From NCBI RefSeq assembly GCF_947498515.1, contig NZ_CANMKO010000001.1, positions 310,001-374,000 of the forward strand: DNA of 64,000 bases, read 5' to 3'. Shown here one piece after another: positions 1-64,000 of this stretch. This DNA is from an uncultured Pelagimonas sp. GTDB taxonomy: Bacteria; Pseudomonadota; Alphaproteobacteria; Rhodobacterales; Rhodobacteraceae. Position 1 is the stretch's first letter. Each line of letters starts with the position of its first letter. The notes beneath the pieces are model-generated. The model was not told where the DNA came from. It did not search any database and saw nothing but the letters and a program-made list of their open reading frames with translations. Position numbers and translations under genes: made by a program.

Positions 1-471
1 GAACTGTTGGCCGGTGGCCAGACAAGCGTTCTAACCCGCAAGTTGCAGTTCGAAACCCAAAAAGCCGTCTATAGCAGCGCGTTTTATAGCGGCGTGTCCT
101 ATGACGATAGCACCTTTGGCCTCATCATTGTGCCTGCTCGCGGCGTCAGCCTCGAAGACGGTGAGGCGGCTTTGGATGCTGCGGTTGCCGAATTCCTCAA
201 AGAGGGCGTCGACCCAGAGCAACTGGAGCGCATCAAGTTCCAGCTCAAGGCCCAATCCATCTATTCACGCGATGACGCCAATGGATTGGCCCGTCGATAT
301 GGCGCGGCGCTGACCTCGGGATTAACGGTACAGGATGTGCAGGATTGGCCCGAGATTTTGCAAGCTGTCACCGCCGAAGATGTGATTGCCGCCGCGCAAG
401 AGGTGTTTGACCTCAAACATTCGGTGACCGGCTATCTGACCAACGAACCCGCACAGGAGGCAGCGCAATGA
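1..471 (+). CDS. M16 family zinc peptidase, C-terminal part (5' end outside window)
   Basis: The reading frame is open from base 1, so the gene starts left of the window; about 156 residues are visible. They look like the C-terminal half of an M16 (pitrilysin/PqqL/processing-peptidase type) domain: a glycine-rich stretch (LAGGQTSVL), a beta-rich central part (FGLIIVPARG) and a closing helical region. The catalytic HxxEH half would lie outside the window, so activity cannot be judged. The stop overlaps the ATG of the next M16 gene by four bases (ATGA), indicating translational coupling and probably a heterodimeric periplasmic peptidase. Family call rests on weak similarity plus the tandem arrangement, which is typical of alphaproteobacteria. 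Confidence 0.8.
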   Translation, partial: ELLAGGQTSVLTRKLQFETQKAVYSSAFYSGVSYDDSTFGLIIVPARGVSLEDGEAALDAAVAEFLKEGVDPEQLERIKFQLKAQSIYSRDDANGLARRYGAALTSGLTVQDVQDWPEILQAVTAEDVIAAAQEVFDLKHSVTGYLTNEPAQEAAQ

Positions 472-1766
472 AGCGTTTGATTTTGGCCATGGGCCTGATG
501 TTCACTGCCGCGATTGCGCAGGCCAGTACCGACATCCAAGAAGTCGAAAGCCCCGGTGGTTTCAAAGCGTGGTTGGTCGAAGAACCGTCGATCCCCTTTG
601 TGGCGCTTGAATTGCGTTTCAAGGGCGGCGCATCGCTTGATGCGGCGGGCAAACGCGGTGCTGCCAATTTGATGGTGGCCCTCTTGGAAGAAGGGGCGGC
701 CGACATGGATGCCCATGCCTTTGCCCAAGCCGGTGAAAGCATTGCGGCGCAATTTAGCTATGATATCGGCGATGATGCCGTGCGCATTTCCGCCAAGTTC
801 CTGACCGAAACCCGCGACGAAGCGGTCGATTTGCTCAAACAATCGCTGCTGGCCCCGCGGTTTGATCAAGACGCCATTGACCGGGTTCGCCGCCAAGTGA
901 TTGCGGGTATCCAATCCGACATCAAAGACCCCGACAGCATCGCCAATGTCAGCTGGGACAAGATGGTGTTTGGCGATCATCCCTATGGCTCTGATTACAA
1001 TGGCACCGAAGACAGCGTCGCGGCGCTGACCCGTGATGATCTCATGGCGGCGCATCAATCTATCCTGACGCGGGATCGGGTCTATGTGGCTGCGGCGGGT
1101 GATATTTCCGCCGACGAATTGGGCGCGTTGATGGATACGCTTTTGTCTGACCTTCCCGCCACCGGCGCACCACAGCCTGCGGATGTCGATGTTCAGACCA
1201 AGGCCGGTGTCACCGTGATCCCTTTTGATACCCCGCAATCCGTGGCGATTTTTGGCCACAAGGGGATGAAACGCCACGACCCGGATTTCTTTACCGCCTA
1301 TGTGTTGAACGTCATCCTTGGTGGTGGCGGGTTTGAGGCGCGTCTAATGCAAGAAGTGCGCGAAAAGCGTGGCCTGACCTATGGCGTCTACTCTTATCTT
1401 GTCCCCAAAGAACACGCCGAGCTTTACCTAGGGCGTGTGGCTTCGGCCAATGATCGCATCGCCGAAGCGGTGTCGGTTATTTCAGATGAGTGGGCCAAAA
1501 TGGCGGCAAATGGGGTTACCGAAGAAGAACTCGCCCGCGCCAAAACCTATCTGACCGGGTCCTATCCGCTCCGTTTTGATGGCAATGGCCCAATCGCACG
1601 GATTTTGGTTGGCATGCAGATGGAGGGGTTAACCCCCGATTACATCACCACCCGAAATGATCAGATCGAGGCCGTCACGCTCGACGATGTGAAACGGGTC
1701 GCGGCCGAGCTGTTGCACCCCGACGCCTTGCATTTTGTTGTTGTCGGTCAGCCCGAGGGGCTTTGA
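468..1766 (+). CDS. M16 family peptidase-like protein, probably the non-catalytic partner
   Basis: This 432-residue protein begins with a signal peptide (MKRLILAMGLMFTAAIAQAS, cleavage near residue 20), so it is exported. It has the M16 layout: an N-terminal domain with GASLD...NLMVALLEEGA where active members have HFLEH, and a C-terminal domain with VREKRGLTYGVYSY, the R/Y substrate-binding motif of M16B proteins. The zinc-binding HxxEH is absent, whereas the R/Y motif is intact. This is the usual picture for the second gene of an M16 pair, where one subunit holds the zinc and the other the R/Y motif. ATGA overlap with the upstream gene supports co-translation. Confidence 0.88.
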   Translation: MKRLILAMGLMFTAAIAQASTDIQEVESPGGFKAWLVEEPSIPFVALELRFKGGASLDAAGKRGAANLMVALLEEGAADMDAHAFAQAGESIAAQFSYDIGDDAVRISAKFLTETRDEAVDLLKQSLLAPRFDQDAIDRVRRQVIAGIQSDIKDPDSIANVSWDKMVFGDHPYGSDYNGTEDSVAALTRDDLMAAHQSILTRDRVYVAAAGDISADELGALMDTLLSDLPATGAPQPADVDVQTKAGVTVIPFDTPQSVAIFGHKGMKRHDPDFFTAYVLNVILGGGGFEARLMQEVREKRGLTYGVYSYLVPKEHAELYLGRVASANDRIAEAVSVISDEWAKMAANGVTEEELARAKTYLTGSYPLRFDGNGPIARILVGMQMEGLTPDYITTRNDQIEAVTLDDVKRVAAELLHPDALHFVVVGQPEGL

Positions 1767-1787
1767 TCCATCCAACGGCGCAAAGAA

Positions 1788-1817
1788 AAAGGGCGGGGTC
1801 GTTAAACCCCGCCCTTT
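1788..1817. terminator. Bidirectional terminator between M16 pair and dapA
   Basis: Twelve-base arms AAAGGGCGGGGT and ACCCCGCCCTTT flank a six-base loop. The A-run on one side and T-rich sequence on the other let it work for both converging transcripts (M16 from the left, dapA from the right). Confidence 0.8.
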
Positions 1818-1839
1818 CTATATTCTGGCGATCTATTCT

Positions 1840-2712
1840 TTAGACAAGACCGGCATGGGCCAAAGCGGCATCAATCCGGGCGCGCGTTGCATCCGAAACC
1901 GGAAGCAGCGGCAGGCGCACTTCTTCACTGCATAGACCCAGTTTCGACATGGCGTATTTCGCACCACACAGACCCGGTTCGGCAAAGATAGCCTGATGCA
2001 GCGGCATCACTTTGTCTTGAATCTCAAGCGCCTTGGCGTAATCACCCGCCAAACAGGCCTCTTGCATTTGCGCCAGCAACGCCGGGGCCGCATTGGCCGT
2101 CACCGAAATACAGCCGACGCCACCTTGGGCATTGAACCCATGGGCCGTGGCATCTTCGCCGGAAATCTGTGCGAAATCGGTGCCGCATGTGATCCGCTGC
2201 TGGCAAACCCGCGCCAAATCACCGGTGGCATCTTTGACGCCGACGATGTTTTTCAGCTTGGCCAGCTCACCCATGGTTTCAGGCGACATATCAACAACCG
2301 AACGACCCGGAATATTGTAGATCACAATCGGCAAATCGGCGCTGTCATGGGCGGCTTTGAAATGCGCAATCAGACCGGCTTGGGTCGGTTTGTTGTAATA
2401 CGGCGTCACGATCAACGCGCCCTGCGCACCCACTTTGGCGGCATGTTGGACGAATCGGATCGTCTCGGCGGTGTTGTTTGACCCGGCTCCGGCGATCACC
2501 GGCACGCGGCCGGCGGCTTGGGCAACCACTGTTTCGATCACAGCTTCGTGTTCTTCGTGGGTCAGGGTGGGGCTTTCGCCCGTTGTTCCGACCGGCACCA
2601 AACCGTGGCTACCTTGATCGATTTGCCAATCGACCAAGCGTTTGAGCGTGTCGAAATCCACTGCGCCGTCTTTCAACGGCGTGACCAGGGCTGGCATTGA
2701 TCCCTTGAACAT
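1840..2712 (-). CDS. dapA: 4-hydroxy-tetrahydrodipicolinate synthase
   Basis: DapA condenses pyruvate with aspartate semialdehyde, the first committed step of lysine and diaminopimelate synthesis in the cytoplasm. The 290-residue length is normal for the family. Hallmarks are GTTGES at residues 42-47, YYNKP near 105-109, IYNIPGR with the catalytic tyrosine Y132, and GVKDATGD with the Schiff-base lysine K160. It is transcribed alone, divergent from the lytic transglycosylase gene across about 140 bp and convergent with the M16 pair at a shared terminator. Roseobacters can carry DapA paralogues of other specificity, but the motifs fit true DapA. Confidence 0.95.
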
Positions 2713-2852
2713 CTCACGCTCCTATTGTCTGTTCATCATCAGGTTCAGGAGAAAATCCGCCACCAAACAGGATTGTCAGTTGAAGGCCCGCAAGCTGGCT
2801 ATATCTTCCTCCGTAAGCGTCTATTCCTTTTCAAGCCGGAAAATGCAAGCCG

Positions 2853-4817
2853 ATGTCGCGTGTTCTTGTCTCAGGTTTCCTGACACTGTTTCTTTTCGCC
2901 ACCAGCTCGGCTGTGTGGGCACAGGACGCTGGCCAATCCATGGCCCGCGCGATGGAGGCTATGCGCCAAGGCAATTGGGCCGCCGCGCGAATCGAAGCGC
3001 GCGGGGACGGGCAGGCGGCATTGGACGTCATTTTGTGGCACGCCTTGCGTGCCGGGCGTGGCGACGCGGTCGAGGTTCAGGATTTTCTGGCCCGCAATGG
3101 CGATTGGCCGGGCCTCTCCTATCTGAAAGAAAAATCCGAAGCGGCGATGTCATCGGCCACTTACAAGGATATCCGTAGTTTTTACGACGGGCACACGCCG
3201 CAAACCGGCACTGGCGCGCTGTCATTGGCGCGCGCCTGGCTTGACCTTGGCGAAGAGGGGGCCGCGCAGGCCGAAATCGTTTTGGCGTGGCGGACCCTGT
3301 CCATGTCCGGCGACGAACGCCGCGCGTTTTTGGAAAACTGGGGTGAGGTCCTTGCCGATCATCATGTGGCCCGACTCGACTATGCCTTGTGGAAAGGCTG
3401 GAGCCGCAATGCCGGGGCGATGGTTCCCTTTGTTGACGAGGGGTGGCAAGCACTTGCCGAAGCGCGGCTGGCCCTGCGCAACAAGGGCGGCGGTGTTGAT
3501 ACGTTGATCGAAAAAGTGCCTGCGGCGCTCCAAAATCACCCCGGATTGGCCTTTGAACGCTTTATGTGGCGGGTGAGCAAACGCCGCGATGCCGAGGCGA
3601 TTGACCTTTTGCTGGATCGCTCCGAAAGCGCCGAAAAACTGGGCGAACCGTGGGCTTGGGCACGGGCGCGCCGTGATCTGGCCCGCAAACGCATGCGCGC
3701 CGGGGCGGTGACCGAAGCCTATAATATTGCCTCCTCGCACCATCTTGTTGACGGGTCTTCCTTTGCCGATCTGGAATGGTTGTCCGGTTATCTGGCTTTA
3801 CGGTTCCTTGATAAACCCGATCTCGCCCTGCAACATTTCACCAATTTCCGCGCCGGTGTCTGGACCCCGATCTCGCTTGGTCGGGCCGGGTATTGGATCG
3901 GTCGTGCCCACGAGGCGCTTGGTGATACGGCCGCCGCCCAAGAGGCCTATGGGCTTGGCGCGCAATATCAGACGTCATTCTATGGGCTTTTGGCGGCGGA
4001 ACGCGGCGGCATCGGCTTTGATGGCAAGCTTGATGGCTCCGAAACTTTTCCCGATTGGCGCAGTGCCGAGTTCACCAAAGGCTCGGTTTTCAATGCCGGG
4101 GTGGTGTTGCTTGCGGCGGGCGAGATCAGCTTGGCGGAACGTTTCCTGACCCATCTCGCCGAATCCCAAGACCGGGTGGGCATGGGCCAGATCGGTCATA
4201 TGCTGCGCGACATGCGCCGCCCGCATATCCAAGTCATGCTTGGCAAACGGGCCGCCAAATTCGGGTTTGAACTGGCCGCGCCTTATTATGCGGTGCCGGA
4301 TCAGATCGCCAAAGCCTCTTTCCCGGTTCCCAAGGAACTGGTCCTTGCCATTTCGCGGCGCGAATCCGAATTTGACCCCGGTGTGATTTCCGGGGCAGGC
4401 GCACGCGGTTATATGCAACTGATGCCCGGCACCGCCAAAGAGGTCTCGGATCAACTGGGGCTCGAATATAGCAAAGACAAATTGCTAAGCGATCCCGCCT
4501 ATAACGCCACGCTCGGCTCGACCTACTTGGCGACCCTGTCCAAACGGTTTGGGGCCAATGCGGTGATGATGTCGGCGGGCTACAACGCTGGTCCCTCGCG
4601 TCCGATCCGGTGGATGGAGCTATACGGTGATCCGCGCAAAGGTGAGGTTGATGTGATTGATTTCATTGAGTTCATCCCCTTTGACGAGACGCGCAATTAC
4701 GTTATGCGGGTTTCTGAGAGCCTGCCGGTTTATCGCGCCCGCCTTGGTCAAAACCCGCACCCGGTGCCATTCTCAAAAGAACTCATTGGTTCAACCCTGC
4801 CGGCGCTCTCGCCATAG
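2853..4817 (+). CDS. Soluble lytic murein transglycosylase (Slt70-like)
   Basis: A periplasmic enzyme that cleaves peptidoglycan between MurNAc and GlcNAc to give 1,6-anhydro ends. The 654 residues start with a signal peptide ending around AVWA-QD (residue 24), continue with a long alpha-helical region of TPR-like character (about 30-470), and end with the GH23 SLT domain (about 490-610). The catalytic glutamate is E504 in ISRRESEFDP, followed by GARGYMQLMP and MSAGYNAGP, the standard GH23 motifs. Its last 27 bases overlap the 3' end of the convergent DMT transporter gene. Confidence 0.93.
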   Translation: MSRVLVSGFLTLFLFATSSAVWAQDAGQSMARAMEAMRQGNWAAARIEARGDGQAALDVILWHALRAGRGDAVEVQDFLARNGDWPGLSYLKEKSEAAMSSATYKDIRSFYDGHTPQTGTGALSLARAWLDLGEEGAAQAEIVLAWRTLSMSGDERRAFLENWGEVLADHHVARLDYALWKGWSRNAGAMVPFVDEGWQALAEARLALRNKGGGVDTLIEKVPAALQNHPGLAFERFMWRVSKRRDAEAIDLLLDRSESAEKLGEPWAWARARRDLARKRMRAGAVTEAYNIASSHHLVDGSSFADLEWLSGYLALRFLDKPDLALQHFTNFRAGVWTPISLGRAGYWIGRAHEALGDTAAAQEAYGLGAQYQTSFYGLLAAERGGIGFDGKLDGSETFPDWRSAEFTKGSVFNAGVVLLAAGEISLAERFLTHLAESQDRVGMGQIGHMLRDMRRPHIQVMLGKRAAKFGFELAAPYYAVPDQIAKASFPVPKELVLAISRRESEFDPGVISGAGARGYMQLMPGTAKEVSDQLGLEYSKDKLLSDPAYNATLGSTYLATLSKRFGANAVMMSAGYNAGPSRPIRWMELYGDPRKGEVDVIDFIEFIPFDETRNYVMRVSESLPVYRARLGQNPHPVPFSKELIGSTLPALSP

Positions 4818-5657
4818 GGTAAAGAGGCCCGCGCCGATGATGATCGTCGCCCCAAGAACCACGTTCGGGCGGACAATTTCCGAGAAAAGCACCACGCCAA
4901 AGGCACTGGCAAAGGCCAATTGCAAATAGGCAAAGGGCTGCAAAGCGCTGGCCTCGGCGATCTCATAACATTTGATCAACATGAAATGCCCAAGGATGCC
5001 AAACAGGCTCAGGGCCACCATCCATCCCCAATCCGGGGTGCTCATCGGTTCCCAGAATGCGAAGCCAGTCACCGTTGCGGTGAGCGCACCAATGGTGCCG
5101 GTGTAAAAGAACGAGGTCATGGCGCTGTCATCGCGGGCGACATAGCGGGTCAAAAGACCATAAAGCGCGAACATCAACGCGCCGACCAAAGGGATGATCG
5201 CATAGGGCGAAAACACCCCGCCTGAGGGCTGCAAAACAATCAATACGCCAAAAAAGCCGACGCCAATCGCTACCCAGCGCCGCCATCCGACATGTTCGCC
5301 CAAAACCGGGCCGGAAAGGGCGGCGATGATCAAAGGGTAACAGATGAAAATCGCATGGCTTTCGACCAAACCCAGATAGACAAAAGACAGGACCGTTACA
5401 CAGATTTCCAACACCAAAAGCACACTGCGAAATAGCTGAAGCCAGGGGCGCTTGCTTTGCGCCACTTTGCGCAATCCCCCCGATTGCCGGGAGCAAAAGG
5501 CGATGACAAAGGCCCCGAAAAACCAGAACCGGATCATCACCACCATCATGACGTTATAGGTTTCGGCCAAATGGCGCGACATGCCGTCCTGAACGGCAAA
5601 GATGAACATGGTGGCGATCATCAGCCAGATGCCAAGGGCCTGATTTTGCTGTGCCAT
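4791..5657 (-). CDS. DMT superfamily (EamA-type) transporter
   Basis: A 288-residue hydrophobic protein with about ten predicted membrane helices in two EamA repeats (roughly residues 8-140 and 150-285). Substrate cannot be read from the sequence; relatives export amino acids, nucleosides or other metabolites. It lies 12 bases downstream of the mnmD gene on the same strand, so the two are probably cotranscribed. Its 3' end overlaps the end of the lytic transglycosylase gene on the other strand by 27 bases. Confidence 0.9.
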   Translation of the reverse strand: MAQQNQALGIWLMIATMFIFAVQDGMSRHLAETYNVMMVVMIRFWFFGAFVIAFCSRQSGGLRKVAQSKRPWLQLFRSVLLVLEICVTVLSFVYLGLVESHAIFICYPLIIAALSGPVLGEHVGWRRWVAIGVGFFGVLIVLQPSGGVFSPYAIIPLVGALMFALYGLLTRYVARDDSAMTSFFYTGTIGALTATVTGFAFWEPMSTPDWGWMVALSLFGILGHFMLIKCYEIAEASALQPFAYLQLAFASAFGVVLFSEIVRPNVVLGATIIIGAGLFTLWRERRQG

Positions 5658-5669
5658 TGGCGGCCCCCT

Positions 5670-6332
5670 TTAGGCGGGCTTGATCGCCCGTGTCATATGT
5701 CGCTTGCGTCCGTACCCCGGAAGCCGTGTCACTTCGAGCCCGGCAGCGACAAGCCCACGTCGCACATGACCCGCGGCGGTATATGTCGCGGCGCTAGCTC
5801 CGGGGGCCATATGCGCCCCGACCTCGGCCATCAATTCGGGTGACCAAAGCTCGGGGTTTTTGGCAGGGGAAAACCCATCAAGAAACCACGCATCGGCCTT
5901 GCCCTGCCATTGGGGAAGTGTCTCGCGCGCGTCGCCTTCAACCATTTCAAACCACAAATCCGCGATCTCAAACGTGTTCTTTCCCCAATGCGGGGCAAGC
6001 TCGCTGGCGATCTCGGCCACATCGTCAAAGGCCGCCTGTGCGCGGGTCATGTCCGGTGCGCTTAGCGGGAAGGCTTCGAACGTGGTAAAGCGCAACTGGC
6101 CCGTGATACCGGTTTGGCGCCAAAGCTGAAGCGCCGCCAAAAGGTTCAACCCGGTGCCAAAGCCCAACTCGGCTATTTGAAACCCACCGCAAAAGCGATC
6201 GGGCAGGCCGTTGCCTTGCAAAAACACATGTCGCGTTTCGTCCAATCCGTTTTCAAGCGAGAAATACGGGTCATCAAACCGGGTGGACACGGGCGTTTCG
6301 CCGCGCCAATCAAGGCTGTGGTGGTCTGCCAT
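5670..6332 (-). CDS. mnmD: tRNA 5-methylaminomethyl-2-thiouridine methyltransferase (MnmD; MnmC N-domain)
   Basis: SAM-dependent enzyme that methylates nm5(s2)U34 in tRNA anticodons to mnm5(s2)U. The 220-residue product carries the SAM motif AELGFGTGLNLL, the conserved EAFPL after strand 2, and DAWFLDGFSPAKNPELWS, all typical of the DUF752/MnmC methyltransferase domain. The start at MADHHSLDW was chosen because AAGGA sits seven bases upstream and homologues begin there; a longer open frame upstream looks non-coding. In E. coli this domain is fused to an FAD domain; here the FAD half is a separate, divergent gene 50 bp away. Confidence 0.88.
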   Translation of the reverse strand: MADHHSLDWRGETPVSTRFDDPYFSLENGLDETRHVFLQGNGLPDRFCGGFQIAELGFGTGLNLLAALQLWRQTGITGQLRFTTFEAFPLSAPDMTRAQAAFDDVAEIASELAPHWGKNTFEIADLWFEMVEGDARETLPQWQGKADAWFLDGFSPAKNPELWSPELMAEVGAHMAPGASAATYTAAGHVRRGLVAAGLEVTRLPGYGRKRHMTRAIKPA

Positions 6333-6382
6333 GGGCTTTGTCCTTAGAAGAGCGTGGATATGGAATACAGCGAGGTCCGGCA

Positions 6383-7429
6383 ATGGCAAGTGTGGATGTA
6401 ACCGTGCGCGGTGCAGGTATCTTTGGGTTGTCGGTGGCATGGGCCTGTGTATTGCGCGGGGCACGTGTTCGGGTGGTTGACCCAAACGGTCCCGGTGCCG
6501 GGTCTTCGGGCGGATTGGTCGGGGCATTGGCCCCGCATGTGCCGGAAAACTGGAATGAAAAGAAGGCGTTTCAACTCGATAGTCTGTTGATGGCCGAAGC
6601 CTTTTGGGCCGAGGTCGAAGAGGCGGGGGGCGTGACGGCGGGTTATGGGCGCACGGGGCGCTTGCAACCTGTGGCGGACGAGGCGGCGCTTGAGCTGGCC
6701 CGCGCGCGCGGTCGCGGGGCCGAGGCGCTATGGCAAGGCCGTGCGGTTTGGGATTTGGTCCACGTCAAAGACGCCGGGGATTTTGCCCCTTCAAGCCCAA
6801 GCGGATGGTTGATCCAAGACACGTTGACGGCGCGCATGGCCCCGCGACGGGCCGGGGCAGCATTGGTTGCGGCGCTTGTGGCGCGCGGTGTCGAGATTGT
6901 CGAAACCGCCCCGGATGAGGGGGCGGTGATCTGGGCGACGGGCTGGCGCGGATTGCTGGATTTGAACGAGGCTATGGGCCGCAAGGTCGGCGATGGCGTC
7001 AAAGGCCAGTCGGTGCATCTAAGATATGCGGCCCCAACGGCGGCGCAGGTGTTTGTCGAAGGGTTGCATATCATTCCGCACGCGGATGGCACGGTTGCGA
7101 TTGGCTCGACGTCGGAGCGGGATTTCGACAATCCGACATCGGTGGATGAGCAATGCGATGATCTGATTGCCCGCGCTTATGCGGCCTTGCCGGTTCTAAA
7201 AGAGGCCGAGGTGATTGGCCGCTGGGCTGGGGTGCGGCCACGGGCGCGGTCTCGGGCCCCTTTGTTGGGGGCGTGGCCTGGGCGGGATGGGCATTTTGTT
7301 GCCAATGGCGGTTTTAAAATCGGTTTTGGCATGGCTCCGAAAGTGGCCGAGGTGATGGCCGATTTGATGTTGAATGGACGCGATGCCATTCCTGAGGGCT
7401 TTGGATTTCAGGCCTGTTTCAAGCGGTGA
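6383..7429 (+). CDS. FAD-dependent oxidoreductase, MnmC C-domain-like
   Basis: A 348-residue DAO-fold flavoprotein. The N-terminus has the ADP-binding motif RGAGIFGLSVAW (GxGxxG) and the FAD-ribose acidic end of strand 2 (VRVVDP), then GAGSSGGLVGALAPHVPENWN, which resembles the MnmC oxidase domain. MnmC(o) removes the carboxymethyl group from cmnm5U34 using FAD. The start MASVDVTVRG was chosen over an upstream ATG because it has GAGG at -11 and fits the family N-terminus. The divergent mnmD next door strongly suggests the two together replace the fused enzyme, but a general amino acid oxidase role is possible. Confidence 0.78.
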   Translation: MASVDVTVRGAGIFGLSVAWACVLRGARVRVVDPNGPGAGSSGGLVGALAPHVPENWNEKKAFQLDSLLMAEAFWAEVEEAGGVTAGYGRTGRLQPVADEAALELARARGRGAEALWQGRAVWDLVHVKDAGDFAPSSPSGWLIQDTLTARMAPRRAGAALVAALVARGVEIVETAPDEGAVIWATGWRGLLDLNEAMGRKVGDGVKGQSVHLRYAAPTAAQVFVEGLHIIPHADGTVAIGSTSERDFDNPTSVDEQCDDLIARAYAALPVLKEAEVIGRWAGVRPRARSRAPLLGAWPGRDGHFVANGGFKIGFGMAPKVAEVMADLMLNGRDAIPEGFGFQACFKR

Positions 7430-7482
7430 TGGGGGTGACGCTGGGCTTCGCCCTCGCCCCACCCACCATCCCGCAAAGGCAC

Positions 7483-7516
7483 AAAAAAACCGGCGCGCAA
7501 TTCGCACCGGTTTTTT
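7483..7516. terminator. Terminator after the MnmC-like gene
   Basis: A-run, CCGGCGCG, short loop, CGCACCGG, then six T. It ends the plus-strand transcript and, with its A-run, could also stop the convergent MaoC transcript. A second perfect hairpin (GGTGGGGT-ttc-ACCCCACC, 7528-7546) follows immediately, just before the MaoC stop codon. Confidence 0.75.
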
Positions 7517-7551
7517 AAGGTTTGTAGGGTGGGGTTTCACCCCACCAATGG

Positions 7552-8007
7552 TTAGTCGAATTTGCGCGACGGGGCCAAAACCTTGGCCTCACCGATCAGC
7601 ACTTTTTTCCCATCAACCGAGCAATGGCAATCGAGCGTGACACGGCGTTTGCCATGGTCGATATCGACCACTTTGACCTCGGCATAGACCATGTCGCCGG
7701 GGCGCACGGGGGCAAGGAACTTGAGTGTCTGACCCATGTAAACCGTGCCGTGGCCGGGCAGTTGTTCGCCAATCACCGCAGAGATCAGACCCGCGGTCAG
7801 CATGCCATGGGCAATGCGGCCTTCAAAGATCGTGTCCTGTGCATAGTCGTCATCCATATGCACTGGGTTATGATCTGTCGAAACTTCAGCAAACATTTCG
7901 ATGTCCTTATCGGTGACCTGTTTGCGCAGGTACCGGGACATGCCCATTTCGATATCTTCGATGCAGATCGTGCCACGTGGCAGGTTGTCCAACATCTTAT
8001 CCTCCAT
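7552..8007 (-). CDS. MaoC-family (R)-specific enoyl-CoA hydratase-like protein
   Basis: A 151-residue single hot-dog-fold protein. The hydratase motif is present as STDHNPVHMDD, with the catalytic Asp45 and His50, followed by IAHGMLTAGLIS, so it is probably an active (R)-specific enoyl-CoA hydratase of the PhaJ/MaoC type, linked to fatty acid or polyhydroxyalkanoate metabolism. A second ATG four codons in (MLDNLP) is an alternative start. It is monocistronic, with a good minus-strand promoter in the gap before the HAD gene. Confidence 0.9.
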   Translation of the reverse strand: MEDKMLDNLPRGTICIEDIEMGMSRYLRKQVTDKDIEMFAEVSTDHNPVHMDDDYAQDTIFEGRIAHGMLTAGLISAVIGEQLPGHGTVYMGQTLKFLAPVRPGDMVYAEVKVVDIDHGKRRVTLDCHCSVDGKKVLIGEAKVLAPSRKFD

Positions 8008-8084
8008 GATGATCCGCCCTGATACGGCAAGTGACCAAAGTCACCGGGTAACAAATGGGCGTCCTTCTGCTGTGCTTTGTAATT

Positions 8085-8113
8085 TTATTACTTTGCACTT
8101 GCAGAAAAATCAA
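8085..8113 (-). promoter_or_regulatory. Candidate sigma70 promoter for the MaoC gene
   Basis: On the minus strand TTGATT (8113-8108) and TAATAA (8090-8085) are separated by exactly 17 bases, about 80 bp upstream of the MaoC ATG. The surrounding DNA is AT-rich compared with the flanking genes. Confidence 0.45.
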
Positions 8114-8125
8114 GGGGGAATTCTG

Positions 8126-8998
8126 TTATCGCAGCATCCCTATGCTGAATTGCGGAGCAATGTTTTCCTTGGCCAAATAGTCGTTTAGCGCCGCGCCATC
8201 CGGGTTAGTTGCGGTTTTTGTCTCAGCCCGTGCCAAACCGCCGGTGATGAAAAGAGAATCAATGTCCTCTCCCATGGCACCCATGATGTCGGTATGTGGG
8301 CCATCGCCGATGGCCAGAATGCCAATATCGGCGATGCCCGGTTTCAACGCGGCCAACCGGCGACGGGCGAGATCGTAGATTGGTGGATGCGGTTTGCCGA
8401 AATAGAGGCTCTCGCCGCCCATTTCCGTATAAAGCTGGGCCAAGGCCCCGGCGCACCATTCCCGCGTTTCACCGCGATCGACGACGATATCGGGGTTGGC
8501 ACAGAGAAGCTTTAGGCCCTTTTGCTTGGCATACAGAAACTGTCCGCGCATCTCCGACGGGTCCGCATGGGGGTTAAACGGGCCGCAACATATGATGCCC
8601 TCGGCCTCCTCAAGCGCGACCTGTTCTATTGTGACTGGGTTGTCGATTAGGCTGAGCGGTTCGAAAAACGGCTGGTCGTGGGGTTGGCCAATGAACCAAA
8701 CCTTGGAGCCAACAGCCCCTTGAAACATCGCAGAACGGCCACTATCGCCGGATGTGGCGATGTCGTCATAGGCGTCTTCGGGCACGTTGAATTTCACCAA
8801 TTGCTTGGCGACCTCGTGGCGCGAGCGCGGGGCATTGGTGACCAAAACCACAATGCCGCCAGTGGCGCGATAGGCTTGAAGCGCGGCCACTGCTTCGGGA
8901 AAGGCGGTGACGCCGTTGTGGACACAGCCCCACAGATCGACAAAGAGCGCCTCGTAGCGGTCTGAAATCTCGGAGAGGGCGGAGATAATCTGGGTCAT
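8126..8998 (-). CDS. TIGR01459-type HAD-superfamily class IIA hydrolase
   Basis: A 290-residue HAD phosphatase of the NagD-like (class IIA) group. The nucleophile motif is FVDLWGCVHNG with Asp21; the second position of the usual DxD is Trp, as is typical of this subfamily. Motif II is VTNAPRSRHEV, the lysine motif is YFGKPHPPIYD and the metal motif is AIGDGPHTDIMGA. The physiological substrate of the subfamily is unknown. It is transcribed in the same direction as the MaoC gene, about 118 bp away. Confidence 0.9.
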   Translation of the reverse strand: MTQIISALSEISDRYEALFVDLWGCVHNGVTAFPEAVAALQAYRATGGIVVLVTNAPRSRHEVAKQLVKFNVPEDAYDDIATSGDSGRSAMFQGAVGSKVWFIGQPHDQPFFEPLSLIDNPVTIEQVALEEAEGIICCGPFNPHADPSEMRGQFLYAKQKGLKLLCANPDIVVDRGETREWCAGALAQLYTEMGGESLYFGKPHPPIYDLARRRLAALKPGIADIGILAIGDGPHTDIMGAMGEDIDSLFITGGLARAETKTATNPDGAALNDYLAKENIAPQFSIGMLR

Positions 8999-9145
8999 GG
9001 GTGCGGATCACAGCTTGGGAACAATTGCCCCGGTCATCCCACATCGCGCCCCATGTGGAAAGGGGCGCCGGCTTTGTATTCTGGGCAATTCCACCGGAAT
9101 GCGCGCAAGTGCGCCCCGATAGCACCTCCGACTTTACCCCTGATT

Positions 9146-9475
9146 CTAGCCTTGGCTTTGGATGCGTTCGACGTAAACGCGCATTTCTTCCGCCTCTTGG
9201 CGGGCTTCGCGCAAGCCATCCATCGCCGCCGACAACTCGGCTTCGGTCTGGGCCAGTTGGTTGGTCAGCTCGGCTTCGCGTTGTTGCAGATAGGTGATGG
9301 CCTGATCGCGGGTCTCTTCGGCCTCGTGCAATTCCTGGCTCATGCGCTCAAGCTGATCCATGTCGGCCTGACTGACGCGGGTAAAGCGGTGCAGGAGCCA
9401 ATGGGCAAACCACCCCAGACAGAATGCCACAAAAAGAATGACGGCTGTCACTATGATGAACTGCGTTCTATCCAT
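9146..9475 (-). CDS. Small membrane-anchored coiled-coil protein, function unknown
   Basis: A 109-residue protein with one N-terminal membrane helix (about residues 5-26) followed by a long charged helix rich in E, Q, A and L (DQLERMSQELHEAEETRD and onward) that should form a coiled coil. The start MDRTQF was chosen because its ATG overlaps the stop of the upstream OmpA-family gene (ATGGATAG), showing translational coupling; a longer frame further upstream is arginine/proline-rich and looks spurious. The pairing suggests it works with the OmpA-domain protein in the cell envelope. No named family recognised. Confidence 0.75.
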   Translation of the reverse strand: MDRTQFIIVTAVILFVAFCLGWFAHWLLHRFTRVSQADMDQLERMSQELHEAEETRDQAITYLQQREAELTNQLAQTEAELSAAMDGLREARQEAEEMRVYVERIQSQG

Positions 9476-11414
9476 CGTTCGTCCCCTCTGCCGCGTCTGC
9501 CCCGGCCTCTGCTTCTTCGTCTTTTTTGTCATCCGAGGCTTCTTCGGCCTCTGGATCATTTGTGTCGTCTGCTGTTGGCTCGCCCGTGTCCGCGCCTGCT
9601 TCGGCTTCGGTTTTCAGGAGGGTAAAGGTGATACGACGGTTGGCTTCGCGGCCATCTTCGGTGTCGTTATCCGCAATCGGATTGGCCTCACCATAGCCGA
9701 CAACCGTGTAGGCTCTGACCGGAACCAAACGACCACGCAGCGCATCAAGAACGGCTTGGGCGCGCTCTTGACTAAGCTTCTGGTTCATCGACTCGCGGCC
9801 TTGGCTATCGGTATGACCACCCACCTCAAGCGGAATGTCCCCACATTTCTTCAACAAGGTCGCCAATTCGTCCATCAGATCCTTGGCCGAGGAATCCAGC
9901 GTTGCCGACCCCGGTTCAAAGGAAATTTTGCGTGCGCCAATGATCTCAACAATCTGGGCTTCGCATTCCTCGGGGCTCGGGAGGCCAAGCGTCGGATCAA
10001 GCTGTTTGACATATTCAACGTTGATCTCAAACTCGGCGGCATCGCCAAGTTTCGCTGCCAAAAGCTGGGCAATATCTGCACGGGCGTTTTGGTTGCCGGT
10101 TTTGCCGGAAATCGCAACATTGTCCGGCGTGACCGTCACCGCACCATTCACAAGGCTGGACAAAACTTCTAGCCCGGCCAAGGTGCGCACTTGCCAATCA
10201 TTGGGCAGGCCTTCGGCGACACGGGCGGCGGTGTAAACATCTTCTGAACCAAAGCGGGCGCGGGCATAGCTATCCATGGTCTGGCGTGCGATTTCGCTCG
10301 ACACACGACCGCGCAATTGCACCTTGCCTTCGGGGCTTAGGGTTGCGGTGAATTCCGGTGGGCCTTCTGCGGATTGCTCGGGCGCTTTGGGAAGCACCGC
10401 ATGAAGCGCAAACACGCCAGGTAGGGAGGTTTCCAATTCGCCGACAACCCGGTCAAACAGCGCCTGACTTGTGCCTTCGGGGGCGATCAGGGTGATATCG
10501 GCATTGGTAAAGGTCACCGAGGTGCCTTTGAGTTCCGACAGCTTTGATATTGCCAAAACCGCGGCATCGGCCCAACGGCGCGACGGCACACCAAGCCCAA
10601 GCGTACAAGAGGATTTCCCCTCAAGACCGGCATCTGCGGCGGCCTTGAGGATACGTTGGCTGGCCTCTTCGGTATCGGCGGAACAGGCGTCAAAATGCGG
10701 GCCGGTGTCGTCGATGATAAAGCGTAGCGTAAAGGGCGAGATCACCGGGCGCGGGGCCGATAGCTCAAGCGCCAGTTTCAGCCCTTCGGGCACACGACGC
10801 GCCAACCCGCTTTCGATGCGGCGGCGATGTTCGTCGCTTTCGGCCATAGCATTGATCGCCACAAGATCGGGGCGCACTGAAATCTGCGAGCGCGGCAAAT
10901 CCCGCAGGGCGCTAAGGGCAAAGCTAAGCGCCGTGTCCCAGCCCTCGGGCGTTGGGAAATCAGCAACCCCCAACAAGTCCGACACTTCGCCATCACCGGC
11001 CAGCTTTTCAAACCCTTCGATCAATTCGTCGCGGTTGGTCGATGTTGGGATCAACCCGATGACCGACAATCCGGCATCATTGCGCAAAATCTCGATGGAA
11101 AACTCTGGCGGTGCGATGTCTTCGGGATCTTCCACCAGCATCTGATCGATGACGCGCGCGGCGTCCACAACGCTTCCGGCGGTGCTCAGCGCTTTGAAAC
11201 GGGCGGCTTCGTCCGGGGCGGTGCCGATCAAAAAGACCTGCAACCCATTGGTGTCAACCTCGGCCCAGGTCAAACCTTCTAGGTCCAACTCCTTGAGCAC
11301 ATCGGTCTTGGAGGCGGTTTCAATCACCCCTGCGGCAAAATACGCGCTAACAAGGCTGACAGCGCCAGCCGCGGCGAAGGTTCCGCAAAAGGTAAAGATT
11401 GAGGAAAGGCGCAT
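9468..11414 (-). CDS. OmpA-family protein with N-terminal anchor and BON-like repeats
   Basis: A 648-residue envelope protein. Residues about 5-30 form a membrane anchor or uncleaved signal; the middle (about 35-490) repeats beta-alpha units resembling BON domains; the C-terminal OmpA peptidoglycan-binding domain (about 495-605) shows ISFEPGSATLD, GHTDSQGRESMNQKLSQERA and VVGYGEANPIADNDTEDGREANRR. The tail (last 35 residues) is very acidic, dominated by E, D, A and T. It likely links peptidoglycan to the inner membrane. It forms an operon with the downstream coiled-coil gene. Confidence 0.88.
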   Translation of the reverse strand: MRLSSIFTFCGTFAAAGAVSLVSAYFAAGVIETASKTDVLKELDLEGLTWAEVDTNGLQVFLIGTAPDEAARFKALSTAGSVVDAARVIDQMLVEDPEDIAPPEFSIEILRNDAGLSVIGLIPTSTNRDELIEGFEKLAGDGEVSDLLGVADFPTPEGWDTALSFALSALRDLPRSQISVRPDLVAINAMAESDEHRRRIESGLARRVPEGLKLALELSAPRPVISPFTLRFIIDDTGPHFDACSADTEEASQRILKAAADAGLEGKSSCTLGLGVPSRRWADAAVLAISKLSELKGTSVTFTNADITLIAPEGTSQALFDRVVGELETSLPGVFALHAVLPKAPEQSAEGPPEFTATLSPEGKVQLRGRVSSEIARQTMDSYARARFGSEDVYTAARVAEGLPNDWQVRTLAGLEVLSSLVNGAVTVTPDNVAISGKTGNQNARADIAQLLAAKLGDAAEFEINVEYVKQLDPTLGLPSPEECEAQIVEIIGARKISFEPGSATLDSSAKDLMDELATLLKKCGDIPLEVGGHTDSQGRESMNQKLSQERAQAVLDALRGRLVPVRAYTVVGYGEANPIADNDTEDGREANRRITFTLLKTEAEAGADTGEPTADDTNDPEAEEASDDKKDEEAEAGADAAEGTNDG

Positions 11415-11474
11415 AGACGCTCCGGTCCTGTTTAAGTCTTAGGCGTTGATACGCAAGCTAAACACATTCCGCAA

Positions 11475-12440
11475 TCAAGCGAATAGCGATGCGGCGAAAA
11501 ACAGCACAGGGATCAGGCCAGCATCGCGGTTAGATCGAAACAATTCCAGCAAGCGGTCGTTATCGTCCATTTTTAGGCGACGCAGCTGCCACATAAGATG
11601 CCAACCCATGGCCCAAGGTCCGGTCAGCAAGATCACCATTTGCAGGATTTCACCGTCAGGGGCGGCGGCAACAACGGCCATCCCCATCAGCGCGACGGTC
11701 AAAACCATGAACCATGCCAAATAGCGGGGAGTGTTTTCTGCAAACAATCGGGCCGTTGATTTCACCCCGATCAACGCATCGTCTTCGGTGTCCTGATGGG
11801 CATAGATCGTGTCATAAAACAGCGTCCAAGCCATGCCCGAAAAGTACAGCAAAACCGCCGGAAGGCTGAGGCTACCGGTGTGGGCCGTCCATGCCAGCAA
11901 AGCGCCCCAGTTGAAAGCAACGCCCAAAAACACCTGAGGCCACCATGTAAACCGTTTGGCAAAGGGGTAAATCGCCACGGGGATTAGCGCGATGACCCCA
12001 AGCAGGATCGCCATCGGTGGAAAGGTGATCAGAATGGCAAACGAAATCAGACATTGTAGCACCGCCCAAGCCAGCGCTTGTTTCACCGTGACCTGACCCG
12101 ATGGAATGGGGCGCGAAGCCGTGCGTTCGACCCGCCCGTCAAAATCGCGGTCGGTGATATCGTTCCACGTACACCCCGCGCCGCGCATCAACACCGCACC
12201 GATGGCGCAGCCAACAATGATCCAAAGATCAAACAGCCGCATTTCCCCGTCATGCACCATGGCCAGCAACACCCCCCACCAACAGGGCAGCAACAGCAAC
12301 CAAGAGCCAATCGGCCGGTCGGCCCGGCTTAGCCGCAGATAGGGGCGCAACCCTTGTGGCGCATAGGTGTCAACCCAATTGTCCTTCACAGCGTCCGCAA
12401 CCTGCCCGGTGGGCTCTGGTGTCTGCTCGGTGCCGGTCAT
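11475..12440 (-). CDS. ubiA: 4-hydroxybenzoate polyprenyltransferase
   Basis: Membrane prenyltransferase that attaches the polyprenyl tail to 4-hydroxybenzoate in ubiquinone synthesis. The 321-residue protein has about eight or nine membrane helices and both Mg-diphosphate motifs: N93-D94-x-x-D97-x-x-x-D101 in TWNDITDRDFDGRVERT, and the second Asp-rich loop in YAHQDTEDDALIGVKS. The start MTGTEQTPEP was chosen over an upstream ATG that would run into rsmE. Its ATG lies only 12 bases from the divergent rsmE start, so each promoter must sit inside the other gene. Confidence 0.93.
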   Translation of the reverse strand: MTGTEQTPEPTGQVADAVKDNWVDTYAPQGLRPYLRLSRADRPIGSWLLLLPCWWGVLLAMVHDGEMRLFDLWIIVGCAIGAVLMRGAGCTWNDITDRDFDGRVERTASRPIPSGQVTVKQALAWAVLQCLISFAILITFPPMAILLGVIALIPVAIYPFAKRFTWWPQVFLGVAFNWGALLAWTAHTGSLSLPAVLLYFSGMAWTLFYDTIYAHQDTEDDALIGVKSTARLFAENTPRYLAWFMVLTVALMGMAVVAAAPDGEILQMVILLTGPWAMGWHLMWQLRRLKMDDNDRLLELFRSNRDAGLIPVLFFAASLFA

Positions 12441-12452
12441 ATGCTGCGCCTC

Positions 12453-13169
12453 ATGAAAGCTAAAATCCGCCTTTATGTAGAGCACCCTTTGGGGCCGGGA
12501 CAAGACGTCTCGCTGTCGCGCGATCAGGCGCATTACCTCTTTGGGGTCATGCGATTGGCCGTTGGCGCACGTGTTGCGCTTTTCAATGGTGTGGATGGTG
12601 AATGGCAGGCCGCTGTGACAACGGCGGGCAAACGGGGCGGGGTTTTGACCTGTGACACCTTAAGTGCCCCACTGGGTTTGCCGCCTGATCTCTGGCTTTG
12701 TTTTGCGCCGATCAAAAAGACACGGACCGATTTTATCGTTGAGAAGGCGGTGGAAATGGGGGCGCGGCGCATTGTGCCCATGGGCACCGATTTCACCAAT
12801 TCCGAACGCATCCGTCAGGATCGCTTACAGGCCCATGCGGTTGAGGCGGCGGAACAATGTGGCGCAACCTATGTGCCCGAAGTGGCCCCGCTGATCCGTT
12901 TTGACGCCTTGATCGACCAAAGCAAGGATCGCCAGCTGATGTTTTGTGATGAGGCCGAGGCGGGAGCGCAACGCGAGCCGGATGAGGTGTCTAAAGAGCC
13001 TTGGTGCATTTTGATCGGCCCTGAGGGTGGATTTTCCGACCGAGAACGCAGCCGCCTGCAATCCTTGCCCAATGCCCATACCCTGAGCCTTGGGCCGCGC
13101 ATTTTGCGGGCGGAAACCGCCGCCGTGGCCGCGATGACCCTGTGGCAAACCCGCTATGGTGATTGGTAA
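12453..13169 (+). CDS. rsmE: 16S rRNA (uracil-1498 N3)-methyltransferase
   Basis: RsmE methylates U1498 in the decoding region of 16S rRNA. The 238-residue protein has the N-terminal PUA-like part (residues 1-75, with LSRDQAHYLFGVMRL) and a C-terminal SPOUT trefoil-knot domain with LIGPEGGFSDRE and LSLGPRILRAETA, the SAM-binding knot motifs. The start at MKAKIRLYVEHPL fits homologues, but no Shine-Dalgarno precedes it; an ATG four codons earlier (12441) is possible and also lacks one. The message may be leaderless. Divergent from ubiA. Confidence 0.93.
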   Translation: MKAKIRLYVEHPLGPGQDVSLSRDQAHYLFGVMRLAVGARVALFNGVDGEWQAAVTTAGKRGGVLTCDTLSAPLGLPPDLWLCFAPIKKTRTDFIVEKAVEMGARRIVPMGTDFTNSERIRQDRLQAHAVEAAEQCGATYVPEVAPLIRFDALIDQSKDRQLMFCDEAEAGAQREPDEVSKEPWCILIGPEGGFSDRERSRLQSLPNAHTLSLGPRILRAETAAVAAMTLWQTRYGDW

Positions 13170-13231
13170 GCCCCCAAAATCCAGCGGATTATAAAGGCGG
13201 CGACCCATGCGGGCCGCCACCGTATTTGGAT

Positions 13232-13708
13232 TTATTGCTCAAGAAGAACCGCTGGCTCGACATCGGCAATGTCACCCCACTTCGAATCCGCATCAGCGAT
13301 AAAGCCGGGAATATTGGTGGCCCAACGTTCCTGAATGCTTGGCGATAGGTTCAGGTAAAGCTTTTCGTCAACGATCTTCCAAAGCGTTGGATCACCGTCA
13401 AACTTGAACCCCATGGCCGTGCCAAAGGCGCAATAGCCGCCATAAGCCGGGGCATAGGCCTCTGGGTTGGCTTCAAACGCGGCTTTGTTGTCTTCTGACG
13501 AGAACCAGTAGGTTGCGTCGTTGTAAACGGCGGTAAGCTGGTAGTCACCCTTGGTCGGTGCGCCATCGGTGAAATAGGCTACCGGGTCATACCCCTGCAT
13601 AGCCAGACCGGTTGACGATGCGTTGACGTCAACACCAGCCGCCAAGGCGGATGTGGCAAGAGCAACGGAAACAGCGATACCGCCGAGGAAAGATGTGAAG
13701 TTGGACAT
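13232..13708 (-). CDS. Exported YHS-domain protein
   Basis: A 158-residue secreted protein: signal peptide at residues 1-23 (ending ATSALA-AG), then a YHS-like domain beginning LAMQGYDPVAYFTDGAPTKG and including YWFSSEDNKAAFEANPEAYAPAYGGYCAFG. YHS domains are short metal-associated modules; here the context is periplasmic and the function is unknown. The Shine-Dalgarno AAGGG is eight bases from the ATG. It is transcribed alone. Copies of this small protein are frequent in marine alphaproteobacteria. Confidence 0.87.
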   Translation of the reverse strand: MSNFTSFLGGIAVSVALATSALAAGVDVNASSTGLAMQGYDPVAYFTDGAPTKGDYQLTAVYNDATYWFSSEDNKAAFEANPEAYAPAYGGYCAFGTAMGFKFDGDPTLWKIVDEKLYLNLSPSIQERWATNIPGFIADADSKWGDIADVEPAVLLEQ

Positions 13709-14017
13709 GGTGGTCCCTTTTTTAATGATCGGCGTTTTGCAGGAATGTGCAGCCAGCCGAGAGATGTCTGTTGACGCCTGAAATTGACGTGGTCAGCGGC
13801 CTGAAATGGTGCGGCGCTTGTGGATTGGATTTGGGCCATGGCTGGATCACATACAAAACAAGCTTATTTGACTGTGCGTATATCCGGGAAATTTGTGCGT
13901 TTTTGCACAATACCCTCTGCCCTTGCAGAGCGCGCCTTAGGACCGATATGCATAGAGAATAGATGATGAGAAAAATTGAAACGGCCCCGCGCCCCGTTGG
14001 ATAACAAGGATACAAAC
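13709..14017. other. 309-bp divergent intergenic region
   Basis: No gene is visible. The stretch is AT-richer than its surroundings (for example 13856-13920) and must hold divergent promoters for the YHS gene (left) and the membrane protein gene (right). No convincing -35/-10 pair or operator was found. Confidence 0.6.
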
Positions 14018-14548
14018 ATGAGTGTGATCCGCCCCGAGGCCGCAACCGTTCTGGCACGCTGGAGCGAGGCAATGATCGGCGCTGCGGTCTGTGCGCTGGG
14101 CCTGTATTGGGCGCTGTTTACCGGTGGGGGGCTCCTGCATTGGATCGGCTATTTCATCGCCGTTCTCGGGGCGTTTCTCTGTGCCTCTGGCATTCGCCGT
14201 GCCCGTTTCCCACAAGGCGATGACGGCCCCGGCATCGTGCAAATCAATGAACGTCAAATAAGCTATTTTGCCCCCGAAGGCGGCGGGATTGTGTCGGTCG
14301 ATACCCTCTGGCGCGTCACGCTGGATGTGCGTTTGCGCCAACAGGTGGTTTGGACCTTTGTCGGCGAAGACGGGGTGTTGAGCATCCCGGTTGATGCGGC
14401 TGGTACCGACAAGATTTTCGACATGTTGTCGGCCCTTCCCGGTGCCGATTTCGAAGAGGTCACCCGCGCCATGTCGGCAACCGAACCACACAGCTATGTG
14501 ATCTGGCGCAAGCCCGCTGTGCAATCCTCGGTGGCAACCCTGCATTGA
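14018..14548 (+). CDS. Small inner-membrane protein of unknown function
   Basis: A 176-residue protein with two hydrophobic helices near the N-terminus (about residues 20-40 and 46-63, WSEAMIGAAVCALGLYWALF and WIGYFIAVLGAFLCASG), followed by a soluble cytoplasmic domain rich in beta strands (PGIVQINERQISYFAPEGGG). The start MSVIRPEAAT has AAGGA seven bases upstream. The gene is 61 bp ahead of gshA on the same strand and may be cotranscribed with it. It looks like a conserved alphaproteobacterial family, but I do not recognise a function. Confidence 0.8.
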   Translation: MSVIRPEAATVLARWSEAMIGAAVCALGLYWALFTGGGLLHWIGYFIAVLGAFLCASGIRRARFPQGDDGPGIVQINERQISYFAPEGGGIVSVDTLWRVTLDVRLRQQVVWTFVGEDGVLSIPVDAAGTDKIFDMLSALPGADFEEVTRAMSATEPHSYVIWRKPAVQSSVATLH

Positions 14549-14609
14549 CACCGGTCCACATTCACCTCATGGCTTGGAACCCAAGCGGCACCTAATAGGC
14601 GGAGAGCCC

Positions 14610-15980
14610 ATGTCCATTCCTCAATCTGGCGGCGGTCCAATCGAGCGCCACGAACAGTTGGCCGAGTATCTGTCTTTGGGCTGTAAGCCCAAGGAAGATT
14701 GGCGCATTGGCACCGAACACGAAAAGTTCGGCTATTGCGTTGATACGCATAAACCGCTGCCCTACGAAGGCACCCGGTCTATCAAAGCTGTGCTCGAAGC
14801 GCTGCGTGATCGTCATGATTGGGCCCCGATCCTTGAGGCCGGGAATATCATTGGTCTTGAAAAAGACGGCGCGAATATTTCGCTTGAACCGGGTGGCCAG
14901 TTAGAACTCTCTGGTGCGCCACTGGAAACCATCCACCAAACCTGTGACGAGGTGAATTCGCACCTTGTTGACGTCAAGGATATTGCCGACAAAATCGGCG
15001 TGGGTTTCATTGGTCTTGGCGCGGCACCGGAATGGTCGCATGACCAGATGCCGATGATGCCCAAAGGGCGCTACCGCCTGATGAATTCCTATATGGACAA
15101 GGTCGGCACCATGGGCAAATCCATGATGTACCGAACCTGTACCGTGCAGGTGAATCTCGATTTCTCATCCGAGGCCGACATGGTGCAAAAGATGCGCGTC
15201 GCTTTGGCTTTGCAGCCTGTGGCCACCGCACTTTTCGCCAACTCGCCGTTTTTTGAGGGCAAACCAAACGGTCACAAAAGCTGGCGCTCGCGCATTTGGC
15301 GTGATCTGGATGCGTCGCGCACCGGGATGTTGCCGTTTGTTTTTGACGAGGGTTTCGGGTTTGAGGCTTGGGTCGAATATGCGCTCGATGTTCCGATGTA
15401 TTTTGTCTATCGCGACGGCGAATATATCGACGCGCTGGGCCAATCCTTCCGCGATTTCCTCAAGGGTGAATTGCCCGCCTTGCCCGGCGAAACCCCAACT
15501 CTGTCCGATTGGGCCGATCACCTGACCACCGTCTTTCCCGAAGCGCGGGTGAAAAAGTTCATCGAAATGCGTGGGGCCGATGGTGGTCCGTGGCGTCGTC
15601 TTTGTGCGCTTCCGGCGTTTTGGGTCGGGCTGACCTATGACCAAACCGCGCTTGATGCGGCGTGGGATTTGGCCAAGGATTGGGATGCTGAAACCCGCGA
15701 CGAGTTGCGCGTTCAAGCGTCAATCCACGGGCTTCAGACCAAGGTCAACGGCATCAACATGCATGATCTGGCACGCGAAGTTGTGGCGATTTCCGAAGCG
15801 GGGCTCAAAGCGCGGGCCAAACCCGGTGCCGGTGGTCTGGTGCCCGATGAAACCCATTTCCTCAATGCTCTCAAAGAGTCGCTGGAAACGGGTCAGGTGC
15901 CTGCGGATGAGCTTTTGGAGCATTACCACGGTGATTGGAACGGCGATCTCAGCAAGATCTATTCGGAATTTTCCTACTAA
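14610..15980 (+). CDS. gshA: Glutamate-cysteine ligase (plant/alphaproteobacterial type)
   Basis: Catalyses ATP-dependent formation of gamma-glutamylcysteine, the first step of glutathione synthesis. The 456-residue protein matches the plant-like class found in alphaproteobacteria: IGTEHEKFGY near residues 36-45, SLEPGGQLELSGAPLETIHQ, YMDKVGTMGKSMMYRTCTVQVNLDF (cited here in parts: GTMGKSMM and TVQVNLDF) and KFIEMRGADGG. The start MSIPQSGGGP was chosen because GGAGAG lies about seven bases upstream; an upstream in-frame ATG lacks one. Confidence 0.93.
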   Translation: MSIPQSGGGPIERHEQLAEYLSLGCKPKEDWRIGTEHEKFGYCVDTHKPLPYEGTRSIKAVLEALRDRHDWAPILEAGNIIGLEKDGANISLEPGGQLELSGAPLETIHQTCDEVNSHLVDVKDIADKIGVGFIGLGAAPEWSHDQMPMMPKGRYRLMNSYMDKVGTMGKSMMYRTCTVQVNLDFSSEADMVQKMRVALALQPVATALFANSPFFEGKPNGHKSWRSRIWRDLDASRTGMLPFVFDEGFGFEAWVEYALDVPMYFVYRDGEYIDALGQSFRDFLKGELPALPGETPTLSDWADHLTTVFPEARVKKFIEMRGADGGPWRRLCALPAFWVGLTYDQTALDAAWDLAKDWDAETRDELRVQASIHGLQTKVNGINMHDLAREVVAISEAGLKARAKPGAGGLVPDETHFLNALKESLETGQVPADELLEHYHGDWNGDLSKIYSEFSY

Positions 15981-15992
15981 ATTCGAGAACGT

Positions 15993-16439
15993 TCAATCGT
16001 GAAAAAGCGGATCGCGTCGCGGCAATGGCCCGTGGCGCGATTTGTTTTTCTTGGGTCCCAATCCATTATTTGGGGGCGGTCCCCACTGGTTTTCGGTGGT
16101 TTGTCCCCGTTGCGCGGCGGCAATCGCCACAAAGACAAGTCCGCCCAAGAATAGAAAATTGAACACGGTCAAAACCGAGATAATGACAAAACAGGGCAGG
16201 GCGATCGCGCTCGACAATCCGATGTCATGCAATCGCCGTATCGAAAGTGAGACGCGCGGCAAGAGCAGCGCCCAAAACCATATCTGATAGGCATATCCCG
16301 GCATTCCGGCGGTCATCATCGCGGCTACGGGCAACACATCGACAATCAACACCACCCACCAGAATTCCGACCGCGACGCGCGACCGGAAAAATCCAGCGT
16401 TTTAGTGAAAAAACGGGGAACTGCGATGCTAGGACTCAT
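15993..16439 (-). CDS. DUF805 membrane protein
   Basis: A 148-residue protein with three or four membrane helices and the DUF805 signature: FTKTLDFSGRASRSEFWWV at the N-terminus and SIRRLHDIGLS in the middle. The tail is proline-rich with NQWGPPPNN, shared with the neighbouring paralogue. DUF805 proteins are small inner-membrane proteins of unknown function. It lies 24 bp downstream of a second DUF805 gene on the same strand, so the two form an operon that likely arose by duplication. Confidence 0.9.
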   Translation of the reverse strand: MSPSIAVPRFFTKTLDFSGRASRSEFWWVVLIVDVLPVAAMMTAGMPGYAYQIWFWALLLPRVSLSIRRLHDIGLSSAIALPCFVIISVLTVFNFLFLGGLVFVAIAAAQRGQTTENQWGPPPNNGLGPKKNKSRHGPLPRRDPLFHD

Positions 16440-16463
16440 ATCCGGGGCCTACCGTTAGCGGGG

Positions 16464-17057
16464 CTAAGCGCTGGCCCGGCCTAGCACATGGGTCTGATAA
16501 TAATCGCTAATCTGTTCGCGTTGTGCGGCCACTTCTTCCGGTGACGGCTCACGATTCAGCTTCAACAAAGTCGCATAGCTTTGACGGGCATCATGGGGGC
16601 GGGCCTCTCGCGCGGTGGTGGGGCCTGCTGCGGGTTCCTTGATCGCGTCAAAACCGGTGCGGCGCGTCGGTGTAGGGTTATGAGGCGGTTGCCCCCATTG
16701 GTTTTCTTCGGGCTCCGAGGGCAAGATCAGCAAAACCAACAACCAGATCGGTCCGACAATTGGGATCGAGTTGACGAAATACCACATGCCCGACCGACCT
16801 GCGTCATGCAGACGACGGATCAGGATCGTTGTGTTGGGAATAAAGGTCAAAAGCAACAGAACCGGTGTCAGATAGGCCAACGGATTGTAATTGGTCACAT
16901 GCGCCGTCGTGATCGTATAGATGTCGAGAACGGCTGCGATGGCCATAAAAACAAACATGATCAGCGCGACCCACCAATATTCTGCCCGCGTGGCGCGGCC
17001 TGAAATATTGAAAGCTTTGAAAATGTAGTTTTCTAGCGCGGTGTGAGGGCCAATCAT
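16464..17057 (-). CDS. DUF805 membrane protein with C-terminal extension
   Basis: A 197-residue paralogue of the next gene. Signature elements are IFKAFNISGRATRAEYWWV, LIRRLHDAGRSGMWYF and ENQWGQPPHN. Four membrane helices are likely within residues 25-130. After the NQWGQPP element it carries a ~75-residue soluble tail (ending in TLLKLNREPSPEEVAAQREQ...), which the smaller paralogue lacks. Function unknown. Confidence 0.9.
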   Translation of the reverse strand: MIGPHTALENYIFKAFNISGRATRAEYWWVALIMFVFMAIAAVLDIYTITTAHVTNYNPLAYLTPVLLLLTFIPNTTILIRRLHDAGRSGMWYFVNSIPIVGPIWLLVLLILPSEPEENQWGQPPHNPTPTRRTGFDAIKEPAAGPTTAREARPHDARQSYATLLKLNREPSPEEVAAQREQISDYYQTHVLGRASA

Positions 17058-17222
17058 ATTCTTGCTCCGGTTGTCAGCACCCCCTTTTTGCTGTCAGAGC
17101 GGGGCGAAAATCGGGCACTGGCGTGAAAAGCTTGCGGCTTTTGCATCCAATCCAACGGCAAGCCCCGGTTTTCACAGGGGTTTACCATTCATATTTGATT
17201 CATCTTTGCGGCACCGCGCCGG

Positions 17223-18800
17223 TTAATAACCGATGGCACAGCCGTCTTTACGCGGGTCCGACGCCCCTTCAAGCACGCCATTGTCCCGGATTCTGATGGC
17301 TTGCGCTCCGCCAAGAGGACCATCAGGAGTTGTAATGTCATGCCCCCTGTCGGCGAGTTCACCCCGAACCCCATCGCCAAAGCCACGTTCCAATTGCAGC
17401 TTGCCGCCATCAACAAAACTACGAGGCGCGTCTAGGGCACTTTGCAAATCCATCCCATAATCAACCAGATTGGTCAGAACACGGGCATGGCCGTTGGGCT
17501 GATATTGCCCGCCCATCACGCCAAATGGCATGGTCACGCGGCCCTGTTCACGCAACATCGCCGGGATGATGGTGTGCATCGGGCGTTTACCCCCCGCAAG
17601 CTCGTTCGGGTGCCCGGAGACGAGCGAGAACCCTGCGCCACGGTTTTGAAACAAAACACCGAATTTTTCCGACGCGATCCCCGATCCAAAGCCATGAAAG
17701 ATCGAATAAATCAACGACACGGCCATGCGATCTCGGTCAACAACGGTGATGTAAATCGTGTCCTTGTGCACCGCCTCACTTAGGGCGGCGGGGGCCGTCA
17801 TCGCGCGGTTCATGTCGATCAAACCGGCCAGTTTCTCGGCGGTTTGCGGTGACAAAAGGTGGTCGAGCTTGGTCATATGCTCTGGATCTGCCAGAAACCG
17901 GTTGCGCGCATCATAGGCCAACTTCGCCGTCTCGGCTTCGATATGGACGCGATCCGCACCAAAGGGATCAAGGTTCGATAAATCGAAATGTGACAGGATG
18001 TTAAGCATCAGATGGGCAATAATGCCTTGGCCATTGGGCGGATGCTCCAACAACTCCTGCCCCTTATAGTCCCCGCTAACCGGGGATGTGATCGTACATG
18101 CGGTATCGGCGAAATCCTCAGCGCTATGTAGCCCGCCAAGGCCATTCAAAGTGGCCAGCATGTCGTCGAGCGCTTCACCTTCGTAAAATGCCGCGCGGCC
18201 ATCCTTGGCAATCTTGCGCAAAAGTTTGGCTTGCTTGGGAAGGGCAAACATGTCGCCGATCTTGGGAACTTGACCGTTCACCATGAAATCTTGACGGGCA
18301 CTACCCGTTAGGCATTTGCCGCTATTGGGCCAATCAAACGCCACGCGCGGCGCAACCGGAACGCCGGTTTCCATATAGTGGATGGCGGGGGCGAGGCTAT
18401 CGGCAAGGCCGAGCTTGCCCCATTTGTCCGACATGTTGCAAAACGCGTCAATCGCGCCGGGGATTGTGATGGCTTCGACATCGTGAACCGGCACGCTTGT
18501 ATGACCGGCGTCGCGCAAACGCTGGGCCGTTGCTGCGTTTGGTGCGCGGCCCGACCCGTTGACGGCAACGACCTCTTCGGACCCAGACGGAGAGACCAGC
18601 GCGAAACAATCCCCGCCGATACCCGTCATCTGGGGTTCGGCCACGCCAAGAAGAACTGCACCGGCGATGGCGGCGTCCATGGCATTGCCACCGCGGCGCA
18701 ACACATCCACCGCGGCCTGCGCCGCCAAGGGATGAGACGTGGCACACATACCATTGCTGGCATAAACCGCCGAACGGCCGGGAAGATGAAAGTCGCGCAT
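17223..18800 (-). CDS. Gamma-glutamyltransferase family protein
   Basis: A 525-residue Ntn-hydrolase of the GGT family, which hydrolyses or transfers gamma-glutamyl groups and self-cleaves into two subunits. Family features: GMCATSHPLAAQAAVDVLRRGGNAMDAAIA, cited as GGNAMDAAIA, at the N-terminus; the small-subunit start at HKDTIYITVVDRD, where the Thr after Asp aligns with the catalytic threonine of TTHxSVVD; and MPFGVMGGQYQPNGH. The residues after the threonine (I-Y) differ from the classical T-H, so substrate may differ (some members act on other acyl groups). No signal peptide is obvious. The start MRDFHLPGRS has AGGA about 12 bases upstream. Confidence 0.88.
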   Translation of the reverse strand: MRDFHLPGRSAVYASNGMCATSHPLAAQAAVDVLRRGGNAMDAAIAGAVLLGVAEPQMTGIGGDCFALVSPSGSEEVVAVNGSGRAPNAATAQRLRDAGHTSVPVHDVEAITIPGAIDAFCNMSDKWGKLGLADSLAPAIHYMETGVPVAPRVAFDWPNSGKCLTGSARQDFMVNGQVPKIGDMFALPKQAKLLRKIAKDGRAAFYEGEALDDMLATLNGLGGLHSAEDFADTACTITSPVSGDYKGQELLEHPPNGQGIIAHLMLNILSHFDLSNLDPFGADRVHIEAETAKLAYDARNRFLADPEHMTKLDHLLSPQTAEKLAGLIDMNRAMTAPAALSEAVHKDTIYITVVDRDRMAVSLIYSIFHGFGSGIASEKFGVLFQNRGAGFSLVSGHPNELAGGKRPMHTIIPAMLREQGRVTMPFGVMGGQYQPNGHARVLTNLVDYGMDLQSALDAPRSFVDGGKLQLERGFGDGVRGELADRGHDITTPDGPLGGAQAIRIRDNGVLEGASDPRKDGCAIGY

Positions 18801-18879
18801 ATAGTTTTTGATCCTGTTGTTCGGTTTGAACAATAGGAGCGACGCGCGGCAGGTCAATATCATGCGGGAGATTGCTGTG

Positions 18880-18960
18880 TAGATCCTCGGTATCGCGCAC
18901 TGGGTGGGGGCTGTAACACGCGATACCGAGGGAAGCCTATGCAGCTACAAGACCCGTTAT
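18880..18960 (-). repeat. Structured repeat element, copy 1 of 3
   Basis: Perfect 12-bp stem: CTCGGTATCGCG (18886-18897) and CGCGATACCGAG (18919-18930), enclosing a 21-base loop that is G-rich on plus and C-rich on minus. About 30 conserved bases follow on the plus side (GGAAGCCTATGCAGCTACAA). The same element recurs at 19077 and 19291. Strand is given as minus because imperfect pairs in the other copies become G-U wobbles only there. Confidence 0.8.
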
Positions 18961-19076
18961 TGCCTGAGAATGGGGTTAGATTGTGACCCTGCAAAGGTTT
19001 GAATCAGGCAGGTAAAATTGCTTGGATTTCAAGCGGTAAGCCGGAGTGGTTGCGCTGTTTTGGGGAGGGTAGCTGA

Positions 19077-19157
19077 TAGTCCTCGGTGCCGCGCACTGGG
19101 TGGGGGCTAAAACACGCGGCACCAAGGGAAGCCTATGCAGCTACAAGACACGTTATG
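19077..19157 (-). repeat. Structured repeat element, copy 2 of 3
   Basis: Arms CTCGGTGCCGCG (19082-19093) and CGCGGCACCAAG (19115-19126). Relative to copy 1, stem positions 7 and 8 change as pairs (A-T to G-C, T-A to C-G), preserving the stem. The one imperfect pair (position 3, C opposite A) is G-U on the minus strand. The loop differs from copy 1 by only two bases and the flank GGAAGCCTATGCAGCTACAA is identical. Confidence 0.8.
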
Positions 19158-19290
19158 GCGGGCAGTTGCGGCATGAATGCGACAAGAAAAGGGAAACTCT
19201 CAGGCGTATTCTCGTCCGACAATTGCACGCGCAAACGCGGACCTCGCCCAAAAGGGCGCGCCGTCAGTCAACTCAATTTTGGGGAAAGTG

Positions 19291-19370
19291 TAGTCCTCGA
19301 CACCGTGCACTGGGTGGGGGCTAAAACACACGGTGCCGAGGGAAGCTATATGCAGCTACAAGACCGTGTA
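19291..19370 (-). repeat. Structured repeat element, copy 3 of 3
   Basis: Arms CTCGACACCGTG (19296-19307) and CACGGTGCCGAG (19329-19340). Relative to the other copies, positions 6 (T-A to C-G) and 11 (C-G to T-A) change in a compensatory way; position 5 is A opposite C on plus, a U-G wobble on minus. The loop is identical to copy 2. Sequence between copies is not conserved, so the element itself is the unit. Confidence 0.8.
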
Positions 19371-19435
19371 TGGTGCCGAATTCTGCCCCGAATGTGGCGC
19401 GGCCAAGGTGTTTTAAAGACATCGCGCCAAAGACG

Positions 19436-19900
19436 TTATCCTTTGGCGCTCATCTGTATTGGCATCTCGAGACTGAGATGGTTCTCAGCGCCTTTACGCT
19501 CGTAAATCAATCGATCGCTCAAGCTTTGAATCAGGTACCAGCCAAATCCCCCTTCGGGCATGAGCTGCATGTCCACATCCAGATTGGCGGGGGTGCCCGC
19601 AGGCAATGCCCCCTCGGGCATGGCGGCCCCGGTGTCGATGAACCCGGCAAGAACGCGGGTTTCGTCAAACTCAACATCGAATCGGATTTCGCCATTGGGG
19701 CTTTCCCCATAGGCATGCTCAACAATATTGTTGAGCACTTCGGCAATCACCAGTTCCCACATGTCGCCGGGACAGGTGAAAAAGCTCTGCGATTCCAGAT
19801 CACAGCGCAACGATGTCAACGTCTCTCGCACGGCTTCCGGCGTGCTATGAAGCACGTAGCGGAAAGCCAAGACGTTCTGGTCGCCTGATTTGCCGGTCAT
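19436..19900 (-). CDS. ATP-binding anti-sigma-type protein (RsbW/SpoIIAB-like)
   Basis: A 154-residue HATPase_c_2 protein. The N box is ELVIAEVLNNIVEHAYGES, and the G2-like lid is GGFGWYLIQSLSD; the G1 region is IDTGAAMP. Such proteins are serine kinases that phosphorylate a STAS antagonist and bind a sigma factor or other target in partner-switching circuits. The start MTGKSGDQ was chosen (GGAG at -11); a start 22 codons earlier would overlap the STAS gene by 38 bp. Operonic with the upstream STAS gene. No sigma factor or PP2C phosphatase is in this window. Confidence 0.83.
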   Translation of the reverse strand: MTGKSGDQNVLAFRYVLHSTPEAVRETLTSLRCDLESQSFFTCPGDMWELVIAEVLNNIVEHAYGESPNGEIRFDVEFDETRVLAGFIDTGAAMPEGALPAGTPANLDVDMQLMPEGGFGWYLIQSLSDRLIYERKGAENHLSLEMPIQMSAKG

Positions 19901-19928
19901 GTAGGGAACTCCGATCAGAACCAGACAA

Positions 19929-20264
19929 TCAGGCGCTTTGAGCCCGTGCCTCTTGGGCACTGTCATGAATGGTAAAGATCGAATCCATTCGGGTCATGCG
20001 AAACACCTTGTCTACAGCCGGGGTCAGCCCGGCAAGTTCAAGTTTGCCACCGGCGGGCATGAGTTTCATCGCCGCGACGATAGCCCCCAAACCGCTCGAA
20101 TCGATAAAGCTCACTTTGTTTAGATCCAGAATCATACGGCCGCTAAAATTGGCCATCTGTTCACGCATCTTGTCTTTGAAGGAAATCGCTACAGCTGCAT
20201 CAATACGCTCTGCTTCAACAGTGATAACACTGACGTTTCCGTTGGTCTGGGTTGAAAAATCCAT
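19929..20264 (-). CDS. STAS-domain anti-anti-sigma factor (RsbV/SpoIIAA-like)
   Basis: A 111-residue single STAS domain. The phosphoacceptor site is VSFIDSSGLGAIVAA, with Ser56 aligning to the phosphorylated serine of SpoIIAA. It would bind the adjacent RsbW-like kinase when unphosphorylated and release the kinase's target. The start MDFSTQTNGN was chosen because GAGG lies seven bases upstream; an in-frame ATG nine codons earlier also has an AGGG and cannot be excluded. The gap to the kinase gene is 28 bp. Confidence 0.87.
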   Translation of the reverse strand: MDFSTQTNGNVSVITVEAERIDAAVAISFKDKMREQMANFSGRMILDLNKVSFIDSSGLGAIVAAMKLMPAGGKLELAGLTPAVDKVFRMTRMDSIFTIHDSAQEARAQSA

Positions 20265-20350
20265 GCTGGCCTCTTTGCTCAAGTCATTCAAACCCTAGAC
20301 GCCATTCCTTACCATTCGGTATGCAGGTGCAGAAAATTGGAGGATAATTC

Positions 20351-21523
20351 ATGCAAGAAGTGGTCATCACCGGGGCGGCACGTACGCCTATGGGGGGATT
20401 CCAAGGGGCGTTTGCCGGAGAAGAAGCCGCGCAATTGGGCGGTGCTGCGATCAAAGCGGCGCTGGAACAGGCGTCGAGCCCAGCGGTTGACGAAGTGCTC
20501 ATGGGCTGTGTTTTGCCCGCCGGGCAGGGGCAAGCACCGGCCCGTCAGGCTGGGTTCGCCGCGGGTTTGGGAGAGGAGGTCCCAGCCACCACACTTAATA
20601 AGATGTGCGGATCTGGGATGCGTGCGGCGATGTTTGCCTTTGATCGCTTGGCCTTAGGCCACGCCGATACCATCGTCGCTGGTGGTATGGAAAGCATGAC
20701 AAACGCGCCGTATATCCTGCCGAAAATGCGCGGTGGGGCGCGGTTGGGCCATGGTCAGGTCGTTGATCACATGTTCCTTGATGGGCTCGAAGATGCCTAT
20801 GACAAGGGTCGTTTGATGGGCACCTTTGCCGAAGATTGTGCCGAGGCATTTCAATTCACTCGCGAAGCTCAGGACAATTATGCATTGGCCTCTTTGTCGC
20901 GGGCGCTTGAGGCACAAAAGTCCGGCGCATTTGAAGGAGAAATCGCCGCCGTCACCATGACCACCCGCAAAGGCGATGTTGTCGTGGCCGAGGATGAGCA
21001 GCCCGGCAATGCCCGCCCCGAAAAAATCCCGCACCTAAAACCGGCCTTTCGCAAGGATGGCACGGTCACCCCGGCCAACTCTTCGTCGATCTCGGATGGG
21101 GCAGCGGCTTTGGTCATGACCACTGCCGATGCTGCCAAGGCCGCTGGTGCGCCGATCCGCGCCCGTGTCCTTGGCCATGCCAGCCACGCCCATGCGCCCA
21201 ACCTCTTCCCGACCGCACCGGTGCCCGCGGCGAAAAAGCTGCTCGAGCGTTTGGGGTGGTCCGTGGGTGATGTCGACCTTTGGGAGGTCAACGAAGCCTT
21301 TGCCGTTGTGCCCATGGCCTTCATGCATGAAATGGGCATTTCCCATGACAAGGTGAACGTCAACGGCGGCGCCTGTGCGCTGGGCCACCCCATCGGGGCG
21401 TCGGGTGCGCGGATCATGGTGACTTTGCTTAATGCCTTGGAAAAACGGGGGCTTAAACGCGGTATCGCCGCGATCTGCATTGGCGGCGGCGAGGGCACAG
21501 CCATCGCAATCGAACGTCCCTGA
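20351..21523 (+). CDS. Acetyl-CoA C-acetyltransferase (thiolase)
   Basis: A 390-residue thiolase that condenses or cleaves acetoacetyl-CoA. The acyl-enzyme cysteine is C86 in LNKMCGSGM; the catalytic histidine is in GGACALGHPIGASGAR and the second cysteine in AICIGGGEG. Length and motifs match biosynthetic/degradative thiolase II. GGAGG sits nine bases before the ATG. It stands alone, divergent from the STAS/RsbW pair, with no phaB or other beta-oxidation gene next to it, so whether it serves PHB synthesis or fatty acid breakdown is undetermined. Confidence 0.93.
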   Translation: MQEVVITGAARTPMGGFQGAFAGEEAAQLGGAAIKAALEQASSPAVDEVLMGCVLPAGQGQAPARQAGFAAGLGEEVPATTLNKMCGSGMRAAMFAFDRLALGHADTIVAGGMESMTNAPYILPKMRGGARLGHGQVVDHMFLDGLEDAYDKGRLMGTFAEDCAEAFQFTREAQDNYALASLSRALEAQKSGAFEGEIAAVTMTTRKGDVVVAEDEQPGNARPEKIPHLKPAFRKDGTVTPANSSSISDGAAALVMTTADAAKAAGAPIRARVLGHASHAHAPNLFPTAPVPAAKKLLERLGWSVGDVDLWEVNEAFAVVPMAFMHEMGISHDKVNVNGGACALGHPIGASGARIMVTLLNALEKRGLKRGIAAICIGGGEGTAIAIERP

Positions 21524-21552
21524 TCGCCTATAAACGGCCCCAAAAACTACGC

Positions 21553-21577
21553 AAGCCGCCCTGTCACGGGGCGGCTT
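21553..21577 (+). terminator. Hairpin after the thiolase gene
   Basis: Arms AAGCCGCCC and GGGCGGCTT around a seven-base loop, 30 bp after the thiolase stop. The T-tract is short, so termination strength is uncertain; it also lies just downstream of the convergent hydrolase gene. Confidence 0.55.
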
Positions 21578-21596
21578 TACCTTGCCCCCTGCGGGC

Positions 21597-22214
21597 CTAT
21601 CCCGACATTTCATCAATAACAGCGGCCCGCGTTTGAACAGCCCCGGTTTGCAAATACTCCATCGCCGTCAACGCGGCCTCATGGGCGGCAACGGACGACC
21701 CGCCGACACAGTCCTCGACCACCCGGCAAAAGTAATCCGACTGGTGACCATCGACAAAGGTGTAGTGGACACAGACATCCGTCAGCCCGCCGCATAAGAT
21801 CAGCGTCTCGGCCTTCAAACCGCGCAAGAGAATCTCCAAATCGGTGCCAAAAAACGCGGAATAGCGGCGTTTGGGGATCTCATAGTCGCCTTTTCGAAAC
21901 CCCATCTCCTCTTTGGCGATCTCGGTGCGCGCATCCCCCTCAAGACAATGCACATCTTCGTCGCCATCCAACTCCCGGCCAAAATCAATCAAGTCGGGCC
22001 GGTGAACCTCTTGTATGAAAATCACCGGCACATCATTGTCATGCGCCGCATCAACAAGGTCACGCGCGGCAATCATCCGGTCCTTATACCCGGGCATATT
22101 GTCGATCGATCGCTCGGCGCTGTTGTCGATAAAGGTGCTCTTTTGGATGTCGATCACCAAAAGCGCGGCTCGACCTTCGATTAGGTTGCGCGCTTGCTTG
22201 GGTTTAGATGTCAT
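21597..22214 (-). CDS. Isochorismatase-like cysteine hydrolase, in guanidine-riboswitch operon
   Basis: A 205-residue amidohydrolase of the isochorismatase/nicotinamidase superfamily with an intact Asp-Lys-Cys triad: D22 in LLVIDIQ, K115 in PKRRYSAF, and C148 in GLTDVCVHYT. Relatives hydrolyse small amides such as nicotinamide, biuret, ureidoacrylate or N-carbamoylsarcosine. The gene starts 45 bp after the gdx stop with its own AAGGAG, and no promoter or terminator is apparent between them, so it is probably under the same guanidine-II riboswitch. That context suggests an amide or guanidine-derived substrate; this is inference. Confidence 0.88.
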   Translation of the reverse strand: MTSKPKQARNLIEGRAALLVIDIQKSTFIDNSAERSIDNMPGYKDRMIAARDLVDAAHDNDVPVIFIQEVHRPDLIDFGRELDGDEDVHCLEGDARTEIAKEEMGFRKGDYEIPKRRYSAFFGTDLEILLRGLKAETLILCGGLTDVCVHYTFVDGHQSDYFCRVVEDCVGGSSVAAHEAALTAMEYLQTGAVQTRAAVIDEMSG

Positions 22215-22259
22215 TGGTCGTCTCCTTGGTGATGTTTTTTGGCAAAAGCGGCGGGGTTA

Positions 22260-22574
22260 CTATGCATCAAACCCCAAAAGGATCATGCCCAAGATCAACA
22301 GCAGCAGCCCCAGACCATTCGTTGACGTCATGGATTGGTTGTGGAATGCCACGCTGACCGCGACCGCCCCGAGCGACCCAATTCCGGTCCAGATCGGATA
22401 GGCAATGCCAAGAGGTATGCGGACCATGGCCGCGTATAAGGCTATGAGGCTGGCGATCATCGCCAAAAGCGTCAAAATCCCAACGGCCCAGCTAAACTCA
22501 TGCGCCAACCGTTTCAGCCCGCTCGCCCAAGCAATCTCAAGCACACCGGCGAAAAGAAGGGATATCCATGCCAT
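22260..22574 (-). CDS. gdx: SMR-family guanidinium exporter (SugE/Gdx)
   Basis: A 104-residue small multidrug resistance protein with four membrane helices and the essential glutamate E13 in GVLEIAWASGLKR. The N-terminal LLEIxWAxGLK and PLGIAYPIWTGIGSLGA motifs match the SugE/Gdx branch, which exports guanidinium in exchange for protons, rather than EmrE. The guanidine-II riboswitch directly upstream supports that assignment. Shine-Dalgarno GAGG lies six bases from the ATG, immediately after the second riboswitch hairpin. Confidence 0.92.
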   Translation of the reverse strand: MAWISLLFAGVLEIAWASGLKRLAHEFSWAVGILTLLAMIASLIALYAAMVRIPLGIAYPIWTGIGSLGAVAVSVAFHNQSMTSTNGLGLLLLILGMILLGFDA

Positions 22575-22591
22575 GTCGACCTCGCGTGTTG

Positions 22592-22636
22592 CAGGTCGTC
22601 CTGGCCCAGCCCGTATTAAGGCCGGGTCGTCCCGGC
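22592..22636 (-). promoter_or_regulatory. Guanidine-II (mini-ykkC) riboswitch
   Basis: On the minus strand two short hairpins each present the diagnostic ACGR loop: GCCGGG-ACGA-CCCGGC (22636-22621) and CAGG-ACGA-CCTG (22603-22592), separated by 17 bases. The second hairpin ends eight bases before the GAGG ribosome-binding site of gdx. Paired ACGR-loop hairpins before an SMR gene are the defining architecture of this class; guanidinium binding is expected to expose the ribosome-binding site and switch the exporter on. Confidence 0.92.
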
Positions 22637-22872
22637 GGGCAATCAGATCCCTAATGGCTAAGGTGGGGCTTGCACCAAGTCAAGATCGGCGCAGGGCTTG
22701 ATGGGATAAGGCCAGACATTGGAAAAGATAGGGCCAGCCGCGATCAGTGGAAAACAAGGTGACTAGAGCAAAACGATACTTTTGGTTTCTTTAACTCGGT
22801 TTTTTCTGATGTTTTCTTTGTGCGGCCTGACCCTTGCCTTTGAACCATGCTTGTCATCCGATCAAAATCGCC
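22637..22872. other. Divergent intergenic region between the riboswitch and the XRE-cupin operators
   Basis: No gene is visible. The part at 22765-22825 is AT-rich (runs of T) and probably contains divergent promoters for the gdx operon (minus) and the XRE-cupin gene (plus), but I cannot define -35/-10 pairs with confidence. Confidence 0.5.
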
Positions 22873-22897
22873 GTGAAATTTTCCTTTGAAATTTCAG
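22873..22897. promoter_or_regulatory. Operator-like palindrome 1 upstream of XRE-cupin gene
   Basis: GTGAAATT, nine-base spacer, AATTTCAG: an inverted repeat with one mismatch. It matches the second palindrome in half-site sequence and spacer length, with starts 39 bp apart, a pattern typical of a dimeric autoregulator site. Confidence 0.6.
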
Positions 22898-22911
22898 AAA
22901 TCCGTGGCAGC

Positions 22912-22936
22912 GTGAAATTCTTCTGAATAATTTCAC
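22912..22936. promoter_or_regulatory. Operator-like palindrome 2 upstream of XRE-cupin gene
   Basis: Perfect inverted repeat GTGAAATT, nine-base spacer, AATTTCAC, ending 10 bases before the XRE-cupin ATG. Binding here would block transcription or translation start, so negative autoregulation is likely. Confidence 0.65.
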
Positions 22937-22946
22937 GACTCGGATC

Positions 22947-23516
22947 ATGGATCAGACACACCGACACACAACCACTTTGGGCGCAGATATTCGCGCCCTG
23001 CGCCGCACCCGGAGCCTGACCTTGCAGCAGCTTGCGGATGCTTTGGGGCGGTCGGTTGGCTGGCTTAGTCAAGTCGAACGCGATCTCTCGGAACCCGGCA
23101 TTGACGATCTTCGCGGGCTGGCCAAGGCGTTGGACGTGTCCATCTCGACCCTGTTTTCCAATGCGCCATCACCGGCGCATGAAACCGGGCGCATTGTGCG
23201 ATCTGGTGCGCGCCGATCCATTGGACCGGGCGAGGTGGGCCTCAAAGAAGAACTGCTCTCCCCCGATCTTACCGATGATTTTGAGATGGTGCACTCGACC
23301 TTTCTCCCCGGTGCCTCGCTCCCCGATCCGGTGACGCGGCCTACCCAAGAGGTCGGCTATGTCATCACCGGCAAGCTCGATATCGAGATCGCCGGGCATC
23401 TTTTCACCCTCGAACCCGGTGACAGTTTCCGTATCAAAGGCGAACCGTTTCGCTGGGCCAACCCCTATGATGAACCGGCCATTGCGGTCTGGGTCATTGC
23501 GCCACCGGTCTATTGA
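22947..23516 (+). CDS. XRE-family transcriptional regulator with C-terminal cupin domain
   Basis: A 189-residue regulator. Residues 11-65 are an XRE helix-turn-helix (IRALRRTRSLTLQQLADALG, then SVGWLSQVERDLSEPGIDDL); residues 110-189 form a cupin with EVGYVITGKLDIEIAGHLF and LEPGDSFRIKGEPFRWANP. XRE-cupin proteins sense small metabolites through the cupin and often control polyamine, amine or amino acid genes. The ligand is unknown; neighbours suggest guanidine or betaine metabolism as candidates. Two matched palindromes lie immediately upstream. Confidence 0.9.
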   Translation: MDQTHRHTTTLGADIRALRRTRSLTLQQLADALGRSVGWLSQVERDLSEPGIDDLRGLAKALDVSISTLFSNAPSPAHETGRIVRSGARRSIGPGEVGLKEELLSPDLTDDFEMVHSTFLPGASLPDPVTRPTQEVGYVITGKLDIEIAGHLFTLEPGDSFRIKGEPFRWANPYDEPAIAVWVIAPPVY

Positions 23517-23563
23517 TGGGCGCGTGGCAGGTCATTGCCGATAGGGCGACGCGGCGGGCGCGC

Positions 23564-24715
23564 TTAGGCCCCCCAGACGAAATCGTCCGGGGCATTTCCG
23601 CCGATCAAAACATCATCGCCATCCCCACCAACAAGCATATCGCCCCCGTCGCCGCCGATGATCGTGTCGTTGCCACCGCCGCCATAAACCGTGTCATCGC
23701 CGCCCAGAGCAAAGATAAGATCATCGCCCTCGGTGCCATGAATGACTTCGCCCTGCCATGTGCCAACAATCACGGTGTATTCAGGCTCGGGCGTATCGGT
23801 GGGAAGCGGCGTGAAGTCGTCATAAGACGCCTCGTCCGGTACATGGGTTGTGATGCCAAGGCTGGCGGTGAACTGCGCATAAGCCCCCGGATCGCGCAGC
23901 GTGTCTTGCCACTCCACCGACAGGATATTGGCGTGACCCGTCCAAACATCGGCCGCCGCCGTAAGGGCATAGGGCGCTGTGTTAAAAAGGTTTTCCATCA
24001 AAATTCCGTCAACGTTCTGCATGAACGCCGCTTCGGTCGCGGTGACAGTGTCGCCGTTGTTCCAAGTCATGTAAGCGTCGCTGTTGATATAGACCTGCGC
24101 ATCGGCGTTGACGGCGGACACGGCGTCGGACACTGCATTGACAAGCGCCATCATCGCCTCAGTACGTTCGGCGAGCGCAATGGCGCGCCCGGCATCGCCG
24201 TCGCTGAGGAAATAGCGGCCGACATCGTCCAGAAACACCCCGTCATAGCCCGCCTGAACAACGGCAACCGCCTGATCAATCACGATTTGTTGCCATTCGG
24301 GGTCAGCGAAATCAACGATAGGGCCATAAATTGTTTCACCGGGGTTATTTGGGTCCTCAACCTCGCCATTGCCGACCGGGCCGCGTGCGGTGCCAAGCGC
24401 ATTGACCAACCAATCCGGCGCATCGTCCGTTGGGGTGCCAACATCGGGGTTGGCCGGATCTGCGCCGCTCACCCAATTGGGGTTCCAATAGCTGCGATTG
24501 TGGTCGGTCACGGCGACATTCACATAGCCCAGAACCGTGCGGTCATCCGCCGTGCCGGGGGTGCCGGCCGTTTGCAATTGGGCCAATTCGGCCGCAGTCA
24601 AAACCGCTTCATACTCTGTCGTGACGCTGGTTTCGATCACCATGAGCTCATAGGCGCTGTTGTCGAGCTCGGTCACGTCCGGATCAGTCAGCCAATAGAT
24701 AAAATTCTCAACCAT
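23564..24715 (-). CDS. GH114/TM1410-like glycosidase with C-terminal RTX repeats
   Basis: A 383-residue protein without a signal peptide. Residues about 5-315 resemble the endo-alpha-1,4-polygalactosaminidase (GH114/TM1410) fold: NFIYWLTDPDVTELDNSAYE, cited in part, LMVIETS, GYVNVAVTDH, AGYDGVFLDDVGRYF (a candidate catalytic Asp) and SVEWQDTL. Residues about 335-383 are calcium-binding RTX nonapeptides (GTEGDDLIFALGGDDTVYGG, then GGDGGDMLVGG, GGDGDDVLIGG), which mark type I secretion. The start MVENFIYWL has GGAGG nearby. No type I secretion genes are in this window. Probable role: an extracellular polysaccharide-active enzyme. Confidence 0.82.
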   Translation of the reverse strand: MVENFIYWLTDPDVTELDNSAYELMVIETSVTTEYEAVLTAAELAQLQTAGTPGTADDRTVLGYVNVAVTDHNRSYWNPNWVSGADPANPDVGTPTDDAPDWLVNALGTARGPVGNGEVEDPNNPGETIYGPIVDFADPEWQQIVIDQAVAVVQAGYDGVFLDDVGRYFLSDGDAGRAIALAERTEAMMALVNAVSDAVSAVNADAQVYINSDAYMTWNNGDTVTATEAAFMQNVDGILMENLFNTAPYALTAAADVWTGHANILSVEWQDTLRDPGAYAQFTASLGITTHVPDEASYDDFTPLPTDTPEPEYTVIVGTWQGEVIHGTEGDDLIFALGGDDTVYGGGGNDTIIGGDGGDMLVGGDGDDVLIGGNAPDDFVWGA

Positions 24716-24816
24716 AAACAGTCCTCCAAACACGGTCTGCACGCACAAGATACGCGCGCAGCATACAGGCAGGACTGTAAACGCTTCAAGAAAACTCAGG
24801 GAAAAGGAAACCTAGC

Positions 24817-27264
24817 ATGAGCGATTTTCCGACCAAGGCCCGCGTGGTCATCATCGGGGGCGGCGCCGTTGGCGTCTCGACACTGTATCATCTGGCCAAG
24901 GCCGGTTGGACCGACAGCGTATTGCTCGAAAAGAACGAGCTGACCGCCGGGTCCACATGGCACGCCGCTGGCAACTGCCCGAACTTTTCCGGCTCGTGGG
25001 CGATCATGAACATGCAGCGCTATTCGCTGGAAATGTATCGCACCTTGGCCGAAGACGTTGATTACCCGATGAACTATCACGTCACTGGGGCGCTGCGTTT
25101 GGGTCATACCAAAGAGCGAACCATGGAGTTTGAACGCGTGGCCTCCATGGGCCGGTATCAGGGGTTGCAACTCGACATGCTCACCCCCGAGCAGGCCAAA
25201 GAATACTATCCTTTCCTCGAAACTCATGATCTCGATTCCGTGCTCTGGGATCCGCTGGATGGCGACATCGACCCGGCCCAGCTCACCCAAGCCATGGCCA
25301 AAGGCGCGCGTGATCTCGGGGCCTCGATCCAACGTTTCTGCCCGGCGACTGGCGTCACGCAAAAAGATGACGACACATGGATTGTGCACACCGACAAGGG
25401 TGACATCGAATGTGATTATGTCGTCAACTGTGGCGGTTACTATGCCGCGCGCATCGGCGAATGGTTCAAACCCTTCGGCGGTCGTGACGTGCCGATGGTG
25501 GTCATGTCGCACCAGTATTTCCTGACCGACAAAATCCCAGCTGTCGAAGACTGGACCAAGGAAAACGGCAAAAAGCTTCCGATGATCCGCGACGTCGACA
25601 GCTCTTATTACCTGCGCCAAGACACCCACGGCCTCAACCTCGGCCCGTATGAGCGCAACTGCAAGGCCCATTGGATCACCGAAGACGACCCAATGCCCGA
25701 GGATTTCTCGTTCCAGCTTTACCCCGATGATCTCGACCGTCTCGAATGGTATATCGAAGACGCGATGGAGCGGGTTCCCCCCCTTGGCACCGCCGGTGTT
25801 GGCCGCAACATCAACGGCCCAATCCCCTATGCGCCGGATGGATTGCCGCTCATGGGCCCGATGCCCGGCGTCAAAAACGCCTTTGAAGCGCACAGCTTTA
25901 CCTTTGGGATCGTGCAGGCCGGTGGTGCCGGTAAATGCATGGCCGAATGGATCACCACCGGCGAAACCGAGTGGGATATGTGGGCTGTTGATAGCCGCCG
26001 CTACACAGACCACGCCGATTTCGACTTTTGCTACCAGAAGGCGATGGAAACCTACGGCCACGAATATGCGATGCACTTCCCGCATCACCAATGGCCTGCC
26101 GGGCGCAACAAAAAACTCTCGCCAAACCATGATCGTTTGGTGGCGGATGGTGGCCAAATGGGGGCCTTCAACGGCTGGGAGCGCGCCTGCTGGTTCGCCG
26201 CCGAGGGCGAAGACACCTCCGAAGAAGGCACCGAAACATGGCTGCGCCAAGGCTCTTGGACGGCTGCCGTCAAACGCGAAGTCGAAGCGGTGCGGGATGG
26301 TGTTGGTGTCATCGACATGTGCGGTTTCTCGCGCTTCACCCTCAAGGGTGAGGGCGCGGCGGAATGGCTGCGCTGTACCGTTGCGGGCGCCTTGCCCAAA
26401 GTGGGCCGCATGAATCTGATCTACATCTCGGACAATCGCGGCCGGGTGGTGACGGAAATGTCCTGCATCCGTCATGGTGACGATGACTTCACCCTGATGA
26501 CCGCCGCCGTGGCGCAATGGCATGACTACGAACTGCTCTGGCGCAACCTGCCAGCGGGTCTTGAGCTCAAGGACGTGTCGCGTGACTTCACCACCATGCT
26601 GGTCACAGGTCCGAAATCCCGCGAGCTGTTTGCCGGTATGTCTGACGCCGATCTCTCTGCTGGCTGGCTGTCACTGCAAACCGCCACTGTTGCGGGCCAC
26701 GGGGCGATGATGGCCCGTGTGTCCTTTGTCGGTGAATTGGGGTGGGAGGTTCACGTTCCAACCGAGAACGCCGCCGAGGTTTACACCGCCATTCGCGATG
26801 CCGGGGCCACGCCCTTTGGCATGTTCGCCCTCGACAGCATGCGGATCGAAAAGGGCTATCGCACATGGAAAGGTGATCTTTCAACCGATTACACCATGCT
26901 CGAAGCGGGTCTTGGCCGGTTCACCAAATTGACCAAGGATCAGGACTTCCCCGGCAAAGCCGCCCTTGCCGCCGAAGCCAAGGATGGCAGCAAGAAGGCC
27001 TTTGCCACCCTGATCATCGACGCCCCGGACGCCGACGCGCCCTATATGTCGACGATTGTGCATAATGGCGAAGTGGTCGGTGAAACCACCTCGGGGGCCT
27101 ATGGATACCGGGTCAACGCCTCCATCGCTCTGGCGATGCTGCGCCCTGATCTGGCCACTCCGGGGACCGAGCTTGAGGTCAATATTTTTGGCAAAATGTG
27201 CAAGGCTGTGGTTCAAGAAGACAAACCACTTTGGGATCCGGAAAACGAGCGCCTGCGCGCCTGA
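24817..27264 (+). CDS. FAD-dependent oxidoreductase/GcvT fusion (dimethylglycine or sarcosine dehydrogenase-like)
   Basis: An 815-residue two-domain enzyme. Residues 1-380 are a DAO-type FAD domain (VVIIGGGAVGVSTLYHLAKA, then TAGSTWHAAGNCP, whose histidine is the usual site of covalent FAD). Residues about 430-815 are a GcvT/aminomethyltransferase-like domain that passes the released C1 unit to tetrahydrofolate (SFVGELGWEVHVPTENA; DSMRIEKGYRTWKGD). The enzyme demethylates an N-methylated glycine. It heads a cluster with a betaine-homocysteine methyltransferase-like gene, a regulator and a second paralogue, so it likely acts on dimethylglycine or sarcosine; which one cannot be decided by eye. 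Confidence 0.88.
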   Translation: MSDFPTKARVVIIGGGAVGVSTLYHLAKAGWTDSVLLEKNELTAGSTWHAAGNCPNFSGSWAIMNMQRYSLEMYRTLAEDVDYPMNYHVTGALRLGHTKERTMEFERVASMGRYQGLQLDMLTPEQAKEYYPFLETHDLDSVLWDPLDGDIDPAQLTQAMAKGARDLGASIQRFCPATGVTQKDDDTWIVHTDKGDIECDYVVNCGGYYAARIGEWFKPFGGRDVPMVVMSHQYFLTDKIPAVEDWTKENGKKLPMIRDVDSSYYLRQDTHGLNLGPYERNCKAHWITEDDPMPEDFSFQLYPDDLDRLEWYIEDAMERVPPLGTAGVGRNINGPIPYAPDGLPLMGPMPGVKNAFEAHSFTFGIVQAGGAGKCMAEWITTGETEWDMWAVDSRRYTDHADFDFCYQKAMETYGHEYAMHFPHHQWPAGRNKKLSPNHDRLVADGGQMGAFNGWERACWFAAEGEDTSEEGTETWLRQGSWTAAVKREVEAVRDGVGVIDMCGFSRFTLKGEGAAEWLRCTVAGALPKVGRMNLIYISDNRGRVVTEMSCIRHGDDDFTLMTAAVAQWHDYELLWRNLPAGLELKDVSRDFTTMLVTGPKSRELFAGMSDADLSAGWLSLQTATVAGHGAMMARVSFVGELGWEVHVPTENAAEVYTAIRDAGATPFGMFALDSMRIEKGYRTWKGDLSTDYTMLEAGLGRFTKLTKDQDFPGKAALAAEAKDGSKKAFATLIIDAPDADAPYMSTIVHNGEVVGETTSGAYGYRVNASIALAMLRPDLATPGTELEVNIFGKMCKAVVQEDKPLWDPENERLRA

Positions 27265-27285
27265 CCCAACCCAATTTATACCAAC

Positions 27286-27310
27286 TGCAAGGCCACCCGT
27301 TGGCCTTGCA
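27286..27310 (+). promoter_or_regulatory. Intercistronic hairpin before the BHMT-like gene
   Basis: Perfect 10-bp stem TGCAAGGCCA / TGGCCTTGCA with a five-base loop, lying between the first dehydrogenase and the methyltransferase gene. No T-run follows, so it is more likely an mRNA-stabilising or attenuating hairpin than a full terminator. Confidence 0.6.
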
Positions 27311-27327
27311 AATCTAGGGGACAAGAG

Positions 27328-28218
27328 ATGGCAGACATAACCCTTTTGGATGGCGGTATGGGTCAGGAATTGATCCATCGCGCCGGTGATCAACCGACGC
27401 CGCTTTGGTCAACCCAAGTGATGATCGACCGCCCCGGTTTGGTGCGCGCGGTTCATAGCGACTATTTCGACGCCGGGGCCACAATCGCCACCACCAACAC
27501 CTATGCTATTCACCGCGACCGATTGGTTAACGCCGGGGTCGAAGATCAGTTTAACGCCTTGCACCAAGCCGCGCTGAGTGAGGCCGCCGAGGCCCGCACC
27601 TCCCATGGATCGGGGCGCATTGCCGGGGCGATTGGCCCGCTTGGGGCAAGCTATCGGCCCGATATTCATCCGGAATTATCTGTGTCCGTGCCGCTTTATG
27701 CCGAGGTAGCACAGGTCCTTGCCCCGCATGTCGATGTGATCCTGTTTGAAACCGTGGCCTCCGTTCTACATGCCCGTGCGACGCTTGAGGCCGGGCTAAC
27801 CACCGACAAACCCGTCTGGATCGCCGTCACCATTGATGACGAAAACGGCGCGCTGTTGCGCTCGGGCGAACCCGTTGCCGACATCCTTCCTTATATGGAG
27901 GGCGCAGCGGCGCTTTTGGCCAATTGTTCCGCGCCCGAGGCCATGCCCGCCGCGCTGGAACAGCTCGCCAAATCCGGTCTTCCTTTTGGGGCCTATGCCA
28001 ACGGTTTTACCCAAATCACCAATGATTTCCTCCAAGACGCCCCCACCGTCGATTCGCTTAGCGCGCGCCGCGATATGGGCCCCGTGGCCTACGCCGATCA
28101 GGTGATGACTTGGGTCGACATGGGGGCCACAATTGTTGGAGGTTGCTGTGAAACCGGCCCCGCCCACATCGCCGAAATCGCCCGCCGTTTGGCCGCTGCT
28201 GGGCATGTGATCGTATGA
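27328..28218 (+). CDS. Homocysteine S-methyltransferase family protein (betaine-homocysteine methyltransferase-like)
   Basis: A 296-residue zinc enzyme of the homocysteine S-methyltransferase fold. The N-terminus LLDGGMGQELIHR and the zinc ligands in LLANCSAPE and VGGCCETGPAHI are intact. With the flanking dimethylglycine/sarcosine dehydrogenase-like genes, it most likely transfers a methyl group from glycine betaine to homocysteine, giving dimethylglycine and methionine. Other methyl donors used by this family, such as dimethylsulfoniopropionate or S-methylmethionine, are possible. Its stop overlaps the ATG of the regulator gene (ATGA). Confidence 0.88.
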   Translation: MADITLLDGGMGQELIHRAGDQPTPLWSTQVMIDRPGLVRAVHSDYFDAGATIATTNTYAIHRDRLVNAGVEDQFNALHQAALSEAAEARTSHGSGRIAGAIGPLGASYRPDIHPELSVSVPLYAEVAQVLAPHVDVILFETVASVLHARATLEAGLTTDKPVWIAVTIDDENGALLRSGEPVADILPYMEGAAALLANCSAPEAMPAALEQLAKSGLPFGAYANGFTQITNDFLQDAPTVDSLSARRDMGPVAYADQVMTWVDMGATIVGGCCETGPAHIAEIARRLAAAGHVIV

Positions 28219-29213
28219 TCTCGCCCGAGCCCAAGAAAACATGGCATGTCGACATTCTGGTCGCTGATGGATTTGTCCTAACCGAAGTGGCGGGCATTGT
28301 TGACGCGATGCGCATCGCCAATCGCGTTGCGGCTTTTCCTCCGTTTTCTTGGACCTATCGAAGCGCCTTTGCCGGTCCGGTCGACAGCAGTTCCGAAGTC
28401 TGCGTCAAGGCCGAAGCCTTTGCCCCCAAACCGCATGCCGATTACGCCTTTGTCATCGGCAATGCCGATCCCGATTGCCCGGCGCTTTCTGTGGGGACGC
28501 AGATCGACCGCTATACCTTTCGCGGCGCTCAAGTCTTCCTTCTGGCCGAGGCTGCTAGCCGCTATATCAAGGAGCGCGGCACCGAGGGTACGCGCATGTC
28601 AACCCATTGGGAAAACTCGGATATTCTGCGTGAACGCTCCTCTCTTTTTGACGCCGACAACGCCATTGCTACCGAAGACGGGCTGGTTGTGACCTGTGCT
28701 GGAATGGGGGCGACGGTTGATGTGATGCTGGCGGTTCTGCGTCGTCACATTTCCTCGGCCAACTTGATGACCGTCGCCAATATCCTCCTGCACGAGAAAA
28801 TCCGCGATTTCTCTACTCGGCAACCGCTTGGTGGCGCGCGCAGCTCTGGGTCGGGGGACCGTGAACTCGACCAATGTCTGCAAATCATGCAGGCCAATAT
28901 CGAAGACCCGGTGCCGATTTCCGAGCTGGTCAATGTGTTGAATATTTCCAGCCGCTCGCTCGAACGCAAATTCCGCACGCACCTGAACACCACCCCCAAC
29001 ACCTATTACCGCGAACTCCGCCTTGCGCGCGCCAACAACCTGTTGCTCAACACCAATATGAGCGTGCGTGAAGTTGGCCTTGCCTGTGGTTTCCCCAGCG
29101 GGTTTTCCGGCCTCTACAAGGGCTTCTTCGGAATCACTCCCTTTGCCCTGCGCAAACAGCGCCGCCAACAGGCGACCAAGGGCACCAACCTTGGCAAATC
29201 CGACGCAAGATGA
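28215..29213 (+). CDS. GlxA/GbdR-type AraC-family transcriptional regulator
   Basis: A 332-residue regulator with an N-terminal DJ-1/PfpI (glutamine amidotransferase-like) ligand domain (residues about 10-180) and a C-terminal AraC double helix-turn-helix (about 220-320: ELVNVLNISSRSLERKFRTH, then VREVGLACGFPSGFSGLYKG). This architecture is that of GbdR, the dimethylglycine/betaine-responsive activator in Pseudomonas. Embedded between betaine-catabolic genes and translationally coupled to the methyltransferase gene, it is probably the local activator responding to betaine or dimethylglycine. Confidence 0.9.
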   Translation: MISPEPKKTWHVDILVADGFVLTEVAGIVDAMRIANRVAAFPPFSWTYRSAFAGPVDSSSEVCVKAEAFAPKPHADYAFVIGNADPDCPALSVGTQIDRYTFRGAQVFLLAEAASRYIKERGTEGTRMSTHWENSDILRERSSLFDADNAIATEDGLVVTCAGMGATVDVMLAVLRRHISSANLMTVANILLHEKIRDFSTRQPLGGARSSGSGDRELDQCLQIMQANIEDPVPISELVNVLNISSRSLERKFRTHLNTTPNTYYRELRLARANNLLLNTNMSVREVGLACGFPSGFSGLYKGFFGITPFALRKQRRQQATKGTNLGKSDAR

Positions 29214-29289
29214 CGGATTTTCAACATTCACGAATTGGCTTTCATGCCAAGCTTCCTCAAATTTCAGACGTTTCGGAGACGGTGAGCGC

Positions 29290-31743
29290 ATGAGCAATCT
29301 TCCTCAAAAGGCCCGCGTGGTCATTATCGGTGGCGGTGTTATCGGCTGTTCGGTGGCCTATCATCTGGTCAAAAAGGGCTGGAAGGATGTTGTTTTGCTG
29401 GAACGCAAACAGCTCACATCCGGCACCACATGGCATGCCGCTGGCCTTATCGCCCAGCTGCGCGCCACCAAGAACATGACCAAACTCGCCAAGTATAGCC
29501 AAGAACTTTACGGCACGCTTGAGGAAGAAACCGGTGTTGCCACCGGCTTTAAACGCTGTGGTTCGATCACCGTTGCCTTGACCGAAGAGCGCAAGGAAGA
29601 AATCTACCGTCAGGCCGCCATGGCCCGCGCCTTTGGCGTCGAGGTTGAGGAAATCTCAAACGAGCGCGTCCAAGAACTCTATCCCCACATCAACCTAGAT
29701 GGCATCAAAGGCGCGGTTTACCTGCCGCTCGATGGTCAGGGTGACCCGGCCAATATCGCACTGGCGCTGGCCAAGGGCGCGCGTATGGGCGGCGCTTTGG
29801 TCAAGGAACGCATCAAAGTTACCGAAATCGTCAAATCCGGGCGCCGCGTCACCGGTGTTGGCTGGATGGCGGATGATGGGTCCGAAAGTGGCCATATCGA
29901 ATGTGACATGGTGGTGAACTGTGCCGGGATGTGGGGTCACGAAGTTGGTAAAATGGCTGGCACCAACGTGCCGCTACACGCCTGTGAACACTTCTACATC
30001 GTCACCGAAAACATCGACGGTCTGACGCAAATGCCGGTGCTGCGCGTGCCCGATGAATACGCCTATTACAAAGAGGACGCCGGTAAAATCCTGCTTGGGG
30101 CGTTTGAACCGGAATCCAAACCCTGGGCGATGGAGGGCATCCCCGAGAGCTTCGAATTTGATCAGCTCCAGGAAGATTTCGACCACTTCGAGCCAATCCT
30201 TGAAAAGGCAGTCGAACGTGTGCCTTTGCTTGCCGAGGCGGGTATTCACACCTTCTTCAATGGCCCGGAATCCTTTACGCCGGATGACGCCTATCACCTT
30301 GGCCTTGCTCCGGAAATGGACAATGTCTGGGTCGCTGCGGGCTTCAACTCCATCGGTATTCAATCCGCAGGTGGGGCCGGTATGGCGCTCGCCGATTGGA
30401 TGGATAGCGGCGAAAAACCCTTTGATCTCGGCGATGTCGATATTTCCCGCATGCAGCCCTTCCAAGGCAACAAAAAATACCTCTTTGAGCGTTCCAAAGA
30501 AACGCTTGGCCTGCTGTATGCCGACCATTTCCCCTATCGCCAAAAGGAAACCGCCCGCGGCGTGCGCCGCACACCGTTCCACCATCACCTGTTGGAACAG
30601 GGCGCAGTGATGGGCGAACTTGCCGGGTGGGAACGGGCCAATTGGTTCGCCAATCCCGGTCAGGAACGCGAATACCGCTATAGCTGGAAACGCCAGAACT
30701 GGTTCAAGAATAGCGCCGACGAACACCGCGCCATTCGCGAAAACGTTGGCATGTATGACATGTCTTCCTTTGGCAAAATCCGCGTCGAAGGCCCCGATTC
30801 CGAAGCCTTCATGAACTACATCGGTGGCGGCGATTACTCTGTCCCAACCGGCAAAATCGTCTATACCCAATTCCTCAACCGCACCGGCGGGATTGAGGCC
30901 GACGTCACGGTCACGCGCCTATCCGAACTGGCCTATTTGGTCGTCACCCCGGCCGCGACCCGTTTGGCCGATCAAACGTGGATGATGCGCAATTCTGGCA
31001 ACTTCAACGTGGTCATCACCGATGTGACCGCAGGCGAAGGTGTCTTGGCCGTCATGGGGCCGAACTCGCGCAAATTGCTCGAAGCGGTCTCTCCCGCGAA
31101 TTTCACCAATGACGTCAATCCCTTTGGCACCGCGCAAGAGATCGAAATCGGCATGGGCCTCGCCCGTGTCCACCGTGTGACCTATGTCGGTGAACTGGGC
31201 TGGGAGGTTTATGTGCCTGCCGATATGGCCGGGCATGTCTTCGAAACCCTGCACGCCGCCGGTCAGGACATGGGCCTGAAACTTTGTGGCATGCACATGA
31301 TGGATAGCGCCCGCCTCGAAAAAGGCTATCGCCATTTTGGCCATGACATCACCTGCGAAGATCACGTCGTGGATGCCGGGCTTGGCTTTGCGGTCAAGGT
31401 CGACAAGGGCAGCGATTTCATCGGTCGCGAGGCGGTGATCAAGCGCAAGGAAATCGGCGCGCAAAACCGTCTGTTGCAGTTCAAGCTCACCGAACCCGAA
31501 CCGATGCTCTATCACAACGAACCGATCCTGCGGGATGGCGAAATTGTTGGCTACCTGACCTCGGGCAACTACGGCCACACCTTGGGGGGCGCGATGGGGA
31601 TGGGCTATGTGCCCGCCGCCGGTGAAAAGCTCGCCGATGTTCTGGCCTCAAGCTACGAGATCGACGTCATGGGCACCCGCGTCAAAGCCGAGGTGTCGAG
31701 CAAACCGTTCTACGATCCCAAATCGGAACGGGTAAAGGTCTAG
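29290..31743 (+). CDS. FAD-dependent oxidoreductase/GcvT fusion, paralogue of the upstream dehydrogenase
   Basis: An 817-residue paralogue of the enzyme at 24817. It has the FAD motif VVIIGGGVIGCSVAYHLVKK, SGTTWHAAGLIAQLRATKN with the covalent-FAD histidine, and a C-terminal GcvT domain (TYVGELGWEVYVPADMAG; LEKGYRHFGHD). The LIAQLR after HAAG is closer to classical sarcosine/dimethylglycine dehydrogenases than the NCPNFSG of the first copy, so the two probably have different substrates, perhaps one each for dimethylglycine and sarcosine. The start MSNLPQKAR was chosen; an earlier in-frame ATG lies inside the regulator gene. A strong terminator follows. Confidence 0.9.
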   Translation: MSNLPQKARVVIIGGGVIGCSVAYHLVKKGWKDVVLLERKQLTSGTTWHAAGLIAQLRATKNMTKLAKYSQELYGTLEEETGVATGFKRCGSITVALTEERKEEIYRQAAMARAFGVEVEEISNERVQELYPHINLDGIKGAVYLPLDGQGDPANIALALAKGARMGGALVKERIKVTEIVKSGRRVTGVGWMADDGSESGHIECDMVVNCAGMWGHEVGKMAGTNVPLHACEHFYIVTENIDGLTQMPVLRVPDEYAYYKEDAGKILLGAFEPESKPWAMEGIPESFEFDQLQEDFDHFEPILEKAVERVPLLAEAGIHTFFNGPESFTPDDAYHLGLAPEMDNVWVAAGFNSIGIQSAGGAGMALADWMDSGEKPFDLGDVDISRMQPFQGNKKYLFERSKETLGLLYADHFPYRQKETARGVRRTPFHHHLLEQGAVMGELAGWERANWFANPGQEREYRYSWKRQNWFKNSADEHRAIRENVGMYDMSSFGKIRVEGPDSEAFMNYIGGGDYSVPTGKIVYTQFLNRTGGIEADVTVTRLSELAYLVVTPAATRLADQTWMMRNSGNFNVVITDVTAGEGVLAVMGPNSRKLLEAVSPANFTNDVNPFGTAQEIEIGMGLARVHRVTYVGELGWEVYVPADMAGHVFETLHAAGQDMGLKLCGMHMMDSARLEKGYRHFGHDITCEDHVVDAGLGFAVKVDKGSDFIGREAVIKRKEIGAQNRLLQFKLTEPEPMLYHNEPILRDGEIVGYLTSGNYGHTLGGAMGMGYVPAAGEKLADVLASSYEIDVMGTRVKAEVSSKPFYDPKSERVKV

Positions 31744-31790
31744 CCTTTTCGCCGGATCAACATCCGGATCAGCATCGAGACAATGACAAA

Positions 31791-31816
31791 GGCCCCGACA
31801 CGTCGGGGCCTTTTTT
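31791..31816 (+). terminator. Rho-independent terminator of the betaine cluster
   Basis: Perfect stem GGCCCCGA-cacg-TCGGGGCC followed by six T, 48 bp after the stop of the second dehydrogenase. Confidence 0.92.
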
Positions 31817-31920
31817 GTGGTGGGGCCTTGGTCCGTAAGACAAGGGGGGGTAAGGGGCGCATTGCGGTTGCATCGCTCCATACGCTTCCGTATGGTAAGC
31901 CCAACACTTAGGGGAAGTTC

Positions 31921-32343
31921 ATGGCCGCGATTGTCGCAAGTCTCATTTTAACTGTGATTGCCGGGGTGCATTTTGCATGGGCCTTTGGCGTGACTTGGCC
32001 GGCGACATCGGAACAAGACCTTGTGCGGCGGGTGGCCGGGTTTGAGGGCGTGGATCGAATGCCACCCCCGGCGGCAAGCGCCTTGGTCGCTGTCTTTTTG
32101 CTTCTGGGCTGTCACATCGTCCTCGTCGTTTCGGGACTGTCACAGCCCCTCGCTCCTGTTTGGATTTACGACATCGCGATCTGGGTGATGGTGGCGGGTT
32201 TTGCACTGCGCGGCGGCGCGAGCTATACCCGAGCTTGGCGGGCGCTGACCCCGGTCGAACCCTTTGCAACAATGGATCGACGCTACTACGGGCCGCTCTG
32301 CCTTGTCCTTGCGGTGTTGATCTCACAGGTCGCGCTTTTCTAA
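31921..32343 (+). CDS. DUF3995 membrane protein
   Basis: A 140-residue integral membrane protein with four predicted helices (about residues 3-22, 55-76, 80-98 and 120-138). It begins MAAIVASLILTVIAGVHFAW and contains GGASYTRAWRALTPVEPFATMD, cited in part as YTRAWRALTP, both typical of DUF3995. AGGGGA precedes the ATG. Function unknown. It stands alone between the betaine terminator and rarD. Confidence 0.85.
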   Translation: MAAIVASLILTVIAGVHFAWAFGVTWPATSEQDLVRRVAGFEGVDRMPPPAASALVAVFLLLGCHIVLVVSGLSQPLAPVWIYDIAIWVMVAGFALRGGASYTRAWRALTPVEPFATMDRRYYGPLCLVLAVLISQVALF

Positions 32344-32604
32344 GGCGGCAATCTCCCCCAAACGCGAGGGCTTTTGTACAGATTGGTGCCAAACCTGCGC
32401 ATTCGGCCTTCAACCCGGTGCTGATCTTGGAAATGGGCCGTTTTCGGCGGGCAATCGGTACAAAATGGTTTGAGTTTGGGGAGGATTGGCCGGTTCTCAG
32501 CACAAATTCCATCACGGTTTGTGCGCGGGTATCACAAAAAGTCATCACTCCATGTCTTCCACATTTTTTGACCGCATGGTTTGATTTCCCCAAGGAGACC
32601 CTCC

Positions 32605-33489
32605 ATGACATCGCAAACCAATACCGATAGCCCCCGTGGGCTTGCCTTTGCCGTGACGGCCTATTTCCTTTGGGGATTTTTGCCGCTGTATCTCAAGCTG
32701 GTTGATCATATCCCCGCCATCGAAGTGGTGGCACATCGGGTGATTTGGTCCGTGCCTGTCGCCGGGTTGGTGTTGATTTTATTACGCCGCACCAAGGATT
32801 TACGCGAGGCTCTGCTCAATCCGCGGATGTTGCTGATGGCCTGTGTCACGGCGGCGCTGATCTCGGTCAATTGGGGGATTTATGTCTGGGCGATTTCGGT
32901 AGATCGCACCGTGGATGCGGCGCTTGGCTATTATATCAATCCGCTGTTTAGCGTGGCGATGGGCGCTGTGTTGCTGGGTGAAAGACCCAATCGGACCCAG
33001 CTTGTCGCCATCGCATTGGCGGCTTTTGCAGTCCTCATTATCTTTGTCGCTGCCCCGCGCCCGCCGTGGATTCCCATCTCTCTTATGGTCAGTTGGGGGT
33101 TTTACGCCTACTTTAAAAAGTCCCTGCCCATCGGGCCAAATCAGGGCTTCATGCTTGAGGTTTTGATCCTCTCTATTCCGTCTTTGGGCTATCTGATCTG
33201 GCTGGGGCCTGAGGGAAATTTTATGAGCAACACCAATGATATGTGGTTGCTGATGGGCTGCGGTTTGGTGACGGCCGTGCCGTTGTTGATCTATGCCAAC
33301 GGGGCCAAGCTTCTGCGGCTTTCGACCATCGCGATTTTGCAGTATATCGCCCCGACGATGATCTTTTTGGTTGCTGTTTTTGCCTTTGGCGAAGAGGTCG
33401 ATCCGGCCCGTCAGGTGGCTTTCCCATTGATTTGGGCAGCGCTTGTGATCTATTCCGTGCCCTTGATCCGGCAGATGCGCCAGACCTAG
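32605..33489 (+). CDS. rarD: EamA/DMT family transporter RarD
   Basis: A 294-residue protein with about ten membrane helices. The N-terminus RGLAFAVTAYFLWGFLPLYL, the early HRVIWSVP and the central INWGIYVWAI-like segment (SVNWGIYVWAISVDRTVDAA, cited as WGIYVWAI) and YYINPLFSVAMG are hallmarks of RarD proteins. The natural substrate is not established; the name comes from a chloramphenicol-sensitivity phenotype in Pseudomonas. AAGGAG lies nine bases before the chosen ATG. The 260 bp upstream hold no gene. Confidence 0.9.
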   Translation: MTSQTNTDSPRGLAFAVTAYFLWGFLPLYLKLVDHIPAIEVVAHRVIWSVPVAGLVLILLRRTKDLREALLNPRMLLMACVTAALISVNWGIYVWAISVDRTVDAALGYYINPLFSVAMGAVLLGERPNRTQLVAIALAAFAVLIIFVAAPRPPWIPISLMVSWGFYAYFKKSLPIGPNQGFMLEVLILSIPSLGYLIWLGPEGNFMSNTNDMWLLMGCGLVTAVPLLIYANGAKLLRLSTIAILQYIAPTMIFLVAVFAFGEEVDPARQVAFPLIWAALVIYSVPLIRQMRQT

Positions 33490-33519
33490 AACAAAGCCAC
33501 AACCGCTAAGGGGCCTGCC

Positions 33520-34173
33520 GTGCAGCAAAATGATGTCTACAACCCGCCGATGGACCCAGTCGAGGTTCTCTATGAGGATTCAGACGTTTTAGCGGTCAAC
33601 AAACCCGCCGGTCTACTGTCTGTTCCGGGCAAGACCGAGGATTTGGCCGATTGTTTGTTGACCCGGATTGAGGTGGCCTTTCCCACGGCGCGCTTGGTTC
33701 ACCGGCTTGATCGCGACACATCCGGGGTGATGATCTTTGGCCTAACTGCTTATGCGCAACGTCATTTGAATGCCCAGTTTGAAGCGCGTAAAACCAAAAA
33801 AACCTATGTGGCTCGGCTATTTGGCACATTGGAACCAAAGGAGGGGGAGGTCGATCTTCCGCTGACTGTGGATTGGCCCAACCGGCCGCGCCAGATGGTC
33901 TGTCATGAAACGGGAAAACCGTCGCTGACCGAATGGAAAGTGGCGCGATATGGCGACAATGAAACCCGCGTGAAACTGTTCCCGAAAACTGGGCGGACGC
34001 ATCAGCTCCGGGTGCATATGTTGTCGCTTGGCCATCCGATCATTGGTGATCCGCTTTATGCGCCGGAGACTTCGGATGATTTTGATCGGATGATGTTGCA
34101 CGCCGAGGAGCTGCGTTTTAGCCATCCTGAAAGTGGCAAGGGTGTGCGGGTGCGGGCCAAAGCCCCGTTTTAG
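33520..34173 (+). CDS. RluA-family pseudouridine synthase
   Basis: A 217-residue rRNA/tRNA pseudouridine synthase with the catalytic motif LVHRLDRDTSGVMIFG (catalytic Asp in RLDxDTSG), preceded by VLAVNKPAGLLSVPGK and followed by GRTHQLRVHMLSLGHPIIGDPLY. The short length without an S4 domain resembles RluA (23S U746 and tRNA U32). The start is a GTG with AAGGGG seven bases upstream; an ATG ten codons in is an alternative. It is 30 bp after rarD and probably cotranscribed. Confidence 0.9.
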   Translation: MQQNDVYNPPMDPVEVLYEDSDVLAVNKPAGLLSVPGKTEDLADCLLTRIEVAFPTARLVHRLDRDTSGVMIFGLTAYAQRHLNAQFEARKTKKTYVARLFGTLEPKEGEVDLPLTVDWPNRPRQMVCHETGKPSLTEWKVARYGDNETRVKLFPKTGRTHQLRVHMLSLGHPIIGDPLYAPETSDDFDRMMLHAEELRFSHPESGKGVRVRAKAPF

Positions 34174-34258
34174 AGACTAATAGGGAGAGATTGGGGCGCT
34201 GCCCCGTCACAAGCGGGCTTGTGTCTCCCCGGGATATTTTGGGAAAGAAGAAGCAGGG

Positions 34259-34294
34259 GGCCGCGTTTCATATGAAGCGCGGCCTTTCGTTTTT
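34259..34294 (+). terminator. Terminator after the RluA-family gene
   Basis: Arms GGCCGCG and CGCGGCC with a self-complementary TTCATATGAA between them, followed by TTTCGTTTTTT. It sits between two convergent genes. Confidence 0.85.
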
Positions 34295-35733
34295 TAGTCG
34301 TCTGACCAGCCGGAAATCGATTTGATTTCAACGAAGTCATGGATGCCATGGGCCCCGCCTTCGCGGCCATTGCCTGACATTTTCATGCCGCCAAAGGGCG
34401 CACCGGTGCCCCGAGACATGCCGTTCATTTCCACCATGCCCGAGCGCAGCTGACGGGCGAGGCGATTGCGACGCGCACCATCCGAGCTTTGGACATAGTT
34501 GGTTAGGCCATAGGGCGTGTCATTGGCGATGCGCACCGCCTCTTCTTCGGTATCAAACTTCATGATCGACAGGACCGGACCAAAGATTTCTTCGTTGGCG
34601 ATGGTCATGTCCGGGGTCACGTCGGCAAAGACCGTGGGGCGAACGTAAAAGCCTTTGTTCAAACCTTCGGGGCGACCAACCCCACCGGCGATCAGGCGGG
34701 CGCCATCATCAATGCCGGTTTGGATCAGGTCTTGGATCTTGTTCCACTGGCTTTCATTGACTACCGGGCCAATGTGACGACCGGATTGATCGGCAGGGCC
34801 AACTTGAATTTTCGCGGCCATGGCTGTGGCCTCTTCGACGACGCGGTCATAGGCGTCGGCCTCGACCATCATGCGGGTTGGGGCGTTACAACTTTGGCCC
34901 GAGTTTTCCATGACATGGAGAACGCCGCGCTTAACGGCCTTTTCATCGGCGTCGGCAAAAATCAGGTTCGCGCCTTTGCCACCCAGTTCAAGGTGGACGC
35001 GTTTGAGCGTGTCAGCGGCGGATTTCGAGATCAGTTTCCCGGCGCGGGTGGAGCCGGTGAAGCTCACCATATCGACATCGGCATGGGCGGTGAGCTGGCT
35101 TCCGACGCCAACGCCGTCGCCGTTCACAAGGTTAAACACACCGGGGGGGAAACCCGCTTCATCCATCAGCTCTGCGAAAACCATCGCGTCTAGCGGGCTT
35201 TCTTCGGAAGGCTTCAATACCATGGTGTTACCTGCCACCAAAGCCGCGCCAACCTTGAGCGTGACCTGGTTCATCGGCCAGTTCCAAGGCGTGATCAGCG
35301 CGCAAACACCAACGGCTTCGTGGATGATACGGGCGCCGTCGGTGCGCTCATCAAAGGGATGTTCCCAAGGAAAGGCTTTGGCGGCGCGAATGAAGTTTTT
35401 GAGGTGGTAGGCTCCGGCACCGACCTGTGAGGTGCGCGACATATCGATGGGGGCCCCCATGGCCACGCTCATCGCTTGCGCCAAATCTTCGCCACGGTCC
35501 ATATAGACGGCCAAAAGGTTTTCCAGCAGGGTGATGCGATCTTCGACTGGGGTCGCCATCCAGCCGGGCAGGGCGGCCTTGGCAGCGGCGACGGCGGCAT
35601 CGGTATCGGCCTGACCACCCAAGGAAATCACCGCGCAGGGCTCTTCGGTCGAGGGGTTGATAACCTGATGGTCCTGACCGGCAACCGGGGCAACCCATGT
35701 CCCATTGATGTAAAACTGTTTTTTCTCGATCAT
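34294..35733 (-). CDS. NAD(P)-dependent aldehyde dehydrogenase
   Basis: A 479-residue aldehyde dehydrogenase. Catalytic residues are E249 in LELGGKG and C282 in SGQSCNAPTRM; the cofactor region has PWNWPMNQ and FTGSTRAG. The start MIEKKQFYING has GGGAG about six bases upstream; an earlier ATG is out of keeping with the family. The C-terminal part (GTGAPFGGMKMSGNGREGG) matches broad-specificity ALDHs. The substrate is unclear: it is not adjacent to betB/choline genes. It is divergent from the peroxiredoxin gene and convergent with the RluA gene. Confidence 0.92.
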   Translation of the reverse strand: MIEKKQFYINGTWVAPVAGQDHQVINPSTEEPCAVISLGGQADTDAAVAAAKAALPGWMATPVEDRITLLENLLAVYMDRGEDLAQAMSVAMGAPIDMSRTSQVGAGAYHLKNFIRAAKAFPWEHPFDERTDGARIIHEAVGVCALITPWNWPMNQVTLKVGAALVAGNTMVLKPSEESPLDAMVFAELMDEAGFPPGVFNLVNGDGVGVGSQLTAHADVDMVSFTGSTRAGKLISKSAADTLKRVHLELGGKGANLIFADADEKAVKRGVLHVMENSGQSCNAPTRMMVEADAYDRVVEEATAMAAKIQVGPADQSGRHIGPVVNESQWNKIQDLIQTGIDDGARLIAGGVGRPEGLNKGFYVRPTVFADVTPDMTIANEEIFGPVLSIMKFDTEEEAVRIANDTPYGLTNYVQSSDGARRNRLARQLRSGMVEMNGMSRGTGAPFGGMKMSGNGREGGAHGIHDFVEIKSISGWSDD

Positions 35734-35909
35734 GATGGTCTCCCAAAGCGAGATGTCTGCCGCCATTAGGGCGGGATTCTGGGGCACTGTGGCACCCTGT
35801 CACAGCCTTCGCAAGTCTCCTTAGAACGGGGGTTTACATCTGACGTACGGAAAATATCTATTCGCGGTGGCCATTGTTCTGGCTGCGACATTTATAGAAA
35901 GGACGCGAC

Positions 35910-36563
35910 ATGGGTCTGCGCATCAATGACGAGATTCCGAACCTGACAGTCACCACCGATCATGGCGAGTTGAGCTTGCATGACTGGATCGGCGACAGCT
36001 GGGCGATCCTGTTTTCACACCCCAAAGATTTCACCCCGGTTTGCACCACCGAATTTGGCGCTGTGGCTCAGCTGGCGGATGAATGGGAAAAGCGCGGCAC
36101 CAAGGTGATGGGCATTTCCGTTGACGGTGTTGAAGAGCACAAAGGTTGGAAAGCCGACATCGAAAAGACCGCCGGTGCGCCCGCCGGTTTCCCGATTATT
36201 GCCGACGAAGACCTGACCGTTGCCAAGGCGTTTGACATGCTTCCGGCGGAGTTTGTTTTGCCCGATGGCCGCACACCGGCCGATAGTGCCACCGTGCGGG
36301 TGGTGTTTATTGTTGGGCCCGACAAAAAGCTGAAACTGTCGATGACCTATCCGATGACCGTTGGCCGCAACTTTGCCGAAGTGTTACGGGCGCTGGATGC
36401 GCTTCAGACCTCGGCGCGTGAAAACGTGGCGACCCCGGCGAATTGGACCGTTGGTCAGGATGTTGTGGTGCCGATGGCGGTGTCCGATGAGGATGCGATT
36501 GCCAAATACGGGTCGATTAACACGGTTCTGCCTTACCTGCGTATGGCGAAATTGCCTGAGTAA
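35910..36563 (+). CDS. 1-Cys peroxiredoxin (Prx6-like)
   Basis: A 217-residue peroxidase that reduces peroxides. The peroxidatic cysteine is C45 in HPKDFTPVCTTEFG; no second cysteine is present, so it is a 1-Cys enzyme needing an external thiol. The C-terminal extension (TPANWTVGQDVVVPMAVSDE, then INTVLPYLRMAKLPE) is diagnostic of the Prx6/AhpC-like 1-Cys group. GAAAGGA precedes the ATG. Monocistronic. Confidence 0.93.
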   Translation: MGLRINDEIPNLTVTTDHGELSLHDWIGDSWAILFSHPKDFTPVCTTEFGAVAQLADEWEKRGTKVMGISVDGVEEHKGWKADIEKTAGAPAGFPIIADEDLTVAKAFDMLPAEFVLPDGRTPADSATVRVVFIVGPDKKLKLSMTYPMTVGRNFAEVLRALDALQTSARENVATPANWTVGQDVVVPMAVSDEDAIAKYGSINTVLPYLRMAKLPE

Positions 36564-36577
36564 GGTGGCTTAATGTA

Positions 36578-36612
36578 ATTGGGGTTGGCCATTAAGGGGC
36601 CAGCCCCTGTGC
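36578..36612 (+). terminator. Hairpin downstream of the peroxiredoxin gene
   Basis: GGGGTTGGCC and GGCCAGCCCC form a 10-bp stem (one T-G pair) around a short loop, and a second small hairpin GCCGCC-taa-GGCGGC follows. There is no T-tract, so it may be a Rho-dependent end or an mRNA-protecting structure. Confidence 0.45.
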
Positions 36613-36775
36613 CGCCTAAGGCGGCATTCACCCCAAGAATAGTGGATAAAGGCGCAGCTTGTGTCGAAGCGGAGTTCGGGTTGGAGCGGTGAATTTCTGC
36701 GCAAAGCGCAGGGTTCGGGTTGCCCTTTTGTTCGCGCCTTGGCACAGTCCGCGCGCGTTGATCAGGAGAGACCCC

Positions 36776-37564
36776 ATGCCCTTTAGCCTTGCCACTTGGA
36801 ACATCAATTCCGTGCGTTTGCGTCAGGGGCTTGTGTCGCAGCTGATGACCGAAGAAGCACCGGATGTTTTGTGCCTTCAGGAATGCAAATCTCCGGTCGA
36901 CAAAATCCCGGCCGAGGTGTTTGCCGAGCTGGGCTATACTCATATGGTTGCCAATGGCCAAAAGGGCTACAACGGCGTTGCGATCTTGTCGAAACTGCCG
37001 ATAGAAGAGGTAGCGCGCGAGGATTTCGCAGATTTGGGACACGCGCGTCACATCGCCGGGCGGTTGGAAAACGGTGTGACAATCCATAATTTCTATGTGC
37101 CTGCGGGCGGCGACAAGCCGGATCGTGAGATCAACGTCAAGTTTGGTCAAAAGCTCGATTACCTGACTGAAATGCGCGATTGGTTTCATGCGCACAAGCC
37201 TGAAAAAAGTATTCTGGTGGGTGATCTCAATATTGCCCCGCGCGAAGATGATGTTTGGGACCACAAAAAGCTTTTGAAGATTGTCTCGCACACGCCGATT
37301 GAAGTCGACCATTTGGCGCAAGTCCAAGATGCTGCCAAATGGGTGGATGTGACACGTCAGGATATTCCCGACGGCTTGCTTTATAGTTGGTGGTCGTATC
37401 GCGCGAAAGATTGGGACGGTGCGGACAAAGGGCGCCGTTTGGACCATGTTTGGGCCACGCCGGATATTTCCAACGCGGCCCATTCCAGCAAGGTGTTGCG
37501 CCATGTACGCGGCTGGGAAAAGCCAAGCGACCACGCCCCGGTCTTTGCGACGTTTGATCTCTGA
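36776..37564 (+). CDS. xth: Exodeoxyribonuclease III
   Basis: A 262-residue AP endonuclease/3'-exonuclease of the ExoIII family, acting in base excision repair. Motifs in order: ATWNINSVRLR (metal and phosphate binding), CLQECKSP with the metal ligand Glu36, GYNGVAILSK, VGDLNIAPREDDVWD with the catalytic Asp-Asn pair, and RRLDHVWAT plus PSDHAPV with the closing catalytic Asp-His. The start was chosen at MPFSLATWN, which has AGGAGAG just upstream. Monocistronic. Confidence 0.93.
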   Translation: MPFSLATWNINSVRLRQGLVSQLMTEEAPDVLCLQECKSPVDKIPAEVFAELGYTHMVANGQKGYNGVAILSKLPIEEVAREDFADLGHARHIAGRLENGVTIHNFYVPAGGDKPDREINVKFGQKLDYLTEMRDWFHAHKPEKSILVGDLNIAPREDDVWDHKKLLKIVSHTPIEVDHLAQVQDAAKWVDVTRQDIPDGLLYSWWSYRAKDWDGADKGRRLDHVWATPDISNAAHSSKVLRHVRGWEKPSDHAPVFATFDL

Positions 37565-37668
37565 TCCTAAGGCGCGACCTTCAACGCCGCATCGCGTGAG
37601 GGTCGCTACGATCACTGGTTGAGCGCCGGCAAATAGGTTCTCAGAGGTTAATTTTCATCTTGTGGCAT

Positions 37669-37686
37669 GTTATGTTATAAAGTAAC
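37669..37686. promoter_or_regulatory. Predicted Zur box overlapping the promoter of the zinc locus
   Basis: GTTATGTTATAAAGTAAC is an 18-bp near-palindrome (GTTA..TTA/TAA..TAAC) resembling alphaproteobacterial Zur operators. The TATAAA inside it can serve as the -10, with TTTTCA 18 bases upstream as -35, so zinc-loaded Zur would block RNA polymerase. The downstream genes are zinc-acquisition genes of the Zrg type. It lies 241 bp upstream of the zrgA ATG. Confidence 0.65.
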
Positions 37687-37712
37687 TAATCGCCGTGAGC
37701 GAAGGGTGGTGT

Positions 37713-37826
37713 ATGTCAAATCGCGCATTGGCTTGGCCTTTTTGTGACGGGTGGACTAGTGCGGGTGATTGGATGTCGAACACATTTAACCTTGGTGACA
37801 CCATCGGGTTGGGCGCGAAGGTTTGA
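37713..37826 (+). CDS. Candidate 37-codon small ORF in the zrg leader
   Basis: An ATG preceded by AAGG about nine bases upstream opens a 37-residue frame, MSNRALAWPFCDGWTSAGDW followed by MSNTFNLGDTIGLGAKV, then TGA. It starts 26 bp after the predicted Zur box and lies in the otherwise empty 240-bp leader of the zinc locus. It has three tryptophans and one cysteine and no obvious membrane segment. It may be a small protein, a leader peptide or chance; conservation would decide. Confidence 0.35.
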   Translation: MSNRALAWPFCDGWTSAGDWMSNTFNLGDTIGLGAKV

Positions 37827-37927
37827 CACGAAAAGGGCATCCCGAGTGGACTGTTGCGATGAACTCTCTGCCTTGACGGCGCCTTCGCTTCGTAATTTGT
37901 GGCTCTCCAAATCGTATAGGATTTAGA
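37827..37927 (+). other. Rest of the leader upstream of zrgA
   Basis: No gene is visible. A TTGACA-like element at 37823 lacks a matching -10. A weak AGGA lies six bases before the zrgA ATG. Confidence 0.4.
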
Positions 37928-38614
37928 ATGAAACTAACGATCTCTCTGATTGCGCTTGTTGCGGCAATTCCTGCCTTTGCCGAAGAAACTCGTCATCTTG
38001 ATGCACACGAACATGGGGTGGCGACGCTTAACATTGCGATGGACGGCGCAACCGTCCATATGGAATTCCAAGCGCCGGGGGCAGACATAGTTGGGTTTGA
38101 GTATGTGGCGTCAAGCGAGGCTGATCTGGCCAAGATTGAAGTTGCTTTGGATCAATTGCGCTCACCGCTCGAGTTGTTCGATCTTCCCGAGGCAGCAGGG
38201 TGTCGCGTTGCCAAAGCCGATGCGGTTCTGGTGAGTGATGACCATGCCGAAGAAGGGCATGAAGAGCACGACGACCACGCGCATGAAGAGCACGACGACC
38301 ACGCGCATGAAGAGCATGACGACCACGCGCATGAAGAGCATGACGACCACGCGCACGAAGAGCATGACGATCACGACCATGAAGAGCACGACGACCACGG
38401 CCATGAGGAGCATGACGACGTATCTGGACATACGGAATTTGAAGCGCATTTCGCCCTGACTTGCGAGAGCCCGGATGCCTTTACAGAAATGTCTTTCCCT
38501 TATTTTGAATTGTTTCCCAATGCCAAAGAAGTTGAGGTACAATTCATATCAGCATCGGGTGCAAAAGCGTTTGACGTGGAACGTGCTGCACCAACCCTTG
38601 ATCTGGAGCGCTGA
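37928..38614 (+). CDS. zrgA: DUF2796 His-rich periplasmic zinc-binding protein (ZrgA)
   Basis: A 228-residue exported protein: signal peptide residues 1-18 (ending IPAFA), then HLDAHEHGVATLNIAMDGAT, typical of DUF2796, and a long His/Asp/Glu-rich segment (about residues 104-171) made of tandem EEHDDHAH octapeptides. The rest returns to the DUF2796 fold (FALTCESPDAFTEMSFPYFE). ZrgA proteins are zinc-binding components of the ZrgABCDE uptake system described in Vibrio; the histidine repeats are expected to bind zinc. It is the first clear gene after a predicted Zur box and is followed by ABC transporter genes. Confidence 0.9.
   Translation: MKLTISLIALVAAIPAFAEETRHLDAHEHGVATLNIAMDGATVHMEFQAPGADIVGFEYVASSEADLAKIEVALDQLRSPLELFDLPEAAGCRVAKADAVLVSDDHAEEGHEEHDDHAHEEHDDHAHEEHDDHAHEEHDDHAHEEHDDHDHEEHDDHGHEEHDDVSGHTEFEAHFALTCESPDAFTEMSFPYFELFPNAKEVEVQFISASGAKAFDVERAAPTLDLER
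38261..38419 (+). repeat. In-gene 24-bp tandem repeat encoding EEHDDHAH
   Basis: About 6.6 units of a 24-bp repeat (GAAGAGCACGACGACCACGC plus GCAT) lie inside zrgA. Units differ by a few synonymous and non-synonymous changes (CAC/CAT, GCG to GAC or GGC in the last ones). Copy number could vary among strains and change zinc capacity. Confidence 0.95.
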
Positions 38615-38620
38615 ACGCGG

Positions 38621-39316
38621 GTGACAAAAGCGGTCCTTTCACTTTCACAGGTCAATTTCCGGTGGCCGGGTCGGGCGGGGTTTTCCCTGTCCGTTCCGGA
38701 CCTGATCGTGGCCGAAGGTGAGTCGGTGATGTTATTGGGCGAAAGTGGATCGGGGAAATCCACGCTTTTGTCGCTTATTTGTGGAACACTTCTCCCTGAT
38801 AGCGGGTCAATCACCCTTGACGGAACCGACATTTCCGCCCTGTCAGGCGGCGCGCGGGACAGGTTTCGCGCCGAACAAACCGGGGTGATTTTTCAGCAAT
38901 TCAACTTGCTCCCTTTTGCGACGGTCTCTGACAACATAATGCTCCCGTTGCAGTTTGCGCCGCAAAGACGAAAACGGACGCATGACGCCACGCGCGAAGC
39001 CGAAAACCTATGTCGCGCGCTCGGCCTGCCGGATGGCACGACCCGGGCAAAGGCAAGTGCGTTGAGCGTTGGGCAACAACAACGTGTCGCCGTTGCGCGT
39101 GCGCTTATTGGACACCCGCCGTTGATCATTGCGGACGAACCAACCTCGGCGCTTGATGCAACAAGCCAAGCAGCGTTTCTTGATCTCTTGTTCGGGCAGA
39201 TCGGCGCGCACAAGACCTCACTTTTGATGGTGAGCCATGACCCGCGTTTGGGGGACCGTTTTGACCGCGTGATCCGATTGGAAGATATCGCCGAGATAAA
39301 AAGGGACGGCCAATGA
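38621..39316 (+). CDS. ABC transporter ATP-binding protein of the zinc locus (LolD/MacB-like)
   Basis: A 231-residue ATPase with Walker A LLGESGSGKSTLL, Q-loop IFQQFNLLPF, signature LSVGQQQRVAVARAL, Walker B PLIIADEPTSALD and switch histidine VSHDPR. Sequence is of the LolD/MacB/FtsE class, pairing with FtsX-type permeases, as in the Zrg system, rather than the ZnuC class. The start is GTG, six bases after the zrgA stop. Its end overlaps the permease start (ATGA). Confidence 0.9.
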   Translation: MTKAVLSLSQVNFRWPGRAGFSLSVPDLIVAEGESVMLLGESGSGKSTLLSLICGTLLPDSGSITLDGTDISALSGGARDRFRAEQTGVIFQQFNLLPFATVSDNIMLPLQFAPQRRKRTHDATREAENLCRALGLPDGTTRAKASALSVGQQQRVAVARALIGHPPLIIADEPTSALDATSQAAFLDLLFGQIGAHKTSLLMVSHDPRLGDRFDRVIRLEDIAEIKRDGQ

Positions 39317-40563
39317 TCCTTCACCTTGCTATCGCGTCCCTTTTTGCACGGGCGTTGACCGTTGGCATGACGATTCTGGCCATTGCCCTGTCGGTGGCTT
39401 TATTTCTTGGTGTTGAAAAGGTGCGCACCGGGGCAAAGGACAGTTTTGCAGACACGATTTCGGGCACAGATTTGATTGTTGGCGCGCGGTCTGGGTCTGT
39501 TCAGCTCTTGCTGTATTCCGTCTTTCGCATTGGCAACGCGACCAACAATGTGACTTGGGAAAGCTATCAAGACATTGCCGCGCGCTCAGAAGTTGATTGG
39601 ATTGTTCCAATCGCGCTTGGAGATAGCCACCGGCAATTTCGCGTTATGGGCACAACACGCGGTTTTTTTGAGCACTACAAATATCGGCAGGGCCGTTCGC
39701 TTGCCGTTGTCGATGGTGTCATCATGGACGATCTGTTCGACACCGTGATCGGCGCGGATGTCGCGCAAAGCCTTGGCTACAAGATTGGTGATCCGATTGT
39801 TGTTGCGCATGGATTGGCGTCTTTCACCGAACACAAAGATCAGCCGTTCCGCGTGTCCGGCATTCTTGAAAAAACCGGCACGCCGGTGGATCGCACGGTG
39901 ATTGTCAGCTTGGAAGCCATCGAAGCGATCCATGTCGATTGGCGCAGCGGTGCCAAAATTCCGGGCCAATCCACCCCCCAAGACGTCATCCGTGAAATGG
40001 ATTTGACACCAAAAGCGGTGACCGCGGCCTTGGTGGGGGTCAAAAGCCCGCTCCAGACGTTTTCGTTGCAACGTGCGATCAATGAATACCCGCAAGAGCC
40101 GCTTTTGGCCGTTCTTCCCGGGGTCGCCTTGCAAGAATTATGGAGCATCGTTGGCCTTGCCGAAACGGCGCTTTTGGCTGTGTCTGGCATGGTTGTTGTG
40201 ACGGCTTTGATCGGGATGATGGCCACGATCTTTTCCAGCCTCAATGAGCGCCGCCGCGAGATGGCAATTTACCGTGCCATGGGGGCACGACCGGCAAGGA
40301 TTATTGCGATGCTGGTATTTGAAGCCATGCTGATGGCGGCTGTTGGTGCTTTGCTTGGGGTGATGTTGGTCTATGCCGTACTTGTGATCGCCCAACCCGT
40401 TGTTGATCGCGCCTTTGGGCTTTGGTTGCCCATCGAAGCGCCAATGATGCGCGAACTATGGGTGATTTTGGGTGTTATCGCCGCTGGCGCAATTGTGAGC
40501 CTTGTCCCTGCACTGCGGGCCTATAGAATGTCGGTCGCCGATGGTATGATGGTGAAAACGTAA
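39313..40563 (+). CDS. FtsX/MacB-type ABC transporter permease of the zinc locus
   Basis: A 416-residue permease with an N-terminal membrane helix (about 15-35), a large periplasmic domain (about 40-270) and three C-terminal helices (about 280-410), the topology of MacB/LolC-type permeases. The C-terminal part has SSLNERRREMAIYRAMGARP, the coupling-helix motif of this class. It would form a transporter with the preceding ATPase and act with the His-rich ZrgA protein. Start overlaps the ATPase stop by four bases. Confidence 0.9.
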   Translation: MILHLAIASLFARALTVGMTILAIALSVALFLGVEKVRTGAKDSFADTISGTDLIVGARSGSVQLLLYSVFRIGNATNNVTWESYQDIAARSEVDWIVPIALGDSHRQFRVMGTTRGFFEHYKYRQGRSLAVVDGVIMDDLFDTVIGADVAQSLGYKIGDPIVVAHGLASFTEHKDQPFRVSGILEKTGTPVDRTVIVSLEAIEAIHVDWRSGAKIPGQSTPQDVIREMDLTPKAVTAALVGVKSPLQTFSLQRAINEYPQEPLLAVLPGVALQELWSIVGLAETALLAVSGMVVVTALIGMMATIFSSLNERRREMAIYRAMGARPARIIAMLVFEAMLMAAVGALLGVMLVYAVLVIAQPVVDRAFGLWLPIEAPMMRELWVILGVIAAGAIVSLVPALRAYRMSVADGMMVKT

Positions 40564-40583
40564 AGCAGGAAACGGGGCTTTAG

Positions 40584-41084
40584 ATGGTAAATCGCAGAAC
40601 GGCATTGGCGCTTTTGTCAGGTGCATTGAGCGCGCCTCAGGCCGCATTTGCCGCAACAGTCAGAGAGATCACATGGGATGATTTGATCCCCTCCGGTGTG
40701 CCCTATTCGGAAATCATTGGCGAAGGCGATATGGACGCGGTCAATGATACTTGGAACCCGATCTATGATGAGAACGGTATCAAGCTAAACAACGAACTTG
40801 ATGGCGTTTTCGTCAAAATGCCAGGGTTTGTTGTGCCCTTCGATATGAACGCCGATGGCGTGACCAGTTTCATGCTCGTGCCCTATGTCGGGGCTTGCAT
40901 CCATACGCCGCCGCCGCCGGCAAATCAGCTTGTTTTTGTGAACACGGCCAAACCCTGGCCCGCTGATCAACTGTGGCAAGCCATTTGGGTCTCGGGTATT
41001 TTGCGAACAAAATTGCAATCTACCGGCCTTGGTCAAACAGGCTATTCAATCGCAGCAGACAACATCGAAGTCTATGAGTGGTGA
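40584..41084 (+). CDS. DUF3299 exported protein (Zrg locus), copy 1
   Basis: A 166-residue protein with a signal peptide (RRTALALLSGALSAPQAAFA, cleavage near residue 23), followed by a DUF3299 domain: EITWDDLIP near the N-terminus, MPGFVVPFD, and the hallmark VPYVGACIHTPPPPANQLVFV. The Cys-His-Pro-rich motif looks like a metal site. Equivalent genes accompany ZrgABC in Vibrio and are needed for its zinc uptake system. It begins 20 bp after the permease stop. Confidence 0.88.
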   Translation: MVNRRTALALLSGALSAPQAAFAATVREITWDDLIPSGVPYSEIIGEGDMDAVNDTWNPIYDENGIKLNNELDGVFVKMPGFVVPFDMNADGVTSFMLVPYVGACIHTPPPPANQLVFVNTAKPWPADQLWQAIWVSGILRTKLQSTGLGQTGYSIAADNIEVYEW

Positions 41085-41134
41085 GCCAGATCACGAACGG
41101 CTTTCTTGACCGCCAGTGGCAATAGAGGTGGAAA

Positions 41135-41683
41135 ATGATGGATTTCTTCGCCAAACACGCCGGTCACAGTGACAAGCCAAAGGCTCTGGTAACCCGGCGG
41201 AGCGCTTTGGCCGGGCTTGCCGTTTTGCCGCTGCTCGGAGGGCGGGCTTGGGCGAAAGAGATCATTGATTTGGACTGGGCTGATCTCGCCTCCGAGGATC
41301 AAATCAGTGTTCCCTATTCGTTGCGCGGCGAGATTGACCATACCACCGCCCCGCTGTCGCGCCTGCAACCGGCATCCGGGCAAGTGCGACCAGATTGGAA
41401 TGGCAAAACCGTCCGTATGCGGGGCTTTGTCGTGCCGATAGATTTCACTGGATCGGGGGTCACGGCTTTTATCTTGGTGCCGTTCGTTGGTGCCTGTGTG
41501 CATGTGCCGCCACCGCCCGCAAACCAATTGGTTTTTGTCACTACAAAAACCCCTTTTGAAAGCTCCGGGCTTTTTGAGGCGGTCTATGTGACGGGGCAAT
41601 TCGGCGTGTCCTCGTTGACCACCGAATTCGCGGATGTTGGCTATGCCATGGCGGCCGACAAGATTGAGCCCTTTTCCTTTTGA
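41135..41683 (+). CDS. DUF3299 exported protein (Zrg locus), copy 2
   Basis: A 182-residue paralogue of the preceding gene. The N-terminus has a twin-arginine-like signal (TRRSALAGLAVLPLLGG). The domain shows DLDWADLASED, MRGFVVPIDF and VPFVGACVHVPPPPANQLVFV, the same motif as copy 1. About 50 bp separate the two genes, and both probably belong to the same zinc operon. AGAGGTGG precedes the start; a second ATG immediately follows the first. Confidence 0.88.
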   Translation: MMDFFAKHAGHSDKPKALVTRRSALAGLAVLPLLGGRAWAKEIIDLDWADLASEDQISVPYSLRGEIDHTTAPLSRLQPASGQVRPDWNGKTVRMRGFVVPIDFTGSGVTAFILVPFVGACVHVPPPPANQLVFVTTKTPFESSGLFEAVYVTGQFGVSSLTTEFADVGYAMAADKIEPFSF

Positions 41684-41799
41684 CCACTGCTTTTGGTGGC
41701 GCTGCGTTGCCAAACCTTCACAATTCGCATGGCTGGATTGACTTGATCCTGCCGCGACAACCTGTCAGGTTCGATCAATTAAAAACAAAAGGAAAAACA

Positions 41800-43284
41800 A
41801 TGCAGGATAAAGCCGCAGAATTGCAGATCGTATCGCCTCAGGCACCGATGGCCGAAAGTTTCGAAGACCCAAGGGCCGCCGTCGATAGGTTGATCGAGCT
41901 ATATGAAACCGCGTCGGTGTTTTTGCGCGACCATTTCATGTCTGCGATGGCAAAGGGGCATCCCGGCGTTCGCTACCGGGCGTTTTATCCTGAAATCCGT
42001 ATCACCACGACAAGCTTTGCTAAGGTCGATAGTCGGCTGAGCTTTGGCCATGTCACCTCGCCTGGGTGCTATGCGGCGACGGTCACACGGCCGCGGATGT
42101 TCCGCCACTATCTTCGTCAACAGATTGGCCTGTTGTTCCACAATCACGGCGTCAAAGTCCAGATCGGCGTTTCAAACACCCCTATGCCGGTGCATTTCGC
42201 CGTTGCTAACTTTCCTGACATCAATGTCCCTCAAGAAGGGGCAGGGGCCTTTGTGCTGCGCGATGTGTTTGATGTACCCGATCTGGAAACCACCAATGAT
42301 GACATTGTAAATGGCGTCGCTGATCCGGCCCCGGGCGAACCGGCCCCATTGGCCCCGTTCACGGCGCAACGGGTGGACTATTCCCTAGCGCGGTTGGCGC
42401 ATTACACCGCCACTGATCCCGAACATTTCCAGAACCATGTGCTCTTCACCAACTACCAATTCTATGTGTCTGAGTTCGAAGCCTATGCGCGCGAACAGCT
42501 GGCCGATCCGACGAGCGGTTACACCAGTTTTGTCAGCACCGGAAATGCCGAGATTACAACCGCGGACGGTGAGCTTCCGAGCGCAGTGCGTATGCCGCAA
42601 ATGCCGACCTATCACCTGAAACGCGAAGGTGGGGCGGGCATCACCTTGGTGAATATCGGTGTGGGGCCGTCAAACGCCAAAACCGCCACCGATCACATCG
42701 CGGTCTTGCGTCCGCATGCGTGGTTGATGGTTGGCCATTGTGCTGGCCTTCGCAATTCCCAGAGCCTTGGGGATTTTGTTCTGGCCCATGCCTATCTGCG
42801 CGAAGACAAAGTTTTGGATGCTGATTTGCCGGTTTGGGTGCCAATCCCGGCCTTGGCGGAGATCCAAATTGCGTTGGAACAAGCGGTGGCGCAGGAAACC
42901 CAGCTTGAAGGGTATGACCTTAAGCGGGTCATGCGGACCGGCACCGTTGCCACGGTGGATAACCGCAATTGGGAGCTGCGCGAACATAGCGGGCCGGTGC
43001 AACGGCTAAGCCAATCGCGTGCCATTGCCCTAGACATGGAAAGCGCCACGATCGCCGCCAATGGGTTTCGATTCCGTGTGCCTTATGGAACGCTGCTTTG
43101 TGTGTCGGACAAACCGCTTCACGGCGAGCTGAAATTGCCCGGAATGGCGTCTGACTTCTATAAAACACAGGTCGCGCGACACCTGATGATAGGGATTCGG
43201 GCGATGGAAAAACTCCGGGAGATGCCTCTGGAACGCATTCACAGCCGGAAGTTGCGTAGTTTTGAGGAGACTGCATTCCTTTGA
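41800..43284 (+). CDS. amn: AMP nucleosidase
   Basis: A 494-residue enzyme that splits AMP into adenine and ribose 5-phosphate in the cytoplasm. Matches to Amn include the N-terminal region (VRYRAFYPEIRITT; FGHVTSPGCYAATVTRPRMF, cited in part) and the phosphorylase-like C-terminal domain (HIAVLRPHAWLMVGHCAGLR; ALDMESATIAANGFRFRVPY, with the conserved DMES; YGTLLCVSDKPLHGELKLPG). The chosen start MQDKAAELQI has AAAGGA upstream; an upstream in-frame ATG lies at the end of the DUF3299 gene. Link to zinc is not obvious. Confidence 0.92.
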   Translation: MQDKAAELQIVSPQAPMAESFEDPRAAVDRLIELYETASVFLRDHFMSAMAKGHPGVRYRAFYPEIRITTTSFAKVDSRLSFGHVTSPGCYAATVTRPRMFRHYLRQQIGLLFHNHGVKVQIGVSNTPMPVHFAVANFPDINVPQEGAGAFVLRDVFDVPDLETTNDDIVNGVADPAPGEPAPLAPFTAQRVDYSLARLAHYTATDPEHFQNHVLFTNYQFYVSEFEAYAREQLADPTSGYTSFVSTGNAEITTADGELPSAVRMPQMPTYHLKREGGAGITLVNIGVGPSNAKTATDHIAVLRPHAWLMVGHCAGLRNSQSLGDFVLAHAYLREDKVLDADLPVWVPIPALAEIQIALEQAVAQETQLEGYDLKRVMRTGTVATVDNRNWELREHSGPVQRLSQSRAIALDMESATIAANGFRFRVPYGTLLCVSDKPLHGELKLPGMASDFYKTQVARHLMIGIRAMEKLREMPLERIHSRKLRSFEETAFL

Positions 43285-43416
43285 CGCCGGGGAAAGTGTC
43301 AGGATTCGCTATATTTTAAAGGTTTTCTGCACACGAATTGTTGTGTTTTCCTGCTACATCCTGTTTATTCCGGCCACAGGGGCCCAAAGAGTTGGGCAGT
43401 GAAGGAGACCATTCAA

Positions 43417-43707
43417 ATGGCGAATAAACCCATGACAAAAACTCAGCTGGTTGCTGCACTGGCTGAAAAAATGGACGCAGATAAAAAGACCGCGGGCGCG
43501 GCTCTGGAAGCTGTTGTCGACATCATCACCTCCGAAGTTTCGGCTGGTGGCGCTGTGACCCTGCCGGGTGTTGGCAAAATCTATTGCCGTGAACGTCCTG
43601 AGCGTATGGTTCGCAACCCTGCCACTGGTGAGCAGTTCAAGAAAGAAGCAGACAAGCAGGTCAAAATGACCATTGCGAAGGCGCTGAAAGATAGCGTTAA
43701 CGCCTAA
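43417..43707 (+). CDS. HU-family DNA-binding protein
   Basis: A 96-residue histone-like protein. It begins MANKPMTKTQLVAALAEKMD and contains VTLPGVGKIYCRERPERMVR followed by NPATGEQFKK, the beta-arm region of HU. GAAGGAG lies seven bases before the ATG. A terminator follows. Roseobacters often carry several HU paralogues; this one has a somewhat unusual arm (YCRERPER) compared with canonical HU. Confidence 0.9.
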   Translation: MANKPMTKTQLVAALAEKMDADKKTAGAALEAVVDIITSEVSAGGAVTLPGVGKIYCRERPERMVRNPATGEQFKKEADKQVKMTIAKALKDSVNA

Positions 43708-43729
43708 GTCTACGTCCTTCGGGAATTGA

Positions 43730-43760
43730 AAAGGGTCGCGTTTCGCGGCCCTTTTTGTTT
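43730..43760 (+). terminator. Terminator after the HU gene
   Basis: Stem AGGGTCGCG-ttt-CGCGGCCCT (one T-G pair) followed by TTTTTG. Confidence 0.88.
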
Positions 43761-43767
43761 GCGCGCT

Positions 43768-44670
43768 TTAGCTTAGGTTGGCTTCAAAGAAATTTAACGT
43801 CCGCGTCCAAGCCAGTGTCGCTGCGTCTTCGTCGTAGCGTGGGGTGGTGTCGTTGTGAAACCCATGATTGACCTCCGGGTAGAAATGCACGCTGAACTGT
43901 TTTTGATGTTCTTTTAGGGCATCCGAATAGGCATCCCAGCCTTCGTTGATGCGTTTGTCGAGACCGGCGTAATGGATCATCAAGGGGGCCTTTATCGCCG
44001 GGACATCACTTGCCGACGGTTGGCGGCCGTAAAACGGGACGGATGCGGCCAGTTCGGGATAGGCAACGGCCAAGGCATTGCAGACACCCCCGCCATAGCA
44101 AAATCCGACGGCACCAACCTTGCCCGTGCTGTCGGGGTGGTCACGTAGAAATTCGAAGGCGGCAAAGAAGTCTTCCATCAGTTTGGCACGGTCCAATTCG
44201 CGCTGCATGGTGCGGCCTTCTTCATCGGTGCCGGGATAGCCGCCAAGCGGAGTTAGCCCGTCGGGGCCAAAGGCGAGGTAACCGGCCTTGGCGGTGCGGC
44301 GCACCACGTCTTCGATATAGGGGTTGAGGCCGCGGTTTTCGTGAACCACCAGCACGGCAGGGAGTTTTCCGGTGGCATTGGCAGGGCGCGCCATGAGACC
44401 GCGCATTGTGCCATGACCTTCAGGGCTTGGGTATTCGGTGACCTCTGTCACAATTTCTGGATCATCGGGCGCGACCTGTTCGGCCCAAGCATAGTTGGGT
44501 TGGAGCTGTTCCAGAAGCATGGCCCCGGTGACGCCCGCGGCGGCATATTTTCCGGCCTGACTCATGAAATCTCGTTTGGTGATTTTGCCATGCACATATC
44601 CGTCGAATATTTCCAAAATGCGCTGATCGAAATCTTTGGCTTTCTTGCGGGGGGGCGGGGACTTTGTCAT
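43768..44670 (-). CDS. Dienelactone hydrolase family protein
   Basis: A 300-residue alpha/beta hydrolase. It has [20 protein letters not shown], typical of the family, the nucleophile elbow GFCYGGG with catalytic Cys, and a C-terminal [17 protein letters not shown] with the catalytic His. Residues 1-45 carry [20 protein letters not shown], a Tat-like or membrane-proximal stretch seen in this subgroup. The start [10 protein letters not shown] was chosen (GGAG upstream). Physiological substrate unknown. It is convergent with HU. Confidence 0.87.
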
Positions 44671-44832
44671 GTGAGGCTCCGGGTTGGTCGCGGGTTTGGC
44701 GGCATCTGCCGAGGCAAATGCTAACACGCAGATTGGATTATGGAGATCACGGAATTGTGTGGACGGTCGGGGGCGCTTGTTGAGGTCGAGCAAGCTCGAC
44801 CCAACCTCGCCCCACCCGCCGTCCCATCGGCG

Positions 44833-45528
44833 CTAGATCGCTTGTAAATTGGTCTTTTGCTGACCGGAGGTGTCAAAATTGGACGGGTCGAGCCAGCGTT
44901 CAAAGCGGGTGCGCAGCTCTGGCCATTCACTATCGAGGATAGAAAACCACGCGGTATCGCGGTTGCGACCCTTGTATATGGTCGCTTGTCGGAACGTCCC
45001 CTCATAAGTGAAGCCGAGCCGTGCCGCCGCCGCTTTGGACCCGGCATTCAGTGCATCGCACTTCCATTCATAGCGCCGATAGCCAAGGTCAAATGCTCGG
45101 CGCATCATCATAAACATGACTTCTGTGGCGATGGCTTGTTTCTGCATCAGGGGCGAAAAATGTATGTAACCGACTTCGATGCTTCCGACATCTGGGGTGA
45201 TGCGTAGGTATGAGCAAAAGCCCAAGGCCTGGCCATCCAATGTCTGGATTGTATAGAGCTGAGGGTCGGTGCTGGTTTCTTTGGCGCGACACCACGCCTT
45301 GGCGTCTTCATGATTGGTCCAGGGATCATCCGGTAGATAGGTCCAGCCGCGGCCGTCGGGATCGTTCGCAAAGGCATCAAATAGCCCGTCCGAATGAGTT
45401 TCGGCCAGCGGGACGAGCTGACCGAAGCGCCCCACAAGGGCGGTATGAGGTGGAACGGGACAAGGGAATACCCCGTCCACCTTATGCCCCACCGGTTGCC
45501 CGGTGGACGATATGTTACCCAAAGACAC
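44833..45528 (-). CDS. GNAT-family N-acetyltransferase
   Basis: A 231-residue acetyltransferase resembling the RimJ/RimL-like group. Features: a leading segment (GQPVGHKVDGVFPCPVPPHT), the GNAT core with LGFCSYLRITPDVGSIEVGY and IGYIHF-type strand 4, motif A QKQAIATEVMFMMMRRAFDL, and AAAARLGFTYEGTFRQATIY. The substrate is unknown. The start is uncertain: a GTG (chosen) with GGAG ten bases upstream overlaps the 3' end of the taurine aminotransferase gene by 14 bp; an ATG 15 codons earlier would overlap by 59 bp. It may be cotranscribed with that aminotransferase. Confidence 0.83.
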   Translation of the reverse strand: MSLGNISSTGQPVGHKVDGVFPCPVPPHTALVGRFGQLVPLAETHSDGLFDAFANDPDGRGWTYLPDDPWTNHEDAKAWCRAKETSTDPQLYTIQTLDGQALGFCSYLRITPDVGSIEVGYIHFSPLMQKQAIATEVMFMMMRRAFDLGYRRYEWKCDALNAGSKAAAARLGFTYEGTFRQATIYKGRNRDTAWFSILDSEWPELRTRFERWLDPSNFDTSGQQKTNLQAI

Positions 45529-46903
45529 GCCCCAATGCTCCGTCGACGGCTGTGATGATTTCGTCGATATCATCCTTAGTCGCGATCAGAGCAGGTGAGA
45601 AGCACAAGGTGTTGTTAAAGCCCGGCAAAGAGCGGTTGGTAGCACCGATGATGACCCCTTGGCCCATGCAATCGCCCACCACCGCTTGGACTTTCTTCTC
45701 ATCCATTGGCGCGCGGGTATCGTGATCGGTGACAAGCTCGGCCCCAAGGAACAGACCCTTGCCGCGCACATCGCCGATAACCTTGTGCTTGTCTTGCAGA
45801 ACCGAGAGCTGATCAAGCATGTAGTCGCCCATATCGGTGCAGTTTTGCAGTAGGTTTTCGTCTTCGATGATGCGCATGTTTTCCATTGCCGCCGCCGGAC
45901 CGGCGGTACAACCGCCAAATGTCGAGATGTCGCGGAAGTAGTTCATTGGGTCATCAGAATCATCTTTGAACAGGTCAAAGACCTTTTCCGATGTGGTCAA
46001 ACAGGCAATCGCCGCATAGCCTGAGGCCACGCCTTTGGCCATTGTCACCATGTCGGGTTCGATGCCGTATTGCTGGTAGCCAAACCATTTGCCTGTCCGG
46101 CCAACGCCGCAAACCACTTCGTCGATATGCAGCAGGATATCGTATTTCTTGCAGATTTCCTGAACGCGCTGCCAATAGCCTTCGGGCGGGGTGATGACGC
46201 CGCCGCCTGCTGTCACTGGCTCAAGGCAAAGTGCACCAACGGTATCGGGACCTTCGCGAAGAATGACTTCTTCGATCTGATTGGCCGCCCATTCGCCGTA
46301 GTTGTCGACGGGTGCTCCCTGATCGCCAGCGCGATATTCAAGGCAATGCGGAACGCGGACAAACCCCGGAGTATAGGGACCATACTGCGCGCCGCGCTCG
46401 TCCTGACCACCCGCGCTTAGGCAGGCAATTGTGGTGCCATGATAGTCACGGTCGCGGTACAGAACCTTGTGCTTTTTGCCGCCATAACGCTTGTGCGCAA
46501 TCTGGCGTACCATTTTAAAGGCTTTCTCATTCGCCTCGGACCCCGAGTTGCAGTAGTAAACGCGGGTCTGTCCCGGCATTTTCGAGATCAGCTTTTCGGC
46601 ATAAAGCGCGCCGGGGATCGACCCGGCCGAGCCTGCAAAATAAGGCAGTTTGATCAGCTGATCGGCAACCGCTTTGACAATGCTTTCGCGGCCGTAGCCA
46701 ACGTTGACGGTCCAAACGCCACCCGACACCGCATCAAGATGCTCTTTGCCGTGCTGATTCCAAACCCGCATGCCTTTGCCTTCGACAATAATGTTGGGGT
46801 CTTTGGATTCGAATTGCTTGTGCTGGGTCAGGTGGTGCCAGACGTGGGCCTTATCGGCCTCAACAACGTGGCTCAGATCGTTCTGGGAATAGGTACCATC
46901 CAT
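45515..46903 (-). CDS. tpa: Taurine-pyruvate aminotransferase
   Basis: A 462-residue class III PLP aminotransferase that converts taurine and pyruvate to sulfoacetaldehyde and alanine. Family motifs: NSGSEANEKAFKMVRQIAHK, GTTIACLSAGGQ, LHIDEVVCGVGRTGKWFGYQ, and the PLP lysine in MVTMAKGVASGY. The N-terminal MDGTYSQNDLSH and length match Tpa. AGGAGG precedes the chosen ATG. It is divergent from the tauABC genes across 365 bp. The next enzymes of taurine dissimilation, sulfoacetaldehyde acetyltransferase (xsc) and phosphotransacetylase, are not in this window. Confidence 0.93.
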   Translation of the reverse strand: MDGTYSQNDLSHVVEADKAHVWHHLTQHKQFESKDPNIIVEGKGMRVWNQHGKEHLDAVSGGVWTVNVGYGRESIVKAVADQLIKLPYFAGSAGSIPGALYAEKLISKMPGQTRVYYCNSGSEANEKAFKMVRQIAHKRYGGKKHKVLYRDRDYHGTTIACLSAGGQDERGAQYGPYTPGFVRVPHCLEYRAGDQGAPVDNYGEWAANQIEEVILREGPDTVGALCLEPVTAGGGVITPPEGYWQRVQEICKKYDILLHIDEVVCGVGRTGKWFGYQQYGIEPDMVTMAKGVASGYAAIACLTTSEKVFDLFKDDSDDPMNYFRDISTFGGCTAGPAAAMENMRIIEDENLLQNCTDMGDYMLDQLSVLQDKHKVIGDVRGKGLFLGAELVTDHDTRAPMDEKKVQAVVGDCMGQGVIIGATNRSLPGFNNTLCFSPALIATKDDIDEIITAVDGALGRVFG

Positions 46904-47268
46904 TGTAGGGGCCTCCTGCTTTCTGTGAAAATGACGGACTTTGCCGGACTTAGGCACAAGAGCCTGAAAGACGGGCAGCCAATAGGGCCAGAGATTGCCT
47001 TGATGTATGGCCAGTTAGTCTCATTAATGGGCATAATCGCCAATTCCATTTTTCGAAATATGTTATTTTTCAAATTATTAGCGGTTTTGCGGTACGATTT
47101 TTTCGCTACGCTACGTAAATGGCCGATCGGAAAAAACATTGATCCGATGCTCATTTTCCGTTCGGATCAAGGTGAGCGCCACACAAAGTGGGGCCAAGGT
47201 TGCTGGATGAACAGCTCCGACAATAACTGCGCCGCAACAAACGCCGGTGCCAATAGGGAGAATACGAC
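46904..47268. other. 365-bp divergent tpa-tauA control region
   Basis: No gene is visible. It holds the divergent promoters of tpa and tauABC. The central 47025-47100 part is strikingly AT-rich, while 47139-47170 holds an inverted repeat (separate entry). A MocR-type taurine regulator (TauR), common at such loci, is not encoded in this window. Confidence 0.6.
47139..47170. promoter_or_regulatory. Inverted repeat upstream of tauA
   Basis: Perfect nine-base arms TTGATCCGA and TCGGATCAA with a 14-base spacer, about 100 bp before the tauA ATG. It could be a regulator site or a leader hairpin; a match to a known taurine operator was not recognised. Confidence 0.4.
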
Positions 47269-48267
47269 ATGACGTACAAAACATATTTGAAAGGTGCTGC
47301 TGCCGGTTTGGCTGTTCTTGCAGGAACACAGGCGGCGATGGCGGATGGCCACGGGTTGACCGTTGGTTACTTCCTCGAATGGCCTATGCCATTTGAATAC
47401 GCCAAAGCCACTGGCATGTATGACGAAGCGCTCGGCACCGAAGTGAAATGGGTGAGCTTTGACACCGGAACCGCAATGTCGGCGGCAATGGCGTCGGGTG
47501 ACGTTCAGATTTCAGTAAGCCAGGGCCTGCCACCTTTTGTGGTTGCCACAAGCGCGGGTCAGGATTTGCAGATCCTCGACGTCGCGGTGAGCTACTCTGA
47601 CAATGATAACTGTGTTGTCGCAGAAGCCCTTGAAGTTGATAAGGATTCCGCCGGTGAACTGGCCGGTAAAAAGGTTGCCGTTCCTCTCGGCACCGCGGCG
47701 CACTATGGTTTCCTCAAGCAGATGAATCATTTCGGTGTTGATCCTGCGGGCATGGAAATTGTTGATATGGCCCCGGTTGATGGCGCTGCGGCCCTGTCGC
47801 AAGGCGCGGTTGACATGGCCTGTGGTTGGGGCGGCGGTCTGCGCCGGATGCTTGATCACGGCAACGTTCTTTTGACCGGTGCCGAGAAAGAAGAGCTCGG
47901 TATTCTGGTATTTGACGTCACATCGGCTCCGTCTGGGTGGGTTGCTGAGAACTCCGACACGGTTGCGACCTTCCTTGATGTGACGGCCAAAGCCAATGCC
48001 ATGTGGAATGCTGGCGACAAAACCGCCGAAATGCTTCCAGTGATCGCCAAGGATGCGGGCATGGAAGAAGATGCCGCGATGGCGTCTCTGTCTACCTTTA
48101 CCTTCCCATCTCTTGACGATCAGCTGAGCGAAAAGTGGCTTGGTGGTGGTGCACAAGAGTTCATGAAAGGTGTGGCGGATGTGTTTGTTCAGGCCGGAGC
48201 CATTGATGGCGCGCTGGATAGCTATTCGGACAACGTCAATGCCGGTCCTCTTGGGTCGCTGAAGTAA
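47269..48267 (+). CDS. tauA: Taurine ABC transporter substrate-binding protein
   Basis: A 332-residue periplasmic solute-binding protein with a signal peptide (about residues 1-25, ending in TQAAMA-DG) and a SsuA/TauA/NMT1 fold beginning LTVGYFLEWPMPFEYAKATG. It binds taurine for import. The Shine-Dalgarno AGGGAG lies nine bases before the ATG. It is followed by three RNA hairpins and then tauBC, and divergent from tpa, which fits a dedicated taurine uptake and degradation locus. Confidence 0.93.
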   Translation: MTYKTYLKGAAAGLAVLAGTQAAMADGHGLTVGYFLEWPMPFEYAKATGMYDEALGTEVKWVSFDTGTAMSAAMASGDVQISVSQGLPPFVVATSAGQDLQILDVAVSYSDNDNCVVAEALEVDKDSAGELAGKKVAVPLGTAAHYGFLKQMNHFGVDPAGMEIVDMAPVDGAAALSQGAVDMACGWGGGLRRMLDHGNVLLTGAEKEELGILVFDVTSAPSGWVAENSDTVATFLDVTAKANAMWNAGDKTAEMLPVIAKDAGMEEDAAMASLSTFTFPSLDDQLSEKWLGGGAQEFMKGVADVFVQAGAIDGALDSYSDNVNAGPLGSLK

Positions 48268-48281
48268 ACGTATCGCAAGTT

Positions 48282-48355
48282 CCGAGGGGTGCAACACTGC
48301 GTCCCTCGGGGCTAAAAATCGTGAACGATTTTTGCAAAACTCATGCATGAGTTTT
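48282..48355 (+). promoter_or_regulatory. Three tandem intercistronic hairpins between tauA and tauB
   Basis: CCGAGGG...CCCTCGG (48282-48309), AAAAATCG-tgaa-CGATTTTT (48314-48333) and the 20-bp palindrome AAAACTCATGCATGAGTTTT (48336-48355) follow the tauA stop in a row. They likely protect the tauA mRNA 3' end, letting the binding protein be made in excess of the transporter. Confidence 0.75.
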
Positions 48356-48389
48356 GTTCCCGTCCCCTTTTAGCATAAGGCCAGCTTGA

Positions 48390-49196
48390 ATGAGCGGACT
48401 ATCCATTGAAAATCTGTCCATGCGTTTCGATTTGCCCAACGGCTCTTCGGTCCAAGCGCTCAAGGACGTCTCGCTGCAACTCGCCGAAGGTGAGCTTCTC
48501 AGCGTGCTGGGCCCCTCGGGCTGCGGCAAAACCACATTATTGAACATCGCCGCAGGGTTTCTTGCGCCAACGGGTGGGGCCATTCGGATGAATGGTCACG
48601 AGGTCCACGGGCCCGATGCCGAACGCGGCATGGTCTTTCAGCGGGGGGCCTTGTTCGAATGGATGAGCGTGCGTGAAAACGTCAGCTTTGGCCCACGCAT
48701 GGCTGGGCAGCGCGAATCCCAATATGGCGAAGAGGTCGATCACCTCTTGGAAATCGTCGGTCTGCAAGACTTCAAGGAAAAGGCAATTTACGAATTGTCC
48801 GGCGGGATGCAGCAGCGTGTTGCACTGGCCCGTTGTCTTGCCAATCATCCCGATGTCATCTTGATGGACGAACCGCTTGGTGCGCTTGACGCGTTGACGC
48901 GCGAGAAAATGCAAAGCCTCGTCCTGAAGCTTTGGAAAGAGACCGGCAAGACCATCATCCTTATCACCCACTCGGTTGAAGAGGCGCTTTTGCTTGGCGA
49001 ACGCCTGTTGGTTATGGCGCCGCGTCCCGGCCGTATTCACCGCGAATACCGCCTTCCATTTGCGGATTTGGGCGTCGGGCAGGACCTTCGCGAGGTCAAA
49101 AAACACCCTGAGTTTGCCGAAAAACGCGAAGAGATTCTCAGCATGATCTGGGACATGGAAGAAGAAATTATGGGACGCACGGAGGAATCGGCATGA
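48390..49196 (+). CDS. tauB: Taurine ABC transporter ATP-binding protein
   Basis: A 268-residue ABC ATPase of the SsuB/TauB class. Walker A LGPSGCGKTTLLN, Q-loop MVFQRGALFEW, signature ELSGGMQQRVALARCLA, Walker B VILMDEPLGALDALTRE, and switch histidine ILITHSVEEALLL. It powers taurine import with TauC. Its stop overlaps the tauC start by four bases (ATGA). Confidence 0.93.
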   Translation: MSGLSIENLSMRFDLPNGSSVQALKDVSLQLAEGELLSVLGPSGCGKTTLLNIAAGFLAPTGGAIRMNGHEVHGPDAERGMVFQRGALFEWMSVRENVSFGPRMAGQRESQYGEEVDHLLEIVGLQDFKEKAIYELSGGMQQRVALARCLANHPDVILMDEPLGALDALTREKMQSLVLKLWKETGKTIILITHSVEEALLLGERLLVMAPRPGRIHREYRLPFADLGVGQDLREVKKHPEFAEKREEILSMIWDMEEEIMGRTEESA

Positions 49197-50458
49197 TTGT
49201 TTTCCTGATCTATGTTGCGATTTTTGTCGCCTCCTACTTCCTAGTGAAATTTGTGGTGCAAAAGACCACCAATGATTTCACATCGTTGAAAACAGTGACC
49301 TTTGGCGATGAAAGCGCCGTCAAACCCGACCGCATGGCCAGCGTGATTTCGATCGCGACGATCTTCTTGCTCTGGGGGGCCTTTACCGGGTCGAACTTGG
49401 TGCCAAGCTTCTTGCATGCACCGGGGCCGTTTATGGGTGATGCGAGCTTTACCTACACCGCCACCGCAGATGGTCAGGAACCAGATGACGCGACTGTATT
49501 GGTCCGGGTTTTTGAGGTCGGCACCGATGTCGAAACTCCCGAAGTCGAGCCGGGTGACGGCTGGGCCAAGAATGACGCCGAAACAGTTGGCGCTTGGCGC
49601 TCGGGCTTGATCCGGGTCGATAAAAACGATGAGTTCGGTCGCAAAGAAGGTCACACAGTTACGGCTGTGAATGGGCAAGCTATTGCGCCGGGCGAGTCGG
49701 TTGAAACCGAATATGGCCGCGTCGGTATGAGCCCCAAAGGCACGCTTAATTTCGAACCGGCCAAGGGCTGGCAGATGGAGCCGATTTGGCTGCCATCACC
49801 AGAGGCGGTAGCCGCGCGCTTTGTCGATATTGCCCAAAACGGCTATCGTGGAAGCTCACTCTGGGCGCATCTCGGCATCTCGCTCCAGCGGGTGATCTTG
49901 GGTTTCTTCTTTGGCGCTTTGGTCGGCATTCCACTTGGTTATGCCATGGGGCTCAGCGGCTGGTTCCGCGGTTGGTTTGACCCGATCGTCGAATTTATGC
50001 GCCCGGTTCCACCGCTTGCTTTGATCCCGCTGGTGATCATCTGGGCCGGGATTGGTGAAACAGGCAAAGTCATCCTGCTGTTCCTTGCGGCGCTCTGGAT
50101 TATGGCGATTGCAGCGCGGGCCGGTGTGTCTGGCGTGGCGATTTCCAAGGTACACGCGGCCTATAGTTTGGGCGCGAGCAAGGCACAGATCATGCGCCAT
50201 GTCATTGTTCCCAATAGCTTACCGGAGATCTTCACCGGGGCACGGGTTGCGATGGGCGTCTGTTGGGGCACTGTTGTTGCGGCGGAACTTGTCGCGGCGG
50301 AACAGGGTGCCGGTATGATGATCATGGTCGCATCCAAGTTCCAGCTAACCGATATCGTGATCATGGGTATCATCCTGATCGGTATCATTGGCTTTGGGAT
50401 CGATATCCTAATGCGTCTGGCTGAAAAGGCATTGGTGCCTTGGAAGGGCAAGATCTGA
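49193..50458 (+). CDS. tauC: Taurine ABC transporter permease with large extracytoplasmic insert
   Basis: A 421-residue permease, roughly 150 residues longer than typical TauC (about 275). Two N-terminal helices (about 2-24 and 50-72) are followed by an insert of about 125 residues (about 76-200) that is hydrophilic and beta-rich (FTYTATADGQEPDDATVLVR; HTVTAVNGQAIAPGESVETE). The rest is the standard permease domain with the EAA loop VHAAYSLGASKAQIMRHVIV. The insert probably sits in the periplasm, where it could contact TauA. Transcribed with tauB (ATGA overlap; GGAGG upstream). Confidence 0.9.
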   Translation: MIVFLIYVAIFVASYFLVKFVVQKTTNDFTSLKTVTFGDESAVKPDRMASVISIATIFLLWGAFTGSNLVPSFLHAPGPFMGDASFTYTATADGQEPDDATVLVRVFEVGTDVETPEVEPGDGWAKNDAETVGAWRSGLIRVDKNDEFGRKEGHTVTAVNGQAIAPGESVETEYGRVGMSPKGTLNFEPAKGWQMEPIWLPSPEAVAARFVDIAQNGYRGSSLWAHLGISLQRVILGFFFGALVGIPLGYAMGLSGWFRGWFDPIVEFMRPVPPLALIPLVIIWAGIGETGKVILLFLAALWIMAIAARAGVSGVAISKVHAAYSLGASKAQIMRHVIVPNSLPEIFTGARVAMGVCWGTVVAAELVAAEQGAGMMIMVASKFQLTDIVIMGIILIGIIGFGIDILMRLAEKALVPWKGKI

Positions 50459-50478
50459 TCAGGTCCAACACAGAATGC

Positions 50479-50512
50479 AAAAAGGGCGGGGTGTTATTCC
50501 CCGCCCTTTTTT
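50479..50512 (+). terminator. Terminator after tauC
   Basis: AAAAA-GGGCGGGG-tgttatt-CCCCGCCC-TTTTTT; the A- and T-runs make it usable from both sides, serving also the convergent zinc-ribbon gene. Confidence 0.9.
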
Positions 50513-50530
50513 CTATCTAAAAACTTGTGT

Positions 50531-51478
50531 TTACCCGTCTGACGCAGGGGCCTCAGCTTCGGAACTCATCCCGTCAAGTGTGGTGAGCAAATGTGTCACC
50601 TGCCCATCAAGCCAGCCGCGACCGGCGTCGACTTTGGCGACATAGCCGTCCAGCGCCGGTTTTGCCTGCGGCAGGGCCGCGCTAATCTGGGGGGCAAAGA
50701 CATAGGCCCCAACCGCAATCGCAGCCAAGACTGCGATGGTCAAAAAGCCTTTGCCAAACCCGCCCTTTTTCTGGGGCTTGTCTGGGGCAAGCTCTTCTCC
50801 CGGCGCGCTGTCAATAACCCGCGACTCGGAACTGGAGCGCAGGGTTTGATTGATTTCCTCGACATCGGGCAACAAATCCCGACGCGATCCGGCGGCTGCA
50901 GCAGCCGCCGCCTGAGCCACTGCAAAATCACGATCCTGCGCCGGTTCGGTTTGGGGCATTGGATGTGGTTCCGGCGCCGCTGGGGGCGGGGGTGTAGGGG
51001 CCGCCGCCGGTTCTTCACCGCGCATTTTGGCCATGCGATCTCGGGCCTCGCGCGATCTGCGGGCTTGTTCGCCTTCGCCGGGATCTTGAAGGCCAAGATC
51101 GGGCTGGCTTTCTAACGCTTGAGCGGCCCGCTGGCTGGCTTCGAACTCACGTTCTTCACGGAACAACTCGGCCATATCGGGATCGATCTGTCGCTTGGCC
51201 GGCGCGGGTTCGGGTGCCGGAGGCGGTGAAAACTCCGGGTCCGAGGATGGTTCCGGCGCGGGGGGCGGTGTTTGCGCCTCAGCCTCTGGGGCCCATTCCG
51301 TATCTGGAACCGGTTGGTTCAACTCTTCTGTGAGCTCCAAATCCTGATCTGGATGGCGCTGAAACCACGTGTGACCACAGTTTGAACACTGCACATCGCG
51401 CCCGGCATCGGGCACGACATCAGCGGGCACTTCGTATTGCGCCCCGCAATTTGGACAGATCAACCTAATTCTGCTCAC
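50531..51478 (-). CDS. MJ0042-type zinc-ribbon membrane protein
   Basis: A 315-residue protein beginning with a CxxC zinc ribbon (IRLICPNCGAQYEVPADVVP, then VQCSNCGHTWFQ) of the MJ0042 class. A long low-complexity Pro/Glu/Ala-rich linker (about residues 45-230) follows, then one membrane helix (about 250-272, FLTIAVLAAIAVGAYVFA) and a short C-terminal tail. The chosen start is a GTG matching family N-termini; an ATG 18 codons upstream is possible. It is divergent from ftsE, the common arrangement in Rhodobacterales. Function unknown; a cytoplasmic sensor or scaffold is possible. Confidence 0.83.
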   Translation of the reverse strand: MSRIRLICPNCGAQYEVPADVVPDAGRDVQCSNCGHTWFQRHPDQDLELTEELNQPVPDTEWAPEAEAQTPPPAPEPSSDPEFSPPPAPEPAPAKRQIDPDMAELFREEREFEASQRAAQALESQPDLGLQDPGEGEQARRSREARDRMAKMRGEEPAAAPTPPPPAAPEPHPMPQTEPAQDRDFAVAQAAAAAAAGSRRDLLPDVEEINQTLRSSSESRVIDSAPGEELAPDKPQKKGGFGKGFLTIAVLAAIAVGAYVFAPQISAALPQAKPALDGYVAKVDAGRGWLDGQVTHLLTTLDGMSSEAEAPASDG

Positions 51479-51631
51479 CCTATGTCCCCTTAACACTGCT
51501 ACCCAAGGCCCTTTGGCGACAATAGGTTGCATGGATCGGCGGGAAAAGTCCAATTTTACCAACGCGACGTTGCAAGATTGTCCGCACTGCGGCAAAACAG
51601 GTCCGTTGGAAATGTCACAGGCGGTACGGGC

Positions 51632-52309
51632 GTGATTGAGCTAGACAATGTTGCCTATAGCTATGGCGGTGATGCTTTGCTGAACGATATCTCGTTTAGC
51701 CTTGCCCCCGGGTCGTTCCATTTCCTGACCGGACCATCCGGATCCGGCAAAACCACCTTTCTAAAACTGTGTTATGGGGCCTTGTTACCAACCGAAGGTG
51801 ACGTGCGCATTTTTGACCATTCCGCCAAAGACATGGGCCGTGACGCCGTGGCCTACGCGCGCCGTCGGATTGGCGTGGTGCATCAGGATTGCAAGTTCCT
51901 TGATCACCTGCCGCTGAATGAAAACATTGCGCTGCCACTGTCGGTGTCGGGTCAGGCAACGCCGGATCAATTTGCCAACCTTCAGGAACTGATGTCTTGG
52001 GTTGGGTTGGTTGGCCGGGGTGAGGCGCTTCCGCCCGAGTTATCCGGTGGCGAACGGCAACGCGCGGCCTTGGCGCGGGCTTTGATTATGTCTCCCGATG
52101 TGATTTTGGCAGATGAACCCACCGGGAACGTTGATTGGGAAATGTCGCAACGGCTTTTGCGATTGCTGGTTGAGCTGAATAAAATGGGCAAGACGGTGAT
52201 GATCGCCACCCATGACATGGCGCTGATCCGTGCCGCCAAGGCGCTTGTCTCGGCCCGTGTCTTGCGGATTTCCAACAATACCCTGCAATCGGCGGGGGTG
52301 GACCTGTGA
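51632..52309 (+). CDS. ftsE: Cell division ATP-binding protein FtsE
   Basis: A 225-residue ABC ATPase that, with FtsX, activates murein hydrolases at the division septum. Walker A LTGPSGSGKTTFL, Q-loop VVHQDCKFLDHL, signature LSGGERQRAALARAL, Walker B VILADEPTGNVDWE and TVMIATHD. The start is a GTG (VIELDNVAYSYGG) giving the usual FtsE length; an earlier ATG would add an unrelated 35 residues. Start overlaps: its TGA overlaps the ftsX GTG (GTGA). Confidence 0.92.
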   Translation: MIELDNVAYSYGGDALLNDISFSLAPGSFHFLTGPSGSGKTTFLKLCYGALLPTEGDVRIFDHSAKDMGRDAVAYARRRIGVVHQDCKFLDHLPLNENIALPLSVSGQATPDQFANLQELMSWVGLVGRGEALPPELSGGERQRAALARALIMSPDVILADEPTGNVDWEMSQRLLRLLVELNKMGKTVMIATHDMALIRAAKALVSARVLRISNNTLQSAGVDL

Positions 52310-53211
52310 AGCGCATACTTGAGTTTTTGTCGCCACTGTTGCACGCCGATGCGGGTGCTGACCGGGTTGTTCCACCATCCGGGTTTACGGTGCGCCTAAC
52401 GGTTTTCACCTCGGCGGCCATGGCGTTTTTGACGGTTTTTGCACTGGCGTTGTCTCTGGCCTCTGGCCGCTTGGGGCAAAGCTGGGGGGATGAGCTGGCG
52501 CGCTCATCGACCATCCGCATTTCTGCTCCGGCCGGGCAAATGGCGGCGCAGACCGAAGCGGCGCTCAAGGTTTTGACGCAAACGCCCGGCGTCGCCTCGG
52601 CCCGCGCGCTCAGCGATGAAGAACAACAAGCGCTTCTTGAGCCTTGGTTTGGTCCCGGCTTGCCGATTGATCAATTGCCGGTGCCACAGTTGATAGATAT
52701 TTCGGAAACTGCCGAAGGGTATGATTCAGACGGCTTGCGCTTGCGGCTTCAGGCCGAAGCACCCGGCGCGGTTCTTGATGAACATGCCCGCTGGCGCAAA
52801 CCGCTTGTTGCGGCGGCGGGGCGTTTGAAATTGCTTGGTTGGGTGTCGATCTTGCTGATCACGGCGACGACGGGCGCGATGGTGACCTTGGCGGCCAATG
52901 CCTCGCTTGCGGCGAACGCACAGGTGATCGAAGTCCTGCGCTTGGTTGGTGCGACCGATGGCTATATCGCTTCGGCTTTTGTGCGCCGCTATACGCTGCG
53001 GGTTCTGGTTGGGGCGGCGGTCGGAACCGTCGCCGGGTTTGTCGCGATCTTGTTGATGCCCGGTGGCTCGGACGCTGGCGGGTTCTTGACCGGGTTACGT
53101 TTTCAAGGCTGGCATTGGCTTTGGCCGGCGGTTGTTCCGCCCTTGGCCGCCATGGTCGCCTTTGCTGCAACACAAGCCGCCGCTCGGCGCGTTTTGGGGG
53201 AATTGGCCTGA
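52306..53211 (+). CDS. ftsX: Cell division protein FtsX
   Basis: A 301-residue FtsX-type permease: an N-terminal helix (about 24-46), a periplasmic loop (about 50-165), and three C-terminal helices (about 175-300) with the NAQVIEVLRLVGATDGYIAS coupling motif. It connects the FtsE ATPase to periplasmic EnvC/amidase-type partners. GTG start overlapping the ftsE stop. Its stop overlaps the ATG of the next gene (TGATG). Confidence 0.9.
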   Translation: MKRILEFLSPLLHADAGADRVVPPSGFTVRLTVFTSAAMAFLTVFALALSLASGRLGQSWGDELARSSTIRISAPAGQMAAQTEAALKVLTQTPGVASARALSDEEQQALLEPWFGPGLPIDQLPVPQLIDISETAEGYDSDGLRLRLQAEAPGAVLDEHARWRKPLVAAAGRLKLLGWVSILLITATTGAMVTLAANASLAANAQVIEVLRLVGATDGYIASAFVRRYTLRVLVGAAVGTVAGFVAILLMPGGSDAGGFLTGLRFQGWHWLWPAVVPPLAAMVAFAATQAAARRVLGELA

Positions 53212-53960
53212 TGCAATGGCTCAAATCACTGATCTTTGTGATCTACATCTACTTGTTTATGGCCGTTTGGGGCATCGTCTGCTTTCCGCTTTTGCTGCAT
53301 CCCAAGGGCGCGCGCTGGGTCTGTGGTGTCTATGCCAGCCATGTGATTTGGCTGGCGCGGGTGATGCTTGGTATTCGCTCAGAGGTTCGTGGTGAGATTC
53401 CAACCGGAGAGGTTGTGATTGCCGCCAAACACCAAAGCTTCCTTGATATCATGATCATCTACAATGCCGTGCCAGCGGCAAAGTTCATCATGAAACGCGA
53501 GCTGATCTACACGCCATTCATCGGGCAATATGCGTGGCGTCTGGGCTGTGTTCCGGTCAATCGCGGCAAGCGCGGTCAGGCGATTTCCAAGATGTTGGAA
53601 GACGTCAAAAAGGGCTCGGCACAACCGGGTCAATTGGTGATTTATTCACAAGGCACCCGCGTCGCGCCGGGGGATTACAAACCCTACAAAATCGGCACGG
53701 CGGCGATTTACCGCGAAACCGGTTGGCCCTGTGTGCCTGCCGCCACCAATGTTGGCCTGCTGTGGCCGCGCAAAGGGATATTGCGCAAGCCGGGGCTGGC
53801 GGTTGTTGAGTTCCTGGACCCAATCCCACCCGGTGTCGATAAGGCGGCGTTCATGTCTCAGTTGGAAACAACGGTCGAAGCCAAATCAAATGAGCTGATG
53901 AAGGAGCTTGGGTTTGATGCGGAAAGTCACCTCGCTGCAAGAGCTAAGCAATCTGTATGA
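53211..53960 (+). CDS. plsC: 1-acyl-sn-glycerol-3-phosphate acyltransferase
   Basis: A 249-residue membrane acyltransferase making phosphatidic acid from lysophosphatidic acid. A hydrophobic N-terminal helix (SLIFVIYIYLFMAVWGIVCF) is followed by the catalytic HxxxxD motif in AAKHQSFLDIMI. The usual FPEGTR motif III is YSQGTR, with Gln in place of Glu, a variant common in some alphaproteobacteria. The ATG overlaps the ftsX stop by one base. A longer frame reading in from ftsX is spurious. Confidence 0.9.
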   Translation: MQWLKSLIFVIYIYLFMAVWGIVCFPLLLHPKGARWVCGVYASHVIWLARVMLGIRSEVRGEIPTGEVVIAAKHQSFLDIMIIYNAVPAAKFIMKRELIYTPFIGQYAWRLGCVPVNRGKRGQAISKMLEDVKKGSAQPGQLVIYSQGTRVAPGDYKPYKIGTAAIYRETGWPCVPAATNVGLLWPRKGILRKPGLAVVEFLDPIPPGVDKAAFMSQLETTVEAKSNELMKELGFDAESHLAARAKQSV

Positions 53961-54519
53961 TGCACCAATGGAGTTGGCGTTGCGCAAGGTCGCGCACCGT
54001 CTGACGCCGCTTTATCAACGCTGGATCGAAGGGTCGCGGTTTTGCGTTTTGTCTTCTGTTGGCCCGGACGGGGTGCATGGTTCGCCACGCGGGGATGACG
54101 GCCCGGTGGTGCGCATCGTTAATGACAAAACCATCCATATGCCGGATTGGCGCGGCAACAATCGGCTCGATGTTTTGCGCGATATCGTCTGCGATGGGCG
54201 CGTGGCTTTGCTGTTTCTGGTGCCGGGGTCGAACACCACGGTGCGCGTCAACGGACGTGCCGTTTTGACGGATGATAGTGGCTTGCGCGAAAGCTTTGCT
54301 CGCAAATCCATTTTGCCAACAACCGTTATCGTGGTCGTGGTTGAAGAAGTTTATACCCAATGTGCCAAGGCTTTGATGCGGTCGGGGTTATGGGCGCGGG
54401 ATGATGCCGCTGGCCTGCCCACTGTTGGCGAGATTTTGCAGGATATGACCGAGGGCGATGTTGCGGCAAAACCCTATGACGACGGCTATGTGGAAAATGC
54501 CAAACCGCGCATGTGGTGA
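53917..54519 (+). CDS. Pyridoxamine 5'-phosphate oxidase family (MSMEG_1061-like) flavoprotein
   Basis: A 200-residue split-barrel protein: FCVLSSVGPDGVHGSPRGDD, then IHMPDWRGNNRLDVLRDIVC, and LLFLVPGSNTTVRVNGRAVL, the FMN/F420-binding core of PPOX-type proteins. Residues DWRGNNRLD match the MSMEG_1061 subgroup of FMN proteins. AAGGAG lies ten bases before the chosen ATG, which overlaps the plsC coding region by 44 bp. It ends the ftsE-ftsX-plsC run. Substrate unknown. Confidence 0.85.
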   Translation: MRKVTSLQELSNLYDAPMELALRKVAHRLTPLYQRWIEGSRFCVLSSVGPDGVHGSPRGDDGPVVRIVNDKTIHMPDWRGNNRLDVLRDIVCDGRVALLFLVPGSNTTVRVNGRAVLTDDSGLRESFARKSILPTTVIVVVVEEVYTQCAKALMRSGLWARDDAAGLPTVGEILQDMTEGDVAAKPYDDGYVENAKPRMW

Positions 54520-54524
54520 GCTGC

Positions 54525-54585
54525 AAATTCCATGGATGGAATTTGGGTGCCAAGCTTTACGCGACGCGCAAGACCATGCACCCAA
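54525..54585 (+). terminator. Hairpins after the PPOX-family gene
   Basis: AAATTCCA-tgga-TGGAATTT (54525-54544) followed by arms TTGGGTGC (54543-54550) and GCACCCAA (54578-54585). No T-tract, so termination is uncertain; it lies between two convergent genes. Confidence 0.45.
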
Positions 54586-54593
54586 TGCTTGTG

Positions 54594-55121
54594 TTAGGCG
54601 TCTTGCGCGGAGGGAAATCGGATGAACAAAGCGCTACCCGCGTTTTCGCCCCAATCAGGGTAGGCAAACAAAAACAGTCCCCAGCGCCCCCGCGTGCCAG
54701 TCGGAGCGCTTTCCCAGCCTGAAAAAACGCTGCCCATTTGAGCTTTGGGATCAAAGCTCAACTCCGGAAAATGTTTGACTTGCAATGCTGTTACCAACCG
54801 TTTCAGCTCGAATGCGTCCCGCTCAAATAGGGCATTGGGATGAGCAGTCCGGATTTCGCAGCCACTGTTGGTCAGGCTAAGAAAGCTGCGCGATTTCACG
54901 TCTAGCCAAGAGCTTTCCGGCCATTTGATCTTGTAAAGGCCGAAAGCCATGGGATCGGTGGGGATACCCTTGGCCCGCGTGACGCATATGTCTTCAAAAA
55001 GTGTTGCAATGCGACCAGCGCGCTTGGGGTCCGGCCAAAGCATCCCAGCACCGGCATACCCGACAACAAACCCAATCATTACCACGAGGCCCAAGCGGCC
55101 CGGCGTCACAACACATTTCAT
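54594..55121 (-). CDS. Membrane-anchored protein of unknown function
   Basis: A 175-residue protein with one N-terminal membrane helix (about residues 8-27, GRLGLVVMIGFVVGYAGAGM), then a soluble, probably periplasmic domain with two cysteines (ICVTRAKG and SGCEIRT), perhaps disulfide-linked. The start MKCVVTPGRLG was chosen; upstream only a TTG 14 codons earlier is available. No family recognised. It follows the R-body locus on the same strand, after a hairpin, so it may or may not belong to it. Confidence 0.65.
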   Translation of the reverse strand: MKCVVTPGRLGLVVMIGFVVGYAGAGMLWPDPKRAGRIATLFEDICVTRAKGIPTDPMAFGLYKIKWPESSWLDVKSRSFLSLTNSGCEIRTAHPNALFERDAFELKRLVTALQVKHFPELSFDPKAQMGSVFSGWESAPTGTRGRWGLFLFAYPDWGENAGSALFIRFPSAQDA

Positions 55122-55201
55122 TTCTAAAACCGACCGGTCATCAATGTGACCAACCGATAGCAAAAGACGTTAACGGATGAAACACTCAACGAACAAAGAG
55201 G

Positions 55202-55231
55202 CGCGATCTGACAGCGGGCCACCAGATCGCG
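55202..55231 (-). terminator. Hairpin downstream of the R-body locus
   Basis: Nine-base arms CGCGATCTG and CAGATCGCG around a 12-base loop, 60 bp after the last gene of the reb locus. T-rich sequence follows only loosely on the minus strand (CCTCTTTGTTC). Confidence 0.55.
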
Positions 55232-55294
55232 GTATTTTGGGAGTTCTCGAGATCACCCCGAAACTTCTCCGGCACCCCCATGATTACCTCGTTA

Positions 55295-55657
55295 TTACCC
55301 CGGCATTTTCTCGACTTCGGCAAGCATGTCGCGCGCGTTCGAAACAGCCTGCTGGGCGGTTTTCATGATCGCTTCGCCGGCGTCCAAATCCCCCTTAGCT
55401 TGCGCCGCGACCGCCGCAGAGAGCGCGGCTTCGGACAAGATTTGTGTCCGCCGAAGATGCGCCACGGCGTCTTGTCGGGCCAGATTGCGGGCCAGCGCGC
55501 GCGCCTTGGCATCGGCCTCGGCCATCAAGGCGCGGGAGTCCGATGTGGCGCTTTCGTTCAATGTTTTCAACGTGTCTTCGATCTGGCTGTTGATCGCCGT
55601 AACCGCGGCCCCATCGTCATCCAGAACACTCGCTTTGTCGGAGGAGTCTTTGGTCAT
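55295..55657 (-). CDS. Alanine-rich helical protein at the end of the R-body locus
   Basis: A 120-residue, almost entirely helical protein rich in Ala, Asp, Glu and Lys (SVLDDDGAAVTAINSQIEDT; ALSAAVAAQAKGDLDAGEAI). AGGAG lies just before the chosen ATG, which is one base after the stop of the preceding RebB-like gene. It does not carry the RebB signature (ITDAVTQ), so it may be a chaperone, regulator or minor component of the R-body. No named family recognised. A longer upstream frame is out of context. Confidence 0.72.
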   Translation of the reverse strand: MTKDSSDKASVLDDDGAAVTAINSQIEDTLKTLNESATSDSRALMAEADAKARALARNLARQDAVAHLRRTQILSEAALSAAVAAQAKGDLDAGEAIMKTAQQAVSNARDMLAEVEKMPG

Positions 55658-55658
55658 C

Positions 55659-55883
55659 TTACGCTCCTGTTCCCATCTGTTTGATCGCTGCGGCAAGGGC
55701 CGCATCTGCCAGAATTTGTGTGGCCTCTTGTTGTGCTGTGGCGTTTTGATCCGCGGCGGCCATGGCGGCGGCAAAGGATTGGTTGATCACGCCGCGCGCA
55801 ACGGACCCGGCCGTTCCAAGCGTTAAAAGGGTTGTTTGACTAACCGTATCGGTGATCTGGCCATTGGTGGCTGTTGGAAGCAT
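55659..55883 (-). CDS. RebB-family R-body protein, paralogue 4
   Basis: A 74-residue protein with the RebB pattern: LPTATNGQITDTVSQTTLLT at the N-terminus and a helical C-terminal part rich in Ala and Gln (AAMAAADQNATAQQEATQIL). It is the most divergent of the four RebB-like paralogues here. RebB proteins polymerise into R-bodies, coiled protein ribbons that extend to rupture membranes. Confidence 0.82.
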   Translation of the reverse strand: MLPTATNGQITDTVSQTTLLTLGTAGSVARGVINQSFAAAMAAADQNATAQQEATQILADAALAAAIKQMGTGA

Positions 55884-55893
55884 GTCGCCGCTC

Positions 55894-56118
55894 CTATGTC
55901 TTGTTCAGCGCGGCTGCTGCGCTGGTTGTAATGGCACCTCGCAAGACGGACATCCGGGCCGAGCTCGCTTGTTGTGCCTGCAATTGCATCCCGAACGCCT
56001 GAGCCAAAGATTGACTTGATGCGCCGATCGCCGTTGCGCTGGCTTGACCCAAAACCGACAGGTTTGATTGGGTGACGGCGTCGGTGATTTGGTCGTTGAT
56101 CGCAGTTGGCCATGCCAT
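55894..56118 (-). CDS. RebB-family R-body protein, paralogue 3
   Basis: A 74-residue protein starting MAWPTAINDQITDAVTQSNL, the RebB signature (ITDAVTQ), followed by an Ala/Ser/Gln-rich helix (ASSQSLAQAFGMQLQAQQAS) and ending in NKT. It lies two bases after the stop of paralogue 2. AGGAG of the next gene overlaps its TAG. Confidence 0.88.
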   Translation of the reverse strand: MAWPTAINDQITDAVTQSNLSVLGQASATAIGASSQSLAQAFGMQLQAQQASSARMSVLRGAITTSAAAALNKT

Positions 56119-56120
56119 AA

Positions 56121-56381
56121 TTACGTTCCCTTCGCCGGATCGGTTGGTGTCGATGTTTTCGACGTATATAGCGTCGCAACACCCATTGTTGTCGCGGCTT
56201 GGGCGGTGACGTTGGCTTGTTGAGATGCGTTCACCGCATTTTCAAACGCGATGCCGGTGCTATGGGCCATGGTTTGAAAGAGCGACCCCATCGCCATCGC
56301 AGGTGCTTCGCCAACGGTTTTGACATTGTTCTGGGTGACGGCGTCGGTGATTTCGGAATTTACAGCTGTTGGAAAGGCCAT
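56121..56381 (-). CDS. RebB-family R-body protein, paralogue 2
   Basis: An 86-residue RebB protein: AFPTAVNSEITDAVTQNNVK, then GEAPAMAMGSLFQTMAHSTG, the core of the RebB (PF11747-type) domain, and ASQQANVTAQAATTMGVATL. The last 12 residues are a Thr/Pro/Lys tail. It is about 80 percent identical to paralogue 1 over the first 74 residues, pointing to recent duplication. Its ATG overlaps the stop of paralogue 1 (TAATG). Confidence 0.92.
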   Translation of the reverse strand: MAFPTAVNSEITDAVTQNNVKTVGEAPAMAMGSLFQTMAHSTGIAFENAVNASQQANVTAQAATTMGVATLYTSKTSTPTDPAKGT

Positions 56382-56644
56382 TATTTTTTCGCCTTTTCTG
56401 TCGGCTCTTCTGCCTTCACCTCAGAGCTGTAGAGAAGGGAAACACCCATCGTTGTCGCAGCTTGGGCGGTGATGTTAAGCTGTTGCGACGCGCTTACGGC
56501 GTTTTCAAACAAAAGGCCGGTGCTATGGGCCATGGTTTGAAACAGAGTTCCCATGGCCATGGCTGGGGCCTCGCCAAGCACCTTGACGTTGGCTTGGGTG
56601 ACGGCATCGGTGATTTGTGAATTGACGGCTGTTGGTTCTGCCAT
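56381..56644 (-). CDS. RebB-family R-body protein, paralogue 1
   Basis: An 87-residue RebB protein: AEPTAVNSQITDAVTQANVK, then GEAPAMAMGTLFQTMAHSTG and ASQQLNITAQAATTMGVSLL, followed by a charged tail (EVKAEEPTEKAKK). RebB-family proteins are the structural subunits of refractile bodies, best known from Caedibacter and also present in many free-living proteobacteria. AGGGAA precedes the ATG. It is the first full RebB gene of the operon, 12 bp after a small upstream gene. Confidence 0.93.
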   Translation of the reverse strand: MAEPTAVNSQITDAVTQANVKVLGEAPAMAMGTLFQTMAHSTGLLFENAVSASQQLNITAQAATTMGVSLLYSSEVKAEEPTEKAKK

Positions 56645-56656
56645 GAGGTGTTCCCT

Positions 56657-56833
56657 TTAATTCTGCTTCTGGGTCAATAGGTTTTCGATCAACTCGACGG
56701 TCTCGCGCATATGCGCTTGCTGTCGGGTTTGCTGATCGGCCACCGCGTCTAGCATCATGCGCGACACGGTTTCGGCGGTTTGCAAAGAGGCTAACGCCAC
56801 CTTTTCAGCGGATTTTAGATCAATGTCGGACAT
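56657..56833 (-). CDS. 58-residue helical protein heading the R-body locus
   Basis: A small, fully helical protein (MSDIDLKSAEKVALASLQTA, then ETVSRMMLDAVADQQTRQQA and HMRETVELIENLLTQKQN). AGGAGG lies a few bases before the ATG. It is the first gene of the RebB operon and may be a RebB-related or accessory component; it lacks ITDAVTQ. An upstream in-frame extension overlaps a terminator and is not credible. Confidence 0.72.
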   Translation of the reverse strand: MSDIDLKSAEKVALASLQTAETVSRMMLDAVADQQTRQQAHMRETVELIENLLTQKQN

Positions 56834-56917
56834 AGGCCCTCCTGTTCGCGAGTTCAGCCTATGGGTGAAGATGACGCAAGGGAAGACATATTTTTGGTTG
56901 TGCTGACAAGGCACAAA

Positions 56918-56944
56918 AAAGCCCCCGCACAAGGCAGGGGCTTT
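56918..56944 (-). terminator. Terminator of the sucA-odhB-lpd transcript
   Basis: On the minus strand AAAGCCCCTGC and GCGGGGGCTTT (one T-G pair) around CTTGT, followed by TTTTTG. It lies 29 bp after the lpd stop and separates lpd from the reb operon, whose promoter must be in the next ~85 bp. Confidence 0.92.
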
Positions 56945-56972
56945 CGACATTTTTTAAATGCTAAATGGGTGT

Positions 56973-58361
56973 TTAGCTGTGGATCGCACCGTGGCCACAG
57001 GCCATTGCCGCCTCGCGGACTGCTTCGGAGAAGGTTGGGTGCGCGTGGCAGGTCAAGGCAACATCCTCGGCCGATGCACCAAATTCCATCGCGACACAGA
57101 TCTCGTGAATGAGATCACCAGCGCCGGGGCCAATGATGTGGCAGCCCAGAACGCGGTCGGTTTCTTTGTCCGCAAGCAATTTGACGAAACCGTCGCCTTG
57201 GAAAACGGCCTTGGCGCGGGCGTTGGCCATAAAGGAGAATTTGCCGACCTTATAGGCGCGACCTTCTTCTTTAAGCTGGTCTTCGGTTTTGCCAACCGAG
57301 GCGACTTCGGGTGCGGTATAGATCACACCGGGGATCACGTCATAGTTCACATGACCATGTTTGCCGGCGATGACTTCGGCGGCTGCAACGCCTTCGTCTT
57401 CGGCTTTGTGGGCCAACATTGGGCCGTCAATCGCATCGCCAATGGCGTAGATGCCGGGCACGGTGGTGCGCCACTGATTGTCGGTTTTAATCTGACCGCG
57501 TGGGCTGATCTCAACACCCAGCGCCTCAAGACCCAAGCCATCTGTGAACGGCTTGCGGCCGGTTGCGACCAATACGGTGTCGGCGTCAATGGTGTGCTCG
57601 CTGTCATCTTTGCGCAACTTATAGGTCAGCTTGGCCTTGGTTTTTGTGGTCTCAACCTTCTGAACCGCAGCACCCATGGTGAACTTGATGCCCTGCTTTT
57701 TCAGCAGTTTCTGGAAGTTGCGCTGCACCTCGGCGTCCATGCCAGGGGTCACAACGTCAAGGAATTCAATGACCTGCACCTCAGAGCCCAGACGCGCATA
57801 GACCGAACCCAGCTCAAGCCCAATGACGCCCGCGCCAATAACAGCCAGCTTCTTGGGGATCTTTTTCAGATCAAGCGCGCCGGTCGAGCTTACAACGATA
57901 TTCTCGTCGATCTCAACGCCGGGGATGCTCGATGGTTCAGAGCCGGACGCGATGATGATGTTCTTGGCCTCATGGACCTCATCACCGACCTGAACCTTGC
58001 CCGCAGCAGGGATCGAACCCCAGCCTTTGAGCCAGTCGATCTTGTTCTTTTTGAACAGGAATTCGATGCCTTTGGTGTTCTGACCAACAACGTCGGATTT
58101 ATAGGTTTTCATCTGGTCCCAATCGACCGATGGCGACTTGCCCTTGAGGCCCATGGTGGCAAAGTTATGCTCGGCCTCATGAAGTTGATGCGTGGCATGC
58201 AAAAGCGCCTTGGACGGGATACACCCGACGTTCAGGCACGTACCACCAAGGGTTTCGCGCCCCTCGACACAGGCGGTTTTCAGACCCAGCTGCGCACAGC
58301 GAATAGCGGCGACATAGCCGCCAGGGCCCGCACCGATTACGATCACGTCATAATTGGCCAT
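56973..58361 (-). CDS. lpdA: Dihydrolipoyl dehydrogenase
   Basis: The 462-residue flavoprotein E3 of 2-oxoacid dehydrogenase complexes, which reoxidises dihydrolipoamide with NAD. FAD motif [14 protein letters not shown], redox-active disulfide C42-C47 in [16 protein letters not shown] motif [22 protein letters not shown] motif 2 [20 protein letters not shown], cited in part, and the catalytic His-Glu pair in CHAHPTFSE. It ends the sucA-odhB operon, separated from it by three unexpected genes. Confidence 0.95.
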
Positions 58362-58420
58362 ATCAGTCTCCTATCGAATTTGGCCGATGCTCAGACCGCT
58401 AGGGCCCGGGCAATCGCATC

Positions 58421-58810
58421 TCATATAAGTGCCAATACCAAGATTGACACAGTTGCACCGAACCCCACGAACCAGATTATCGTCCGCCACGGGGTTAAAC
58501 CCCAGAAGTAGGCGGGCAGATAGGCCACGCGGGACAAAAGAAACAGCAAGGCAAGCGCCCCGGTCAGGGTTGTCGCCTTGTCAGAATAGGTGATCACCAT
58601 CACGGCAATCGCAAAGAGGATAAGCGCCTCAAAATGGTTGTTCATGGCGCGCTGTAACCGGCCAGCTTTGCCAGAAATCTGGCGTGGCTCATCGCGTGCA
58701 CCCATCGTATAACGGGTTCCAACCTGTAGATTGGCCGCCAACGCATAAAGTGCAAAATGCACAACCTGCCAAAGCGCGGCCAGCGTCAGATATGTCAACT
58801 CGGCGGTCAT
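58421..58810 (-). CDS. MAPEG-family membrane protein
   Basis: A 129-residue protein with four membrane helices and the MAPEG pattern: RMTAELTYLTLAALWQVVHF at the N-terminus, GRLQRAMNNHFEALILFAIA (the conserved RxxxNxxE loop) and SRVAYLPAYFWGLTPWRTII. MAPEG proteins include glutathione-dependent membrane enzymes, but bacterial members of this type are uncharacterised. The ATG overlaps the stop of the glycosyltransferase gene (ATGA). It sits between that gene and lpd. Confidence 0.9.
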   Translation of the reverse strand: MTAELTYLTLAALWQVVHFALYALAANLQVGTRYTMGARDEPRQISGKAGRLQRAMNNHFEALILFAIAVMVITYSDKATTLTGALALLFLLSRVAYLPAYFWGLTPWRTIIWFVGFGATVSILVLALI

Positions 58811-59793
58811 ACGGCCTGCTCCCGTGACCAAGCGGCGCGGCGTTCCGGCGTTAAAACCGCGGCGCGTTTGGCCGAAAACCACTCCTGACAGGCGCGCTCG
58901 GCTTGGGCGACCTTTGGGTCGGAGCGCAATTCGGCGAGCTTGGCCTTTATGCCGGGCACATGCGGCTGCATAAGCGGGTTTTCAACATCGTTGCGGTTGG
59001 CCTGTTCGTGCCAATGAGAGCCAAGGTGATATTTGGTGTCATCGGCTCCGTTCTTACCCTGACCATCGCCGCGATGGTTCTTCATCAAGAACAGGTCTTC
59101 AGATCGAACCGCATAGTGAAAAATGAACGCATCCTTGACATTGCAAGCCATGCCAAGCGGGCGATAGCGCGCCGATTTTGGCTGAAAAAGTGTGCCATTG
59201 CGAAGCTTCCGCCCGTCAGGGCGGGTGACTTTCGGCGCGTCAATCAGCGGCTCAAGCGGATTGTGGTCCGTCGCGCGGGCAAAACTGGCAACTTTAAACA
59301 GGCTTTTGAATTTGGTGACACCGGGATTGGTGTCCGGCTCTGACATGGTATTGCGCTCTGTCACCAGATCGCCGGGAACCCAGTCGCGCACCCCACCATC
59401 GCCGAAATTGATCCACGGGATCGCGACAACATCGGCCTTGTGATTGCGTTTCAAAAGCTTGCCCAAGGTCCATTCCGGGAAGAACAAGAATTCATCACTA
59501 TCGATATGCAAAAGATGCGTGATCCCCTCGTCCCGACAGAGCCGCAACACATGATCCATCCCCGCGTCTTGGGGTGGTCGCCCCTCGGGCACTTCTTGTT
59601 GGATATGAGTCACAAGGCCCATCTCTGCGAGGCGGTCCAAAAGGGCTGGCGACCCATCGGTGCAATCATTGGTCACCACAATGACGCGATCAAACCCCAT
59701 CCCCAAATGATACGCCAGCCACTCCAAGACAAAGATTCCTTCGTCTTTCATACAGGCCGTCAGGGCGGTTTTTGGCGTAAAAGTGGGGTTCAT
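58807..59793 (-). CDS. Glycosyltransferase family 2-like protein
   Basis: A 328-residue cytoplasmic glycosyltransferase of the GT2-like (Glyco_tranf_2_4) group: TALTACMKDEGIFVLEWLAY, then VIVVTNDCTDGSPALLDRLA for the N-terminal Rossmann part, and HLLHIDSDEFLFFP with the DxD metal-binding motif. Such genes in Rhodobacterales act on cell-surface polysaccharide, but the acceptor is unknown. It lies 37 bp after the small zinc-ribbon gene in the sucA-odhB transcript and overlaps the MAPEG gene. The start MNPTFTPKT was chosen over an upstream GTG. Confidence 0.87.
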   Translation of the reverse strand: MNPTFTPKTALTACMKDEGIFVLEWLAYHLGMGFDRVIVVTNDCTDGSPALLDRLAEMGLVTHIQQEVPEGRPPQDAGMDHVLRLCRDEGITHLLHIDSDEFLFFPEWTLGKLLKRNHKADVVAIPWINFGDGGVRDWVPGDLVTERNTMSEPDTNPGVTKFKSLFKVASFARATDHNPLEPLIDAPKVTRPDGRKLRNGTLFQPKSARYRPLGMACNVKDAFIFHYAVRSEDLFLMKNHRGDGQGKNGADDTKYHLGSHWHEQANRNDVENPLMQPHVPGIKAKLAELRSDPKVAQAERACQEWFSAKRAAVLTPERRAAWSREQAV

Positions 59794-59830
59794 GGTGGGC
59801 ACTTGACCTAGCTTGCCGGGCGAAAATGGA

Positions 59831-60043
59831 TTAGCGGCGGCTCAGAACTGTACCGTCCTGCGGGCAGAAAACATCGGTTTTGCCATCTGCTATTTGGGAT
59901 TGAAATGGGCCAGCCTGACGCAATTTGATATAGGCGGGCCCGTCTCCGGGTTTTCGTTGGCGTCCAAGTCCAACAACCCACGTCACCTCACCAGAAAGCC
60001 CACAATGGGGACAAGTGAGGTGTCGCGGATCGAGGTAGGCCAA
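59831..60043 (-). CDS. Small zinc-ribbon protein
   Basis: A 70-residue protein with CPHCGLSG at residues 11-18 and FCPQDG at 59-64, suggesting a zinc ribbon. Its start is a TTG immediately after the odhB TAA (TAATTG), so it is made by translational reinitiation. No function recognised. Similar small proteins often follow odhB in this order of bacteria; frame conservation would confirm it. Confidence 0.62.
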   Translation of the reverse strand: MAYLDPRHLTCPHCGLSGEVTWVVGLGRQRKPGDGPAYIKLRQAGPFQSQIADGKTDVFCPQDGTVLSRR

Positions 60044-61528
60044 TTACAGGTCCATCAAAAGACGACGGGGATCTTCAAGCGCTTCTTTAACGCGCACAAG
60101 GAAGGTCACAGCGCCTTTGCCGTCAACGATACGGTGGTCGTAGGACAGCGCCAGATACATCATCGGACGGATGACGATTTCGCCGTTAACCACCATGGGG
60201 CGGTCCTGGATTTTGTGCATGCCAAGGATGCCGGACTGTGGTGGGTTCAGGATCGGCGAGGACATCAGCGAGCCGTAAACACCGCCGTTGGACAGGGTAA
60301 AGGTGCCGCCCTGCATTTCGGCCATCGACAATTTGCCGTCACGGGCGCGTTTGCCTTTTTCAGAGATCGCTTTTTCGATCTCGGCAAAGCTCATGCTATC
60401 GGCGTCGCGGATGACCGGAACAACCAGACCGGTTGGCGTACCAGCGGCCACACCCATGTGAACAAAGTTCTTGTACACGATGTCGGTGCCGTCGATTTCG
60501 GCGTTCACTTCGGGCACTTCTTTGAGCGCGTGGCAGCAAGCCTTGGTGAAGAAGGACATGAAGCCCAAACGCACGCCGTGCTTTTTCTCGAACTGGTCTT
60601 TGTACTGGCTGCGCAGCGCCATCACTTCACCCATGTCCACCTCGTTATAAGTGGTGAGCATGGCGGCGGTGTTCTGGCTGTCCTTCAGACGGCGGGCGAT
60701 GGTTTGACGCAGACGGGTCATTTTTACCCGCTCTTCACGCGCCGCATCGTCGGCAGGAACCGGAGCACGCGGAGCAGCGGCGGCCGCAGGGGCCGGAGCG
60801 GCAGAAGCGGCGGCAACGGCGGCGGCGACATCGGCCTTGGTGGCACGACCATCACGGCCTGTGCCGGTGACGGCGTCACGCGAAATCCCGGCTTCGGCCA
60901 TGGCTTTCTCGGCGGCGGGGCCGTCCTTGATGTCCTGACCACCTGCTGGAGCTGCGGCCGGGGCGGCGGCTGGCGCAGCTGCGGCGGCACCTGCACCGGC
61001 AGAAATCACCGCCAGTTTAGCAGTTGCATCAACGGTTGCCCCTTCGGCAGCGGTAATTTCAGCCAAAACACCAGCGGCAGGCGCAGGCACTTCGACGGAG
61101 ACCTTATCGGTTTCCAGCTCGCAGAGCATTTCGTCTTGGGCAACGGTGTCGCCAACTTTTTTGAACCATGTCGAAACGGTTGCTTCGGTGACGGATTCGC
61201 CAAGTGTTGGCACCATCACGTCAACATTGGCCGCAGCAGCAGGGGCCGCCGCAGCAGCCGGAGCCGCCGCTGGGGCAGGGGCCGCAGCGCCCGCACCTTC
61301 GGAAATGTTGGCCAGCAGGGCATCAACCCCAACGGTTTCACCTTCGGCGGCAACGATATCGGCCAGAGTGCCAGCAACGGGCGAGGGAACCTCAACCGTG
61401 ACTTTGTCGGTTTCAAGCTCGCAGAGCATTTCGTCGACAGCAACGGCATCGCCGGGTTTCTTGAACCAGGTCGCCACAGTGGCTTCGGTAACGGATTCAC
61501 CCAATGTGGGAACGCGCACTTCGGTCAT
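60044..61528 (-). CDS. odhB: 2-oxoglutarate dehydrogenase E2 (dihydrolipoyl succinyltransferase), two lipoyl domains
   Basis: A 494-residue E2 enzyme of the TCA cycle. It has two lipoyl domains exactly 100 residues apart, with lipoylated lysines K42 ([11 protein letters not shown]) and K142 ([11 protein letters not shown]), separated by Ala/Pro-rich linkers. A peripheral subunit-binding domain ([20 protein letters not shown]) follows, then the acyltransferase domain with the catalytic [16 protein letters not shown]. Most OdhB/SucB proteins have one lipoyl domain; two are found in some alphaproteobacteria. It starts four bases after the sucA stop. Confidence 0.94.
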
Positions 61529-61531
61529 GTC

Positions 61532-64000
61532 TTAGTTTCCTTCGATGGTCAGCGCTTCGTTTACGAGCGCGGCTTGCTGTGCTTTGTGGATAGATGCCAG
61601 ACCAGTGGCCGGCGATGCAGATGTGGCGCGGCCTACGTAGCGAGGGCGCAGAGAAGAGGCTTTGATCCGGCCCAGAACCCATTCGATATTGGGTTCAATG
61701 AACGACCAAGCACCTTGGTTTTTGGGCTCTTCCTGACACCAGATCATCTCCGCTTGTGGGAAGCGTTCCAGCTCTTTCACCAGCGCGAGGGCCGGGAATG
61801 GATAGAACTGTTCGATCCGCAGCAGGTAGATGTCGTCGATCCCACGGGCGTCACGTTCTTCGAGCAGGTCATAGTAAACCTTGCCCGAGCACATAACGAC
61901 GCGCTTGATCTTTTCATCCTTGACCAACTTGGTGTCGGATTGACCCTTTTCGGCATCGTCCCAAAGAACGCGGTGGAAGGACGACCCTTCGGTGAAATCT
62001 TCGATCGCCGAGGTACACATTTTGTGACGCAGGAGCGATTTTGGGGTCACCATGATGAGCGGTTTGCGGAACGAGCGGTGCAGCTGGCGACGCAGAATGT
62101 GGAAGTAGTTCGCAGGTGTCGAACAATTCGCCACGATCCAGTTGTCCTGACCACACATCTGCAAGAAGCGTTCCAGGCGGGCCGAGCTGTGCTCAGGGCC
62201 TTGGCCCTCAAAGCCATGTGGCAGCAGGCAAACAAGCCCGGACATCCGCAACCATTTGCTTTCACCAGAGCTGATGAACTGGTCAAACATGATCTGCGCA
62301 CCGTTGGCAAAGTCACCAAACTGGGCTTCCCAAAGGGTCAGCGCATTTGGTTCCGCCAAGGAGTAGCCATATTCAAAGCCCAAAACCGCATATTCGGACA
62401 GAGCCGAGTCGATGACCTCATAACGGGCCTGACCTTCGCGGATGTTGTTGAGCGGATAGTAACGCTCTTCGGTTTCTTGGTTCACAAGGCCCGAATGACG
62501 TTGGCTAAAGGTGCCGCGGGTCGAATCCTGACCGGCAAGGCGGATCGGATACCCTTCGAGTTGCAACGAGCCAAAGGCCATCGCTTCGCCAGTAGCCCAG
62601 TCAAACCCTTTGCCGCTATCAAACATTTTGGCACGGGTGTCCAAAAGGCGCCCAACGGTTTTGTGCAAGGGGAACCCATCCGGCGCGCGGGTCAGCGCAG
62701 TGCCGATATCTTTGGCAGCCTCCGAGGAGATCGCGGTTTTGCCGCGCTGGTAATCACCCTCTTTGATCTTGTCCAAATGGCTCCAACGGCCGTCAAGCCA
62801 ATCGGCTTTGTTGGGCTTAAAGACTTTGCCGGCCTCGAACTCTTCGTTCAGACGCGCCTGGAAGGCGGCCTTCATGTCTTCGATCTCACCCTCTGGGATA
62901 AGGCCATCTTTGACCAGACGTTCCGTATAGAGCGACAGGGTGGTTTTGTGACTCTTGATCTGCTTGTACATGATCGGGTTGGTGAACATGGGCTCATCGC
63001 CCTCGTTGTGACCAAAACGACGGTAGCAGAAAATGTCGATGACAACGTCTTTGTGGAACTTCTGACGGAACTCGGTGGCCACTTTGGCGGCATGAACAAC
63101 CGCCTCTGGGTCATCGCCGTTCACGTGGAAGATCGGTGCTTCAACCACCAGTGCGTTATCGGTTGGATAGGGGCTGGAGCGACTAAAGTGTGGTGCCGTG
63201 GTGAACCCGATTTGGTTGTTCACAACGATATGCATGGTGCCGCCGGTTTTGTGACCGCGCAGACCCGACAGGGCAAAACACTCTGCCACAACACCCTGAC
63301 CGGCAAAGGCCGCGTCGCCGTGCAACAGGATCGGCATCACGCTGGTGCGTTCCGCATCGCCAAGCTGGTCTTGCTTGGCACGTACCTTACCAAGCACAAC
63401 CGGGTTCACCGCCTCAAGGTGTGAGGGGTTCGCGGTTAGCGACAGGTGCACATTGTTGCCGTCAAATTCACGGTCGCTTGACGCGCCGAGGTGGTATTTC
63501 ACATCGCCCGAACCATCAACATCATCGGGCTTAAAGCTGCCACCTTGGAATTCGTTGAAAATCGCCTTGTAGGGTTTCGCCATCACATTGGCGAGAACCG
63601 ACAAACGACCGCGGTGGGGCATGCCGATCACGATGTCTTTAACGCCAAGGTTGCCGCCGCGCTTAATGATTTGCTCCATCGCCGGGATGAGGCTTTCGCC
63701 GCCATCAAGACCAAAGCGTTTGGTGCCCATGTATTTGACGTGCAGGAATTTTTCGAAACCTTCGGCTTCGACCATCTTGTTCAGAATGGCCTTGCGCCCT
63801 TCGCGGGTGAACTGGATTTCCTTGCCAAACCCTTCGATCCGCTCCTTAAGCCAAGCGGCCTGTTCGGGATCAGAGATGTGCATGTATTGAAGCGCGAAGG
63901 TGCCGCAATAGGTGCGTTTCACGATCTCAACGATCTGGCGCATCGAGGCGATTTGAAGGCCCAAAACGTTGTCGATAAAGATCGGGCGATCCATGTCGGC
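61532..64000 (-). CDS. sucA: 2-oxoglutarate dehydrogenase E1 (5' end outside window)
   Basis: The thiamine-diphosphate E1 enzyme of the 2-oxoglutarate dehydrogenase complex. About 822 of roughly 980 codons are visible; the frame is open to the right edge, so the start lies outside. Seen: GMPHRGRLSVLANVMAKPYK, the E1 motif FCYRRFGHNEGDEPMFTNPI with the TPP/Mg region, and the C-terminal GRATSASPATGLASIHKAQQ. It heads the odhB-...-lpd operon. The apparent ATG at 63994 is internal. Confidence 0.94.
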   Translation of the reverse strand, partial: ADMDRPIFIDNVLGLQIASMRQIVEIVKRTYCGTFALQYMHISDPEQAAWLKERIEGFGKEIQFTREGRKAILNKMVEAEGFEKFLHVKYMGTKRFGLDGGESLIPAMEQIIKRGGNLGVKDIVIGMPHRGRLSVLANVMAKPYKAIFNEFQGGSFKPDDVDGSGDVKYHLGASSDREFDGNNVHLSLTANPSHLEAVNPVVLGKVRAKQDQLGDAERTSVMPILLHGDAAFAGQGVVAECFALSGLRGHKTGGTMHIVVNNQIGFTTAPHFSRSSPYPTDNALVVEAPIFHVNGDDPEAVVHAAKVATEFRQKFHKDVVIDIFCYRRFGHNEGDEPMFTNPIMYKQIKSHKTTLSLYTERLVKDGLIPEGEIEDMKAAFQARLNEEFEAGKVFKPNKADWLDGRWSHLDKIKEGDYQRGKTAISSEAAKDIGTALTRAPDGFPLHKTVGRLLDTRAKMFDSGKGFDWATGEAMAFGSLQLEGYPIRLAGQDSTRGTFSQRHSGLVNQETEERYYPLNNIREGQARYEVIDSALSEYAVLGFEYGYSLAEPNALTLWEAQFGDFANGAQIMFDQFISSGESKWLRMSGLVCLLPHGFEGQGPEHSSARLERFLQMCGQDNWIVANCSTPANYFHILRRQLHRSFRKPLIMVTPKSLLRHKMCTSAIEDFTEGSSFHRVLWDDAEKGQSDTKLVKDEKIKRVVMCSGKVYYDLLEERDARGIDDIYLLRIEQFYPFPALALVKELERFPQAEMIWCQEEPKNQGAWSFIEPNIEWVLGRIKASSLRPRYVGRATSASPATGLASIHKAQQAALVNEALTIEGN

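Follow-up and report, generated by a model that had tools for sequence, protein, structure and literature searches.

A probable trans-acting antisense sRNA family of Rhodobacteraceae, with three tandem copies between an RsbW-like gene and ggt

Locus architecture and conserved synteny

The window, i.e. the whole 64,000-nucleotide stretch of DNA that was analysed, carries three tandem elements of about 80 nt (18884–18963, 19080–19159 and 19294–19373) between a partner-switch gene pair and a gamma-glutamyltransferase gene (ggt), all on the minus strand (Table 1). This tandem layout had been noticed in an earlier sequence-only reading, whose spacings of 192 and 212 bp were slightly too small; the start-to-start distances are 196 and 214 bp. 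Read on the minus strand, each copy consists of GUAGCUGCAU(A)-GGCUUCC, followed by a stem of 13–14 bp, longer than the 12 bp given previously, and a loop ..AGCCCCCACCCAGUG. Copy 1 comprises a 5' mini-hairpin, GUAGCUGCAUAGGCU, and a 13–14 bp hairpin with loop ..ACAGCCCCCACCCAGUG. Further copies were not found elsewhere in the source genome with either BLASTN or the covariance model R1 described below. Beyond ggt, at 15993–17057 on the minus strand, two adjacent ORFs encode small membrane protein-like products of one family, which we take to be DUF805.

Table 1. Coordinates of the features at the locus (positions in the window).
Feature	Position	Strand	Remarks
gamma-Glutamyltransferase gene (ggt)	17223..18800	-	ATG taken at 18800-18798; listed ORF runs to 18863
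Possible separate sigma70-like ggt promoter	18830..18857	-	TTGACC, 16 nt, TATTGT; 3' of last sRNA copy
sRNA copy 1 (last in transcription order)	18876..18948	-	R1 match G000:C1:328876-328948, E 6.7e-18
Hairpin arms, copy 1	18885-18897/18919-18931	-
Putative promoter, copy 1	18956..19009	-	Four degenerate 11-bp units GCC/ACC/GTC/ACC and CAATAAC -10-like box; register -61; below background threshold
sRNA copy 2	19072..19144	-	R1 match E 1.7e-17; arms 19081-19093/19115-19127
Putative promoter, copy 2	19152..19205	-	11-bp units GCC/TCC/GTC/GCC and CATAAC box; array score 10.5
sRNA copy 3 (first in transcription order)	19286..19359	-	R1 match E 3.6e-18
Putative promoter, copy 3	19366..19420	-	Degenerate 11-bp units GTC/ACC/GCC/GGC and CATACAC box; below background threshold
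RsbW-like ATPase gene (HATPase_c_2), upstream neighbour	19436..19966	-	RsbW models below cut-off
STAS anti-anti-sigma protein gene, upstream neighbour	19929..20291	-

The position between the partner-switch pair and ggt had been recorded correctly and called unexplained; it is the usual place of what we designate class 1 elements throughout the family. Among 87 loci searched with tblastn, some of which are cut by locus ends, 81 have the RsbW-like gene upstream in the same orientation, 79 the STAS gene upstream, 75 ggt downstream, and 59 an upstream thiolase gene on the opposite strand. A divergent copy occupies the same RsbW-like/ggt place in genome G053, which we take to be R. sphaeroides.

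Family distribution

With copy 1 as the BLASTN query, 28 of 101 genomes, among them the source genome, proved to contain relatives. The exact loop pattern matched at least 120 stretches, and the loop pattern combined with the 5' motif at least 94; by their record titles, the matches listed for this combination all came from Rhodobacteraceae, other alphaproteobacteria or further genomes of the family. Alignment A3, from which R1 was built, combines the copy from the window with 34 sequences that are about 14% or more apart (35 rows in total, of which row 3 lacks 7 nt at the 5' end). The loop CCCCCACCC is present in all three copies of the window and in nearly all A3 rows; because many A3 loci were chosen by the loop itself, its invariance there is partly by construction. 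It is also kept in BLASTN-found relatives and in divergent model matches, e.g., L199 and L200. Altered loops occur in some weak model matches (L208, L215, L216 and L221), and in L089, from an R. pomeroyi strain, the loop pattern is present and the hairpin is not.

A covariance-model search of related genomes, proposed in the earlier reading, returned matches at E≤0.01 in 302 of 395 Rhodobacteraceae genomes and 261 of 329 genera, a count that pools both classes of the RNA (see below) and may include a few chance hits among the weakest matches. Among 290 genomes sampled across the class, R1 matched only four, all of them Rhodobacteraceae. Most matching genomes by far contain one or two matches, nine contain three and a single one four, and a second match can lie at an unlinked place; the tandem arrangement is thus a feature of the lineage and not a rule of the family. 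The suggestion that the element represents a distinct family agrees with Rfam, in which the window and eight further loci gave no match at gathering score (one match, E 9.2, fell far below it). No description of this RNA turned up in the article texts searched, and the words glutamyl and anti-sigma were absent from the accessible parts of sRNA papers on R. pomeroyi and P. denitrificans (PMC4809877, PMC5107571).

Two records stand out by their titles. The contig of L039 (JAFKDC010000008.1, titled Enemella evansiae, an actinobacterium) holds the same element as the alphaproteobacterial contig G004:C8, both being 203243 bp long, which probably reflects contamination or mislabelling of the assembly. 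A Rhodobacteraceae-type element is also present in L100, whose title is Flavobacteriia.

Consensus structure and coding strand

RNAalifold applied to A3 yielded a consensus of a small 5' helix and a long helix, the former lying within the conserved segment that had been described as preceding each hairpin. Pairing was found in 98.7% of 626 cells of the 35-sequence alignment, with 12 of 18 pairs varying on both sides, and fell to 31–52% of cells in slid controls. The significance of covariation, a check recommended in the earlier reading, was assessed with shuffles, and none of 500 reached any of five measures, although these shuffles ignore relatedness. The long stem contains 66 G-U/U-G cells against two A-C cells in the A3 pair table, which assigns the RNA to the minus strand. 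Within the window, the compensating stem changes between copies were as reported, and so was the imperfect pair of copies 2 and 3, which is C-A on the plus strand and G-U on the minus strand. Stem covariation together with G-U pairs that fit the minus strand only thus upholds the earlier proposal of a structured minus-strand RNA family.

Variation of the 5' helix within A3 is confined to one side, with U-A or U-G at the variable pair. Outside this alignment, that pair is G-C in 8 of the 13 class 2 sequences (AGCG..CGCU) and in the R. sphaeroides-like copy (AGCGG..CCGCU).

A second class at unlinked loci

For the second class, 63 model-match loci were surveyed, comprising the 30 top matches, 30 from 40 genomes whose best match was weak, and three more. 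The ggt gene was present in 42 of these, and ggt, RsbW and STAS were all absent in 15. The latter 15 were inspected together with L201, L224, L225 and L235. The loop was not found in L201 and L209, and L222, L224, L225 and L235 were set aside for their likeness to class 1 or their proximity to class 1 genes; 13 loci were kept as class 2 (L202, L204, L206, L207, L210, L212, L213, L214, L217, L218, L220, L227 and L229). Class 2 is unlinked to the class 1 locus and has the same loop and promoter pattern.

The longest downstream ORF begins like S-(hydroxymethyl)glutathione dehydrogenase in 5 of the 13 loci; in L213, where it is cut by the locus end, it matches TIGR02818 with 530.9 bits (cut-off 543.95). 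In L210, an agmatinase gene lies upstream. Both classes can thus adjoin genes of glutathione-linked enzymes, gamma-glutamyltransferase in class 1 and S-(hydroxymethyl)glutathione dehydrogenase in class 2, which may be chance or reflect a functional link.

Promoters and 11-bp repeats

The sequence upstream of the RNA has CC dinucleotides at 11-bp intervals, and the CC positions are the most informative of a 105-row profile, in which four rows come from unrelated bacteria (L075, L104, L113 and L128) and some anchors are shifted; later sets were re-anchored. In 77 non-redundant class 1 upstream sequences, CC pairs at lag 11 numbered 150 against 36.6 in shuffles (z 18), with further peaks at lags 22 (z 16) and 33 (z 9), and the best four-unit register begins at -61 or -60 in 64 of the 77. 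The 13 class 2 promoters behave alike (52 against 13.2 at lag 11; 0 of 500 shuffles as high). The direct repeat GCC-N8-GCC was found in 33 of 77 class 1 upstreams (60 nt), 10 of 13 class 2 upstreams (70 nt) and 8 of 9 upstreams of the candidate target gene presented below (70 nt), where it lies near the probable core promoter. The background was 189 of 5000 60-nt windows, and five other spacings gave 0–5 of 77, 0–2 of 13 and 0 of 9, respectively.

In the source genome, the units upstream of the sRNA copies are degenerate. The array score of 10.5 of the copy 2 promoter is equalled or exceeded at four unrelated places in the window, and a four-repeat promoter scan of the whole genome gave 9+5 hits against 13+7 in the reversed control and missed the sRNA copies. 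The same genome encodes in one cluster an OmpR-type regulator (chvI), a ChvG-like kinase (chvG) and hprK, the genes beside it presumably being rapZ and pckA. The kinase has ChvG as its best NCBIfam match (357 bits, below the cut-off of 740) and contains PF13755. Autoregulation of chvI through such arrays was considered and rejected, as no three- or four-unit array was seen above threshold in the chvI–pckA gap, lone two-unit repeats being outside the score.

By sequence comparison, the GCC repeats of the family have the spacing of N-GCC-N8-GCC, which the part of PMC9731502 available to us quotes, second-hand, as the ChvI consensus of S. meliloti; the same source gives the Caulobacter ChvI motif as TTGC-N3-GCAA. 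ChvI is the best candidate for the activator. The RNA might instead be a genuine sRNA whose 11-bp repeats are DNA-bending phased A-tracts or the site of another regulator, with ChvI not involved, a reading that we regard as possible but not likely. It would account for the A-rich positions that recur along with the GCC units and for the motif not being in excess in the source genome, and the comparison with ChvI sites is one with a quoted consensus. Set against it are the concentration of information at the CC positions and the identity in spacing just mentioned. Another regulator, CenR, was rejected, since its motif as stated in the accessible part of PMC9275681, TGA-N8-TGA, does not fit the repeats.

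A candidate target: the leader of an exported-protein gene

A scan for the loop complement, with the pattern YTGGGTGGGGG, found 104 places in 31 genomes. The 19 family genomes account for 77 of these places and contain the reversed pattern 49 times; as no fewer than 16 of the 77 belong to the sRNA elements, a marked genome-wide excess is not apparent. Of 20 places examined closely, from 8 of the 31 genomes, two belong to the gene of an exported protein, and no common gene was noticed at the others; in L273 and L284, an ORF start follows the complement at 57 and 47 nt, respectively. The source genome has five complements, three in the elements themselves (antisense) and two others. The leader of the same exported protein holds one of these and one complement of the congener G001; in G001 all 14 nt of the site are complementary to the loop, and in the source genome one of the pairs is G-U. 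The gene is absent from a second congener, G002, and its product gave no match in Pfam or the PDB. Homologues were detected in 14 of 395 genomes, so this target cannot explain the conservation of the sRNA family. Next to its stop codon, a long GA-dinucleotide run is seen in the source genome (L288, contig C7, near 97,700) and also in the congener locus L271.

Nine close homologues (identity about 47% or more; 8 of the 14 genomes plus G001) were compared, and the sRNA is present in all nine genomes. Their mRNA leaders share an invariant GGUGGGGGCC, complementary to the sRNA loop, within the likewise invariant motif GGTGGGGGCC, whose UGGGGG starts 27–31 nt before the ATG. As the whole leader is well conserved, this invariance is partly general conservation. 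The flanking arms change together and remain mostly complementary (CAGG/CCUG, GUAGG/CCUAC, UCGG/CCGA and CGGG/CCCG); those of the source genome are weak, at about 4 bp. The predicted fold contains the hairpin in six of eight leaders, the exceptions being L268 (source genome) and L293, with L289 outside the set. Loop–leader duplexes calculated for eight leaders ranged from -22 to -33 kcal/mol, and 0 to 2 of 200 shuffles were as good. Among distant homologues, five that could be aligned are without the leader motif, and one more gave no alignment. When 1.55 Mb of collected DNA, biased by the way its loci were chosen, was scanned for ORFs preceded by a hairpin of this kind with at least 5 bp, 20 rows resulted, seven of which are the target gene; one other gene appeared twice (L138 and L222), with different loops.

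The C-rich loop had been described as potentially able to pair with Shine-Dalgarno sequences. Its role as a probable pairing site is supported, and the sole evidence on the target side concerns a G-rich segment that lies just 5' of the Shine-Dalgarno sequence, not that sequence itself. A loop acting as a generic anti-Shine-Dalgarno element or as a C-rich, protein-binding decoy, with a coincidental match in the exported-protein leader, would fit a loop that is widespread and a target that is rare in the family, the lack of a marked excess of complements and the choice of this target out of 104 places. We nevertheless consider it unlikely, given the motif kept in 9 of 9 close homologues between arms that co-change, and the prominence of the gene in the hairpin scan (7 of 20 rows, in that biased sample).

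Relationship of the RNA to ggt

The elements could also be a cis-acting 5' leader, i.e. an attenuator or sensor, of the downstream ggt. The distance from RNA nucleotide 55 to the ggt start is 61–145 nt in 72 of 78 loci with a recognised start, and ggt is the next gene in 75 of 87. A strong terminator was not seen after the RNA; TTTT follows the stem in only 7 of 90 elements, which leaves the 3' end of the RNA uncertain and read-through into ggt possible. Of the 73 loci with a recognised ggt start within 170 nt, 40 have a -35/-10-like pattern in the interval that separates the RNA from ggt, and 33 do not show one; shuffles gave a mean of 2.5 and a maximum of 8. RNA and ggt are thus probably separate units. 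With promoter-like sequence before every tandem copy, the same loop in class 2 loci that have no ggt, and complementarity of the loop to the leader of a different gene, a ggt leader appears improbable, more so than the decoy. A REP-like or mobile palindrome, suggested by hairpins in tandem, can be set aside, as it is contradicted by the copy number (three in the source genome, at a single locus), the conserved synteny and the strand-specific G-U pairs, and REP dispersal, which the earlier reading had named as a possible refutation, is excluded.

Proposed mechanism

The probable explanation is that the element is a trans-acting antisense sRNA under envelope-stress (ChvGI-type) control that pairs with an mRNA leader and works like Caulobacter ChvR. 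Each of the three copies would be a base-pairing RNA of about 70–80 nt, probably transcribed from its own minus-strand promoter. The activator would most likely be an OmpR-family response regulator bound to GCC direct repeats spaced 11 bp apart, with ChvI of the ChvG–ChvI envelope-stress system as the best candidate. The RNA may be viewed as a presentation scaffold, a small 5' hairpin followed by a long one whose stem drifts and whose loop, CCCCCACCC, is nearly fixed. This loop would pair with the G-rich GGUGGGGGCC of the target leader, which in most homologues is predicted to be the loop of a small hairpin. A duplex of 9–14 bp would open the leader hairpin and occupy the spot directly upstream of the ribosome-binding site, and the presumed outcome would be lowered translation or mRNA stability of this target and possibly of further ones.

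More tentatively, the data may reflect an old riboregulon of Rhodobacteraceae, in which at least two unlinked sRNA classes with 11-bp GCC-repeat (ChvI-type) promoters share CCCCCACCC as a common key to mRNAs with 5' UGGGGG hairpin locks, and regulator sites in the target promoter add a second level of control; we hold this broader picture to be conceivable without favouring it. The sRNA occurs in about three quarters of the sampled members of a major marine group and has no Rfam family, and its promoter pattern, locus and candidate target site make a post-transcriptional arm of the envelope-stress response in Rhodobacteraceae directly testable. Should ChvI drive the sRNA, the recruitment of antisense sRNAs by ChvGI, at unrelated loci, would extend to a second alphaproteobacterial order.

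Comparison with known sRNAs

The closest parallel is ChvR of Caulobacter crescentus, described in the accessible part of PMC6237742 as a short RNA of 84 nt that has a promoter of its own and is controlled by ChvI–ChvG; a separate promoter and this control are presumed for the present RNA. As described there, hairpin regions of ChvR pair with two sites in the chvT leader, one of them at the very 5' end, where the prediction shows a weak stem-loop; binding of ChvI to the chvT promoter region as well is stated in the part of PMC9731502 at hand. From the same partial accounts, ChvR adjoins recF and targets a TonB-dependent receptor, ChvT, whereas the element studied here sits between an RsbW-like gene and ggt, and its candidate target is an exported protein. 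Membership of the ChvR family is not claimed, because the locus differs and the likeness rests on descriptions and not on sequence comparison. RusT, also from Caulobacter, parallels the proposed scheme in being an sRNA under an envelope-tied two-component system that pairs via its second hairpin, but it is 118 nt long, NtrYX-controlled, Hfq-bound and encoded at another locus, as given in the available part of PMC11005374.

The CcsR/cuckoo RNAs of Rhodobacter resemble the elements in their several copies and C-rich loop. Their loop motif, which we take to be CCUCCUCCC, is missing from the element, as had been stated in the earlier reading. CcsR1–4 are processed from a precursor, according to the accessible part of PMC8307010; each copy here has promoter-like sequence.

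StsR of Rhodobacter sphaeroides is comparable in length (about 72 nt), stress-linked and from the same bacterial family, but it is controlled by RpoHI/RpoHII, as far as the available parts of PMC8307010 and PMC11354728 state. Identity with StsR, prompted by the similar length of 72 nt, was ruled out by probe sequence and locus. No sequence complementary to the StsR probe, GGACAGTGAAGGTAGAACGG, was found with up to three mismatches in the window and a first set of collected loci, and in G053 the exact probe match lies 771 kb from the element. With up to one mismatch, the probe sequence occurred in only 2 of 395 family genomes (L197 and L198), and that part of StsR therefore looks narrow in distribution or fast-evolving.
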